From positions 1 to 34,771 of IMG/VR virus record IMGVR_UViG_3300021376_000186: DNA of 34,771 nucleotides. One strand, 5' to 3'. Shown piece by piece: positions 1 to 34,771 of the stretch; positions within the stretch are counted from its first letter, which is position 1, and each line of letters opens with the position of its first letter. This DNA is from a virus. The notes under the pieces are model-generated. The model made no database searches. It had not been told where the DNA came from and saw nothing but the letters and a program-made list of their open reading frames with translations. The translations under genes were made by a program, and so were the position numbers.

Positions 1-9
1 ATCATGCGC

Positions 10-15
10 TACAAT
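10..15 (+). promoter_or_regulatory. putative -10 element, extended GCTACAAT
   Basis: TACAAT lies 25 bases before the first gene. The same octamer-like context, GCTACAAT, recurs before the minus-strand signal-peptide gene (760-765) and at 5885-5890. The -35 region falls outside or at the edge of the window, so it cannot be judged. Confidence 0.4.
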
Positions 16-27
16 TGAACCATTCAA

Positions 28-39
28 AGGGAGTATCCC
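28..39 (+). promoter_or_regulatory. start-site motif AGGGA-nnA-TCCC, copy 1
   Basis: AGGGAGTATCCC abuts the ATG of the gene at 40. GGGA and TCCC can form a four-pair stem with a three-base loop. The left arm is also the only plausible ribosome binding site, 7 bases from the start. Three other genes on both strands carry the same element. Confidence 0.55.
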
Positions 40-237
40 ATGACCGCAACTGAACTGAACGCAGCCTTCGCAGGCATCCTCGATGAGATCGCCTATCAGA
101 TCGAGGTTTTCGATAAGCTACGCACTGAGGCATCTGACGATGCGTGGGATGAGGCCTGTACCGTTTCTACCATCGCTGACCTATTGAGCGACCTGCAATG
201 GGGCGTCGATGAGGCAGTAAGGCGGGTAAAGGTTTAG
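40..237 (+). CDS. small acidic hypothetical protein (65 aa)
   Basis: I do not recognise this 65-residue protein. It is acidic and helical in character, with alternating hydrophobic and charged residues (DEIAYQIEVFDKL, SDLQWGVDEAV), no Cys pair and no membrane segment. Start choice is good: an AGGGA ribosome binding site sits 7 bases upstream inside the shared AGGGA-nnA-TCCC element, and a TACAAT box lies 25 bases upstream. A first copy of the 33-bp palindrome begins 5 bases after its stop, and a minus-strand operon converges on it there. Size, own promoter and position among other tiny genes suggest an accessory or early phage gene. Confidence 0.7.
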   Translation: MTATELNAAFAGILDEIAYQIEVFDKLRTEASDDAWDEACTVSTIADLLSDLQWGVDEAVRRVKV

Positions 238-242
238 CGATA

Positions 243-275
243 GTGAACAATGGGCAAGTCTTGACCGTCGCTCAC
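243..275. repeat. 33-bp imperfect palindrome, copy 1
   Basis: The repeat starts GTGAACAATGGGCAAG, has a central T, and ends CTTGACCGTCGCTCAC. The two 16-base arms match at 12 of 16 positions as DNA. Read as minus-strand RNA, two mismatches become G-U pairs, giving 14 of 16. It lies 2 bases after the stop codon of the minus-strand gene at 278. There is no T-run, so it is not an ordinary terminator. Confidence 0.85.
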
Positions 276-277
276 GC

Positions 278-556
278 TCACGCCCGCAGGAAGGGATGAT
301 AAAGCTGGGGAAGAACTGGTGCCAACTGGCTGGGAGCCTTGGCCGCGTCGAACGTTTCTACCTGATACTTGAGTTCCTTGAGCTTTGCCACCAGTAGGGC
401 AGCATCAGCACGCGGTGCGCGATTCTCAGGATTCTCGGGCAGCTCGCCACTTTCGGTCCATACCATGTCATTGAGGTTCTGGAGTGAGCAGATCGCCTCC
501 TCCATGGCTTCCCAGGCGGCGTCTAGGGCTTCGCTGTACTTGTGAAGGTCAGTCAT
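278..556 (-). CDS. small hypothetical protein (92 aa), last gene of minus operon
   Basis: A helical, acidic protein of 92 residues if started at the ATG at 556 (MTDLHKYSEALDAAWEAM). An upstream in-frame ATG at 583 would overlap the preceding gene, so 556 is preferred: it lies 11 bases after the TGA of the signal-peptide gene, with a GAGAG ribosome site between. The protein has short Trp and Glu-rich helices and a Pro-rich C-terminus (QLAPVLPQLYHPFLRA). No family recognised. It is followed at once by a copy of the 33-bp palindrome. It probably shares the promoter at 760-787 with the gene before it. Confidence 0.6.
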   Translation of the reverse strand: MTDLHKYSEALDAAWEAMEEAICSLQNLNDMVWTESGELPENPENRAPRADAALLVAKLKELKYQVETFDAAKAPSQLAPVLPQLYHPFLRA

Positions 557-567
557 TGCAAGGTCTC

Positions 568-735
568 TCAGTAGTTGGCGCACTTGACGAGAACGTTCGA
601 AGCCTCAGGGCCGAGACGCTGGCACTCGAAAGCCAGGCGGCGTTCAGAGGCTGCGTCGATGCGGTGCTGAGCAGTAGCACTCAGAAGACCAAGGCCAGCA
701 AGGGAGACGCCAGCGCAGAAGGCAAGAAATTTCAT
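568..735 (-). CDS. small exported protein with signal peptide (55 aa)
   Basis: Translation from the ATG at 735 gives a protein starting MKFLAFCAGVSLAGLGLLSA: a basic n-region, a hydrophobic core of about 16 residues, and a probable signal peptidase site near ATAQ (residues 20-23). The mature part would be only about 33 residues with two cysteines (ECQRLG and VKCANY), which could form a disulfide in the periplasm. The start is backed by the AGGGA-nnA-TCCC element and by a convincing promoter (TTGACA, 16 bases, TACAAT). It is transcribed ahead of the gene at 278-556. Role unknown; an envelope-acting early peptide is possible but is only inference. Confidence 0.65.
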   Translation of the reverse strand: MKFLAFCAGVSLAGLGLLSATAQHRIDAASERRLAFECQRLGPEASNVLVKCANY

Positions 736-747
736 GGGATGTTCCCT
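736..747 (-). promoter_or_regulatory. start-site motif AGGGA-nnA-TCCC, copy 2
   Basis: On the minus strand AGGGAACATCCC abuts the ATG of the signal-peptide gene. It has the same stem arms and spacing as the copies at 28-39, 1074-1085 and 1634-1645. Confidence 0.55.
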
Positions 748-759
748 GGTTGCTTTTTT

Positions 760-787
760 ATTGTAGCGGATTGGCGGATGGTGTCAA
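760..787 (-). promoter_or_regulatory. sigma70-type promoter
   Basis: On the minus strand TTGACA (782-787) is followed after 16 bases by TACAAT (760-765), itself in the GCTACAAT context seen at two other sites. The box ends 25 bases before the start codon at 735, leaving a leader of about 18 bases. It is the clearest promoter in the window. Confidence 0.7.
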
Positions 788-807
788 GCCCAAGGCCTAG
801 CGCGACA

Positions 808-840
808 GTGAACAATGGGCAAGTCTTGACCGTCGCTCAC
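808..840. repeat. 33-bp imperfect palindrome, copy 2
   Basis: Sequence identical to copy 1 over 33 bases. It begins 5 bases after the stop of the minus-strand gene at 846, the same relation as copy 1 to its gene. The flank shared with copy 3 (GATCAT) extends the identity beyond the palindrome. Confidence 0.85.
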
Positions 841-845
841 GATCA

Positions 846-1073
846 TCATCGTAGAACGGGCTGACGTAGAATGTCAACTATCTGCGAGATCCATTGACAC
901 AAGAAGGTTGCGCTTTTATAAACATCCTGTGCTAGTACCAGGCTCTCGCGATAGACCACCTTCGCTGTCGATGCAACCAAAGGTGCGGTGATAACCTGCG
1001 CCTGTTGCTGCTTCAGGAGAGCGTTGTAGGCGGCCAGGATCTCCGTCTTAGTGGATTTACTGGTGATGTTCAT
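846..1073 (-). CDS. small hypothetical protein (75 aa)
   Basis: With the ATG at 1073 the protein begins MNITSKSTKTEILAAYNALL and has 75 residues. Its N-terminal third reads as a helix of the kind found in small coiled-coil phage proteins (KTEILAAYNALLKQQQAQ), followed by a Val/Ala-rich stretch and RQPVLR at the end. The start at 1073 is chosen over 1145 because the AGGGA-nnA-TCCC element abuts it and because the longer form would translate the 33-bp palindrome. It lies between palindrome copies 2 and 3. No function can be assigned. Confidence 0.6.
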   Translation of the reverse strand: MNITSKSTKTEILAAYNALLKQQQAQVITAPLVASTAKVVYRESLVLAQDVYKSATFLCQWISQIVDILRQPVLR

Positions 1074-1085
1074 GGGATAGTCCCT
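1074..1085 (-). promoter_or_regulatory. start-site motif AGGGA-nnA-TCCC, copy 3
   Basis: On the minus strand AGGGACTATCCC abuts the ATG at 1073, with the same architecture as the other three copies. Confidence 0.55.
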
Positions 1086-1106
1086 GGGGTAATTGCGGGC
1101 GTGATT

Positions 1107-1139
1107 GTGAACAACGGGCAAGTCTTGACCGTCGCTCAC
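1107..1139. repeat. 33-bp imperfect palindrome, copy 3
   Basis: One base differs from copies 1 and 2 (CAAC instead of CAAT at the ninth position). In minus-strand RNA this turns a C-A mismatch into a C-G pair, so the change improves the stem to 15 of 16. This copy lies upstream of the gene at 846-1073 rather than just after a recognised gene. Confidence 0.85.
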
Positions 1140-1220
1140 GATCATAAGTTTTACTAATCAATCAAGACCTACCAATCAGGATTGCTTATTGTTACGAAAG
1201 TTCACAGAAAAACAAACACT

Positions 1221-1249
1221 AAAAAACCCTAGTACGGATGTACTAGGGG
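1221..1249 (-). terminator. Rho-independent terminator
   Basis: A perfect nine-pair stem (CCCTAGTAC / GTACTAGGG, 1227-1235 with 1240-1248) with a four-base loop is followed on the minus strand by six T. It lies 13 bases after the stop of the gene at 1262-1519 and separates that gene from the operon further left. Confidence 0.85.
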
Positions 1250-1261
1250 CAGTTGATTATA

Positions 1262-1519
1262 TCAATCGAGATAGATTCTCGCTTCGTTGTTCAACTGCTG
1301 CAAAGTGTAAAGTATACCATAGCGTGTGAACATTTCAAGGATTGATGACTCCTTATGTTTATACAGCACAGTATCAGCAAAATCGGGAAGATCTTTGAGG
1401 GAAGATACTAGCAGCCAGGGAAGACCCCAGTTGATTAGGTAATTGTAGTGGAAGTCTTCGCGGGCCTCCTGTGCACGATCTGCGATCTGTGAGACGATAG
1501 TGCGGTGATTCATTGGCAT
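1262..1519 (-). CDS. hypothetical protein (85 aa)
   Basis: A protein of 85 residues (83 if the second ATG at 1513 is used), rich in aromatic and leucine residues (FHYNYLINWGLPWLLVSSL, MFTRYGILYTLQQL). The hydrophobic stretch is too short and interrupted for a clear membrane span. AAGG lies 5-8 bases before the first ATG. A perfect terminator follows, so it is a single-gene unit transcribed away from the + gene at 1647. A weak TATGAT box lies at 1540-1545 on the minus strand. No family recognised. Confidence 0.6.
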   Translation of the reverse strand: MPMNHRTIVSQIADRAQEAREDFHYNYLINWGLPWLLVSSLKDLPDFADTVLYKHKESSILEMFTRYGILYTLQQLNNEARIYLD

Positions 1520-1591
1520 GTTGCCTTGTAGACTCTCTTATCATAGCCCATGGGTGGCTGCCTTGGCCATTGATTACATAAAGATACAACG

Positions 1592-1620
1592 TTGACGGGC
1601 AGCGGCAGGGCGTGTAGGAT
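1592..1620 (+). promoter_or_regulatory. putative sigma70 promoter
   Basis: TTGACG (1592-1597), a 17-base spacer and TAGGAT (1615-1620) give a good -35/-10 arrangement. The inferred start would leave a leader of about 20 bases before the ATG at 1647. Confidence 0.5.
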
Positions 1621-1633
1621 AGGTGGGACCTCA

Positions 1634-1645
1634 AGGGATCATCCC
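1634..1645 (+). promoter_or_regulatory. start-site motif AGGGA-nnA-TCCC, copy 4
   Basis: AGGGATCATCCC stands one base before the ATG at 1647. It differs from the other copies only by one extra A before the start codon. Confidence 0.5.
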
Positions 1646-1646
1646 A

Positions 1647-1889
1647 ATGTCTGCCATCAAGCACCACCTGGAAGAGCTCACCGATAAGCACGGTTATTAT
1701 GCAGCCTGCAGTGGCAGGGAACGTCAGGCCTATACGTTCGCCGTCTTAGACTGCAACGACAGGCTTCTTAAGCACATGCATGGCCGCTCCCTCGAGGAGG
1801 TGAGACTGATCAACGATCTGATTGGAGACCTGCAAGAGATGTGGGATGAACTTAAGAGCGTTAATGCATGGCAACCGGTGACGTATTAG
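1647..1889 (+). CDS. hypothetical protein (80 aa)
   Basis: Started at the ATG at 1647, the product is MSAIKHHLEELTDKHGYYAA onward, 80 residues, mostly helical and charged. I find no known motif. The alternative start at 1623 lacks a ribosome site, whereas 1647 has the AGGGA element 8 bases upstream, and a promoter ends at 1620. A strong terminator follows, so this is a one-gene unit. It resembles the gene at 40 in size, acidity and control signals, suggesting the two are regulated together. Confidence 0.65.
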   Translation: MSAIKHHLEELTDKHGYYAACSGRERQAYTFAVLDCNDRLLKHMHGRSLEEVRLINDLIGDLQEMWDELKSVNAWQPVTY

Positions 1890-1911
1890 TGATTTTAAAT
1901 ATACACTTACC

Positions 1912-1934
1912 CCCCACCCCCGTGGGGTTTTTTT
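1912..1934 (+). terminator. Rho-independent terminator
   Basis: The stem CCCCAC / GTGGGG (1912-1917 with 1922-1927) with a CCCC loop is followed by seven T. It lies 23 bases after the stop of the gene at 1647. Confidence 0.85.
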
Positions 1935-1953
1935 CATTTGCCTGACTATCCGC

Positions 1954-2178
1954 TCACAAAATCTGTGAAAATTTCCGATACAGGTCGACAAAGAGGAGGA
2001 GATTAATTAGTAGGAGGGGAATACCGATGAGTGTGGAGATGAGAGATACGCGAAGTTCATGAGAGGCTATACGGGCATTTATTTCGGAGATGATTTGGAG
2101 ATCACGCAGGGAGGATATAGAGAGGGGAGATAGGGAGGGGGAAGGATCTGTGCGACGTGATTGAGGGTTAGAGGTCAT
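1954..2178 (-). CDS. possible small membrane protein (74 aa), doubtful
   Basis: A minus-strand ORF with a Ser/Pro-rich N-terminus and a hydrophobic C-terminal segment (about residues 44-65, ISTLIGIPLLLINLLLF) followed by a basic tail, which would suit a tail-anchored membrane protein. It starts two bases after the stop of the ORF at 2181. Caution: it lies in the C-poor island, where the minus strand is pyrimidine-rich and so has few stop codons by chance. I see no clear ribosome binding site. It may be real or a composition artefact. Confidence 0.35.
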   Translation of the reverse strand: MTSNPQSRRTDPSPSLSPLSISSLRDLQIISEINARIASHELRVSLISTLIGIPLLLINLLLFVDLYRKFSQIL

Positions 2179-2180
2179 GA

Positions 2181-2390
2181 TTAATAGAGGGATTGAAGGA
2201 GGGAGCGTTGTTGAGGGGAGAGGAGTGGGAGGATACGGAGGATAAGTTTTTTAGAGAAGTCAAAGCCGAGGTTATGGTGCATTAATTGAAGGATTTGGGA
2301 TGATGCGATTGTATTGGATTGATTAAGGGAGGAAGCTAAGGCTATGGGGTAAGAGAAGTAGTGCATATTATTTATAGGGTATGACATCAT
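2181..2390 (-). CDS. possible small protein (69 aa), doubtful
   Basis: An ORF of 69 codons, or 61 from the internal ATG at 2366. The product is Ser/Leu/Gln-rich with no motif I recognise. A TATAAT box on the minus strand (2389-2394) fits the 2366 start but has no matching -35. It forms a tight pair with the ORF at 1954. The same caution applies: a pyrimidine-rich strand yields long ORFs by chance. Confidence 0.3.
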   Translation of the reverse strand: MMSYPINNMHYFSYPIALASSLNQSNTIASSQILQLMHHNLGFDFSKKLILRILPLLSPQQRSLLQSLY

Positions 2391-2445
2391 TATACCAGCA
2401 AGAGGAAGTAATATAGGAAGAATAAGGGTTATGATATAAATAGTA

Positions 2446-2451
2446 TATAAT
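2446..2451 (+). promoter_or_regulatory. putative -10 box
   Basis: TATAAT lies 43 bases before the gene at 2495, inside a tract with no C at all (2401-2460). TATAAATA, which resembles a T4-type late promoter box, overlaps just upstream (2435-2442). No good -35 is present at 17 bases. Confidence 0.4.
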
Positions 2452-2494
2452 AGGGAGTATAGAATGGGAAGAATAGGATGGAGTAAGGCAATTA

Positions 2495-2899
2495 ATGGCG
2501 ACTTTAAGTGCTGGATTAGGGTGGGTTGCCAGTGATCCTGAGAGGATATTAATTGCTTGTGGTGTTGGGGTAAGTGAGTATAGTTTAAATGAGGTTATTG
2601 TTTGTTGTAATGAGATAGGTGTTAGGAGTAGTACATTAGTTAGTAGAGCGAAGAATTTATTAGATGATTGGGATGATGCGAATGATGCGGAGAGGGATGC
2701 TTATACGGATGATAATAAGGGCAAGATATTAAGTAAGGCGGATGTATTAGAATGGGATGTAAGTGGAGGTGGAGCGAAGCAGGCAGCCAAGGATGAAAAG
2801 AATAGAATTTCTTATGAATTAAGGTTAATATTTGGGGATTGTTTAGTAATAATGAGTAGTAGAGGTAATAGTGGGATTACGCCATTGTATCGATCATGA
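2495..2899 (+). CDS. hypothetical phage protein (134 aa)
   Basis: A 134-residue acidic protein with a helical N-terminal half, a central acidic turn (DDWDDANDAERDAYTDDNKG), and a C-terminal half with RISYELRLIFG. Its length and the acidic linker between two helical parts are loosely like small head-tail joining proteins, but that is only an impression. Codons strongly avoid C (AGT, TTA, GAT, AAT, AGG), matching the island around it. GGAG lies 11 bases before the ATG. The stop overlaps the next start (ATGA), so the two genes are translationally coupled. Confidence 0.65.
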   Translation: MATLSAGLGWVASDPERILIACGVGVSEYSLNEVIVCCNEIGVRSSTLVSRAKNLLDDWDDANDAERDAYTDDNKGKILSKADVLEWDVSGGGAKQAAKDEKNRISYELRLIFGDCLVIMSSRGNSGITPLYRS

Positions 2900-3072
2900 G
2901 CAGTCATCCTGAGGCAGATCCACTTGTACAGGAGCTCATTAATTGGGTGGAGTCACAGGAGTTAGTGGATGTATGGTGTAATGGGTGTGGATGTTTTAGG
3001 AAGATGAATAGTGGGTATGCGAAGTATTTAGAGGGGGAGATAGAGGGCTGTATGAAGTGTAAGGGTAGTTAA
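2896..3072 (+). CDS. zinc-ribbon-like small protein (58 aa)
   Basis: Translation from the ATG at 2896 gives 58 residues ending in a cysteine cluster: WCNGCGCF near residues 27-34 and GCMKCKGS at the end. The pairs CxxC and CxxC about 20 residues apart are the usual spacing of a zinc ribbon, so metal binding is likely. The start overlaps the previous stop by ATGA, which supports translation. It is followed after about 10 bases by a structured, terminator-ended stretch. Target and role are unknown. Confidence 0.6.
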   Translation: MSSHPEADPLVQELINWVESQELVDVWCNGCGCFRKMNSGYAKYLEGEIEGCMKCKGS

Positions 3073-3083
3073 TATTTCTCAAC

Positions 3084-3148
3084 ATTGGTGCCAGGTTTTC
3101 TTCCTGACATTGCTCCGCCGAAGAAAGTAGCGTAAACTTTGCGAGGAG
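3084..3148 (+). ncRNA. structured transcript segment of unknown class
   Basis: Two hairpins can be drawn between the zinc-ribbon gene and its terminator. CAGG pairs with CCTG around a seven-base loop. A longer arm pairs CTCCGC with GCGAGGAG (one bulged A), enclosing AAAGT / ACTTT. The base composition differs sharply from the C-poor island just upstream. I could not match it to a known riboswitch or ribozyme. It could be a 3' UTR element, a small RNA or the leader of the next gene. Confidence 0.35.
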
Positions 3149-3154
3149 ACGAGG

Positions 3155-3184
3155 GAGCCCCCGGGAAACTGGGGTCTTTTTTTA
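3155..3184 (+). terminator. Rho-independent terminator
   Basis: AGCCCCC pairs with GGGGTCT (six of seven pairs, one C-T mismatch) around GGGAAACT and is followed by a run of seven T (3177-3183). It ends the operon of the genes at 2495 and 2896. Confidence 0.7.
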
Positions 3185-3269
3185 TGTTGGCCGATAAGAG
3201 ATATTAATCTGTAATGAGGTTGACGAAAGCAAAAGAACTAATAACCTACATCTGTTGAGCATTTTTCTA

Positions 3270-3467
3270 ATGAGCCGCAGCCACGACGATCATCTTGAGC
3301 GCCTTCTTTCTTGGGCAATCTTTGAGTATCTTGACAAGGGTATGATTGACGAATTAGAGGCTGATATAGGTTATGTCATTGATAGGGCAATTAAACAATA
3401 TCAGGATAAAATCAAAATCTTGGATTCCGCAAAACGTCGCTTCCTGGTTGTAGATGAGGTAGATTAA
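3270..3467 (+). CDS. small hypothetical protein (65 aa)
   Basis: From the ATG at 3270 the product is MSRSHDDHLERLLSWAIFEY onward, 65 residues, charged and helical, ending in a basic stretch (DSAKRRFLVVDEVD). An in-frame TTG at 3255 would add five residues. Neither start has a good ribosome binding site. No motif recognised. The next open segment, the GNAT fragment, begins within a few tens of bases. Codon usage returns to normal C content here, marking the end of the island. Confidence 0.5.
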   Translation: MSRSHDDHLERLLSWAIFEYLDKGMIDELEADIGYVIDRAIKQYQDKIKILDSAKRRFLVVDEVD

Positions 3468-3507
3468 TAGAAGCAGTTATCTGTGGTCTGTTCCGATTGG
3501 GAATTTT

Positions 3508-3714
3508 TTGACGGATGCAGTCAAGGGTTTTGCGAGTCATATGGGTATGAGCTGCCTTTATCTAGGTGCAGTCGACAAGGGGGTTGGCTTCTACGAGAAA
3601 TTAGGCTATGAGCCTGTAACGCTAGCAGAATGTCCCGAGGATTTTCAGAAACCGCTAACAAAGATTACAGAGGAATATCAAAAAGAGGAGCACCCGTATA
3701 CAATTGCTCAGTAG
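3508..3714 (+). pseudogene. GNAT acetyltransferase C-terminal fragment
   Basis: The open frame reads TDAVKGFASHMGMSCLYLGA then KGVGFYEKLGYEPV. The pattern of a helix, a strand and the FYEKLGY turn is the C-terminal part of a GNAT N-acetyltransferase. The acetyl-CoA loop (R/Q-x-x-G-x-G/A) and everything before it are missing: the frame opens only at 3463, right after a stop, and the sole initiators are a TTG at 3508 and later ATGs. It is therefore a remnant or a highly reduced protein, not a working acetyltransferase. Confidence 0.6.
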
Positions 3715-3847
3715 ATGAAACTGGATCTTTAGGGCATTACATCAAGACAAATTAAAAATTACTTACACGACGACTGGCAATTAGATCTCAGACATCGACG
3801 ACTCCGTTTGTGACTACAAGTTTGAGATAGAGGTTGATCCTTCGGAC

Positions 3848-4012
3848 ATGTCTAGTCATCAACTATTTTCAGTGTTCTCTAAAGTCCTCTCCGCGATGGG
3901 TTATGGCGAGTTTTCGATCACGAAAGGTGCTTGTGGTCTTGCTTTCAATGACATGAGAGACATGGAAATGATGGACAAACTTGTCAAGGAGTACGAATTA
4001 GCGGAAATTTAA
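3848..4012 (+). CDS. small acidic protein, possibly the remnant of a longer gene
   Basis: The ATG at 3848 gives 54 residues (MSSHQLFSVFSKVLSAMGYG onward). The same frame is open and protein-like further upstream: before the Met stand DDSVCDYKFEIEVDPSD, and before a TAG at 3782-3784 stands KITYTTTGN. Read together this looks like one gene of about 85 codons interrupted by an amber codon and lacking a normal start. Either only the short C-terminal part is made, or the gene is decayed, or the TAG is read through. No family recognised. Confidence 0.45.
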   Translation: MSSHQLFSVFSKVLSAMGYGEFSITKGACGLAFNDMRDMEMMDKLVKEYELAEI

Positions 4013-4088
4013 CAAGAAGCGGATACTGTCAGAAAGCGTAAGGAGATACATAAAAGCGTAAACTGTAGTAGCAAGGAGAATCAGGGCT

Positions 4089-4415
4089 ATGAACCTGGCT
4101 GAGTATTACTTCAGGCATGTGATCCCAACGGGATGGAGGGGTATCCGCTCCTCTTTTCGTATGTGGAAGGACTTAATGGCCGGAAACTATGATGATTATG
4201 TCTTACTAAAAGAGGATGACCCGTTTGAATCCTGTCAGGATTGGTTTTGGTTCTCTTTGGGTGAGGACGAAACGCTGCCAAAGGACTTTTTAGAGTATCT
4301 GCAAGAGCAAATGAGTGAAATCGATGCAGGTAGGGTTGAATTGGTGCCATTTGACCTAGAAAGGGCGCTTGAAATTAATGAACTTCTCCATGGTGAAGAC
4401 GATGGGCATGTTTGA
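4089..4415 (+). CDS. hypothetical protein (108 aa)
   Basis: Starts MNLAEYYFRHVIPTGWRGIR, 108 residues, acidic and aromatic-rich (CQDWFWFSLGEDETLPKDFL). AAGGAG lies 10 bases before the ATG, the best ribosome binding site of this cluster. The gene opens a chain of overlapping small genes up to 5585. The following gene starts 14 bases before this one ends. I recognise no domain. Confidence 0.7.
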   Translation: MNLAEYYFRHVIPTGWRGIRSSFRMWKDLMAGNYDDYVLLKEDDPFESCQDWFWFSLGEDETLPKDFLEYLQEQMSEIDAGRVELVPFDLERALEINELLHGEDDGHV

Positions 4416-4809
4416 TTATTTCCGTTCAAGCTATGATTTAGGTGAAGAGTTTACTGATGTCTCTTGTCAGACAAAAGACTTAGATCAGCATGGCATTGGT
4501 GGCTCAATGAGCTATTTTTGGCTTTCTCCGGCGGGCCACCTTTATGTAATGACGTATCGAAGTACTCATACTTTTGAAATTATAGAAAAAGGTGATCCAG
4601 AGTATAAAGAAATTATGAAGTTTTTGAATTATCGATGGGTGCCAACTGGCGATCATGGCCGTGTTGAGCCGTATTATATTACAGGATATGTTGAAGTTTA
4701 TCCTGAAACCTGGAATGGTACTTGGGAGGATTGGCCAAGGTTAAAAATCCACTTTAAAAATGGTAAGTTTATAGAGTCCAGACGGATTGAACGCGGTGAA
4801 GCTTTTTAA
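4402..4809 (+). CDS. conserved cyanophage-type hypothetical protein (135 aa)
   Basis: Started at 4402 the product begins MGMFDYFRSSYDLGEEFTDV, followed by CQTKDLDQHG and SYFWLSPAGHLYVMTYRST. I recall this FRSSYDLG ... CQTKDL ... WLSPAGxL pattern from uncharacterised proteins of many marine and freshwater phages, where it is nearly full length at about 130 residues. The rest is beta-rich with many aromatic residues and a basic C-terminus. The start overlaps the preceding gene by 14 bases with GGTGAAG as ribosome site. Function unknown; no enzyme motif is visible. Confidence 0.75.
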   Translation: MGMFDYFRSSYDLGEEFTDVSCQTKDLDQHGIGGSMSYFWLSPAGHLYVMTYRSTHTFEIIEKGDPEYKEIMKFLNYRWVPTGDHGRVEPYYITGYVEVYPETWNGTWEDWPRLKIHFKNGKFIESRRIERGEAF

Positions 4810-5050
4810 ATTTAGCCGTGAAGAGGATTTTGGTACTGATTTTACGCTTGAATTGTTGATTTTTAAGCGTTTTACGTTGATCAGCTTGTATTTTGGATGG
4901 TACGATTACAGTAGATACTTTTGTGCTATGATCTCAGGCGGTATGGCGGATGCTTTAAGTATCCTAATTAGCGCTGGAAAATTTAGTTTCGAGGTCCGTA
5001 TTGGTCGTGCCAATCATGTTATTAGAGGCAATGAGCCCTGGTTGGATTAA
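4796..5050 (+). CDS. hypothetical protein (84 aa)
   Basis: The GTG at 4796 gives an 84-residue protein (MKLFKFSREEDFGTDFTLEL) overlapping the previous gene by 14 bases; a TTG at 4787 is the alternative. It alternates strands with aromatic residues (LYFGWYDYSRYF) and ends GNEPWLD. No transmembrane helix and no recognised motif. The next gene starts on the last base of its stop (TAATG), so it belongs to the same translationally coupled set. Confidence 0.6.
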   Translation: MKLFKFSREEDFGTDFTLELLIFKRFTLISLYFGWYDYSRYFCAMISGGMADALSILISAGKFSFEVRIGRANHVIRGNEPWLD

Positions 5051-5277
5051 TGAGAAGTTGTTACGGCGCTGGATTATTGACCGGATTCGTCCTTGGGATG
5101 CTCTTTTCAATTGCTTCACATATACTAGATGAACTGAAACCACCCCAGAAGGGGGTGGAACCACCCCGATTTAGGGTGGTTGACAAGTATGCAGGGTGTG
5201 ATATTGTTCGTTGGGAACCTCAAGGTTACGCCGAGTACAAATTCTTCCTTTATTGCGGAAAGACAAATGACAATTGA
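5050..5277 (+). CDS. single-pass membrane protein (75 aa)
   Basis: Residues about 6-26 (GAGLLTGFVLGMLFSIAS and beyond) form a clear transmembrane helix after a short N-terminus. The remainder (KPPQKGVEPPRFRVVDKYAG onward) is a soluble tail with two cysteines in the last 27 residues. The ATG overlaps the preceding stop by one base. Two hairpin-forming inverted repeats lie inside the codons for the KPPQKGVEPPRFRVV region. Size and topology could suit a small inner-membrane effector, but no function is known. Confidence 0.65.
   Translation: MRSCYGAGLLTGFVLGMLFSIASHILDELKPPQKGVEPPRFRVVDKYAGCDIVRWEPQGYAEYKFFLYCGKTNDN
5139..5181 (+). repeat. tandem inverted repeats inside a gene
   Basis: CCACCCC (5140-5146) pairs with GGGGTGG (5152-5158), and AACCACCC (5159-5166) pairs perfectly with GGGTGGTT (5174-5181). 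The four arms are near-identical in sequence, so alternative pairings between the two hairpins are possible. No T-run follows. Confidence 0.75.
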
Positions 5278-5443
5278 AGTTAAGGGACTTGAAGATGGTG
5301 GCCTTGAGATTTTGTGGGATCCAGATGATCCAATTGAATGTGCTTTAAATGATTGGACGGCGGAGATGTTCATAACTGCTATACTAGAGGAAGCTAATAA
5401 AGTCATTGCCGAGCATGAGATACAAGCTCAGAGCGATTCTTGA
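5267..5443 (+). CDS. small acidic hypothetical protein (58 aa)
   Basis: The ATG at 5267 gives MTIEVKGLEDGGLEILWDPD and a helical second half (AEMFITAILEEANKVIAEHE), 58 residues. It overlaps the stop of the membrane-protein gene by 11 bases, with GGAAAG as ribosome site. An upstream ATG at 5180 would extend it across the previous gene and is less likely. The two-part layout (short beta unit, then an amphipathic helix) is common in small phage regulators. No family recognised. Confidence 0.65.
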   Translation: MTIEVKGLEDGGLEILWDPDDPIECALNDWTAEMFITAILEEANKVIAEHEIQAQSDS

Positions 5444-5585
5444 AGACTACCTCGAGAGGGGCGTCCAGCATGGTATTAGACGTGCGTATAAGCACTCGGA
5501 CAGTCCTACAGAAGGTCACTTAGTCGATGAGATTCTATCGGCTATCTGGCTTGAGCTGGATAGTAAGTTCGATATTGATGAGTAA
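5415..5585 (+). CDS. small conserved cyanophage-like protein (56 aa)
   Basis: Frame-shifted by one base from the gene before and overlapping it by 29 bases, this ORF encodes MRYKLRAILEDYLERGVQHG, IRRAYKHSDSPTEGHLVDEI and a C-terminal ELDSKFDIDE. It is 56 residues of two amphipathic helices with alternating charge, the sort of protein I associate with cyanophage early regions. It is the last gene of the chain that begins at 4089. The -10 box of the riboswitch transcript lies 5 bases after its stop. Confidence 0.6.
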   Translation: MRYKLRAILEDYLERGVQHGIRRAYKHSDSPTEGHLVDEILSAIWLELDSKFDIDE

Positions 5586-5589
5586 ACGG

Positions 5590-5595
5590 TATAAT
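5590..5595 (+). promoter_or_regulatory. -10 box for the riboswitch transcript
   Basis: A consensus TATAAT stands about 17 bases before the riboswitch P1 stem, as expected for a transcript starting near 5602. The -35 (GTTCGA at the 17-base spacing) is poor. Confidence 0.55.
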
Positions 5596-5611
5596 AGGTT
5601 ACGTTCACCCC

Positions 5612-5697
5612 TATTGGGGCGGAAGTAAGCCGACGCGGAACGGATCGTTCATTCGCTATTCGGAAACAGCGAACGCACACGCCGACTGAAGGAACGC
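5612..5697 (+). promoter_or_regulatory. glutamine riboswitch (glnA / downstream-peptide class)
   Basis: The diagnostic elements occur in order: P1 5' strand CGTTC (5612-5616), P2 CCCC-TATT-GGGG (5618-5629), the conserved CGGAAGTAAG right after it, and CTGAAGGAACG closing P1 (5686-5696). The segment between carries an extra hairpin (TTCGCT / AGCGAA). Known family biology: these RNAs bind L-glutamine and occur in cyanobacteria and cyanophages upstream of nitrogen-metabolism genes or short peptide genes. The P3 pairing does not resolve cleanly by eye, which fits the downstream-peptide subtype better than classic glnA. The gene it controls starts 28 bases downstream. Confidence 0.85.
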
Positions 5698-5724
5698 TCT
5701 TTAACCCTGTTAAGGAGATTCGTC

Positions 5725-5877
5725 ATGTCGATTGCCACTTATCGTGGTGTCAAATACGACATCAGCGTGCCCAAGGAAGAGTACAAAGCATGGTGGAATC
5801 AAATCCATCATGATGCTTCTCGTCATCTGGTCTACCGTGGACAGGACTATCGTCCCTGTCAAACCTCTAAGTCGTAG
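5725..5877 (+). CDS. YRG-motif peptide under glutamine riboswitch (50 aa)
   Basis: Translation gives MSIATYRGVKYDISVPKEEY, a central AWWNQIHHD, then LVYRGQDYRP near the end, 50 residues. Two YRG-x-x-Y motifs, one at each end, are typical of the cyanobacterial DUF4278 group. As I recall, that domain also occurs in PirA, a small protein that binds PII and controls arginine synthesis, but I cannot confirm homology from sequence alone. AAGGAG lies 8 bases before the ATG. The riboswitch upstream makes expression depend on glutamine, so a role in host nitrogen control during infection is the leading inference. Confidence 0.75.
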   Translation: MSIATYRGVKYDISVPKEEYKAWWNQIHHDASRHLVYRGQDYRPCQTSKS

Positions 5878-5884
5878 CATCTGC

Positions 5885-5890
5885 TACAAT
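5885..5890 (+). promoter_or_regulatory. putative -10 element, GCTACAAT
   Basis: TACAAT in the GCTACAAT context lies 20 bases before the ATG at 5910, the same distance class as the box before the gene at 40. No convincing -35 element. Confidence 0.35.
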
Positions 5891-5909
5891 ACACAGGTTG
5901 GAGACCGCT

Positions 5910-6062
5910 ATGGCCGAACTCGTTCTCATCTAAAAACAACTCAAAAAACAGCAGAAAATCGAAGCTCACGTTTATCTGCGTTGGCAGCTAGCAATGGAGC
6001 AAACAAATGCCTCGTCTAAAACGCTGGGAGAGGCCTTCAGAAGCTCCCAGGCGCAACGATAA
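5910..6062 (+). pseudogene. small gene with in-frame stop at codon 8
   Basis: GGAG lies 7 bases before the ATG at 5910. The frame reads MAELVLI, then TAA at 5931-5933, then continues in the same frame as KQLKKQQKIEAHVYLRWQLA, MEQTNASSKTLGEAF and RSSQAQR to a TAA at 6060. The downstream part reads as a proper amphipathic helix, so one sense codon (for example TAC or TAT) seems to have become TAA. Options are a recent nonsense mutation, readthrough, reinitiation at the internal ATG, or a sequence error. Confidence 0.5.
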
Positions 6063-6354
6063 AAGCCGTCAGGCATCAGCGCGTCTAAGGCAGATCAAGA
6101 AAGCTACAAAAGCCCAAATGAAGCGACTCCGTGAAAAGGGTCGCTTTTTTTTGGTATCCAAGCTTATGAACCCAGATAAACAAAGAAATAAAATGAAAAA
6201 AGCTCTTTGCGGAGCCCAAGAGGCTCTTAGCAGAGAGGATGCATTGAAATACCTGAAAAAATATGAAAAAGCATTTCAAAAACTAAATAACGGAGTAAGT
6301 ATCAAAGATAAATCTTCTTACGACAATAGAAATCATAACTGCTCGGCAGAATAA
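6007..6354 (+). CDS. basic hypothetical protein (115 aa)
   Basis: The N-terminal 50 residues are strikingly basic (MPRLKRWERPSEAPRRNDKS, ARLRQIKKATKAQMKRLREK), the rest helical (EDALKYLKKYEKAFQKL). GGAG lies 8 bases before the ATG at 6007. The ORF overlaps the interrupted gene at 5910 by 56 bases. A terminator-like hairpin with eight T sits inside its codons 39-49, so the true gene may instead start at the ATG at 6169, with no ribosome site, as the first gene of the virion operon. Nucleic-acid binding by the basic part is possible. No family recognised. Confidence 0.5.
   Translation: MPRLKRWERPSEAPRRNDKSRQASARLRQIKKATKAQMKRLREKGRFFLVSKLMNPDKQRNKMKKALCGAQEALSREDALKYLKKYEKAFQKLNNGVSIKDKSSYDNRNHNCSAE
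6121..6152 (+). terminator. Rho-independent terminator or intragenic attenuator
   Basis: AAGCGAC pairs with GTCGCTT (6121-6127 with 6140-6146), with an additional CC/GG pair inside, and is followed by eight T (6145-6152). By form it ends the riboswitch transcript, but it lies within the open frame that starts at 6007. Confidence 0.65.
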
Positions 6355-6372
6355 CCTAGACATAAAGCCCCA

Positions 6373-6876
6373 ATGGCCAGTCCTCTGCTTAGTTACGCAA
6401 ATACGAGGCTGAGGATTGTTGCATCTAGCACGGTAACAGTTGTTTCGGGTAGACCTACGGAGACACCTGGGGATGTCTACTTGATTAAATGTTTTCTAAA
6501 AAGAGCTCAATACAAAGGTGTTTCATCTGGATCGAGGAAAGTCCCGCTACCTGCTGAACTTGGTGGTTTAATGATGCCGGGCGCCGCTGGCGATCAGTTT
6601 TACTATCGAGGTTATGCATTACAAAAAGCTATTATCACCACTGGTTTTGCCTGGCAAACAGATAATTTGAAGTCAATCAAATTTACAGATATCACAGCGC
6701 AAGAAACATTTCTCCTGCCTGGAATGCAAGTACAGATGAAACTTGGTAATGATCCATTAATGAATGGTATTATTGAGCGATCTAGTGGCGTATTTGGCGG
6801 TTTGGGTATTGATCAAATTATTTATCCAAATATTGGTGGAGTCGAAATTCAAATCAAGGGTGGAGAATTAGAGTAA
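6373..6876 (+). CDS. putative head-closure / neck protein (167 aa)
   Basis: A beta-rich protein of 167 residues with a Gly-rich C-terminal half (GIIERSSGVFGGLGIDQIIY) and no membrane segment. It lies directly upstream of an HK97-gp10-like gene and the tail chaperones, where siphoviruses encode head-tail joining proteins, and its size suits one. That call rests on position only; no signature residues are recognised. There is no ribosome binding site before the ATG, as for many structural genes here. The next gene starts with GTG two bases after its stop. Confidence 0.5.
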   Translation: MASPLLSYANTRLRIVASSTVTVVSGRPTETPGDVYLIKCFLKRAQYKGVSSGSRKVPLPAELGGLMMPGAAGDQFYYRGYALQKAIITTGFAWQTDNLKSIKFTDITAQETFLLPGMQVQMKLGNDPLMNGIIERSSGVFGGLGIDQIIYPNIGGVEIQIKGGELE

Positions 6877-6878
6877 TT

Positions 6879-7436
6879 GTGGCTAAATCGATAAACGCAA
6901 ATAGCATAATCAAAAGCTTAAAAAAATTAAACACAATATTTGAAACAGTTGAGAAAACAGGTAAAACCCATACATCCCGACTAGAGATAAGCACAAGAAC
7001 GGAAGGAGAAGAGGTCTTTGAGTTAATAAAAAAGTTTCCTTATGAAGCTAGAAAAGCTTACAAGTTAGCACTTGAAGTTACTGCAAACGATTTAGCTGCT
7101 TCGCTAGATGAAGCGATGGAATCAAGTGTATGGCGATGGAATGATGATACCAGGGATATAATTGATACCGGTGATTTAAGGGATTCACAGAAAGTTGAGG
7201 TTGACGAGAATGGTATTATTATCAGATACAGAGAAGAATATGCTGCTATTGTTCATTATGGAGGCTATATCGAGTCTGGACTCAATCCTGCTGTTCTTAT
7301 TTATTATCCGGCTCGGCCATGGATTGAGGCTGTACTAACAGGGAATGGCCCAGTAGAAAAATTTGATGTCAGGAAAGAGCTCGAGGAGAATTTACTTGAG
7401 TTTTTAGGGAAAAGTATTTTAGGTAAATCACGCTAG
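6879..7436 (+). CDS. HK97-gp10-like tail completion protein (185 aa)
   Basis: The C-terminal half has YAAIVHYGGYIESG followed by YYPARPWIEAVL. A VHYGG turn and a (P)ARPWI/F segment about 25 residues later are the hallmarks of the HK97 gp10-type tail completion proteins, which cap the tail tube before it joins the head. The family is usually 110-190 residues, so the length is normal. The helical N-terminus (SIIKSLKKLNTIFETVEKTG) is an extra. Start is GTG at 6879. Its place just before the tail chaperone is conserved in siphoviruses. Confidence 0.75.
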   Translation: MAKSINANSIIKSLKKLNTIFETVEKTGKTHTSRLEISTRTEGEEVFELIKKFPYEARKAYKLALEVTANDLAASLDEAMESSVWRWNDDTRDIIDTGDLRDSQKVEVDENGIIIRYREEYAAIVHYGGYIESGLNPAVLIYYPARPWIEAVLTGNGPVEKFDVRKELEENLLEFLGKSILGKSR

Positions 7437-7444
7437 GAATACTA
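7434..7444 (+). promoter_or_regulatory. TAGGAATA-like intergenic motif before tail chaperone
   Basis: TAGGAATACTA overlaps the stop of the preceding gene and lies 20 bases before the chaperone start. It is one of six similar intergenic sequences (consensus TAGGAATAATA) that precede structural genes. Confidence 0.35.
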
Positions 7445-7463
7445 TTTCGCTTTTTAAAAGAAA

Positions 7464-7991
7464 ATGGCAAAACTTCCTTTTATCGTTGAGCCCAAATCAA
7501 AGCCCGTCTTAACAAAAATCGGGAATGATGAAATTGGTATTTTCGAAATCGAAAGACGAGGATACTTGACCGTCTCGGAGAAGACTTTTGTTGATAGCTT
7601 TACTCAGTCTAGTGGGATCTTGAAGGATATTGTAAAAATTTCGAATCAAGTATCCTTGTTAATGAAAATGGGTCGCGACGAGGCCTATAATCTTGTTGTT
7701 AGAGTTTTAAGTGGAAACACTGAGACCAAGAACGAGAAAGCTGTAGCAGAAAGATATGAAGTTGAAATTGCTGAGATGACATCCAATATGGCTGAGATGC
7801 AATCAAAGAGGGCACTTGCTGTAGCAACCGTATTATTACAGAGTCGAGTTGATTCGGAATGGGAATTTCAAGATACTTTAGGTTTAGAACCTCAGATAGT
7901 AGAGGAGCTTTGTTCGTTGTACGATTTGGAAGAGTCTAAGATCAAACCGGAGCAACCCGAGACCCTGGCACAAGAAATACTGGGAAAGTAG
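7464..7991 (+). CDS. tail assembly chaperone, short form (gpG-like, 175 aa)
   Basis: An acidic, helical protein of 175 residues placed between the tail completion gene and the tail tube/tape-measure genes, where gpG-like chaperones lie. Its last codons are CTG GGA AAG TAG, which contain the slippery heptamer GGGAAAG used by phage lambda G-T, and the -1 frame is open from there into the next ORF. Most ribosomes would stop here and give the short form, which coats the tape measure during tail assembly. No enzyme motif. Start ATG at 7464 lacks a strong ribosome site. Confidence 0.8.
   Translation: MAKLPFIVEPKSKPVLTKIGNDEIGIFEIERRGYLTVSEKTFVDSFTQSSGILKDIVKISNQVSLLMKMGRDEAYNLVVRVLSGNTETKNEKAVAERYEVEIAEMTSNMAEMQSKRALAVATVLLQSRVDSEWEFQDTLGLEPQIVEELCSLYDLEESKIKPEQPETLAQEILGK
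7982..7988 (+). other. programmed -1 ribosomal frameshift site GGGAAAG
   Basis: In the zero frame the heptamer reads G GGA AAG and is followed at once by TAG. Slippage by one base gives GGG AAA and then GTA GAA TCA in the frame of the following ORF, which has no stop until 8618. The heptamer is identical to that of lambda G-T. The downstream ORF lacks an ATG until far inside, which supports frameshifting as its means of expression. Confidence 0.85.
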
Positions 7992-8620
7992 AATCAGGTG
8001 AATACGGAGAGCCAATTGATTTCTCTGAAATCTATTGGTTTTTGAAATTCACCTTCCCAGGCGATACGGAGTTTACATTTGAGAGATACGGCGAATTACC
8101 ATATATCTATGTCTTAGAGGCATATGAAAATGGATTGAGAATAAATAGAAAAAATCTTCACTACTATGAAGCGCCACACGCTCTTCAGACATCTATACTT
8201 GCCAATATTAATAGAGATCCTAAAAAGAATCGCAAACCCTTTTCTTTTGAGGATTTCTGTATGTATTTATCTTTAGAGGATAGAGATATTCCAAGTTCTG
8301 AATTCGGATCAGCGGCAATGGTGTTGATCGAAAAAAGAATCTTTCCATCATGGGCTTTATTTGCATACAAAGATCTTAAGAGTGCAGCCTCTGGGCTGCC
8401 GCCAGATGTCCTTGCTTATTTGTCAGATGATATTATTATTTTGGCTCCACAGATTTCCGAAGGTTCTGTTAAAGGTATGATGATAGCAATGCAAAAAGCA
8501 TCTGGAAAATTAAGATATCTGGAATCACCCTGTCATAAACAAGTAATCATTAAAGTACCAAAGTTTGACGGTAAATTTTATTGTTGTGAAAATGTAGTGA
8601 TTGAATTAATTACTGGTTAG
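7988..8620 (+). CDS. tail assembly chaperone extension (T-like, 210 aa, made by frameshift)
   Basis: This is the -1 frame continuation of the gene at 7464. The fusion would have 175 + 210 = 385 residues. The junction reads KVESGEYGEPIDFSEIYWFL and runs smoothly into KFTFPGDTEFTFERYGELPY, so the region before the TTG at 8042 is coding. In lambda the T part recruits the tail tube protein onto the G-coated tape measure, and the same role is inferred here. The extension includes a helical middle and two cysteines near the end. Its last 11 bases overlap the convergent HNH gene. Confidence 0.8.
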   Translation, partial: VESGEYGEPIDFSEIYWFLKFTFPGDTEFTFERYGELPYIYVLEAYENGLRINRKNLHYYEAPHALQTSILANINRDPKKNRKPFSFEDFCMYLSLEDRDIPSSEFGSAAMVLIEKRIFPSWALFAYKDLKSAASGLPPDVLAYLSDDIIILAPQISEGSVKGMMIAMQKASGKLRYLESPCHKQVIIKVPKFDGKFYCCENVVIELITG

Positions 8621-8987
8621 AATTGTATTGAAGAATTTTTCCTGTATTAAGCCATTCATCAATCCTTTCTTCATTAATCAAGGAATAAAAATTTTGCAGT
8701 CTATACCAAGACCTCCAATCCAAGCTACCTTTTGAATGGTTGCATGATTTGCATGCGGGAACACAATTACTTGTTCGATCTTTACCTCCTCGGCTTTTAG
8801 GTCTAACGTGATCAACAGTTAAACTTTTCTCATCAATTGGAGGGCTGTTGCAATAAGCGCATCTGTTGTTCCATGCCTCTTTAATACTATTACGCCACAA
8901 TCGTTTGGCTTCTGTTGTTGTCATTGCCTCAAGATTAAAAAGGTATTCGAAAGCCTTCTCTCGAAGGGGAATAATCTGATTAATCAT
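8610..8987 (-). CDS. HNH homing-type endonuclease (125 aa)
   Basis: The product has CAYCNSPP (zinc pair 1), TVDHVRPKSRGG (the HNH catalytic His with preceding Asp), NCVPACKSCNHSKG (Asn, zinc pair 2 and the final H/N), the full order of a small HNH nuclease of 100-180 residues. It should cut double-stranded DNA near its own insertion site. It is encoded against the direction of all neighbouring virion genes and its 3' end invades the chaperone stop codon, as expected of a mobile, free-standing endonuclease. No intron boundary is visible. The ATG at 8987 has no clear ribosome binding site. Confidence 0.9.
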   Translation of the reverse strand: MINQIIPLREKAFEYLFNLEAMTTTEAKRLWRNSIKEAWNNRCAYCNSPPIDEKSLTVDHVRPKSRGGKDRTSNCVPACKSCNHSKGSLDWRSWYRLQNFYSLINEERIDEWLNTGKILQYNSNQ

Positions 8988-9000
8988 TGAGCTATTGTTT

Positions 9001-9060
9001 GGACAACCACTAAGGGAGTGTAAGCAAGTGGGCTTTTCATAAGCGCTTTAGCGGTTGTCT
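9001..9060. repeat. inverted repeat with 34-base spacer upstream of HNH gene
   Basis: GACAACCACTAA (9002-9013) and TTAGCGGTTGTC (9048-9059) are inverted copies with one mismatch in 12. Between them lies AAGCGCTT, a small palindrome. The pair stands in the divergent region between the HNH gene and the next tail gene, where an operator, a hairpin or an endonuclease target could lie. Confidence 0.7.
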
Positions 9061-9111
9061 AATATATGTTTCCGGCAAATGGCACACTAAAACGCGGATT
9101 TATACTCATTA

Positions 9112-9549
9112 ATGGCTCAAAATTTTCCAACCTCGCCATTGGTGATTTATAACACCTTGGGCGCAAATACAACTTTTGTAAATAGCCTTGGCGATTATAC
9201 TTTTACTGGTGGTTCTACATCAAAAGCATTTGCGATTGTCACACCTGGCAGACCATTGCCAAACTTAGAGAATGTTACCGGTGTTGAATGTATTATTCAT
9301 GATATTGGTGACGTAAGAAGGAAAAATTATTTAACCGATAATAGCAGTCTTTTATCGACCTGGAAGGTGTTTTTAATTGCGTGGGATCCAGCATATGGTA
9401 CAAACATTAATACAAGTGCCAATATTATTCTTTCGACTTTTGCGGGATCTAAGGCAATAGAAACAGTGGCAACCTCTTCTGGCTTGACTGCGCGAGTTCA
9501 AACGCTTGTTTTGATTCCAGAAGAAGGTGCAATTAATCCAAACCCATAA
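9112..9549 (+). CDS. putative minor tail protein (145 aa)
   Basis: A beta-rich protein of 145 residues (MAQNFPTSPLVIYNTLGANT) with one cysteine, an internal IIHDIGDVRRKNYL and a loose Pro-ended tail (EEGAINPNP). It lies between chaperone and tube genes. The position suggests a tail terminator or minor tail protein; the sequence gives no clear family. The start is an ATG with no ribosome binding site, preceded by an AT-rich stretch. A long leader of the tail tube gene separates it from the next CDS. Confidence 0.5.
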   Translation: MAQNFPTSPLVIYNTLGANTTFVNSLGDYTFTGGSTSKAFAIVTPGRPLPNLENVTGVECIIHDIGDVRRKNYLTDNSSLLSTWKVFLIAWDPAYGTNINTSANIILSTFAGSKAIETVATSSGLTARVQTLVLIPEEGAINPNP

Positions 9550-9576
9550 CAGGGTAAAAAGTAGGCTACCGTCATT

Positions 9577-9587
9577 AGGAACAATAA
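9577..9587 (+). promoter_or_regulatory. TAGGAATA-like motif before tail tube
   Basis: AGGAACAATAA in the CATTAGGAACAATAA context lies in the 96-base gap before the tail tube gene. The same CATTAGGAA words precede the major capsid gene at 22417. Confidence 0.45.
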
Positions 9588-9593
9588 CTTAGT

Positions 9594-9640
9594 GGGGTGA
9601 ACCCCCCGAATTTGCACTTCGTCCGGGCAAACCGGTTTTT
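9594..9640 (+). other. two-hairpin leader of the tail tube gene
   Basis: GGGG-TGAA-CCCC (9594-9605) and CCGG-GCAAA-CCGG followed by five T (9623-9640) form two short hairpins directly upstream of the tube start. No ribosome binding site exists before the ATG at 9646. The second hairpin with its T-run could be a weak terminator of read-through transcription or a leader structure. Confidence 0.5.
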
Positions 9641-9645
9641 CACCC

Positions 9646-10299
9646 ATGGCAAATTATTCAGCCGCATTTGGCTACGACGTTTACCTGATGCCGCTGGCTT
9701 CCAGTAGCGTTGATATTGATTTTACTGGCGTTACTAGCGCCACTGGTACAACTCAGCCTGCAGCCTTTATTAAGACTGACACCACTACACTTGGCAACGG
9801 TTTAAACATCGTTCCTGCCACTGCCTCAGTTGCGTACAATGGCACGACTGGTGTTTTCACGGTTGCTGGTTCTGCGTTCAGCATGAATGGCACTGATAAG
9901 CCGGTCCGTCTGTACGGTTTAACGAACGCTGCGCTAGAGACCGATACCAGCTCCGAAGACATCATCACTTATGATGATGAAACCAAGGGTTATGCCACTT
10001 CAATTGCTACCTCCAAGACTTGGAGCATGACCCTCGAGGGTGTTGCCGACTTCCAGGATTCTGGCTATCAGATTCTCCGTCTGACTGAGCAAAATACCGT
10101 TGCCAACTCCCTGCGCGTCAAGATCGCCCGTATCGGCCCCACGGGTACTGACGAAGCCGTTTATGGCTACGGCACTCTTGAGGGTTATTCAGAGTCGATT
10201 GAGGCGGGCTCAATTGTTAGCTGGAGCGCCACACTTTCCGGCTATGGGCCTTACAAGCTTGATATTGATGCCAATCCGGCTCCGGCTCCTACTCCGTAA
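9646..10299 (+). CDS. major tail tube protein (217 aa)
   Basis: A beta-rich Thr/Gly/Ser protein of 217 residues located just before the tape-measure gene, the usual place of the tail tube subunit, and of the usual length. The middle has AKTWSMTLEGV-type strands (SKTWSMTLEGVADFQDSGYQ) seen in phage tube proteins. A Pro-Ala tail ends it (NPAPAPTP). Codon use is much richer in C and G at third positions than in neighbours, as in the capsid gene, which indicates high expression. Its own upstream motif and a strong terminator make it a single-gene unit. Expected location: stacked rings forming the tail. Confidence 0.75.
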   Translation: MANYSAAFGYDVYLMPLASSSVDIDFTGVTSATGTTQPAAFIKTDTTTLGNGLNIVPATASVAYNGTTGVFTVAGSAFSMNGTDKPVRLYGLTNAALETDTSSEDIITYDDETKGYATSIATSKTWSMTLEGVADFQDSGYQILRLTEQNTVANSLRVKIARIGPTGTDEAVYGYGTLEGYSESIEAGSIVSWSATLSGYGPYKLDIDANPAPAPTP

Positions 10300-10325
10300 C
10301 TTTCCGATCATTTTTGTATCAACTA

Positions 10326-10347
10326 CCCCGCTACGGCGGGGTTTTTT
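10326..10347 (+). terminator. Rho-independent terminator after tail tube
   Basis: CCCCGC-TACG-GCGGGG followed by six T. It ends the tail tube unit 26 bases after the stop codon and 32 bases before the tape-measure start. Confidence 0.9.
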
Positions 10348-10378
10348 GTTGGCAGACTAGCTTAGCATTTTGACCATA

Positions 10379-13300
10379 ATGGCAAACGAGATAATTATTT
10401 ATGTTTCTTCGAAGGCTGATGTAAAGGGCCTCTTGGGCGCAGAGATGGCGGCAGATAAGTTGGTAAAAAGTCTTAGTCAATACCCCGATGTCGCAGATGA
10501 GATCAATAAGACTCCAATGAGGGTTAAGATTGAAGCAACTAAAGGCGGGAATGTAAGAATTGCAGAGATTACGGAACAGATTAACGATTTAAATGACGCA
10601 GATACTAGACGTTTAAAAATAATTTCCAAAACTGCTAGTGTAGAAAAAGATTCACTTATTAGCAAAAGACAACTTCTTTCGGTCCTAACACAACAGAAGA
10701 ATAGTGTTAAAGCTGGGACTGAAGCATTTAGAGAACTAGATGGGGCTCTAAAGCGTGTCAAGCTGGAAGTTCTTGAAGCGCAGGGCGTGCAAAACGGTAG
10801 TATTGCTCAAATAGAAGCCATTAATTCACAGTACAGACAACAGCAACGTGAATTGAATAATACCGCAGAGACATATAACAATTTACAGGACAAAATACGG
10901 GAGAATGAACAAGCAATTAGGACCCTGCAAGGTGTTCAAAAAGGTAGTAGAACGGATCTAGTAGCTACTATACGTTTACTGGAGCAGCAACGTGATGCAA
11001 TTAATCCAGCTACCGACAGAGGAAGATTTGATGATTTATCAAAAGAAATAGACGGTCTAAAGGGCGAACTTGCGGGTTTAGATGGTCCATTAAAAAACTT
11101 TAATAAAATAGTTGATGGCGTTGCTCGATTGAGAGTTGTTTTCGATTCGCTAAATGGTGCGATAAGGATAATTAACGGAACTATCTCGATTTTTGTTAAT
11201 AGATTAAAGCAAATAGAGGCATTTCAATTAGCATTGCGAAATGTTGGATTTGCGGCCTCTAAGGCAAATGTGGCATTACAAAAAAGCTCTGATATAGCAT
11301 TGAAACTTGGCGCACCACTTCAAAGTGTTGAACAGTCTTATAGAAGGATGATTCCTTCGTTGGTATCACTTGGAATCGAATCAAACAAGAGTGATGCATT
11401 TATTGAGTCGTTGACAGCAAGAACGCAAATTCTAGGCTTAAACTCTGAACAGACTGGGCGATATGTTGAAGCATTTGCTCAGGTGTTGGCAAAAGGCAAA
11501 CTTTCGGGAGAGGAATTAAATCAGCAGATCTCTGAACTTGACGGTAAGCTTCGATCTGATTTAGCTCAATCGCTTGGTATTAGCACCACTAAATTCGTTG
11601 AATTGGTTGAAGCGGGACAGATAGGAGCAAATACATTTGTAGACGCTTTCATCAAATCAGCAAATGGAGCCGATGTACTTGCTGCTAATGTAAAAAATGG
11701 AACTGCTACAATTCAACAGTTACAAAATATTCTTGGTACTATCAATACTAAAAACATAGAAGTTCTTTCTTTGCAATTTGAGTCATTATTTAAAGCAGTT
11801 TTACAAACACAAGTAGCTTTCGCAAAATTGGTCAGCGTTTTAATTAACAGTCCTGTTTTCATATTGATTGCAGGAATCGTTAGAGATTTAGTAGAAGGAT
11901 TTCTTTCATACCAAAGAGCGACTCTGGGATTAGTTACTTCTCTAATTAATCTTCTTCGTCCTTTAAATGATGTTTTATTCAAATTGGAAGAGCTCACCGG
12001 AATCGCCTCTGGAGTAGCTAAGGCAGTTGGTGTATTATTTGGGTTACTACTCACCTCTTCCGCTTTATTTTTGTTCGCCAAAGGTTTAGGAGCACTTAAA
12101 GGGGCCTTTGCGGCTCTTGGAGGAGGGATCATAATTAAAGCAATTACCAGTCTTCAAATTTTTAGTCAAGTTGTCACCGCAATTAATTTAAACGGTCTAA
12201 TTGCTGGATTGAGATTATTAGGCGCAGCCTTTTTAAATTTTGCAATCTTAAAAATTGGCAATCTCTTCTTGGGAATTATCAAGGGGGGTGGTTCTTTCTT
12301 GGGTATCATCTTTAAAATTGTTGCGGCTTTGGGATTATTGAAAACTGCGCTAATAGTCGTTGCAACTGTAATAGGAACACAGTTAATCAGGTCACTTGTT
12401 GCAGGAAGAGAAGGATTTCGAAGAGCGACTGAGGCAACAGACGTAGCGACCAAAGCATTAGAAAACTTTAATAAAACTTATAACACATCAAATTTAAAAC
12501 CACCAACACTTCTAGATAAAATCACAAAGTCCTTTGAAGGATTTTTTGAAAACTTTTTGAATCAAGCCGGCCTAAGACGATTTAATGGATTTATGAGGGG
12601 ACTAGAAACGGCTCAACCCATTTTCCGTGCCTTTCAAAAGGAAATAAATAAATCAGGTGGAGAATTGAAGACTTTTAATGATCTTCAAAAGATAAATAGT
12701 CAGGATATTGTAAAAAACCAGGCAGCGCAGGATGGCTTATTAACCTCGTCCAAGGCGATACTTTCAGTGATTGAAGCGGAGATAGCATTGATGGAAAAAG
12801 AAAATCCAGCTATGACACAACAAATAAACATTTTAAAAAAAAGGGCGGAAACGGCGAAGGCAGAAATAAATCTTAGACAGACTAATATTAAAGCCTTGGA
12901 CGAGGAGATCGCAAGAAGAATTCTTAATGGTGAAATAATAGGCAGCAATGAGCAAAGAATACAGGCACTTGATGCTGGAATCTCCAAGATGGTAACACAG
13001 CAAAAAGATTTAGATGTAAGCATTCAGGCTAAAACCTATAAAGAATTAGCAAATAATATTATTACTGCTGAGCAGGCGCAGGCTAAAAATGCGGTCTCTA
13101 CAATTATTAGTAATAAATCCTTGATTCAAGCTTACAGAATACAACTACAGACACTAGAGGAAAGAAGAGTTACAAACGGTAAGTTGAATGCAGAAGAACA
13201 GTTGAAAGTTGATGAATTGAATTCAAAGATCCTACAAGCTACCGCTGAGGAAGCGCAGGCTTACGGACAACTTAAACAAGCCATTACAGATGCATTCACA

Positions 13301-14620
13301 AAAGGCATACAAGACGCCCAACGGCTTGCGGATGTTGCTATAACTGCTGCTGGCAACATTAAAAGTGCTTTTGATTCTATTAGTCAAACTGCTGTCAGTG
13401 GAATACAGGCAGGACTTAGTGTTATATCCGCAATATCATCAGCAATTCAAGCTGATGCCGATAGAGCACTTCAGGCAAGTATTGCTGATCTAGAAGCAGT
13501 TGGACTGCAGGGAATTGATTTTGAAATAGCAAAAGCAAAACTTCAAGCAGAAGCTGATGCCAAAAAGAAAGCCGCTCTTGAGACTGAGCTTCGATTACGT
13601 TCGCAAATGTCTAATATTGAATTTGAAATTGAAAGCATCAGGATTGAGGTTGCCAAAAGAGTCGCGATTACAGAGGCGAGAATAGCCCAGCAAAGATTAG
13701 CGGCTGAGGCTGCGATTGCTAAGGCTAGAGGACAAGATGATTTAGCTCAAGCATTAACGAACGCAGCTCAATTGCAAAACCAAGTTATCAGGGGCATCCA
13801 GATTGAGGCTGATCTAAATCAAAAAATTCTCTCATTTAAGAGGGACCAGGAAAGAGTTGCTATCGCTACCGCTGCTGCTGATGCGGGCATCCAGGGATTT
13901 GCAAATCTTGATCTTGGATCCTCTATAGGTCAACTTCAGCAATTTGCCGGACAGGCTAGATCTGCAGTTAATGAATTTGCTAATTTAACGGATGGTACCT
14001 TTGAACTTGGTCGAAATATTGATAGCACTGCGGTTCAGAAAGGGCAAGAGGAGGCCGACAAGATCAAAGAGAGTATCGACGCCGCCGCTGCGGCGGCAAC
14101 CAGTATGAGCGATAACTTTAAGGCGGCGGCGGAATCCATGAGTTCAATAACTGATAATTCCTTTACTCTTCTTAGAAACATAGAAGCGATGAATGCTTTT
14201 GCTTTTAATGCTCGAGCAACGGGTGGCCCAGTTACTGCCGGATCGCAATATACAATTAATGATGGCGGCGGGCGAGAGGCATTCTTGAATAAATTTGGTC
14301 GCATGAGCATGCTTCCGGCAGGACGCAATCTCCAGTGGACCGCTCCTACCTCCGGCTTGGTCATTCCGGCTAATTTGGTCTCTGACTATATGGCTAATGT
14401 CAGAGCAAAACAAATCAGTACTCTGAGTACAAGAAATCAATTCAATAATGGTGTTTCTGGGAATCTTATAACACATGTATCTACAAGTTCAAGTCGCAAT
14501 TCCTCAAGTGCTAACTCCAGAATTGTTAACAATGTAACAATTCAAAGTCAAAATCCAGTTGCGGATGCTTCAATGCTGATGACTCAAATACAGAAGATCA
14601 AATCGCGGAGGAGAAGATGA
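10379..14620 (+). CDS. tail tape-measure protein (1413 aa)
   Basis: The longest gene here, in the position expected after the tube gene. Residues 1-370 are helical and Gln/Asn-rich with coiled-coil character. Hydrophobic segments lie near residues 484-500 (VSVLINSPVFILIAGIV), 548-577 (GVLFGLLLTSSALFLFA) and 636-670, typical of tape-measure proteins that are injected through the membrane. Residues 750-1200 are Ala/Lys/Gln coiled coil. The C-terminus has ARATGGPVTAGSQYTINDGG, a common tape-measure end motif. Length sets the tail length. The ATG at 10379 is preferred to a TTG at 10370. The stop overlaps the next start. Confidence 0.9.
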   Translation: MANEIIIYVSSKADVKGLLGAEMAADKLVKSLSQYPDVADEINKTPMRVKIEATKGGNVRIAEITEQINDLNDADTRRLKIISKTASVEKDSLISKRQLLSVLTQQKNSVKAGTEAFRELDGALKRVKLEVLEAQGVQNGSIAQIEAINSQYRQQQRELNNTAETYNNLQDKIRENEQAIRTLQGVQKGSRTDLVATIRLLEQQRDAINPATDRGRFDDLSKEIDGLKGELAGLDGPLKNFNKIVDGVARLRVVFDSLNGAIRIINGTISIFVNRLKQIEAFQLALRNVGFAASKANVALQKSSDIALKLGAPLQSVEQSYRRMIPSLVSLGIESNKSDAFIESLTARTQILGLNSEQTGRYVEAFAQVLAKGKLSGEELNQQISELDGKLRSDLAQSLGISTTKFVELVEAGQIGANTFVDAFIKSANGADVLAANVKNGTATIQQLQNILGTINTKNIEVLSLQFESLFKAVLQTQVAFAKLVSVLINSPVFILIAGIVRDLVEGFLSYQRATLGLVTSLINLLRPLNDVLFKLEELTGIASGVAKAVGVLFGLLLTSSALFLFAKGLGALKGAFAALGGGIIIKAITSLQIFSQVVTAINLNGLIAGLRLLGAAFLNFAILKIGNLFLGIIKGGGSFLGIIFKIVAALGLLKTALIVVATVIGTQLIRSLVAGREGFRRATEATDVATKALENFNKTYNTSNLKPPTLLDKITKSFEGFFENFLNQAGLRRFNGFMRGLETAQPIFRAFQKEINKSGGELKTFNDLQKINSQDIVKNQAAQDGLLTSSKAILSVIEAEIALMEKENPAMTQQINILKKRAETAKAEINLRQTNIKALDEEIARRILNGEIIGSNEQRIQALDAGISKMVTQQKDLDVSIQAKTYKELANNIITAEQAQAKNAVSTIISNKSLIQAYRIQLQTLEERRVTNGKLNAEEQLKVDELNSKILQATAEEAQAYGQLKQAITDAFTKGIQDAQRLADVAITAAGNIKSAFDSISQTAVSGIQAGLSVISAISSAIQADADRALQASIADLEAVGLQGIDFEIAKAKLQAEADAKKKAALETELRLRSQMSNIEFEIESIRIEVAKRVAITEARIAQQRLAAEAAIAKARGQDDLAQALTNAAQLQNQVIRGIQIEADLNQKILSFKRDQERVAIATAAADAGIQGFANLDLGSSIGQLQQFAGQARSAVNEFANLTDGTFELGRNIDSTAVQKGQEEADKIKESIDAAAAAATSMSDNFKAAAESMSSITDNSFTLLRNIEAMNAFAFNARATGGPVTAGSQYTINDGGGREAFLNKFGRMSMLPAGRNLQWTAPTSGLVIPANLVSDYMANVRAKQISTLSTRNQFNNGVSGNLITHVSTSSSRNSSSANSRIVNNVTIQSQNPVADASMLMTQIQKIKSRRRR

Positions 14621-15078
14621 TGGCCATAGGTACATTTAGGTTGCAATACACATCAAATGCCAGCAATTTATATCAGATTGATTTCAGGCATTTTCTTGAC
14701 GAAGAAATACCAAGAAAAACGCTAGGACAGACTAATATTAATTTTTCTGTGTTGGGTGTTCCTTATGGTGTAGGCCCCGCTGTAACACAGCCTAGTATCT
14801 GGACAGTAAATTGCGCACTAGAAAATAAAGTTACAAGTTTTGCCCTTAAGAATTCAGCCTCCTATAACGAAGTCCGTTTACTGAAGGAATTATATTTAGC
14901 TTGGGATACTGATAGGGCAAACGGTCTTGCTGCCAAATGTGTACTAACTGATGGGTTGCTATCATTTGGTTCTTCATATGTGGCCGATGTATGGTTCTCT
15001 GAGCCGCCTGTTTATTCGTTAATCTCTAGTTACGCTTCCAAGTATATTAACGTCGTCATGGGTCTTACAGAGGTGTAA
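14617..15078 (+). CDS. putative distal tail / minor tail protein (153 aa)
   Basis: A beta-rich protein of 153 residues (GTFRLQYTSNASNLYQIDFR) starting at ATG 14617, which overlaps the tape-measure stop by four bases; GGAGGAG lies three bases upstream, so a second ATG at 14620 may be used instead. The gene after the tape measure usually encodes the distal tail ring or an upper baseplate part, and size is compatible with the small version. No signature residues are visible, so the role is inferred from position. Confidence 0.5.
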   Translation: MMAIGTFRLQYTSNASNLYQIDFRHFLDEEIPRKTLGQTNINFSVLGVPYGVGPAVTQPSIWTVNCALENKVTSFALKNSASYNEVRLLKELYLAWDTDRANGLAAKCVLTDGLLSFGSSYVADVWFSEPPVYSLISSYASKYINVVMGLTEV

Positions 15079-17450
15079 TGGGTTACCTTCCTGTTAATAC
15101 TGCTGGTATTAGATTAATGATAGATGGAGTTAATTACTCCAACGAATTAATTTCTTTTGATGTATCAGATGATTCGATTATTGGATCATCGATTATAACG
15201 ACCAATGGCACGATTGTATTAGCTCAAACCCCAACGGGTCTAGCCGTCAACGACTACAATAATTCTGTATTTTATACTGGACAGATAGTAGAATTAGATA
15301 TCAAGCAGCCAAATGGTGAATTTGTAAGGCACCCACGAGGGTACTTAATTGTTAAGAGTTCTAATTATAATACGGAGTCAAAAGAAATAACCATCGATGT
15401 TGGATGTTGTCTTTCTTTAGCCTTGAATTACGAAGATTTAATCAAAGATGATCCAGCAAATCCAAATTTTATCACTCAATTAAAGTCCTTTACTGACGCA
15501 AATTATTACAATAAATTACCTGCTGATCAGGAATACGATGCAAATGTTATTGCCAACCTTTTGACGGCTGAAGGTGCATGCATTTATCAAGATAGATGGG
15601 GATATATACAAAAAATAAATATTTTTGGTTCAAGTGGTATTCTTGCATCTAATGTAACAAGCAATTATAAATTTACGGCATCTGATGTCCAGACATGTTT
15701 ATCCTTAACACCCCAAGCAGATGAGCAGTCAACCGTCCAGGCCGTAAGGGTTACCTTTGATTATGATCTTTTCGGTAGAGGTGAGGGTACTAATTTTACG
15801 CCTTATACAACTGATGCTGAATATACTGCTGCAAACACTTGCGATGCTTCCGGTACTAGTGATGTCGACGAGGATATTGCGATAGCACAAGTTGAAAATC
15901 CTTCGTACGAATTTATTACTACAAGGTCTGAATTTATTACAAGCGAAACAGTAACGATAACAACCAAAAAATACAATGGGCCTGGTAAACAGATATCCCA
16001 AGATAGAGTAGAGGTATGGGTTACGAAAAGAGATTATCTGCGTGACTATTTTACCGCGTATGTAGAGTATTTACAAAACAATCCAGTAAACCCTAGTGAT
16101 ACTACTGAATCTATTGTTCTTGCTGCTGAAAACATTTTTCATCTTCACTCAATTTTGACAAGTCTTACTGTAACTGACTATTATTATGGCTCTGGTGGTG
16201 AGCAAATAAAACAAATAAAATCAGATTCTACGTTGGGAGCGGCCTGGGAAGAAACCGAAGCTGTTATCGAAAGTATTGCTGGACCTACTGGATCACTTGC
16301 GAATGCATCTTATTGGTTTAGTGTATGGTCGCGTGTAGCACAACAAAGTACAACGACCAACCTTTATTTTCCAACTTATACGGAAGAAATAGTTGTCGAA
16401 TATGACTACCAAGCCCAAGCCACCGGAGATCCTTGGTACAAAAAAACAATCAGGAGATCCGGAGGTAATCTTGCAAATCCTGACCAGCAGGATTACATGA
16501 AAGATCTTGATGAATGCGCCCCAGAAGATCAACGTACAGAAAATAGAGAATATATTGCTAGAGAAAACCTAGCATTACCAACTGGACTTCCTTACATCAC
16601 TTTTTCGAACAATGGATTAAGCGGTCTTCAGGTAAATAGATTTGAAATTATAGAAGATTACACTTATCCATTAAGCTATGCAGAAGCCAAGAGCCTGGAA
16701 AGTGAAACATCTTATAAAAACCATGTAGACAAATATGCTTTAATTACTTTAGCCAAAACCACTCTTGATCGATATGGCTTTACAATTCAAGAAGCTCTGA
16801 GAGCCGAATTTTACTCCTGGTATCCGGGATACCCATATAGATTATTGTTGGAAAGCGAAAATAGAGCATTTTACATGAGGATTACTGGGGCAACCTGGAG
16901 TGTTAATCAAAATGAAGCTGTTTGTTCATTTGAGAGCATGATGGTGTCTGAATATAGCGGACATGCAGGCTATCCAACTCTCTCGAACTCACAATTACAG
17001 TATTTATTACCAGAGGTTATCTCAGCAACTTCTTCTAACAACAGCATTGCCAATCATGAAGCCACTTTGGGTAATTCAGTTAGGTCTGTTACTGTTACTG
17101 TTACGCCTAGCCCTAGTCCAACGCCTCCTCCCAGCCCTGTTTCTGTTGCTGTAACAAGCCTGCCGACAATCAACCCCGTTTTACTGAAGCCTTTACTTTC
17201 AATTGCACAGCCAATTGTATTCACCCTGCCTGTTCGTCCCTCTATCGTCGCAGCTAGCCTCATACCATTAACCCCGACCCCTGGTCCGGTTGCTATTCAG
17301 TTCAACCTTCCGATTACCTTGAGCTTCAGTTCGATACCAATCAACTTTGGTACAATCACTGCTCCAATAAATTCCTTGAACATGGGAACAATTCTTACTC
17401 CAAATACACAAGCAATTAATCTCGGTACAATCACTGCCCCCACTCTTTGA
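15078..17450 (+). CDS. large baseplate / tail hub protein (790 aa)
   Basis: A 790-residue protein that starts on the last base of the previous stop. Residues 1-560 are mixed alpha/beta with an N-terminal part resembling a tail-hub domain (VNTAGIRLMIDGVNYSNELI, VELDIKQPNGEFVRHPRGYL). From about residue 675 there is a Pro/Thr-rich linker (VTVTPSPSPTPPPSPVSVAV), followed by a tail of short imperfect repeats (INFGTITAPIN, MGTILTPN, INLGTITAPT). This resembles baseplate hub or tail-tip proteins that carry a flexible stalk. No lytic domain is evident. Confidence 0.6.
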   Translation: MGYLPVNTAGIRLMIDGVNYSNELISFDVSDDSIIGSSIITTNGTIVLAQTPTGLAVNDYNNSVFYTGQIVELDIKQPNGEFVRHPRGYLIVKSSNYNTESKEITIDVGCCLSLALNYEDLIKDDPANPNFITQLKSFTDANYYNKLPADQEYDANVIANLLTAEGACIYQDRWGYIQKINIFGSSGILASNVTSNYKFTASDVQTCLSLTPQADEQSTVQAVRVTFDYDLFGRGEGTNFTPYTTDAEYTAANTCDASGTSDVDEDIAIAQVENPSYEFITTRSEFITSETVTITTKKYNGPGKQISQDRVEVWVTKRDYLRDYFTAYVEYLQNNPVNPSDTTESIVLAAENIFHLHSILTSLTVTDYYYGSGGEQIKQIKSDSTLGAAWEETEAVIESIAGPTGSLANASYWFSVWSRVAQQSTTTNLYFPTYTEEIVVEYDYQAQATGDPWYKKTIRRSGGNLANPDQQDYMKDLDECAPEDQRTENREYIARENLALPTGLPYITFSNNGLSGLQVNRFEIIEDYTYPLSYAEAKSLESETSYKNHVDKYALITLAKTTLDRYGFTIQEALRAEFYSWYPGYPYRLLLESENRAFYMRITGATWSVNQNEAVCSFESMMVSEYSGHAGYPTLSNSQLQYLLPEVISATSSNNSIANHEATLGNSVRSVTVTVTPSPSPTPPPSPVSVAVTSLPTINPVLLKPLLSIAQPIVFTLPVRPSIVAASLIPLTPTPGPVAIQFNLPITLSFSSIPINFGTITAPINSLNMGTILTPNTQAINLGTITAPTL

Positions 17451-17453
17451 TTT

Positions 17454-17464
17454 ATGGAATACTA
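17454..17464 (+). promoter_or_regulatory. TAGGAATA-like intergenic motif
   Basis: ATGGAATACTA follows the stop of the hub gene by three bases and lies 20 bases before the next start, as with the copy at 7434-7444. Confidence 0.3.
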
Positions 17465-17483
17465 GGCGGAATTTAGGGACCAG

Positions 17484-18203
17484 ATGGCTATCATAAGTGC
17501 GGAGGAGCTGAATAATCAGGTTGTAGATCTGTATACTGGTACTGATTATTTTTACGGTCTTCTTCTGAATGCACCCGGCACGACCTTCACTGGTGCTAGC
17601 ACGCTTGAAGATGTACTGGCCTTTGAGGTAAATTCAAGCATCGGTGGTTACGAAAGACAAGAGTTTTATTATGTTTCTGGCGATATAAATACATATAGCG
17701 GTGGTGTATCGGTTGACGCCAAAAGAATTACTTTTACCAATAATGCAATTGCCGGACCGTCTACCAATTGGGACGTTACCCATGTAGCAGTGATTCGATC
17801 GCCGTTAACGCTCTCTGCGAGTAATGTAAAGTCAAATTATTGCACCTTCAATCAATCTGCTACTGGTGTTGATATTGTAAGCAACAGACTGACTGTTTCC
17901 AGTACTACTTTTCTAGCAAATGGTTATGCTGCAATTGTTTATCCGGCCTCCGGTCAAAGCCTACCTGCAGGCATAACTGCCGATACAGTTTATTATGTTA
18001 AGGTTATATCCTCTGGTATTATTGAACTTTATACTACTTCCGCCTTGAGTACTATAGTGGATATTACTGGCGTTTCTGCAGGTATTGGATTTATCAAGAA
18101 CGCTAATGGTAATTTGTTTGGCACCTATGCTCTACCGTCTAGCGTGACTGTTGCCGGTACTCAAAGCGTGATTTATGATATAAGCGTTAAACAGGGTCAA
18201 TAA
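17484..18203 (+). CDS. putative tail fibre / structural protein (239 aa)
   Basis: A beta-rich Gly/Ser/Thr protein of 239 residues, with GGAG-like sequence inside the first codons but no upstream ribosome site. It contains LTVSSTTFLANGYAAIVYPA and VIYDISVKQGQ at the end, a style frequent in virion surface proteins with bound or repeated beta modules. It sits between the hub gene and further structural genes. No enzyme motif. Confidence 0.5.
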   Translation: MAIISAEELNNQVVDLYTGTDYFYGLLLNAPGTTFTGASTLEDVLAFEVNSSIGGYERQEFYYVSGDINTYSGGVSVDAKRITFTNNAIAGPSTNWDVTHVAVIRSPLTLSASNVKSNYCTFNQSATGVDIVSNRLTVSSTTFLANGYAAIVYPASGQSLPAGITADTVYYVKVISSGIIELYTTSALSTIVDITGVSAGIGFIKNANGNLFGTYALPSSVTVAGTQSVIYDISVKQGQ

Positions 18204-18205
18204 CT

Positions 18206-18502
18206 ATGGCGGATCCCCAGGGGATTATCACCAGGAATACTGATCTTCGTAAGAGCAACCGAGTAGGGGCTCAACCGGTATCCCTTAAAGATGGATTATA
18301 CAATGCATTGAATGGTGCAGAAGAAGGAGTGTATAATCATAAGGTTAGATGGCAGGGCTACAATAGTTCTAATAATCCTATAGTAAAGGCCTATGGGACT
18401 ACATTGGTTGTTGACCAAATCCATGGTTCTAAAGGCATTCCGAAAGGTACGGAAGTCGTATTAAGGGCATCTGAAGGATTTACTTCTATTGATTTTCGCT
18501 AA
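18206..18502 (+). CDS. small structural protein (98 aa)
   Basis: Starts two bases after the preceding stop and overlaps the next start by one base (TAATG), so it is translationally linked to both. The 98-residue product is basic at the N-terminus (RNTDLRKSNRVGAQPVSLKD) and beta-rich at the C-terminus (GTTLVVDQIHGSKGIPKGTE). I recognise no family. Its position suggests an adaptor between the hub and the large protein downstream. Confidence 0.5.
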   Translation: MADPQGIITRNTDLRKSNRVGAQPVSLKDGLYNALNGAEEGVYNHKVRWQGYNSSNNPIVKAYGTTLVVDQIHGSKGIPKGTEVVLRASEGFTSIDFR

Positions 18503-20775
18503 TGATCCCAATTCAATATTTAAATCGAATTCTTAATGATGCCTATAGAAGAGCAGAACTTGGCTCAAGGCGAAAGGTAGAACAAAACAAAAAAGCAAAT
18601 ACCAGAGGTTATAACAGTAACAATGACTTTGAGGCGAAGCCATCGACTGGCAGTAGCAGGAAAGTTGATTTTACTTATAATGCAGGGTTACCCAGAAATA
18701 GAAAAGTTGTCATTGATGATTTGGATGCAATCAGTAGTCAATCATCGGTAAAGAGAAAAAAACTAGAAGAATACAAAGAATTAGACAAATCATATAATTA
18801 TGAATATTTTCAAATCAGCAGAAGGGATGGCTTTTGCGCTATTTTGCGTATCGGCGTATTAAAAACCGCTACATCTGAAAGTCTGAGAGAAAAAACCAAG
18901 AGGATAAAAGCCAAAAGAAAAGCAAGTGATTCCCTAAAAAAAGATAAAATTATAGCACATATTGTTGTTTTAACATATGGAGCGGTTTGGGAGCCAGAAA
19001 ATATATTTGTAGATGGTGTACTCAAAGTTGGCTCTCTTAAATTTAACGAGCAGAACTGGACCAAGTTATTTACACCCGGACTTATTGATTCTATTTACCC
19101 CATTGGCAATAATCCAGGATCTTGCACTTCGATAAGATTTTGGGAGAAAAGTAGTATCATCGCGAATGGGATCGGGACATCCACCGGGGTATCTGAATTT
19201 CCATTAAATTTTGAAGAGTCATCTGGATCTTTATTTCCAAGTTTCGATTTACCTACTTATCCTTTTGATCGTCAATTTGTACTCGATCTTCATAAGGGGG
19301 TTTGCAATTTTGCTTACATAAGAAAAAATACACCAGCAGGCACCCCCGCAGACACAAAATTTTCTATTTTCAGTGAAAAAGACTCAAGTCATAAAATTTT
19401 ATATACAACCAATGTTTCTGGAGGTAGTCCAAAAGCAGAAAGTATTGGAGAGCTTATTTTTCATCGCTATGAACAATACAATATTGGCAGTAAGCGATAT
19501 ATCGATGCCCAGATTTCGTGGGGCGCTCCTTTGGTTATAGATCGGAATCAAACAGTAGTTACTGCGCAACAATATATTTTTACGGGATCTGGATTTACAG
19601 TTTTTGGAAGGCATATTTCGGATGGTGGTACGATTTTACCAAAAGGTTACACTTTTAGTGGAACAGGGCAAGCGGGTCTTCCCGCCTTCTCTCGAGGAGC
19701 AAATCAAGAACATACCAAGCTGGCTGTAATATTAGATGGAACAAATAGCACAGTATATGTGGCGAAGCAGGATAACACAGACCCAAGCTTGGCAGGCCCT
19801 GGGAATCAGTATAGCAGTAATGTATTTGTTTTGCCGGATTTTTCAGTGGAAGTTCATGGTGAAAAACTATGGTTAAATTATTATACGACAGTTAGTGGTG
19901 AACTTAAGCAGCCAATCCAAGCAAATGCATTGATTTGGAGTGATTGGAATAACCCTCATCCAATTCATAGCTTCACGGATCCGTATTGGAAAGTCTTTAT
20001 ACCACAAGGTCAATCAGTCTTCTATGTGATTGAAGACAATAGTGGAGCCAAAGATGAACAAAAATTATGTAGATGGTGTGTGTCGCAAAGAACCTCGTAT
20101 TCTTCATTTACTTATAGCTGGATAAAAAATGACTTTCTTGCTTTCAAAGATAATCCACTTTCTGGCGGGCTTGAGCTTAAGAGTGCAACAATTATCCTAA
20201 ATGTTCCAGGTGATCCAGAAGGTCACTATACGGTAAGCAGTGGCACTGGCTATTTAAGTGACACTTATTACTCAAATCTAACCGGTGGTTTACTACCTTT
20301 GCTTAGATATGCCGAAAGTTCTTATGCTTTACCTAACGAGAAAAAGATTACCGTCAAGCTCACGGAAGATGGAGACTTGTATGTTTGTCAACCTGGTAGC
20401 GACAGAGACTTTGGATCTACTGAGTTCAGTCCACTTGTCAAAAATGGGACTCCCGGAAAATTAATACCTTTCAAAACTGCAAATATTGCTGACAGACTTG
20501 AATTACCGGATACGTCTATATATCCGTCGGGTACCGGGGCACCCCTTTTCACATCTATGCCATTAGAAATTCAGACGATTCCCAGTTCCGCGCGGTCTGT
20601 TGCCACCATGTACTTTAAACCCGAGAATTATAATTTAACTGCTTCTTTAGGCATTATTTCCATGGGTGGCGCAAATTTCAATGGGAATATTGATGATACC
20701 CAGGTTTCTATTGACGATAGTTTGGACGTGTTTCAAACGGTTCAATATAAACGCAAAATTTATTATTATGGCTGA
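18502..20775 (+). CDS. large tail structural protein (757 aa)
   Basis: The first 160 residues are Lys/Arg/Asn-rich and probably helical (RNRKVVIDDLDAISSQSSVK), the remaining 600 beta-rich with many aromatic residues, as in receptor-binding or baseplate proteins. No collagen repeat, no lytic motif and no chaperone domain at the end. It is followed by a fibre gene with an Mtd-like N-terminus. A virion adsorption role is the best inference; specific homology cannot be claimed. Confidence 0.55.
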   Translation: MIPIQYLNRILNDAYRRAELGSRRKVEQNKKANTRGYNSNNDFEAKPSTGSSRKVDFTYNAGLPRNRKVVIDDLDAISSQSSVKRKKLEEYKELDKSYNYEYFQISRRDGFCAILRIGVLKTATSESLREKTKRIKAKRKASDSLKKDKIIAHIVVLTYGAVWEPENIFVDGVLKVGSLKFNEQNWTKLFTPGLIDSIYPIGNNPGSCTSIRFWEKSSIIANGIGTSTGVSEFPLNFEESSGSLFPSFDLPTYPFDRQFVLDLHKGVCNFAYIRKNTPAGTPADTKFSIFSEKDSSHKILYTTNVSGGSPKAESIGELIFHRYEQYNIGSKRYIDAQISWGAPLVIDRNQTVVTAQQYIFTGSGFTVFGRHISDGGTILPKGYTFSGTGQAGLPAFSRGANQEHTKLAVILDGTNSTVYVAKQDNTDPSLAGPGNQYSSNVFVLPDFSVEVHGEKLWLNYYTTVSGELKQPIQANALIWSDWNNPHPIHSFTDPYWKVFIPQGQSVFYVIEDNSGAKDEQKLCRWCVSQRTSYSSFTYSWIKNDFLAFKDNPLSGGLELKSATIILNVPGDPEGHYTVSSGTGYLSDTYYSNLTGGLLPLLRYAESSYALPNEKKITVKLTEDGDLYVCQPGSDRDFGSTEFSPLVKNGTPGKLIPFKTANIADRLELPDTSIYPSGTGAPLFTSMPLEIQTIPSSARSVATMYFKPENYNLTASLGIISMGGANFNGNIDDTQVSIDDSLDVFQTVQYKRKIYYYG

Positions 20776-20821
20776 TCTTAATTATACAGCAAAGGTAAAC
20801 TAAACTGCTTTCAAAAAGACC

Positions 20822-21613
20822 ATGCCTTTACAAATTAGACGTGGATTGTCGTCTCAGATGACATCAAGTGTCACACCAGAGGTTGGTGAACCTATTTTTA
20901 CTACTGATACCGATAAGCTATATATTGGCGATGGCACTACAACAGCAGATGTACTAGTTCCCGTCAATCCAGATATGGACACGAGGGACTTGGGAGACGT
21001 TTCTACATCTTTACCTGTCGATGGCCAATTTTTACTTTACGATAGCGCATTGACATCTTATGTTCCAACAAACGCAACAATAGATAACTTAACCAATGTA
21101 GATATCACTTCGGTCGCGAACGGTGAAACATTGGTATATAATTCGACAACATCTAAATGGGAAAACGGAGCAGGTGGCGGCGGTGGAGGTACTCTAAGTG
21201 GTTTATCTGATGTTACAATTACAAGCGTTGATGACGGCGATCTTATTAGATATAACAGTGTAACGGGTAAATATATTAATGATCCGTATGCAAGAGGACT
21301 ATCAACTTTGATTCCCGCTTATATGGGCGGTGGCGCACAGATAGAGGCGGTTGCTGGCAACACTTCTTTACTTTTTACGAACGGTCCTGGTATCTATGCT
21401 GGAGTTATGGATAACTCATTTAGTACTGGTACCATTGGACAATGTTTAACGGCTGATGGTAATGGTGGGCTGAATTGGGAGCAGGTATTGCTTGAGAATG
21501 CAGCAGGTGGTACTCTTTACGATGCGGTAGATGATGCTGCTGCTGCTAGCGGAGGTGTTCCGGTTGGCGGCATTTACAGAGATGGATCAACGCTGAAGGT
21601 AAGAGTTTCGTAG
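20822..21613 (+). CDS. tail fibre protein with Mtd-like N-terminus (263 aa)
   Basis: The start MPLQIRRGLSSQMTSSVTPE then GEPIFTTDTDKLYIGDGTTT is the recurring N-terminal unit of trimeric fibre proteins (major tropism determinant and hyaluronidase-like families). Three copies of an L-x-D/N-V ... G-x-x-L-x-Y module follow (DLGDVSTS, LTNVDITS, LSDVTITS), then a Gly run (GAGGGGGG). The same module returns in the genes at 24986 and 26768. The protein probably sits at the tail tip and contributes to host recognition. Confidence 0.7.
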   Translation: MPLQIRRGLSSQMTSSVTPEVGEPIFTTDTDKLYIGDGTTTADVLVPVNPDMDTRDLGDVSTSLPVDGQFLLYDSALTSYVPTNATIDNLTNVDITSVANGETLVYNSTTSKWENGAGGGGGGTLSGLSDVTITSVDDGDLIRYNSVTGKYINDPYARGLSTLIPAYMGGGAQIEAVAGNTSLLFTNGPGIYAGVMDNSFSTGTIGQCLTADGNGGLNWEQVLLENAAGGTLYDAVDDAAAASGGVPVGGIYRDGSTLKVRVS

Positions 21614-21621
21614 GAATAATA
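21611..21621 (+). promoter_or_regulatory. TAGGAATA motif before scaffold gene
   Basis: TAGGAATAATA overlaps the stop (TAG) of the fibre gene and lies 32 bases before the scaffold start. A small palindrome AGGC-GTGAC-GCCT stands between. Confidence 0.4.
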
Positions 21622-21652
21622 TGCTGCACCTTAGGCGTGACGCCTGTTACTT

Positions 21653-22387
21653 ATGAGCGAAGAAAACCTTCAGGCTACCGAGACGGAGTCTGTAGCGCAA
21701 GAAAACGCTACCCAAGATCCTAAGGATGGGAAAACCTACAGTCCTGAGGAAGTTGCCAATCTGATGAAGGCCTTACGGTCTGAACGAGAAACTCGCAAGA
21801 CCTATGAGCGTCAGATAAGAGAGAAGGATAACCAACTTCAGCGATTTGCTGATGTTAATCCTGATGAATACGAAAAGCTGCTAGTCGAGGCTTCTCGTGC
21901 TGCTGAAATCGAATCACGTTATGGTGAATCCATTAGAGCGATTGAAGAAAAGTACGGTCGACAAGCTGCTGAAGCCGAGCAGAAAGCAAAGTTTGCCGAA
22001 TCTCGAATTCAAGAATTAAACAAAAGATATGCACTTGAAAAAGTGTTTAATGCAGTCGGAGGTCGTACCGATGCTGCGGATGGCGTATCGTTCTTCGATA
22101 TGTTTGCCGATCAAATGGGGGCACGTTTCCGGCAAGAATCTGATGGTTCTCTGACGGTTGTTGATCAACAAGGTGATCCTTTGCTGGATTCGGAAACTGG
22201 TAAGCGTTTGACTTCTGAGGATTTTGTCGCTTCATTCAAGATCCATCCTGTTTACGGGACATTCTTCAAGGGCGTCAAAGGCTCGGGTGCTGGGCTTAAT
22301 TATGGTGGTACTGATAACAACGGTATTCCCATTGAGGATCTCAGTGGATTGAGTCGAGACGAATTATTCCAAAGAGCATTTGGTTAG
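21653..22387 (+). CDS. capsid scaffolding protein (244 aa)
   Basis: An acidic N-terminus (MSEENLQATETESVAQENAT), a long charged coiled coil (about residues 30-120: RSERETRKTYERQIREKDNQ and EEKYGRQAAEAEQKAKFAES), and a soluble C-terminus. This layout directly before a major capsid gene is that of a scaffold (GP20/minor structural type), which guides procapsid assembly and leaves before DNA packaging. Length is normal. A terminator follows. No protease domain is fused to it and none is encoded next to it. Confidence 0.75.
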   Translation: MSEENLQATETESVAQENATQDPKDGKTYSPEEVANLMKALRSERETRKTYERQIREKDNQLQRFADVNPDEYEKLLVEASRAAEIESRYGESIRAIEEKYGRQAAEAEQKAKFAESRIQELNKRYALEKVFNAVGGRTDAADGVSFFDMFADQMGARFRQESDGSLTVVDQQGDPLLDSETGKRLTSEDFVASFKIHPVYGTFFKGVKGSGAGLNYGGTDNNGIPIEDLSGLSRDELFQRAFG

Positions 22388-22391
22388 GATC

Positions 22392-22412
22392 AAGGCCCCG
22401 CAAGGGGCTTTT
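22392..22412 (+). terminator. Rho-independent terminator after scaffold gene
   Basis: AAGGCCCC-GCAA-GGGGCTTTT: a six-pair GC stem with a G-U pair, then A-T pairs into four T. It lies 5 bases after the scaffold stop and just before the motif at 22417. Confidence 0.8.
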
Positions 22413-22416
22413 CCAT

Positions 22417-22427
22417 TAGGAATAATA
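22417..22427 (+). promoter_or_regulatory. TAGGAATA motif, likely promoter of capsid gene
   Basis: CATTAGGAATAATAATC follows a terminator and precedes a 139-base leader of the major capsid gene. A transcription start must lie after the terminator for the capsid to be expressed strongly, which makes this the best candidate. Confidence 0.5.
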
Positions 22428-22566
22428 ATCTTTTGGAATTATATGTTAGAAAGCACCCGGTTTTTGTCGGACTGTGATAGTTGGACTGGCGGGGTGTTTC
22501 GATGTAGGGCGTGATGCTCAACAAAGTTTCACCTTTCCTTTTTGTTCAACTTAGGAGTTATTTAAA
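22428..22566 (+). other. 139-base leader of the capsid gene
   Basis: No ORF. The 3' part contains CAACAAA and TTTTGTT that can pair around a loop of about 15 bases, placing the ribosome site TAGGAG (about 9 bases before ATG) just after the stem. The long leader is unusual for this compact region and may stabilise the message or mark the promoter-proximal part. Confidence 0.45.
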
Positions 22567-23466
22567 ATGGGACTTAGTCTCGTCGAAGCTAAAAAGCATT
22601 CGCGCAATCCCCAGGAACTCGCAATTGTTTCCGAGTTAGCTGCCGGGCCTCTGCTTTCTGTGATGCCTTTCCGCGAAATCCAGGGCAATGGTCTGTTCTG
22701 GAAGCGTGAAGAGTCGCTTGGCGACGTGGGCTTCAGAAACTATAACGCTAACTACAGCGAGAACTACGCTGAAGTTAGCCAGCAGTCTGAGAGCCTCCGC
22801 CTGTTCGGTGGCGACATCAAGATTGACCGCGCTATCCTTGACCTCGAGGGTCCTGAATCCCGCGCTTATCAAGTGCAAGCCAAGACTCGTGCAATGCGTC
22901 TGGCTTGGGAATCCCTGTTCATCAATGGTGATTCCAACCAGTCTCCTGCTGAGTTCGACGGTCTGGCTACTCGCCTGCCTGCTGCTGCTTTTGCAACCAA
23001 CAGCCAGGTGATCCGTAACGACACGACCGCTCAGCCTCTGGATCTGGGTAAACTGGATGAGGCTATCGATGCTGTGGATGCCCAAGGTGGTACCAAGTAT
23101 CTGGTCATGTCCAAGTCTGCTCGTCGTCATCTGACCTCGATTGCACGCACCTCCGCTCAAATCGACATCGCTCGTAATGAGTTCGGTTATCAGCAGATGG
23201 TGTATGCCGGCCTGCCCGTGATTGAACTGGATCGCGACCACCAGAACGCCGCTATCCTCGATTCGACTGTCGCTGATCAGAGCATCTTCGTCGTAACGTT
23301 CGGCAACGATCTGCTGACTGGTATTCAAAACGGTGGCGTTCAGGTTCGTGACCTGGGTGAGTCCAGCGCTTCTCCTCAGGTTGTGATCCGCGTTGAGTGG
23401 TATTGCGGTTTAGCCATGGTGAATGGCCGCTCTGCTGCTCGTCTGACCAACGTCGACGCATCCTGA
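22567..23466 (+). CDS. major capsid protein (299 aa)
   Basis: A 299-residue protein following the scaffold, with N-terminal helices and RESLGDVGFRNY-like strands (FWKREESLGDVGFRNYNANY), a conserved NGDSNQSPAEFDGL turn near residue 118, and a beta-rich C-terminus (VVIRVEWYCGLAMVNGRSAA). The NGD(S) ... FDGL loop and the R-x-E-W-Y-C-G end are typical of one HK97-fold major capsid family (encapsulin-like superfamily). Codons are C/G-rich at third positions unlike most genes here, as in the tail tube gene, marking very high expression. AGGAG lies about 9 bases before the ATG. Confidence 0.85.
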   Translation: MGLSLVEAKKHSRNPQELAIVSELAAGPLLSVMPFREIQGNGLFWKREESLGDVGFRNYNANYSENYAEVSQQSESLRLFGGDIKIDRAILDLEGPESRAYQVQAKTRAMRLAWESLFINGDSNQSPAEFDGLATRLPAAAFATNSQVIRNDTTAQPLDLGKLDEAIDAVDAQGGTKYLVMSKSARRHLTSIARTSAQIDIARNEFGYQQMVYAGLPVIELDRDHQNAAILDSTVADQSIFVVTFGNDLLTGIQNGGVQVRDLGESSASPQVVIRVEWYCGLAMVNGRSAARLTNVDAS

Positions 23467-23471
23467 TAAAC

Positions 23472-23497
23472 GGGGCTACGGCCCCTGTTCCCTTTTT
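23472..23497 (+). terminator. terminator after capsid gene
   Basis: GGGGC-TACG-GCCCC hairpin 5 bases after the stop, with six T starting 7 bases after the stem. The gap makes it weaker than the others. Confidence 0.65.
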
Positions 23498-23520
23498 TGT
23501 ACCTCTACCCTTTTAGATAA

Positions 23521-23871
23521 ATGGCTGCAAGATCTACTGGTATTTTTCCTAGAGAAAAATTTGATTTAGACGCCAATCTGGTTGTCACTACTTCTGATGT
23601 AGACCCTGGTGTGACTTTCACCGGAATCAGAACCATCCGTTGCATTCTGGTCAACACCACCATTACTGGTAACGCTACTGTTACCTTTAACGTTGGTGGC
23701 AAGGATGTTGTCTTCACCGCTGACGATCTCGATCCGAACGGTGTCGGCATTGCTCATGTCCGTGGCGCACTATGCGACACTGATAACCTCGTTAACTTCA
23801 CTCCTGCTGCCAATGCTGGTACCGTTAGCGTTGGTGCTGCTTTCCTCGATATGGTCGACAACGTCTGCTGA
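23521..23871 (+). CDS. putative head decoration protein (116 aa)
   Basis: A beta-rich, Thr/Val/Asn-rich protein of 116 residues (VDPGVTFTGIRTIRCILVNT, ATVTFNVGGKDVVFTADDLD) between the major capsid gene and a terminator. It shares the C/G-rich codon usage of capsid and tube genes, so it should be made in similar amounts. Size, position, abundance and beta content all suit a head decoration (cement) protein, though a signature motif is lacking. Two cysteines (RCILVNT and the last residue). Confidence 0.6.
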   Translation: MAARSTGIFPREKFDLDANLVVTTSDVDPGVTFTGIRTIRCILVNTTITGNATVTFNVGGKDVVFTADDLDPNGVGIAHVRGALCDTDNLVNFTPAANAGTVSVGAAFLDMVDNVC

Positions 23872-23882
23872 AATTGACGAAA

Positions 23883-23892
23883 ACGGAATAAT
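23883..23892 (+). promoter_or_regulatory. GGAATAATA motif overlapping a terminator
   Basis: CGGAATAATA lies directly before and partly within the terminator of the decoration gene, 33 bases before the next start. Its position right at a terminator weakens the promoter reading here. Confidence 0.25.
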
Positions 23893-23917
23893 AGGGGTGG
23901 CTAGGGTCACCCCTTTT
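23892..23917 (+). terminator. Rho-independent terminator after decoration gene
   Basis: AGGGGTG pairs perfectly with CACCCCT (23892-23898 with 23907-23913) and is followed by five T. It lies 20 bases after the stop. Confidence 0.85.
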
Positions 23918-23924
23918 TATTGTC

Positions 23925-24143
23925 ATGCATTTACCTGAACTTCCTACTATTTTCGTAAAGAACGGTGAGGAGCGCAAAGCTTACTTTACTGTTCAAGCCA
24001 AAGAACTTGTCGAGGCTGGATGGGTTCAGAAGGGCACCAAAGAGCACAAGCCCTCAGCCGCGAAAACCAACCAAAAGGCTACTGGAGCCGTAGAAGAAAT
24101 CAAGCCCGTATCTGAAGCACCCAAGGAAGAGGCTGCAAAATGA
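23925..24143 (+). CDS. small Lys/Glu-rich virion-region protein (72 aa)
   Basis: A 72-residue protein with a short folded N-terminal part (MHLPELPTIFVKNGEERKAY, VQAKELVEAGWVQKG) and a disordered Lys/Ala/Glu/Pro C-terminus (EIKPVSEAPKEEAAK). Such small proteins often follow capsid genes in phages. The stop overlaps the next start by ATGA. Possibly a minor head protein; nothing more can be said. Confidence 0.55.
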   Translation: MHLPELPTIFVKNGEERKAYFTVQAKELVEAGWVQKGTKEHKPSAAKTNQKATGAVEEIKPVSEAPKEEAAK

Positions 24144-24325
24144 ATGAGGATATTCAATATTTGAAAGGTCCTCGCATTGTAGATGGCGTCAATCTTGACG
24201 CCGACATTCTTGCTTCTCATCCAACCATTCAAAGGCGTGAGATCAGTGATTCTATTAATGATGGGAGTTTAGGTAAGCCTGCTTATGCTCCTAATTCACA
24301 GAACAAAGATGGTTCACCTTTTTGA
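24140..24325 (+). CDS. small hypothetical protein (61 aa)
   Basis: Starts within ATGA of the preceding stop; 61 residues (MNEDIQYLKGPRIVDGVNLD, ASHPTIQRREISDSINDGSL) with an unstructured end rich in Asn, Pro and Ser. No family recognised. It belongs to a run of five very small genes whose ends overlap or nearly touch, from 23925 to 24951. Confidence 0.55.
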   Translation: MNEDIQYLKGPRIVDGVNLDADILASHPTIQRREISDSINDGSLGKPAYAPNSQNKDGSPF

Positions 24326-24326
24326 T

Positions 24327-24494
24327 ATGCCATTCAAATCAGAAAAACAAAAGAGATATTTATACGCAAAGGAACCTGCTGTTGCGCAAAAGTTTCAGCG
24401 TGAAGAAGACAAACAGAAACGGCAACGCAATATAAAAAAAAGAAATAGAAAAGGAAGCCTAAATCAAAAGGAGTTAGTATGGCGTTATCGCTGA
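24327..24494 (+). CDS. small basic phage protein, MPFKSEKQ type (55 aa)
   Basis: The ATG at 24327 gives MPFKSEKQKRYLYAKEPAVA, followed by QKFQREEDKQKRQRNIKKR. Short proteins that begin MPFKSxxQRRYxxAxxP are widespread in phages and are not characterised. The upstream ATG at 24285 is in the same frame but overlaps the previous gene, so 24327 is preferred. Strongly basic, probably nucleic-acid or virion associated. The next gene starts 16 bases before this one ends. Confidence 0.65.
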   Translation: MPFKSEKQKRYLYAKEPAVAQKFQREEDKQKRQRNIKKRNRKGSLNQKELVWRYR

Positions 24495-24658
24495 TTGCCG
24501 CAAGAATGACCTCTGGACCTAAGTCCAAGAGTGGTAAGGTCATTTCTGAATATGGCAGCAAGGCTTCTCCCGTAAATAAGATTAGGCGAAACGGTGCCAC
24601 TGATCGCTATAGAAGGAAGGGAGGAGAGGCACCCGCTAAAGGTAGTGGGAGAAGATAA
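24479..24658 (+). CDS. small basic protein (59 aa)
   Basis: GGAG lies 5 bases before the ATG at 24479. The product, MALSLIAARMTSGPKSKSGK then a Gly/Lys/Arg-rich tail ending APAKGSGRR, is 59 residues and strongly basic. It overlaps the preceding gene by 16 bases and the next start by one base (TAATG). DNA or internal-capsid association is plausible from charge alone. No family recognised. Confidence 0.6.
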   Translation: MALSLIAARMTSGPKSKSGKVISEYGSKASPVNKIRRNGATDRYRRKGGEAPAKGSGRR

Positions 24659-24951
24659 TGGCTGGCAAATCAAGATCTGCTGAGTTTTACGCCAAGAATC
24701 CTGAGGCACGTAAGAAAAAGTATGCTTACGATAAGAAGAGGAATGCAACTTCTGAACGCAAAGAATATCGTGCAGAATTAGCAAGAGAGCGTCGCGCTAG
24801 AGGGATTATGGGTAAAGGTGGCCCTGATGTTAGCCATGCTACTGGAGGGGGTTTCAAGCTTGAGGATCCCAAGAAAAACAGGGCGAGGAATGGTCACGGA
24901 AATAATGGCAGACTAGCGCCTGGAAAGGGCACAAAAAAAGCCAAGCGCTGA
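24658..24951 (+). CDS. small basic phage protein, conserved in cyanophages (97 aa)
   Basis: The product begins MAGKSRSAEFYAKNPEARKK and has ERKEYRAELARERRARGIMG, KGGPDVSHATGG and KKNRARNGHGNNG. I recall this order (KSRSAEFYAKNPEARKKK ... RAELxRERRxRGxxGKGGxDVSH ... KNRARN) from uncharacterised proteins of many cyanophages. It is extremely basic (mainly Lys and Arg), so nucleic-acid binding or packing is likely. It is the last gene of the small-gene run behind the capsid. Confidence 0.75.
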   Translation: MAGKSRSAEFYAKNPEARKKKYAYDKKRNATSERKEYRAELARERRARGIMGKGGPDVSHATGGGFKLEDPKKNRARNGHGNNGRLAPGKGTKKAKR

Positions 24952-24985
24952 TTTTGTGGCAACCTAAAAAAGCCTGATTTGTTCT

Positions 24986-26377
24986 ATGGCGACGCGGATT
25001 AGCAGTGCAGAATCAATCCGCTTAGCACTCCAAAAGGATGCACTTGTGGCGTCTATTTTGGAGGTAATTTCTATTGATATTTCGGGTCGTGCGCCGATTG
25101 CTCTTGGTCCATCGGCAGCGATCAAAAGGATTCCGAATATTGATGGTTTAGAAGCGGCGTGGGATCTAGAATTTATTGGCTTAACGGATGAAGAAGCTTC
25201 TATAGTGGCAGATGCAATACGTTCGTTATTCATTGATTCAGAGGTTTCTTTTAGTTCGTCAAAACTTACTGCTCGGATTTACAGCCTTGTTACGCCGCAA
25301 TTAAAAGCTTTTGTTGAACAAGCGAAGAAAGATGAAGAAGATCGCAATCGCGTGAAGCGCGTTGAGAGCGCCATACAGGTTGCTCAAAGCGTCAAAGACG
25401 GGAAAGATGGCGCAATAGGCTCACAAGGCCCTCAAGGCCCTCAGGGGCCACCGGGAGTGCCTGGTGATCCCGGACCACAGGGTTTACCAGGTAGAGACGG
25501 CAAAGATTTACTTGCTACCGATGCGACTCTTAATGATCTCAAGGATGTTTATATTGAAGACAGCAAAGTTGGGCAAGTATTAACATACGACGGAGCGACT
25601 TGGGTTTCCCGTTATGCACCGCAAATATCCAAAGCTGCTGGTGGCGGTGGTGGTGGAATCACCTTGCCAAGTGGTGGCAATGAATTCGCAATACTTGAGA
25701 AAGCTTCTTCTGCTAATAATGATTATAGATTTACAAATTCACCTACTCATGATAGCGTTAAATTTGATACAACTTATGTCGCAACACCTACAACGGGAGA
25801 ATTACTTTGGGATCCGGATGATCTAAGTTTAAATCTGGGAACAAATGGTATTCAATTACACTTAGGACAGGAAACTGCTGTTTTATGTAGAAATAACAGC
25901 AATACTGTAACAATTCCGAAAGGTACTCCTGTTATGTTTGCGGGAACCTTAGGAACTAGTGGTCGACTAAAAGTAAAACCCGCTATTGCAGACGGATCAT
26001 TACCTGGATATTACTTTTTTGGTGTTACTGAACAAAATATACTTGGTGCATCTGATGGTTTCGTAACAACTTTTGGCAAGATACGCGGTATTAATACTAC
26101 TGCATTTGCGGATGGCGACATCCTTTGGTGTGACCCTTTAACCCCAGGTGGATTTGTTAATGTTGAACCTACGGCACCCAACCTGAAACTTCCTGTCGCT
26201 GCGGTAATTCGCTCCCATAGCAATGGTTCAATATTTGTTCGATGGAATACCGGTACCAGCCTTAAGGATTTAAGTGATGTTGAAGCGAATGGCTCAAAAG
26301 TTGATGGAGACATATTGACATGGGTTGCGGCATATAATAGATGGGAACCATCAGCTATCGATGGGGGCGACTTTTAA
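24986..26377 (+). CDS. collagen-like tail fibre protein (463 aa)
   Basis: Residues 1-130 form a helical virion-attachment domain (MATRISSAESIRLALQKDAL). From about residue 137 to 174 there are about 12 Gly-x-y triplets (GSQGPQGPQGPPGVPGDPG), so the fibre should contain a short collagen-like triple helix. Then come an LKDVYIEDSKVGQVLTYDGA module, a Gly run, a beta-rich domain, and a second LSDVEANGS module. It ends IDGGDF, an ending shared in type with the next fibre genes. Probable role: host adsorption. Confidence 0.75.
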   Translation: MATRISSAESIRLALQKDALVASILEVISIDISGRAPIALGPSAAIKRIPNIDGLEAAWDLEFIGLTDEEASIVADAIRSLFIDSEVSFSSSKLTARIYSLVTPQLKAFVEQAKKDEEDRNRVKRVESAIQVAQSVKDGKDGAIGSQGPQGPQGPPGVPGDPGPQGLPGRDGKDLLATDATLNDLKDVYIEDSKVGQVLTYDGATWVSRYAPQISKAAGGGGGGITLPSGGNEFAILEKASSANNDYRFTNSPTHDSVKFDTTYVATPTTGELLWDPDDLSLNLGTNGIQLHLGQETAVLCRNNSNTVTIPKGTPVMFAGTLGTSGRLKVKPAIADGSLPGYYFFGVTEQNILGASDGFVTTFGKIRGINTTAFADGDILWCDPLTPGGFVNVEPTAPNLKLPVAAVIRSHSNGSIFVRWNTGTSLKDLSDVEANGSKVDGDILTWVAAYNRWEPSAIDGGDF

Positions 26378-26392
26378 AATTTAGCAATCAGG

Positions 26393-26409
26393 TACCCTAA
26401 TTTAGGGTT
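26393..26409. repeat. intergenic palindrome
   Basis: CCCTAA and TTAGGG (26395-26400 with 26402-26407) lie between the collagen-like gene and the next CDS. The loop is too short for the full stem and no T-run follows, so it is not a normal terminator. Confidence 0.5.
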
Positions 26410-26419
26410 ACTGTATTCC

Positions 26420-26749
26420 GTGACGCCAGGCACACTTGATATAACTGTATATCAGAAATCAACATTTACACTAAATGTTGATGTAAGCTTTAGCTTAGTA
26501 GGCCATAGCGTTTATGCGCAAATTTGGGATAGTAGAGCTTTAACAAAAATCGCTGATCTAACCGTAACCGTAACCAATGCGGCAGCAGGTCAATTTACCC
26601 TAAGTCTTAGTCATACTGTTACTACAACCTTGACGAAATCCGTTCTGCGTAATGCCGTCTGGGATTGCATGGTGGTTTATAGTACCGGTGTTAGGGAGTA
26701 TATACTAGAAGGCGACGTATTATTTGACCCTGGATATACGGTGCCTTGA
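26420..26749 (+). CDS. BppU-N-like virion protein (109 aa)
   Basis: Starts with GTG at 26420. The order TLDITVYQKSTFTLNVDVSF, SVYAQIWDSRAL, AAGQFTLSLSHTVT, and REYILEGDVLFDPGYT matches the small immunoglobulin-like domain used as attachment module of baseplate upper proteins and fibres. Length (109) fits one domain. It stands between two fibre genes and may link them to the tail. Confidence 0.6.
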   Translation: MTPGTLDITVYQKSTFTLNVDVSFSLVGHSVYAQIWDSRALTKIADLTVTVTNAAAGQFTLSLSHTVTTTLTKSVLRNAVWDCMVVYSTGVREYILEGDVLFDPGYTVP

Positions 26750-26767
26750 CCTGTTCGAAACAGAACA

Positions 26768-27115
26768 ATGGTTAACGTTAACGTACAGTCAAGCACAGTC
26801 ATTGTTTCTGGTACTTCTGTTGCGGTTACATCAACCCCAAGCGTATCCACCACAGTTTCCGGAGGTACTACTGTATTGGTGGATAGCGTTCCCGTTGTTA
26901 ACAGTGTAGTTCCCAGTCAGCAAATTATATCTGTAGATTCATTACCTACGGTTAGCAATATGCTGACTGGGATTAGAACATTGGAGGACTTGCTGGATGT
27001 TGACTTGACTGGAAGAATAGACCAGAGCTTGCTCGTTTATGACCAGTCGACAGGATCTTTTACCACTGCTCAGGGTCATACTGTTCCCAGCATTGCCGAT
27101 GGAGGCAATTTCTGA
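26768..27115 (+). CDS. small fibre-associated protein (115 aa)
   Basis: A Val/Ser/Thr-rich protein (MVNVNVQSSTVIVSGTSVAV, VDSVPVVNSVVPSQQIISVD) with a middle that carries the LEDLLDVDLTGRIDQSLLVY module found in its fibre neighbours, and a C-terminus IADGGNF. It appears to be one short fibre module separated into its own gene. It overlaps the next start by one base (TGATG). No known name. Confidence 0.55.
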   Translation: MVNVNVQSSTVIVSGTSVAVTSTPSVSTTVSGGTTVLVDSVPVVNSVVPSQQIISVDSLPTVSNMLTGIRTLEDLLDVDLTGRIDQSLLVYDQSTGSFTTAQGHTVPSIADGGNF

Positions 27116-28788
27116 TGAGTAACACCATCCGCATCAAACGTAGATCTTCTGGTGCTGCTGGCGCTCCAGCCAGCCTTCAAAATGCAGAAATTGCTTTTAA
27201 CGAAGTAGATAATACACTCTATTACGGAAAAGGTACTGGGGGTGCTGGAGGCTCTGCTACCACCATTGAGGCCATTGCTGGTCCTGGTGCATACGCAACG
27301 CTAACCAGTGCTCAGACTATTAGTGGTGGCAAAACATTCACTGGATCTGTTTCGCTTGGTTCTTCCGCTACTGCAACAACGCAATCCGCAAATAACAATA
27401 GTACATCTGTAGCGACTACTGCTTACGTTGACGGTGCTCTTGCTAGCTTTAGCAGTACTTTAACTGTTGCAGCAGATTCTGGAAGTGCGGAGACAATTGA
27501 TCTTGCGACTGAATCGCTAACAATCTCTGGCGGTACTGGACTCAGTTCAATTACCAGTACAAATCATGTTACCTTAAATCTTGACAATACTGCGGTAACC
27601 AGCGGCAGCTACGGTTCGGCTACTGAAGTTGGGACTTTCACTGTTGATGCGCAGGGTAGATTAATTGCTGCTTCTAATACATCGATTAATATTACCGCAT
27701 CACAGGTTTCTAATTTTAGCAGTGCGGTTCAATCCGAATCAATTAGTGATCTAATAGCTCCTACGGGTGCGTTGAATTTAAATGGTCAGTTTATTCAGTT
27801 TCTTGCTGATCCGATAAACGCTCAGGATGCTGCCACAAAAAATTATGTAGATAATATTGCTGCTGGCATTCATACCCATGAAGCTGCCCGCGCAGCAACT
27901 GCAGCCGCTCTACCTAGTTATACATATAGTAATGGGACTAGTGGTGTTGGCGCAACATTAACTGGCACCTCTAATGGCGCTTTGTCGATTGATGGTGTAA
28001 GCGTATCTCAGAATGATAGAGTTTTAATTAAAAATGAAACCTCTGGTAATGCTCCATACAATGGCGTCTACGACGTAACCACAGTTGGAAATGCCAGTAA
28101 TCCATATGTATTAACTCGTTCTACTGATTTCGATCAAGATACCGAATTACCGGGATCATTTATCTTTGTTTCAGAGGGATCCACCAATGCAGATAATGGT
28201 TTTGTTTGCACGACGGATTTACCTATAACAATTGGCAGTACTGCCATTAGCTTTACCCAGTTTTCTGGTGCAGGTCAAATCGCCGCAGGTGATGGTTTAA
28301 CCAAATCGGGCAATACCTTTAATGTTGGGGGAACCACTGATCGCATAACTGTTGCAGCCGATTCGGTCGATATTGCCGCTACTTATATTGGGCAATCAAG
28401 TATTACGACCCTGGGTACAATTACGACCGGAACTTGGAATGGCACATCGATTGCGATTGCAAACGGCGGTACCGGTGCGACGGATGCTGGTACAGCAAGG
28501 ACAAATCTCGGATTGGCTATTGGCACTGATGTTCAAGCATACAATGCTGAACTGAGTACCCTAGCTGGCATGGGGTCGGCGACTGCCAGTGCCTTGGCTA
28601 TTTTAACAGCAGCGGAAGTTCAGTCAATTGATGGTTCAACAAGTGCAACCGCAACCACACTTGCTGCTACCGATAGATTTGTTGTTAACGATGCTGGCAG
28701 TATGGTGCAGGTTGCTTTGAGCGATCTGGTTACGTTCTTAAAAGATGACACTGCATCTGGTTTTGATATTGATGGTGGCACTTATTAA
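27115..28788 (+). CDS. long tail fibre protein (557 aa)
   Basis: The N-terminus (MSNTIRIKRRSSGAAGAPAS, LQNAEIAFNEVDNTLYYGKG) is the virion-attachment unit of many cyanophage fibres. It continues with TAYVDGALASF, KNYVDNIAAGIHTHEAARAA and RVLIKNETSGNAPYNGVYDV blocks and with GGTGATDAGTARTNLGLAIG near the C-terminus, all common fibre repeats. The last residues IDGGTY resemble the ends of the two preceding proteins. No intramolecular chaperone is present. Expected location: tail, for binding the host surface. Confidence 0.8.
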   Translation: MSNTIRIKRRSSGAAGAPASLQNAEIAFNEVDNTLYYGKGTGGAGGSATTIEAIAGPGAYATLTSAQTISGGKTFTGSVSLGSSATATTQSANNNSTSVATTAYVDGALASFSSTLTVAADSGSAETIDLATESLTISGGTGLSSITSTNHVTLNLDNTAVTSGSYGSATEVGTFTVDAQGRLIAASNTSINITASQVSNFSSAVQSESISDLIAPTGALNLNGQFIQFLADPINAQDAATKNYVDNIAAGIHTHEAARAATAAALPSYTYSNGTSGVGATLTGTSNGALSIDGVSVSQNDRVLIKNETSGNAPYNGVYDVTTVGNASNPYVLTRSTDFDQDTELPGSFIFVSEGSTNADNGFVCTTDLPITIGSTAISFTQFSGAGQIAAGDGLTKSGNTFNVGGTTDRITVAADSVDIAATYIGQSSITTLGTITTGTWNGTSIAIANGGTGATDAGTARTNLGLAIGTDVQAYNAELSTLAGMGSATASALAILTAAEVQSIDGSTSATATTLAATDRFVVNDAGSMVQVALSDLVTFLKDDTASGFDIDGGTY

Positions 28789-28873
28789 TAGATAGCAGAA
28801 GGTAGAATATAGTTGATTATACTGGCTACATAGTCAGTTGGGTCCCGCTAAATAGCCTGAAGAAGACTGCCAA

Positions 28874-29111
28874 ATGGCAAACACTGTTAAATTACGCAGA
28901 TCAGCTACGTCTGGGTCTATCCCCACAACTGCGCAAATTGCCTTAGGGAAAGTTTCAATTAACACTTTTGATGGCAAGGTTTTTCTCAAAAAATGATGGT
29001 ACGGAATCCATCGTAGAGGTTGGAGGTATAAGCTATACGATCAGTTCAACGGAAGAGTTTTCGTCTTTGATGTCAGATCGATCAAAGTTGCCAGTTTATC
29101 TAACAAGGTAA
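28874..29111 (+). pseudogene. tail fibre N-terminal unit broken by a frameshift
   Basis: The ATG at 28874 gives MANTVKLRRSATSGSIPTTA and QIALGKVSINTFDGKVFLKK, then TGA at 28994. From 28992 in another frame it continues as NDGTESIVEVGGISYTISST to a TAA at 29109. The standard fibre start runs GKVxIKKNDGTESIVEVGG in one frame, so a base has been gained (or two lost) in the six-A run at 28988-28993. Whether this is decay, slippage during transcription, or a +1 programmed shift is open. Even when joined, the product is only about 80 residues. Confidence 0.7.
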
Positions 29112-29150
29112 ATATTACGATACAATAATTATTAGATTATCATAGAGCTT

Positions 29151-29360
29151 ATGTATTGCAATAAAGCACAGTTAACCGCATTTATACAGGCTTATGCCAT
29201 TGCCGTTAAAACTGAAAATCAAATACTCATGGGATTAGCGGGTGATGCTATCAATAAACTGCTTGACACAATACAATTTGATGATAATAATGGAATAGAT
29301 CAAGAAGCAAAACCTTCGAGCAGTAGGAGAAGAAAAATAACAGATGAAGAATTTCAGTAA
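29151..29360 (+). CDS. small hypothetical protein (69 aa)
   Basis: Starts MYCNKAQLTAFIQAYAIAVK, 69 residues, a helical N-terminal half with hydrophobic positions and a polar, basic end (AKPSSSRRRKITDEEFQ). Too few hydrophobic residues for a membrane helix. It opens the block before the lysis genes. No family recognised. Confidence 0.5.
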   Translation: MYCNKAQLTAFIQAYAIAVKTENQILMGLAGDAINKLLDTIQFDDNNGIDQEAKPSSSRRRKITDEEFQ

Positions 29361-29391
29361 ATGAGGTAGAATAAATAGTCAACCAAATACC

Positions 29392-29616
29392 ATGAAAGAG
29401 TCTGAATCGCCCGTATTTGGGATAATCGAGAACTCTGTACCAATTCTACTTGGTGCTGCTTGCATAGGTTTGGCGGGTTTATTTGTGCAAGTGGCGAAGC
29501 TTGACAGTCACATGTCCAGTGTTATTCGTGACATCCAGGAGCTAAAGGTTGATTCAAAGGATCGTATCAATGAGCTAGAAAGAAGGGTGCGAGATTTAGA
29601 AATGAAGAGACGTTGA
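29392..29616 (+). CDS. membrane protein with coiled-coil tail, holin/antiholin candidate (74 aa)
   Basis: Residues about 14-35 (VPILLGAACIGLAGLFVQVA) form one transmembrane helix. The remainder (SHMSSVIRDIQELKVDSKDR, NELERRVRDLEMKRR) is a charged coiled coil ending with basic residues. Size and single helix near the endolysin gene fit a small holin partner, spanin-like or haemolysin XhlA-like protein. The exact role cannot be told from sequence. Confidence 0.6.
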   Translation: MKESESPVFGIIENSVPILLGAACIGLAGLFVQVAKLDSHMSSVIRDIQELKVDSKDRINELERRVRDLEMKRR

Positions 29617-29650
29617 TTGGTTGGCAAACTAAATCGATCGCATAAGGACC

Positions 29651-29836
29651 ATGGGCTTTTTTGCTTGGTTGCTTGAAAATCATACGGATGTGTTTGCTGT
29701 ATTAATGACACTGCATGCAGCAGCGGTTGTTATTGTAAACATGACTCCAACTCCAAAAGATGATGAGGTCGCAGGGAAAATATACAAAGTAATTGAAATG
29801 GCTGCTGGTATTTTTACAAAGATTGCGAAAAAATAG
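29651..29836 (+). CDS. putative holin (61 aa)
   Basis: MGFFAWLLENHTDVFAVLMT leads into one hydrophobic helix (residues about 13-30), then MTPTPKDDEVAGKIYKVIEM and a basic tail (FTKIAKK). I recall the MTPTPKDDxxxxKIYKxIE context from small phage proteins annotated as holins. It lies directly before the endolysin gene, the usual order. It would form membrane holes that release the endolysin. The ATG has AAGGA 3 bases upstream. Confidence 0.65.
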   Translation: MGFFAWLLENHTDVFAVLMTLHAAAVVIVNMTPTPKDDEVAGKIYKVIEMAAGIFTKIAKK

Positions 29837-29875
29837 GGAGACTATGCGGCATAACTGTCGCCTTGAGTTTCTGTC

Positions 29876-31024
29876 ATGTCAGCTCTTAACTGGCAAGATA
29901 TTGCATTAATTGCAAAAGATTTGGGCGTAAAATATTACGATCTTCTGGCTGCGCAGTGGGCGTTGGAAAGCGGATATGGCAAGTATGAGTCCGGCAAGAA
30001 TAATTTTTTTGGTTTAAAGGGTAAAGGAACTGTTAAAAGAACAAGAGAAGTATATAACGGTAAAGAGGTATTCATAGATGACGAATTCATGGATTTCGAT
30101 ACCCCCAAGGATTGCATTAAATATATTGCAGATAGGTGGTATAAGGATTATCAGGGTTACCAGGGTGTAGACAGAGCGGCCAATCGAGAGGCTGCGGCAA
30201 TCGAACTTGAAAAGCAAGGTTACGCCACTGATCCAGAGTATAGCAAATTACTAATTACATTAATGAAAGAGAACGCGCCGATTACGGCTGCGACTACAAA
30301 AGACACGCCAAGCAAGGGCATCAAGTTAAGGGATGCTGCTAAATATTATGAGGAGAAACCCCATCAGGTTGAGGCCTGGGACAGGCTGCAAGCAACCTTG
30401 ACGGCTGATCAGATCAAGACCTTTGAAACTCTTTACAGGGGGAGCTTGGAGACGCCCGGAAAGAGCTCTAGCGAGTTCCCCTTGAAAGTTCCCTATTATT
30501 ACCAAAGAAATAGTACAACGGGTCATGGCGAAAGAATGTGCCAATCCAGTTGTATCTCAATGGCAATAGAATATATTTTCCCCGAGGTAATCGATGGAGA
30601 TGATGATAGCTGGTTGCTGGAGGTATTCAAGTATGGAGACACAGTTTCGCAAATTGCGCAAATGAAAGCTCTTAAAGCGAATGGCATTGAAAATGTAAAA
30701 TTTTTGATGGATGGTTCAGAAAAAGATTTAATTAGGATTTTAGATAAGGGCTATCCTATTCCTGTTGGAATTTTGCATAAGGGATCTGTTGGGTCACCCA
30801 GTGGTGGTGGTCACTGGATTTTGCTGATTGGTTATAATGAAAAGTATTTCTATGTTCATGATCCATTTGGTGAATTGGATGTAATTAATGGTGGATATGT
30901 AAAAACGGATCCTAATGATGGAAAAAATCAAAAGTATACCAGAACCAATTTAATGAAGAGATGGTTGATCGCCAGTAAGTCTGATGGCTGGTATTATGAT
31001 TTCTCACAAGCGAGATTAGTATAA
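29876..31024 (+). CDS. two-domain endolysin: glucosaminidase plus C39-like peptidase (382 aa)
   Basis: The N-terminal domain (residues about 1-140) has LAAQWALESGYGKYESGKNN, a glucosaminidase (GH73/FlgJ-type) active-site region with Glu in WALES. From about residue 200 there is a papain-like peptidase of the C39 type: MCQSSCISMAIEYIF with the nucleophile Cys (near 220), GGHWILLIGYN with the His (near 312), and HDPFG with the Asp (near 328). The first domain should cut glycan strands and the second peptide bonds in the cell wall. No signal peptide, so holin release is expected. It overlaps the next start by one base. Confidence 0.8.
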   Translation: MSALNWQDIALIAKDLGVKYYDLLAAQWALESGYGKYESGKNNFFGLKGKGTVKRTREVYNGKEVFIDDEFMDFDTPKDCIKYIADRWYKDYQGYQGVDRAANREAAAIELEKQGYATDPEYSKLLITLMKENAPITAATTKDTPSKGIKLRDAAKYYEEKPHQVEAWDRLQATLTADQIKTFETLYRGSLETPGKSSSEFPLKVPYYYQRNSTTGHGERMCQSSCISMAIEYIFPEVIDGDDDSWLLEVFKYGDTVSQIAQMKALKANGIENVKFLMDGSEKDLIRILDKGYPIPVGILHKGSVGSPSGGGHWILLIGYNEKYFYVHDPFGELDVINGGYVKTDPNDGKNQKYTRTNLMKRWLIASKSDGWYYDFSQARLV

Positions 31025-31233
31025 TGACAAATCAACAAGTATTAATACCATTCCTGCCTGGATATATGTGGAATGGCGTTAATCTAGAATCGACCGGAGT
31101 TGCTCTTCCGCCAGCGCAGGTCATTAATCCTGAAAATGGAGAAATACGTTATTACATCAAGCCGATTGGCTGGGTTTGTTCGGCATATATCCGCCGGAAT
31201 GGAATTCTCTCATACCTGGAAACACTTCATTAG
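31024..31233 (+). CDS. small hypothetical protein (69 aa), last gene of the late operon
   Basis: Starts on the last base of the endolysin stop (TAATG), which supports translation. The 69-residue product (MTNQQVLIPFLPGYMWNGVN, YYIKPIGWVCSAYIRRNGI) is aromatic and basic, with no clear signal peptide. Its last 77 bases overlap the minus-strand gene at 31157, with no terminator between the two. Function unknown; it may belong to the lysis functions. Confidence 0.55.
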   Translation: MTNQQVLIPFLPGYMWNGVNLESTGVALPPAQVINPENGEIRYYIKPIGWVCSAYIRRNGILSYLETLH

Positions 31234-31357
31234 CAACCCAAGTTGTAAACCCTTCTGAAATTAAATAGGCTCTTTTGTCGGCAAGAGTATGATCGTTTAC
31301 TTCTTCGGTGACTAGAACACCAGAACGGAATCCGCAAAGTCGCATTTTATTAACCAC
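31157..31357 (-). CDS. small hypothetical protein (66 aa)
   Basis: Reads MRLCGFRSGVLVTEEVNDHT, LADKRAYLISEGFTTWVANE, with two possible starts (31357 or 31345, with MVNK before). The strand-helix alternation and balanced charge look like a real protein. It follows the gene at 31350 with a short overlap, so it is the last gene of the leftward replication operon. It converges on and overlaps the + gene at 31024. No motif recognised. Confidence 0.5.
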   Translation of the reverse strand: MVNKMRLCGFRSGVLVTEEVNDHTLADKRAYLISEGFTTWVANEVFPGMREFHSGGYMPNKPSQSA

Positions 31358-31736
31358 GACTTGAATTTATTCTAGCATCTGCATCGTTAATCATGCCGTG
31401 AATATAGGATTGGATTCTGGATTCTTTCCAATCATGATCATTAAAAAGGATATTTGCAATTATATTTAGATCGTTTTCATGATCTTGATTCCATTCGCCT
31501 TGAATGACGGCATCTTCAACAACTAGATTAATTTGAGATAGAACATTTAATTCAGTGATTTCTTCTTGCTGTTCTATAATAGATGTCGCATGATTTATTC
31601 TGTTTTTATCTAACATCTTAAGAATAAGGAAACCTGTTTCCGAGTTAACAAAAATAAGCCAATCGGCTAATGCTTGTATAGCAGAAGTAATCAGATTACT
31701 TGAGGATGCAACCAATGTAAATAGATAGCCTTTCAT
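31350..31736 (-). CDS. hypothetical protein downstream of helicase (128 aa)
   Basis: Starts one base after the helicase stop (TGA-A-ATG), so the two are translated together. The first 30 residues are moderately hydrophobic (MKGYLFTLVASSSNLITSAI), the rest acidic and helical (DAVIQGEWNQDHENDLNIIA). It could be a helicase accessory protein, by position only. No known domain. Confidence 0.5.
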   Translation of the reverse strand: MKGYLFTLVASSSNLITSAIQALADWLIFVNSETGFLILKMLDKNRINHATSIIEQQEEITELNVLSQINLVVEDAVIQGEWNQDHENDLNIIANILFNDHDWKESRIQSYIHGMINDADARINSSRG

Positions 31737-31737
31737 T

Positions 31738-33504
31738 TCATAGTCCCAATGAAACTCTTGGTTTGTTCATATCCTGAACCTGTATTCCAGTATCATCAGA
31801 TTGAACGGATGCCGTTTCATAATGCAGTGTAACTAAACTTTTACTGCAAAATCCTTTGACACTTTCAAGGATGCCGAGATCATGATTCCATACTGCTTGC
31901 CTTCCTCTAACCTTAGAATGCCATACTTCTAGGGGTCTATGCTGATCCTTTTTATCATCACTTGATGGCTGCCTTCTGATAATCCAGGCGGCATGGGCAA
32001 CGTGCGAGAGAGCGTCTGTTCCACGGATTTCATTCAGTTGAGGCTCTTTATCGGATCCAAAGTTTTCGAGCCCGACCCTGTTGGTTTGAGCCAAAACAAA
32101 TAGATCAACATCCAATTCCTTAGCTGCCGTCATAAGTTTATAAGCTCTATCCTCTAACATTGAACTTGGATTAGTTGTTGAACTACCTTTATGACGTGCT
32201 AAGGCATGGAAGTGATCAATTACAATAGCACGAAGTTCTGGGTCTTTTGCTTTCATGCTGCGCATTGTATTAATGCATGCGTCAACACAAGCACCCCATG
32301 GTGCTTCAACTAAAATTTTGCCACCTACTTTTTCTAATTCTTGAGCAACATATGCAACAATTTCTGCAACTTTATGTTGAGCCTTTGTTGCGCCAGGAAG
32401 TTCTAACTCACCAACAGTTACGTGGCCCAGTCCATTAGTTGTTGACCAATGTGGTTTAAAAGTGGCTTTACTAATGTTTGCAATGATTCGAGCTTCAATT
32501 GAGCGTGCATCAAGTTCTGCTGAGATAAATCCTACCTTTAAGCCGCCAAGACCGAGTGAGGATGCTATTTGAACGCCCAAGGCGGTTTTACCAACGCCTG
32601 TTCGAGCGGCAATAACCATTAGTCGGCCAGCCCTTGGCACACCGGGACGAGGCTTGGTGACACCACCTTCTATGTCCAAATCAAAGGCGGGAACTCCGGT
32701 CGGGATGGGTGCGTCTTGCTCTTTAGCGTTAAGGATATAATCGGCCCAGTTCAGTCGGCCATTTCCTGGATCACCTGCGATGGCTTCGGTAAGATCTACA
32801 ATTTGGCCTTGATTCCCGATTGTTCCACTCAGCATGCCAATCCCTTCCATGATTCGTTTATGGACGAATTCATGCGCTGACTCTAAGTTTGGATCAGTCT
32901 TCAAGTATTGAGATGCTTGATATAATGTATCTTTATAAAGAGATAATACTCGTTTTTGTTTTAAAATATCTAATGCTGTATTCCATTCTGAATCAGCATC
33001 GCCGAAAACACGCATAGCGGAAAGTGATGACAATTCAGAAATTGTTGTACAGAAATCAGAAAAGGGTACTTCTAATTCTTTTTGTGGTAAATTTTCGTAG
33101 CCTGTGATAAGACTTGTAGGAGAGATTATTTTTCCAGTGCGTTCACCGATAAAGGTGAGATCGATTTCTTTTGCGATTATGCGCAATACATTTATCGACC
33201 AAAGGCTGGGGGGAAGTTCTTGTCCATGACCAACGCCGAAAGCAGTTCTAAATTGTGACCACAATTCGCGTGCGACACCCGAGGCGCTACCTAGAACCCT
33301 GGACAGAACTATAGATTCTTGTGTTTGAGTTTCATCTCGGTCGGCGATGGTCGATGGTTGTAGTTTCTCGACAATCCGAACAGTCGACATAACAGTATTG
33401 ACTGCATCTTTATTAACTTTGGTTACCTTGCCGTTTTCAATTTGAAGCAGAGCAAGCTCGGCTGCCTTATTGATGTAATAGGGAAGATTAGAGTCAGGGT
33501 TCAT
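31738..33504 (-). CDS. replicative DNA helicase, DnaB-like (588 aa)
   Basis: The ATG at 33504 gives 588 residues. Walker A is AARTGVGKT near residue 300, Walker B is AIVIDHFHAL about 150 residues later, followed by LFVLAQTNR (sensor motif) and EIRGTDALSHVAHAAWIIRR, the end of the RecA-type core of the DnaB/Twinkle group. The first 270 residues should hold the DnaB N-terminal and linker parts but are divergent and longer than usual. It unwinds DNA at the phage replication fork. The start overlaps the initiator stop by 11 bases. Confidence 0.85.
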   Translation of the reverse strand: MNPDSNLPYYINKAAELALLQIENGKVTKVNKDAVNTVMSTVRIVEKLQPSTIADRDETQTQESIVLSRVLGSASGVARELWSQFRTAFGVGHGQELPPSLWSINVLRIIAKEIDLTFIGERTGKIISPTSLITGYENLPQKELEVPFSDFCTTISELSSLSAMRVFGDADSEWNTALDILKQKRVLSLYKDTLYQASQYLKTDPNLESAHEFVHKRIMEGIGMLSGTIGNQGQIVDLTEAIAGDPGNGRLNWADYILNAKEQDAPIPTGVPAFDLDIEGGVTKPRPGVPRAGRLMVIAARTGVGKTALGVQIASSLGLGGLKVGFISAELDARSIEARIIANISKATFKPHWSTTNGLGHVTVGELELPGATKAQHKVAEIVAYVAQELEKVGGKILVEAPWGACVDACINTMRSMKAKDPELRAIVIDHFHALARHKGSSTTNPSSMLEDRAYKLMTAAKELDVDLFVLAQTNRVGLENFGSDKEPQLNEIRGTDALSHVAHAAWIIRRQPSSDDKKDQHRPLEVWHSKVRGRQAVWNHDLGILESVKGFCSKSLVTLHYETASVQSDDTGIQVQDMNKPRVSLGL

Positions 33505-34459
33505 TTTGAGCAGTTTCCTGGTTAAAAATGGTTTCAGAGAATTTGTCGATTTCCGCTTGCCATTTATCAATTTCTAATTGATTTCTTCTGGCTTTAGCAA
33601 GATCAAGTCTATATTTCAAGTTAGCCAATTCGTTATTAAAAGTTTCTTTTGTTTCCTTTAGTAGGACTTGTTGGGCTTCATCGTTTACCAATCCAAGATC
33701 GTAAAATTTTTGCACATTGCCTCTTTTTTTCTCCTGTACTTTACCTGATCCAAATATCCCTTCATATGAACGATTGGTACATTCTTTTACCCACCAATCA
33801 TCTTTATTTAAACCTTTACAAATTATTTTAATAAAACCTTCGACATCATTTTTATCATAATTAAGGTTAGACATATGACTGACTAGTGCTTGCCAGCGAT
33901 CATTTCCAAAACTATTTAAGCTACTATATGTGTCAGGTTTATAAAAATTCCAGCTATCGATACAACGTTGTCGATCATTTTCGGTGGGTCGTTGTACTGT
34001 TGAGACTGGGGTTGTTTTTTTAGGCTTCTCTTCAACTTTTACAATCTCTTCTTTATGTAAAGCGATTTCACTTACCTCAATATGCCTAATTTGACTACGT
34101 GATGTTAAAATTTTTCTTTCGCTGTCGAGTTTTTTTGAGCTGTAAGCAATATAAGGATCTTTTAAGATTGCGATGCCCTCGTCGGAAATCTCAAGAAATC
34201 CTTGAGATATGAGTTGACCGAGGCAGTTTTTCCGCGCCTTGGTTTGGCAGTCGAGTTCGATCTCGCAATCTTTCCAGGTGTAGTCGGGACTACCCTCCTT
34301 GAGAGATGCGAGCCAAAGCCAGAGCAGTCGAGCCTGCTTGGAGAGGGAGCTGTTGCAAACGATTTCGCGGATTGGAGCCCGGACCCAACCGTTTTTGTAA
34401 TCCCACGGACGATGGACCGAATGGAGCGGCCCGGAAGGCACTGAAGGTGCGTCGTTCAT
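33494..34459 (-). CDS. replication initiator, winged-helix, O-like (321 aa)
   Basis: Begins MNDAPSVPSGPLHSVHRPWD (an in-frame TTG at 34480 could add seven residues). Residues about 30-100 (APIREIVCNSSLSKQARLLW, GSPDYTWKDCEIELDCQTKA, KNCLGQLISQGFLEIS) form a winged helix like those of phage and plasmid initiators. A Lys/Glu-rich linker and a second domain with FNNELANLKYRLDLAKARR (helicase-loading type coiled coil) follow. Next to a DnaB-like gene it resembles the lambda O/P pair. It would bind the palindrome array upstream or a site inside its own gene. Confidence 0.7.
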   Translation of the reverse strand: MNDAPSVPSGPLHSVHRPWDYKNGWVRAPIREIVCNSSLSKQARLLWLWLASLKEGSPDYTWKDCEIELDCQTKARKNCLGQLISQGFLEISDEGIAILKDPYIAYSSKKLDSERKILTSRSQIRHIEVSEIALHKEEIVKVEEKPKKTTPVSTVQRPTENDRQRCIDSWNFYKPDTYSSLNSFGNDRWQALVSHMSNLNYDKNDVEGFIKIICKGLNKDDWWVKECTNRSYEGIFGSGKVQEKKRGNVQKFYDLGLVNDEAQQVLLKETKETFNNELANLKYRLDLAKARRNQLEIDKWQAEIDKFSETIFNQETAQNEP

Positions 34460-34531
34460 CAACGTGTTTTGACCTGACAAAACATAGGGACGGTGTCAAC
34501 CCCTGCCGCTCACAGCATATGGATTTTCATC

Positions 34532-34637
34532 GGGGGTTACCTGAGGAAAGGTTGCTTCAGGGAAGGTTTGGGGTTGTCTTAGGCAACCTTTGGGGGTGGT
34601 CTCAGGAAACCCAAGGGGGGTTGTCTTAGGCAACCCC
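34532..34637. repeat. five-unit palindrome array, putative operator or origin iterons
   Basis: Units centred near 34543, 34558, 34580, 34603 and 34627 share GGTTGTCTTAGGCAACC. The third and fifth are perfect to this form; the others are variants (for example GGTGGTCTCAGGAAACC). The last four are spaced 22-24 bases apart, about two helical turns. The array lies between the divergent initiator gene and the rightward gene at 34704. Confidence 0.8.
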
Positions 34638-34642
34638 ATCCT

Positions 34643-34700
34643 TAGATATATATATACTAGATTAAAAAAGATTAAGAAGACTCTTATCATCATCATTAGT
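34643..34700. other. AT-rich tract next to palindrome array
   Basis: TAGATATATATATACTAG followed by AT- and A-rich sequence stands between the array and the rightward gene. It contains possible -10 boxes for the gene at 34704 and could be the unwinding element of an origin. No gene is seen between 34481 and 34703. Confidence 0.45.
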
Positions 34701-34703
34701 CTT

Positions 34704-34771
34704 ATGCGCGAACCGGAAGAAAAAGTCCCCAAAAGCAGGCTTCTGTACAAAACCGAGGAGGCGTGGCTGAA
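34704..34771 (+). CDS. start of rightward gene, cut by window edge
   Basis: The ATG at 34704 starts MREPEEKVPKSRLLYKTEEA and runs off the window after WL. The RLLYKTEEAWL segment resembles the first helix of excisionase-like or DNA-binding proteins but is too short to place. It is divergent from the initiator gene and shares the control region with it. The remainder lies outside the window. Confidence 0.45.
   Translation, partial: MREPEEKVPKSRLLYKTEEAWL

What the first reader, a model, noticed from the sequence alone, without database searches (positions are those of the whole stretch)
5590..5877. Glutamine riboswitch controlling a YRG-motif peptide in a phage
CGTTC, CCCC-TATT-GGGG, CGGAAGTAAG and CTGAAGGAACG occur in the order of the glutamine-binding glnA/downstream-peptide RNAs, with TATAAT upstream and a 50-residue protein carrying two YRG-x-x-Y motifs 28 bases downstream. 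If the peptide behaves like DUF4278 proteins such as PirA (known to me as a PII partner), the phage would sense host glutamine and adjust host nitrogen control during infection.
Basis: partly seen in the sequence, partly recalled or inferred. Interest (0 to 1): 0.85.

Follow-up and report, generated by a model that had tools for sequence, protein, structure and literature searches.

The report
Nested phage glutamine riboswitch with embedded genes
A cyanobacterial virus carries a glutamine-sensing RNA switch in front of a tiny gene related to host nitrogen-control proteins; the switch appears to contain a second, rearranged copy of its own sensor, and in related viruses whole small genes sit inside the sensor, an arrangement I did not find described.

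Summary
Window 5600-5700 is a glutamine-I riboswitch aptamer (RF01739, 43.7 bits), 28 nt before a 50-aa peptide with a sub-threshold DUF4278 match. The phage resembles Synechococcus siphoviruses.

The 56-nt insert is a conserved module: a second, circularly permuted glutamine-aptamer core sharing stem P3 with the first. In 129 distinct phage copies the pocket-closing pair (23:60) fits in 129 outer and 121 inner cores; a tandem reading fails both pairs in 114. P2, P2' and P3 covary. The inner module was found in 0 of 386 Cyanobacteriota genomes, 71 of which carry the plain aptamer. In relatives, conserved small ORFs sit inside the aptamer hairpins (P2' in 65, P2 in 25 of 129); 75 of 76 P2' ORFs stop inside the aptamer junction. 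An NtcA-type box precedes 110 of 122 copies (shuffled mean 5).

Best reading: NtcA-plus-glutamine gating, copied from host gif genes, of a DUF4278 peptide. In papers seen, DUF4278 belongs to IF17; no PirA link was found. Glutamine binding, ON/OFF sense and peptide target are untested.

The parts
5589..5602 (.). NtcA-type box GTA-N8-TAC overlapping the -10 element
   Evidence: Sequence. Relatives: GTAN8TAC within 120 nt upstream of the aptamer in 110 of 122 distinct phage loci, shuffled mean 5.15, max 12. In the window itself the -13 position alone is weak evidence, because its last base is the first base of the aptamer.
5590..5595 (+). -10 element TATAAT; transcription start inferred at about 5601-5603
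   Evidence: Sequence; start not mapped
5602..5696 (+). nested glutamine riboswitch aptamer (outer core plus permuted inner core)
   Evidence: RF01739 43.7 bits at 5600-5700; model R1 106.5 bits at 5602-5696, the window being one of its 48 training rows; covariation
5602..5606 (+). P1 5' strand CGUUC, pairs with 5692-5696
   Evidence: RF01739 alignment; found unprompted by RNAalifold; never varies, so gives no covariation evidence
5608..5619 (+). P2 hairpin CCCC-UAUU-GGGG
   Evidence: 4 of 4 pairs with changes on both sides in A1
5620..5627 (+). J2/3 CGGAAGUA; G5622 is nucleotide 23, pairing with C5697 (nucleotide 60)
   Evidence: 23:60 is G:C in 122 and C:G in 7 of 129 distinct copies; the parser allowed only G or C at 23 and any base at 60
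5628..5635 (+). P3 5' strand AGCCGACG, pairs across the insert with 5680-5687
   Evidence: last pair G-C in 27, U-A in 18 of 45 cells; further pairings AGACAACG/CGUUGACU, AGCCAACU/AGUUGACU, AGUCG/CGACU
5638..5650 (+). inner P1': GAACG-GAU-CGUUC, permuted P1 closed by a loop
   Evidence: pairs kept in 48 of 48 rows, invariant; found unprompted by RNAalifold
5652..5673 (+). inner P2' hairpin UUCGCUAUUCGGAAACAGCGAA, the site that holds an ORF-sized loop in 65 of 129 distinct relatives
   Evidence: 6 of 7 pairs with changes on both sides; ORF counts
5674..5679 (+). inner J2/3 equivalent CGCACA; C5676 pairs with G5643
   Evidence: inner 23:60 equivalent C:G 118, G:C 2, G:U 1, unpaired 8 of 129
5680..5696 (+). 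P3 3' strand CGCCGACU, J3/1 GAAG, P1 3' strand
   Evidence: in relatives the stop codon at this junction (UGA of CUGAAGG in most) ends the P2' ORF in 75 of 76 instances
5697..5717 (+). expression platform: hairpin CUCUUUAAC-CCU-GUUAAGGAG that hides the Shine-Dalgarno AAGGAG (5712-5717); C5697 is also aptamer nucleotide 60
   Evidence: 9 bp, -8.2 kcal/mol, -5.5 with C5697 blocked; SD paired probability 0.85 versus 0.65 for shuffled spacers in 74 of 76 distinct leaders, 2 having no SD by my rule; present in the window MFE
5725..5877 (+). 50-aa DUF4278-like peptide, YRGVKY and YRGQDY
   Evidence: PF14105 E 1.8e-4, phrog_5049 E 1.9e-7; AlphaFold2 pLDDT 77, pTM 0.43

Best explanation
A phage related to Synechococcus siphoviruses carries a host-derived nitrogen-control unit. 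Step 1 (inferred): the promoter is blocked by host NtcA when nitrogen is scarce, through a GTAN8TAC box over the -10, at about the -7.5 position reported for host gifB. Step 2 (structure supported by comparison, ligand inferred): the leader folds into a glutamine-I aptamer whose P3 stem ends in a second, circularly permuted glutamine-aptamer core, so that two cores face each other across one shared helix. Step 3 (inferred): without glutamine a hairpin buries the Shine-Dalgarno; with glutamine, nucleotide C60 (C5697), which closes that hairpin, is taken by the 23:60 pair of the pocket, the hairpin weakens and the peptide is translated. Step 4 (inferred): the 50-aa DUF4278 peptide, like the N-terminal part of IF17 but without its C-terminus, acts on host nitrogen assimilation when glutamine is plentiful. 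In many relatives the loops of the aptamer additionally hold protein genes.
For: RF01739 hit; core upstream of the peptide in 48 of 49 viral loci; nested form parsed in 42 of those 49. Nested fold: 92.0% of cells paired, 106 doubly changed cells versus 28.5 +/- 4.5 shuffled and at most 14 when slid. Pocket pair 23:60: 129/129 outer, 121/129 inner; a tandem reading fails both in 114/129. Pocket contacts C1:G59, G22, C58 and a closing long-range pair are from passages of PMC6698751; their sequence equivalents exist in the inner core. NtcA box in 110 of 122; host gifA/gifB boxes at -30.5/-7.5 (PMC6316151 passages), pirA distal box at -48.5 (PMC8092223 passages). Glutamine-I/-II reported as ON switches. 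Downstream ORF has [YW]RG in 125 of 127 readable copies. Cellular riboswitches examined sit before IF17-type, IF7-type and DUF4278-only genes, among others.
Against: No binding data. The inner core lacks the AGUA/GAAG junction of the outer core, so it may be structural only, and 6 of 49 phage loci do without it. P1 and P1' never vary. RNAalifold did not predict P3, which holds two conserved mismatches, and the window's MFE does not contain P1. Only one of nine pairs of the SD hairpin is contested, and 19 of 74 leaders bury the SD with probability 0.8 or less, so the ON direction is not proven. The window's own NtcA box is at the weakest of the positions, and Sullivan et al. read cyanophage NtcA boxes as activating. 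The DUF4278 match is below Pfam's gathering score. Some cellular riboswitches precede genes without YRG, so the gene link is not exclusive.
Confidence: 0.72

Rival explanations
1. Two ordinary glutamine aptamers in tandem, CGUUC..GAACG twice, not nested. Tandem glutamine riboswitches are well known.
For: Tandem doublets reported (157; PMC9481103 passages). P1 strands are interchangeable. Rfam at E<=1 reads S-PM2 as RF01704 (24.6 bits) followed by RF01739 (33.3 bits), both below gathering.
Against: Pocket pairs fail in both tandem units in 114 of 129 and fit both in 10 of 129, while nested pairs fit both in 121 of 129. P3 covaries across the insert.
Confidence: 0.1
2. The outer aptamer alone senses glutamine; the inner module is a degenerate duplicate kept only as a structural P3 cap or hairpin holder.
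For: The inner core lacks AGUA/GAAG; 6 of 49 phage loci have a plain aptamer or an unrelated P3 (L003, L005, L021, L023, L024, L038), so the inner module is dispensable.
Against: Inner closing pair swaps C:G to G:C (2) and G:U (1); inner sequence is near invariant from freshwater to marine phages.
Confidence: 0.4
3. The peptide is a PirA-like PII partner.
For: Similar size; pirA is also NtcA-repressed.
Against: No passage seen links PirA to DUF4278; PirA sequence was not obtained here.
Confidence: 0.1
4. Glutamine turns the peptide OFF: the folded aptamer stacks on and stabilises the SD hairpin that directly follows P1.
For: The hairpin directly follows P1.
Against: C60 is claimed by both structures; characterised members are ON switches.
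Confidence: 0.15
5. The loops of the aptamer are merely landing sites for mobile genes, as in group I introns, with no regulatory meaning for the embedded ORFs.
For: In L076 and L114 a 196-aa ORF starts in the inner P1' loop and ends at the same UGA in J3/1; the L076 protein matches a homing-endonuclease family (phrog_314, E 8.6e-6) and an HNH family (phrog_10820, E 4.2e-9), with no Pfam match.
Against: The common P2' ORF (phrog_504) is not a nuclease by any match found, and 75 of 76 end at one exact codon.
Confidence: 0.4

Closest known systems
Glutamine-I riboswitch (glnA motif, RF01739), gifB leader of Synechocystis
   Same: Outer core, CGGAAGUA and GAAGGAACG, P1-P2-P3 junction, DUF4278 gene downstream, NtcA box
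   Different: P3 carries a permuted second core. Cellular copies parsed have P3 regions of 10-20 nt (33 of 34 loci, partly redundant; of 17 further long copies 14 have 11-13 nt and a long P2 instead, one has 35 nt, two were not parsed); the inner module is in 0 of 386 genomes
Glutamine-II riboswitch (downstream-peptide, RF01704)
   Same: CGC in place of CGG at the closing pair, as in most inner cores and in 7 outer cores; controls short DUF4278 peptides in marine picocyanobacteria
   Different: Pseudoknot architecture; does not reach gathering in the window
Phage glutamine riboswitches (Melnitz, Mosig, T4-like cyanophages)
   Same: Glutamine riboswitch in a phage (passages of PMC9004378, PMC9964418, PMC9602691)
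   Different: Passages seen describe neither nesting, nor embedded ORFs, nor a DUF4278 target
IF17 (GifB) N-terminal domain / PMM1846 of Prochlorococcus
   Same: DUF4278 under a glutamine riboswitch (PMC6316151 passages)
   Different: Phage peptide has two YRGxxY repeats and no IF C-terminus
Tandem glutamine riboswitches
   Same: Two glutamine cores before one gene (PMC9481103 passages)
   Different: Here the second core lies inside the first and is permuted

Membership tests
Glutamine-I riboswitch RF01739 | covariance model score at or above gathering | tested here: met
   43.7 bits, gathering 35
Glutamine-I riboswitch RF01739 | pocket elements C1:G59, G22, C58 and long-range pair 23:60 | tested here: met
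   present in the window; 23:60 paired in 129 of 129 parsed copies; contact list from PMC6698751 passages
Glutamine-I riboswitch RF01739 | L-glutamine binding and ligand-dependent expression | not testable with these tools
   bench experiment
Glutamine-II riboswitch RF01704 | covariance model hit in the window | tested here: not met
   only RF01739 reaches gathering
DUF4278 PF14105 | score at or above gathering (25.3 bits) | tested here: inconclusive
   window peptide 22.2 bits, E 1.8e-4; a marine relative 25.4 bits; 28 of 29 rows E<=0.01
IF17 / GS inactivating factor | C-terminal inactivating segment | tested here: not met
   ORF ends soon after the second YRG repeat; cellular IF17-type proteins continue
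PirA | sequence similarity to Ssr0692 and PII binding | not tested
   no PirA sequence obtained; papers read in passages do not mention DUF4278
NtcA-repressed promoter | GTAN8TAC overlapping the core promoter | tested here: met
   window 5589-5602; a box in 110 of 122 relatives, at several positions
NtcA-repressed promoter | NtcA binding and repression | not testable with these tools
   bench experiment

The most novel reading that the evidence does not exclude
A new riboswitch architecture evolved in cyanophages: a glutamine aptamer holding a second, circularly permuted glutamine-binding core inside its own P3, giving a two-site sensor, and acting as a chassis for genes. In relatives, proteins are encoded inside the sensor's hairpins, with the P2' ORF stop codon in the ligand junction. 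Translating the inner gene and folding the sensor would then exclude each other, so one RNA would switch reciprocally between the inner gene (low glutamine) and the DUF4278 peptide (high glutamine).
Probability: 0.35. Interest if true: 0.95.

Novelty: new variant of a known kind. Interest (0 to 1): 0.82.

Why it matters
It gives a concrete, testable case of a phage reading host glutamine and, probably, host NtcA with host-type parts. The nested, permuted aptamer would be a new way to build a two-site RNA sensor, and ORFs inside a ligand-binding aptamer would tie translation to ligand sensing in a way I did not find described. It also gives phrog_504, a small cyanophage family of unknown function, a context: 14 of 14 isolate loci fetched from its tblastn hit list lie inside this RNA.

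Tried and rejected
Tandem aptamers: rejected on the 23:60 pair and on P3. Plain chance match: rejected. PirA identity: no support found. Peptide and nested-ORF folds: AlphaFold2 models gave no PDB match at E<=0.001; a profile search of PDB sequences with the peptide alignment found nothing at E<=1. Homology of P2 and P2' ORFs: hhalign E 3.5e-4 but probability 37%, left open. A mobile-hairpin idea for UUCGCUAUU..AAUAGCGAA: of 58 hits in the loci scanned, 31 lie directly after CGTTCA and the contexts of the other 27 read as the opposite strand of the same kind of site, so no copy outside the riboswitch was seen; rejected as a free mobile repeat. P1 extension with GGUUA (5597-5601) was considered for the switch and dropped, because by eye it is not conserved.

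Weak points of method: the single genome-contig scan used a pattern dominated by chance hits and was not informative. For Cyanobacteriota, 386 genomes were sampled around a Vampirovibrio locus, so many may be non-photosynthetic; the covariance searches scored only 10-14 candidates per genome. The parser of nested cores demands the conserved words and allows only G or C at nucleotide 23 and its inner equivalent; nucleotide 60 and the inner loop base were free, so the pair counts are conditional on that. It parsed 42 of 49 loci and 105 of 120. Of the 15 unparsed, by eye 6 are cut by the contig end, 3 (L060, L076, L114) carry an insert in the inner P1' loop, 5 are close variants (L073, L103, L108, L122, L124), and L169 is a chance match; the 8 complete ones also have G at 23 and C at 60. 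Dropped rows: A1 uses 48 of 52 ORF-less cores, leaving out four with long hairpins (L004, L007, L032, L112); the NtcA count uses 122 loci with at least 100 nt upstream, against approximately dinucleotide-preserving shuffles; the SD count uses 74 of 76 spacers against shuffles that keep only base composition. dS is high in many pairs, so dN/dS is rough.

Full report
Rfam gives one gathering-level hit in the window, the glutamine riboswitch RF01739 at 5600-5700 + with 43.7 bits. The 50-aa ORF at 5725-5877 matches DUF4278 at E 1.8e-4, just under Pfam's gathering score, and phrog_5049 at E 1.9e-7. The window is a 34,771-base virus record whose major capsid protein is 67-69% identical to the Synechococcus phages S-CBS2 and S-CRES1-3, with phrog matches to major head protein, tape measure, endolysin and a DnaB-like helicase. 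That these phages are siphoviruses is recalled.

Relatives. A scan of IMG/VR with the peptide found 49 loci. RF01739 reaches gathering in 24 of 49 (11 of 20, 12 of 20, 1 of 9), but the core CGGAAGTA..GAAGGAACG is present in 48 of 49 (two with an extra A), the other being cut by its contig end. The likely reason is insert length. From the window, L001-L170 and L291-L298, 129 distinct nested cores were parsed. The ORF after them has [YW]RG in 125 of 127 readable cases; two have none, and two more run into contig ends.

Architecture. The insert in the window reads AGCCGACG-CG-GAACG-GAU-CGUUC-A-[hairpin]-CGCACA-CGCCGACU. Its P1' strands GAACG and CGUUC are the P1 strands of the aptamer in reversed order, joined by a 3-nt loop; then come a P2-like hairpin and a CGCA element like the J2/3 of the aptamer. 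It is therefore readable as a circularly permuted copy of the core, joined to the outer core through a shared P3. On 48 ORF-less rows the nested structure pairs 92.0% of cells, with 106 doubly changed cells against 28.5 +/- 4.5 in shuffles and at most 14 in slid controls; P2 has 4 of 4 and P2' 6 of 7 pairs changed on both sides; P3 has one such pair (G-C 27, U-A 18) and two conserved mismatches; P1 and P1' never vary. Other P3 pairings in the wider set are AGACAACG/CGUUGACU, AGCCAACU/AGUUGACU and AGUCG/CGACU. RNAalifold, unprompted, found P1, P2, P1' and P2' but not P3.

The strongest test is the pocket. In the solved structures glutamine contacts C1:G59, G22 and C58, and a long-range pair closes the pocket (passages of PMC6698751; the 61-nt construct in passages of PMC5393176). 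I number that closing pair 23:60 by aligning the sequences, which is my inference. Outer 23:60 is G:C in 122 and C:G in 7 of 129. Inner 23:60 is C:G in 118, G:C in 2, G:U in 1 and unpaired in 8; all eight have a 4-nt loop with G at its third place. If the RNA were two tandem aptamers, both pairs would fail in 114 of 129 and both fit in only 10. The parser allowed only G or C at nucleotide 23 and its equivalent, but any base at the partners. Plain cellular aptamers are G:C in 33 of 33 matches (loci partly redundant) and in 15 of 15 parsed among 17 further ones.

Expression platform. Directly after P1, C5697-C5705 pairs with G5709-G5717 and buries the AAGGAG. C5697 is also nucleotide 60. Blocking it weakens the hairpin from -8.2 to -5.5 kcal/mol. 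Of 76 distinct spacers, 74 have a recognisable SD; it is paired with mean probability 0.85, against 0.65 for composition-shuffled spacers; 55 of 74 exceed 0.8. An ON switch by competition for C60 follows, in line with reported ON behaviour of both glutamine classes, but this is inference.

Transcription. GTAN8TAC lies within 120 nt upstream of the aptamer in 110 of 122 distinct loci, against a shuffled mean of 5.15 and maximum of 12. Most boxes start at -58 to -62 or -38/-39; 13 start at -13/-14, among them the window (5589-5602). Host gifA and gifB boxes are centred at -30.5 and -7.5 and repress (PMC6316151 passages); a distal pirA box is at -48.5 (PMC8092223 passages). Cyanophage NtcA boxes in general are known (PMC3037559 passages), there read as activating. 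Repression here is therefore an inference from position.

ORFs inside the aptamer. In 65 of 129 distinct copies P2' is replaced by an ORF-sized loop and in 25 P2 is; 14 have both. P2' ORFs are 50-55 aa, with one shorter exception; 75 of 76 instances end at the stop codon in J3/1 (UGA of CUGAAGG, or UAA in two isolates whose junction reads CUAAAGG). P2 ORFs are 66-73 aa and end 2-14 nt before CGGAAGTA. Median pairwise dN/dS is 0.255 (61 proteins; 10 of 965 pairs above 1) and 0.32 (22 proteins; 1 of 230 above 1) (rough). The P2' ORF is phrog_504, unknown function. A third site exists: in L076 and L114 the inner P1' loop opens into a 196-aa ORF that also ends at the J3/1 UGA; the L076 protein matches the homing-endonuclease family phrog_314 at E 8.6e-6 and HNH family phrog_10820 at E 4.2e-9, but nothing in Pfam. 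Of 31 phage records with a tblastn hit to the P2' ORF I fetched 14 loci, the other records bearing the names of the same phages; in 14 of 14, and in the lake phage DSL-LC03, the ORF lies inside the nested RNA and a YRG peptide follows; S-PM2 has the hairpin form. In one record, ACG-2014j, the ORF is not annotated. The window itself has a hairpin, not an ORF, in P2'.

Distribution. Of 386 sampled Cyanobacteriota genomes, 71 have RF01739 at E<=0.001, and 61 have a match over the cut-off; 0 have the inner-module pattern; 4 have a weak, roughly 55-nt match to the nested model that is the plain aptamer. Of 34 cellular loci, 33 were parsed and have P3 regions of 10-20 nt. Because some cellular matches are longer, I fetched 17 long ones: 15 were parsed, 14 with P3 regions of 11-13 nt and a long P2, one with 35 nt, none with the inner word CGGAACG. 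Cellular copies examined precede IF17-type, IF7-type and DUF4278-only genes, and a few other ORFs. The module thus looks phage-made, from a host part, within this sample.

Literature. Searches for glutamine riboswitch with cyanophage, DUF4278, PirA, nested or small ORF, and circularly permuted showed no listed title or abstract start describing this nesting or ORFs inside the aptamer, nor did the passages I read; one search found 0 papers. Only open-licence PMC papers are searched, and papers were read in passages, not whole. Ames and Breaker 2011 and Klahn 2018 were not held and Ren 2015 was not looked up, so all three are known to me only through other papers. One review of tandem riboswitches discarded overlapping hits as false positives (PMC9481103 passages), which could have hidden such cases.

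Noticed in passing
L076 3531-4121 -, and L114 (same arrangement): A homing-endonuclease-like 196-aa ORF starts in the inner P1' loop of the nested aptamer and stops at the J3/1 UGA; L060 looks like a deleted remnant by eye.
   Followed up: partly
L059, L079, L081, L100, L106, L109, L110, L116, L119 (upstream of the aptamer): The -10 is flanked by an inverted repeat that seems to covary by eye (GAGG-TATAATAAT-CCTC, GGGG-TATAATAAT-CCCC; in L090 GGAG-TACACTAAT-CTCC).
   Followed up: no
P3 in alignment A1, columns 45x104 and 48x101; window 5630x5685 and 5633x5682: Conserved C.A and A.C mismatches in P3: each unpaired in 45 of 48 rows of A1.
   Followed up: no
L085, L162 (and L122 and L130 by eye): Nested riboswitch followed by a lysine/glutamine-rich short ORF without YRG.
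   Followed up: no
P2 or P2' of many loci; window 5652-5673 is a variant: The hairpin TTCGCTATT..AATAGCGAA recurs in either P2 or P2' and was seen only inside these riboswitches (58 hits).
   Followed up: partly
L015 659-1544, L021 260-1138, L026/L027 609-811: Group I introns (RF00028) about 1.3-2.1 kb upstream of the riboswitch in several phage loci.
   Followed up: no
window 8610-8987 -: HNH endonuclease gene on the minus strand between forward-strand genes.
   Followed up: partly
L336 (ACG-2014j) 351-512: The phrog_504 ORF inside the riboswitch is not annotated in this record although intact.
   Followed up: no
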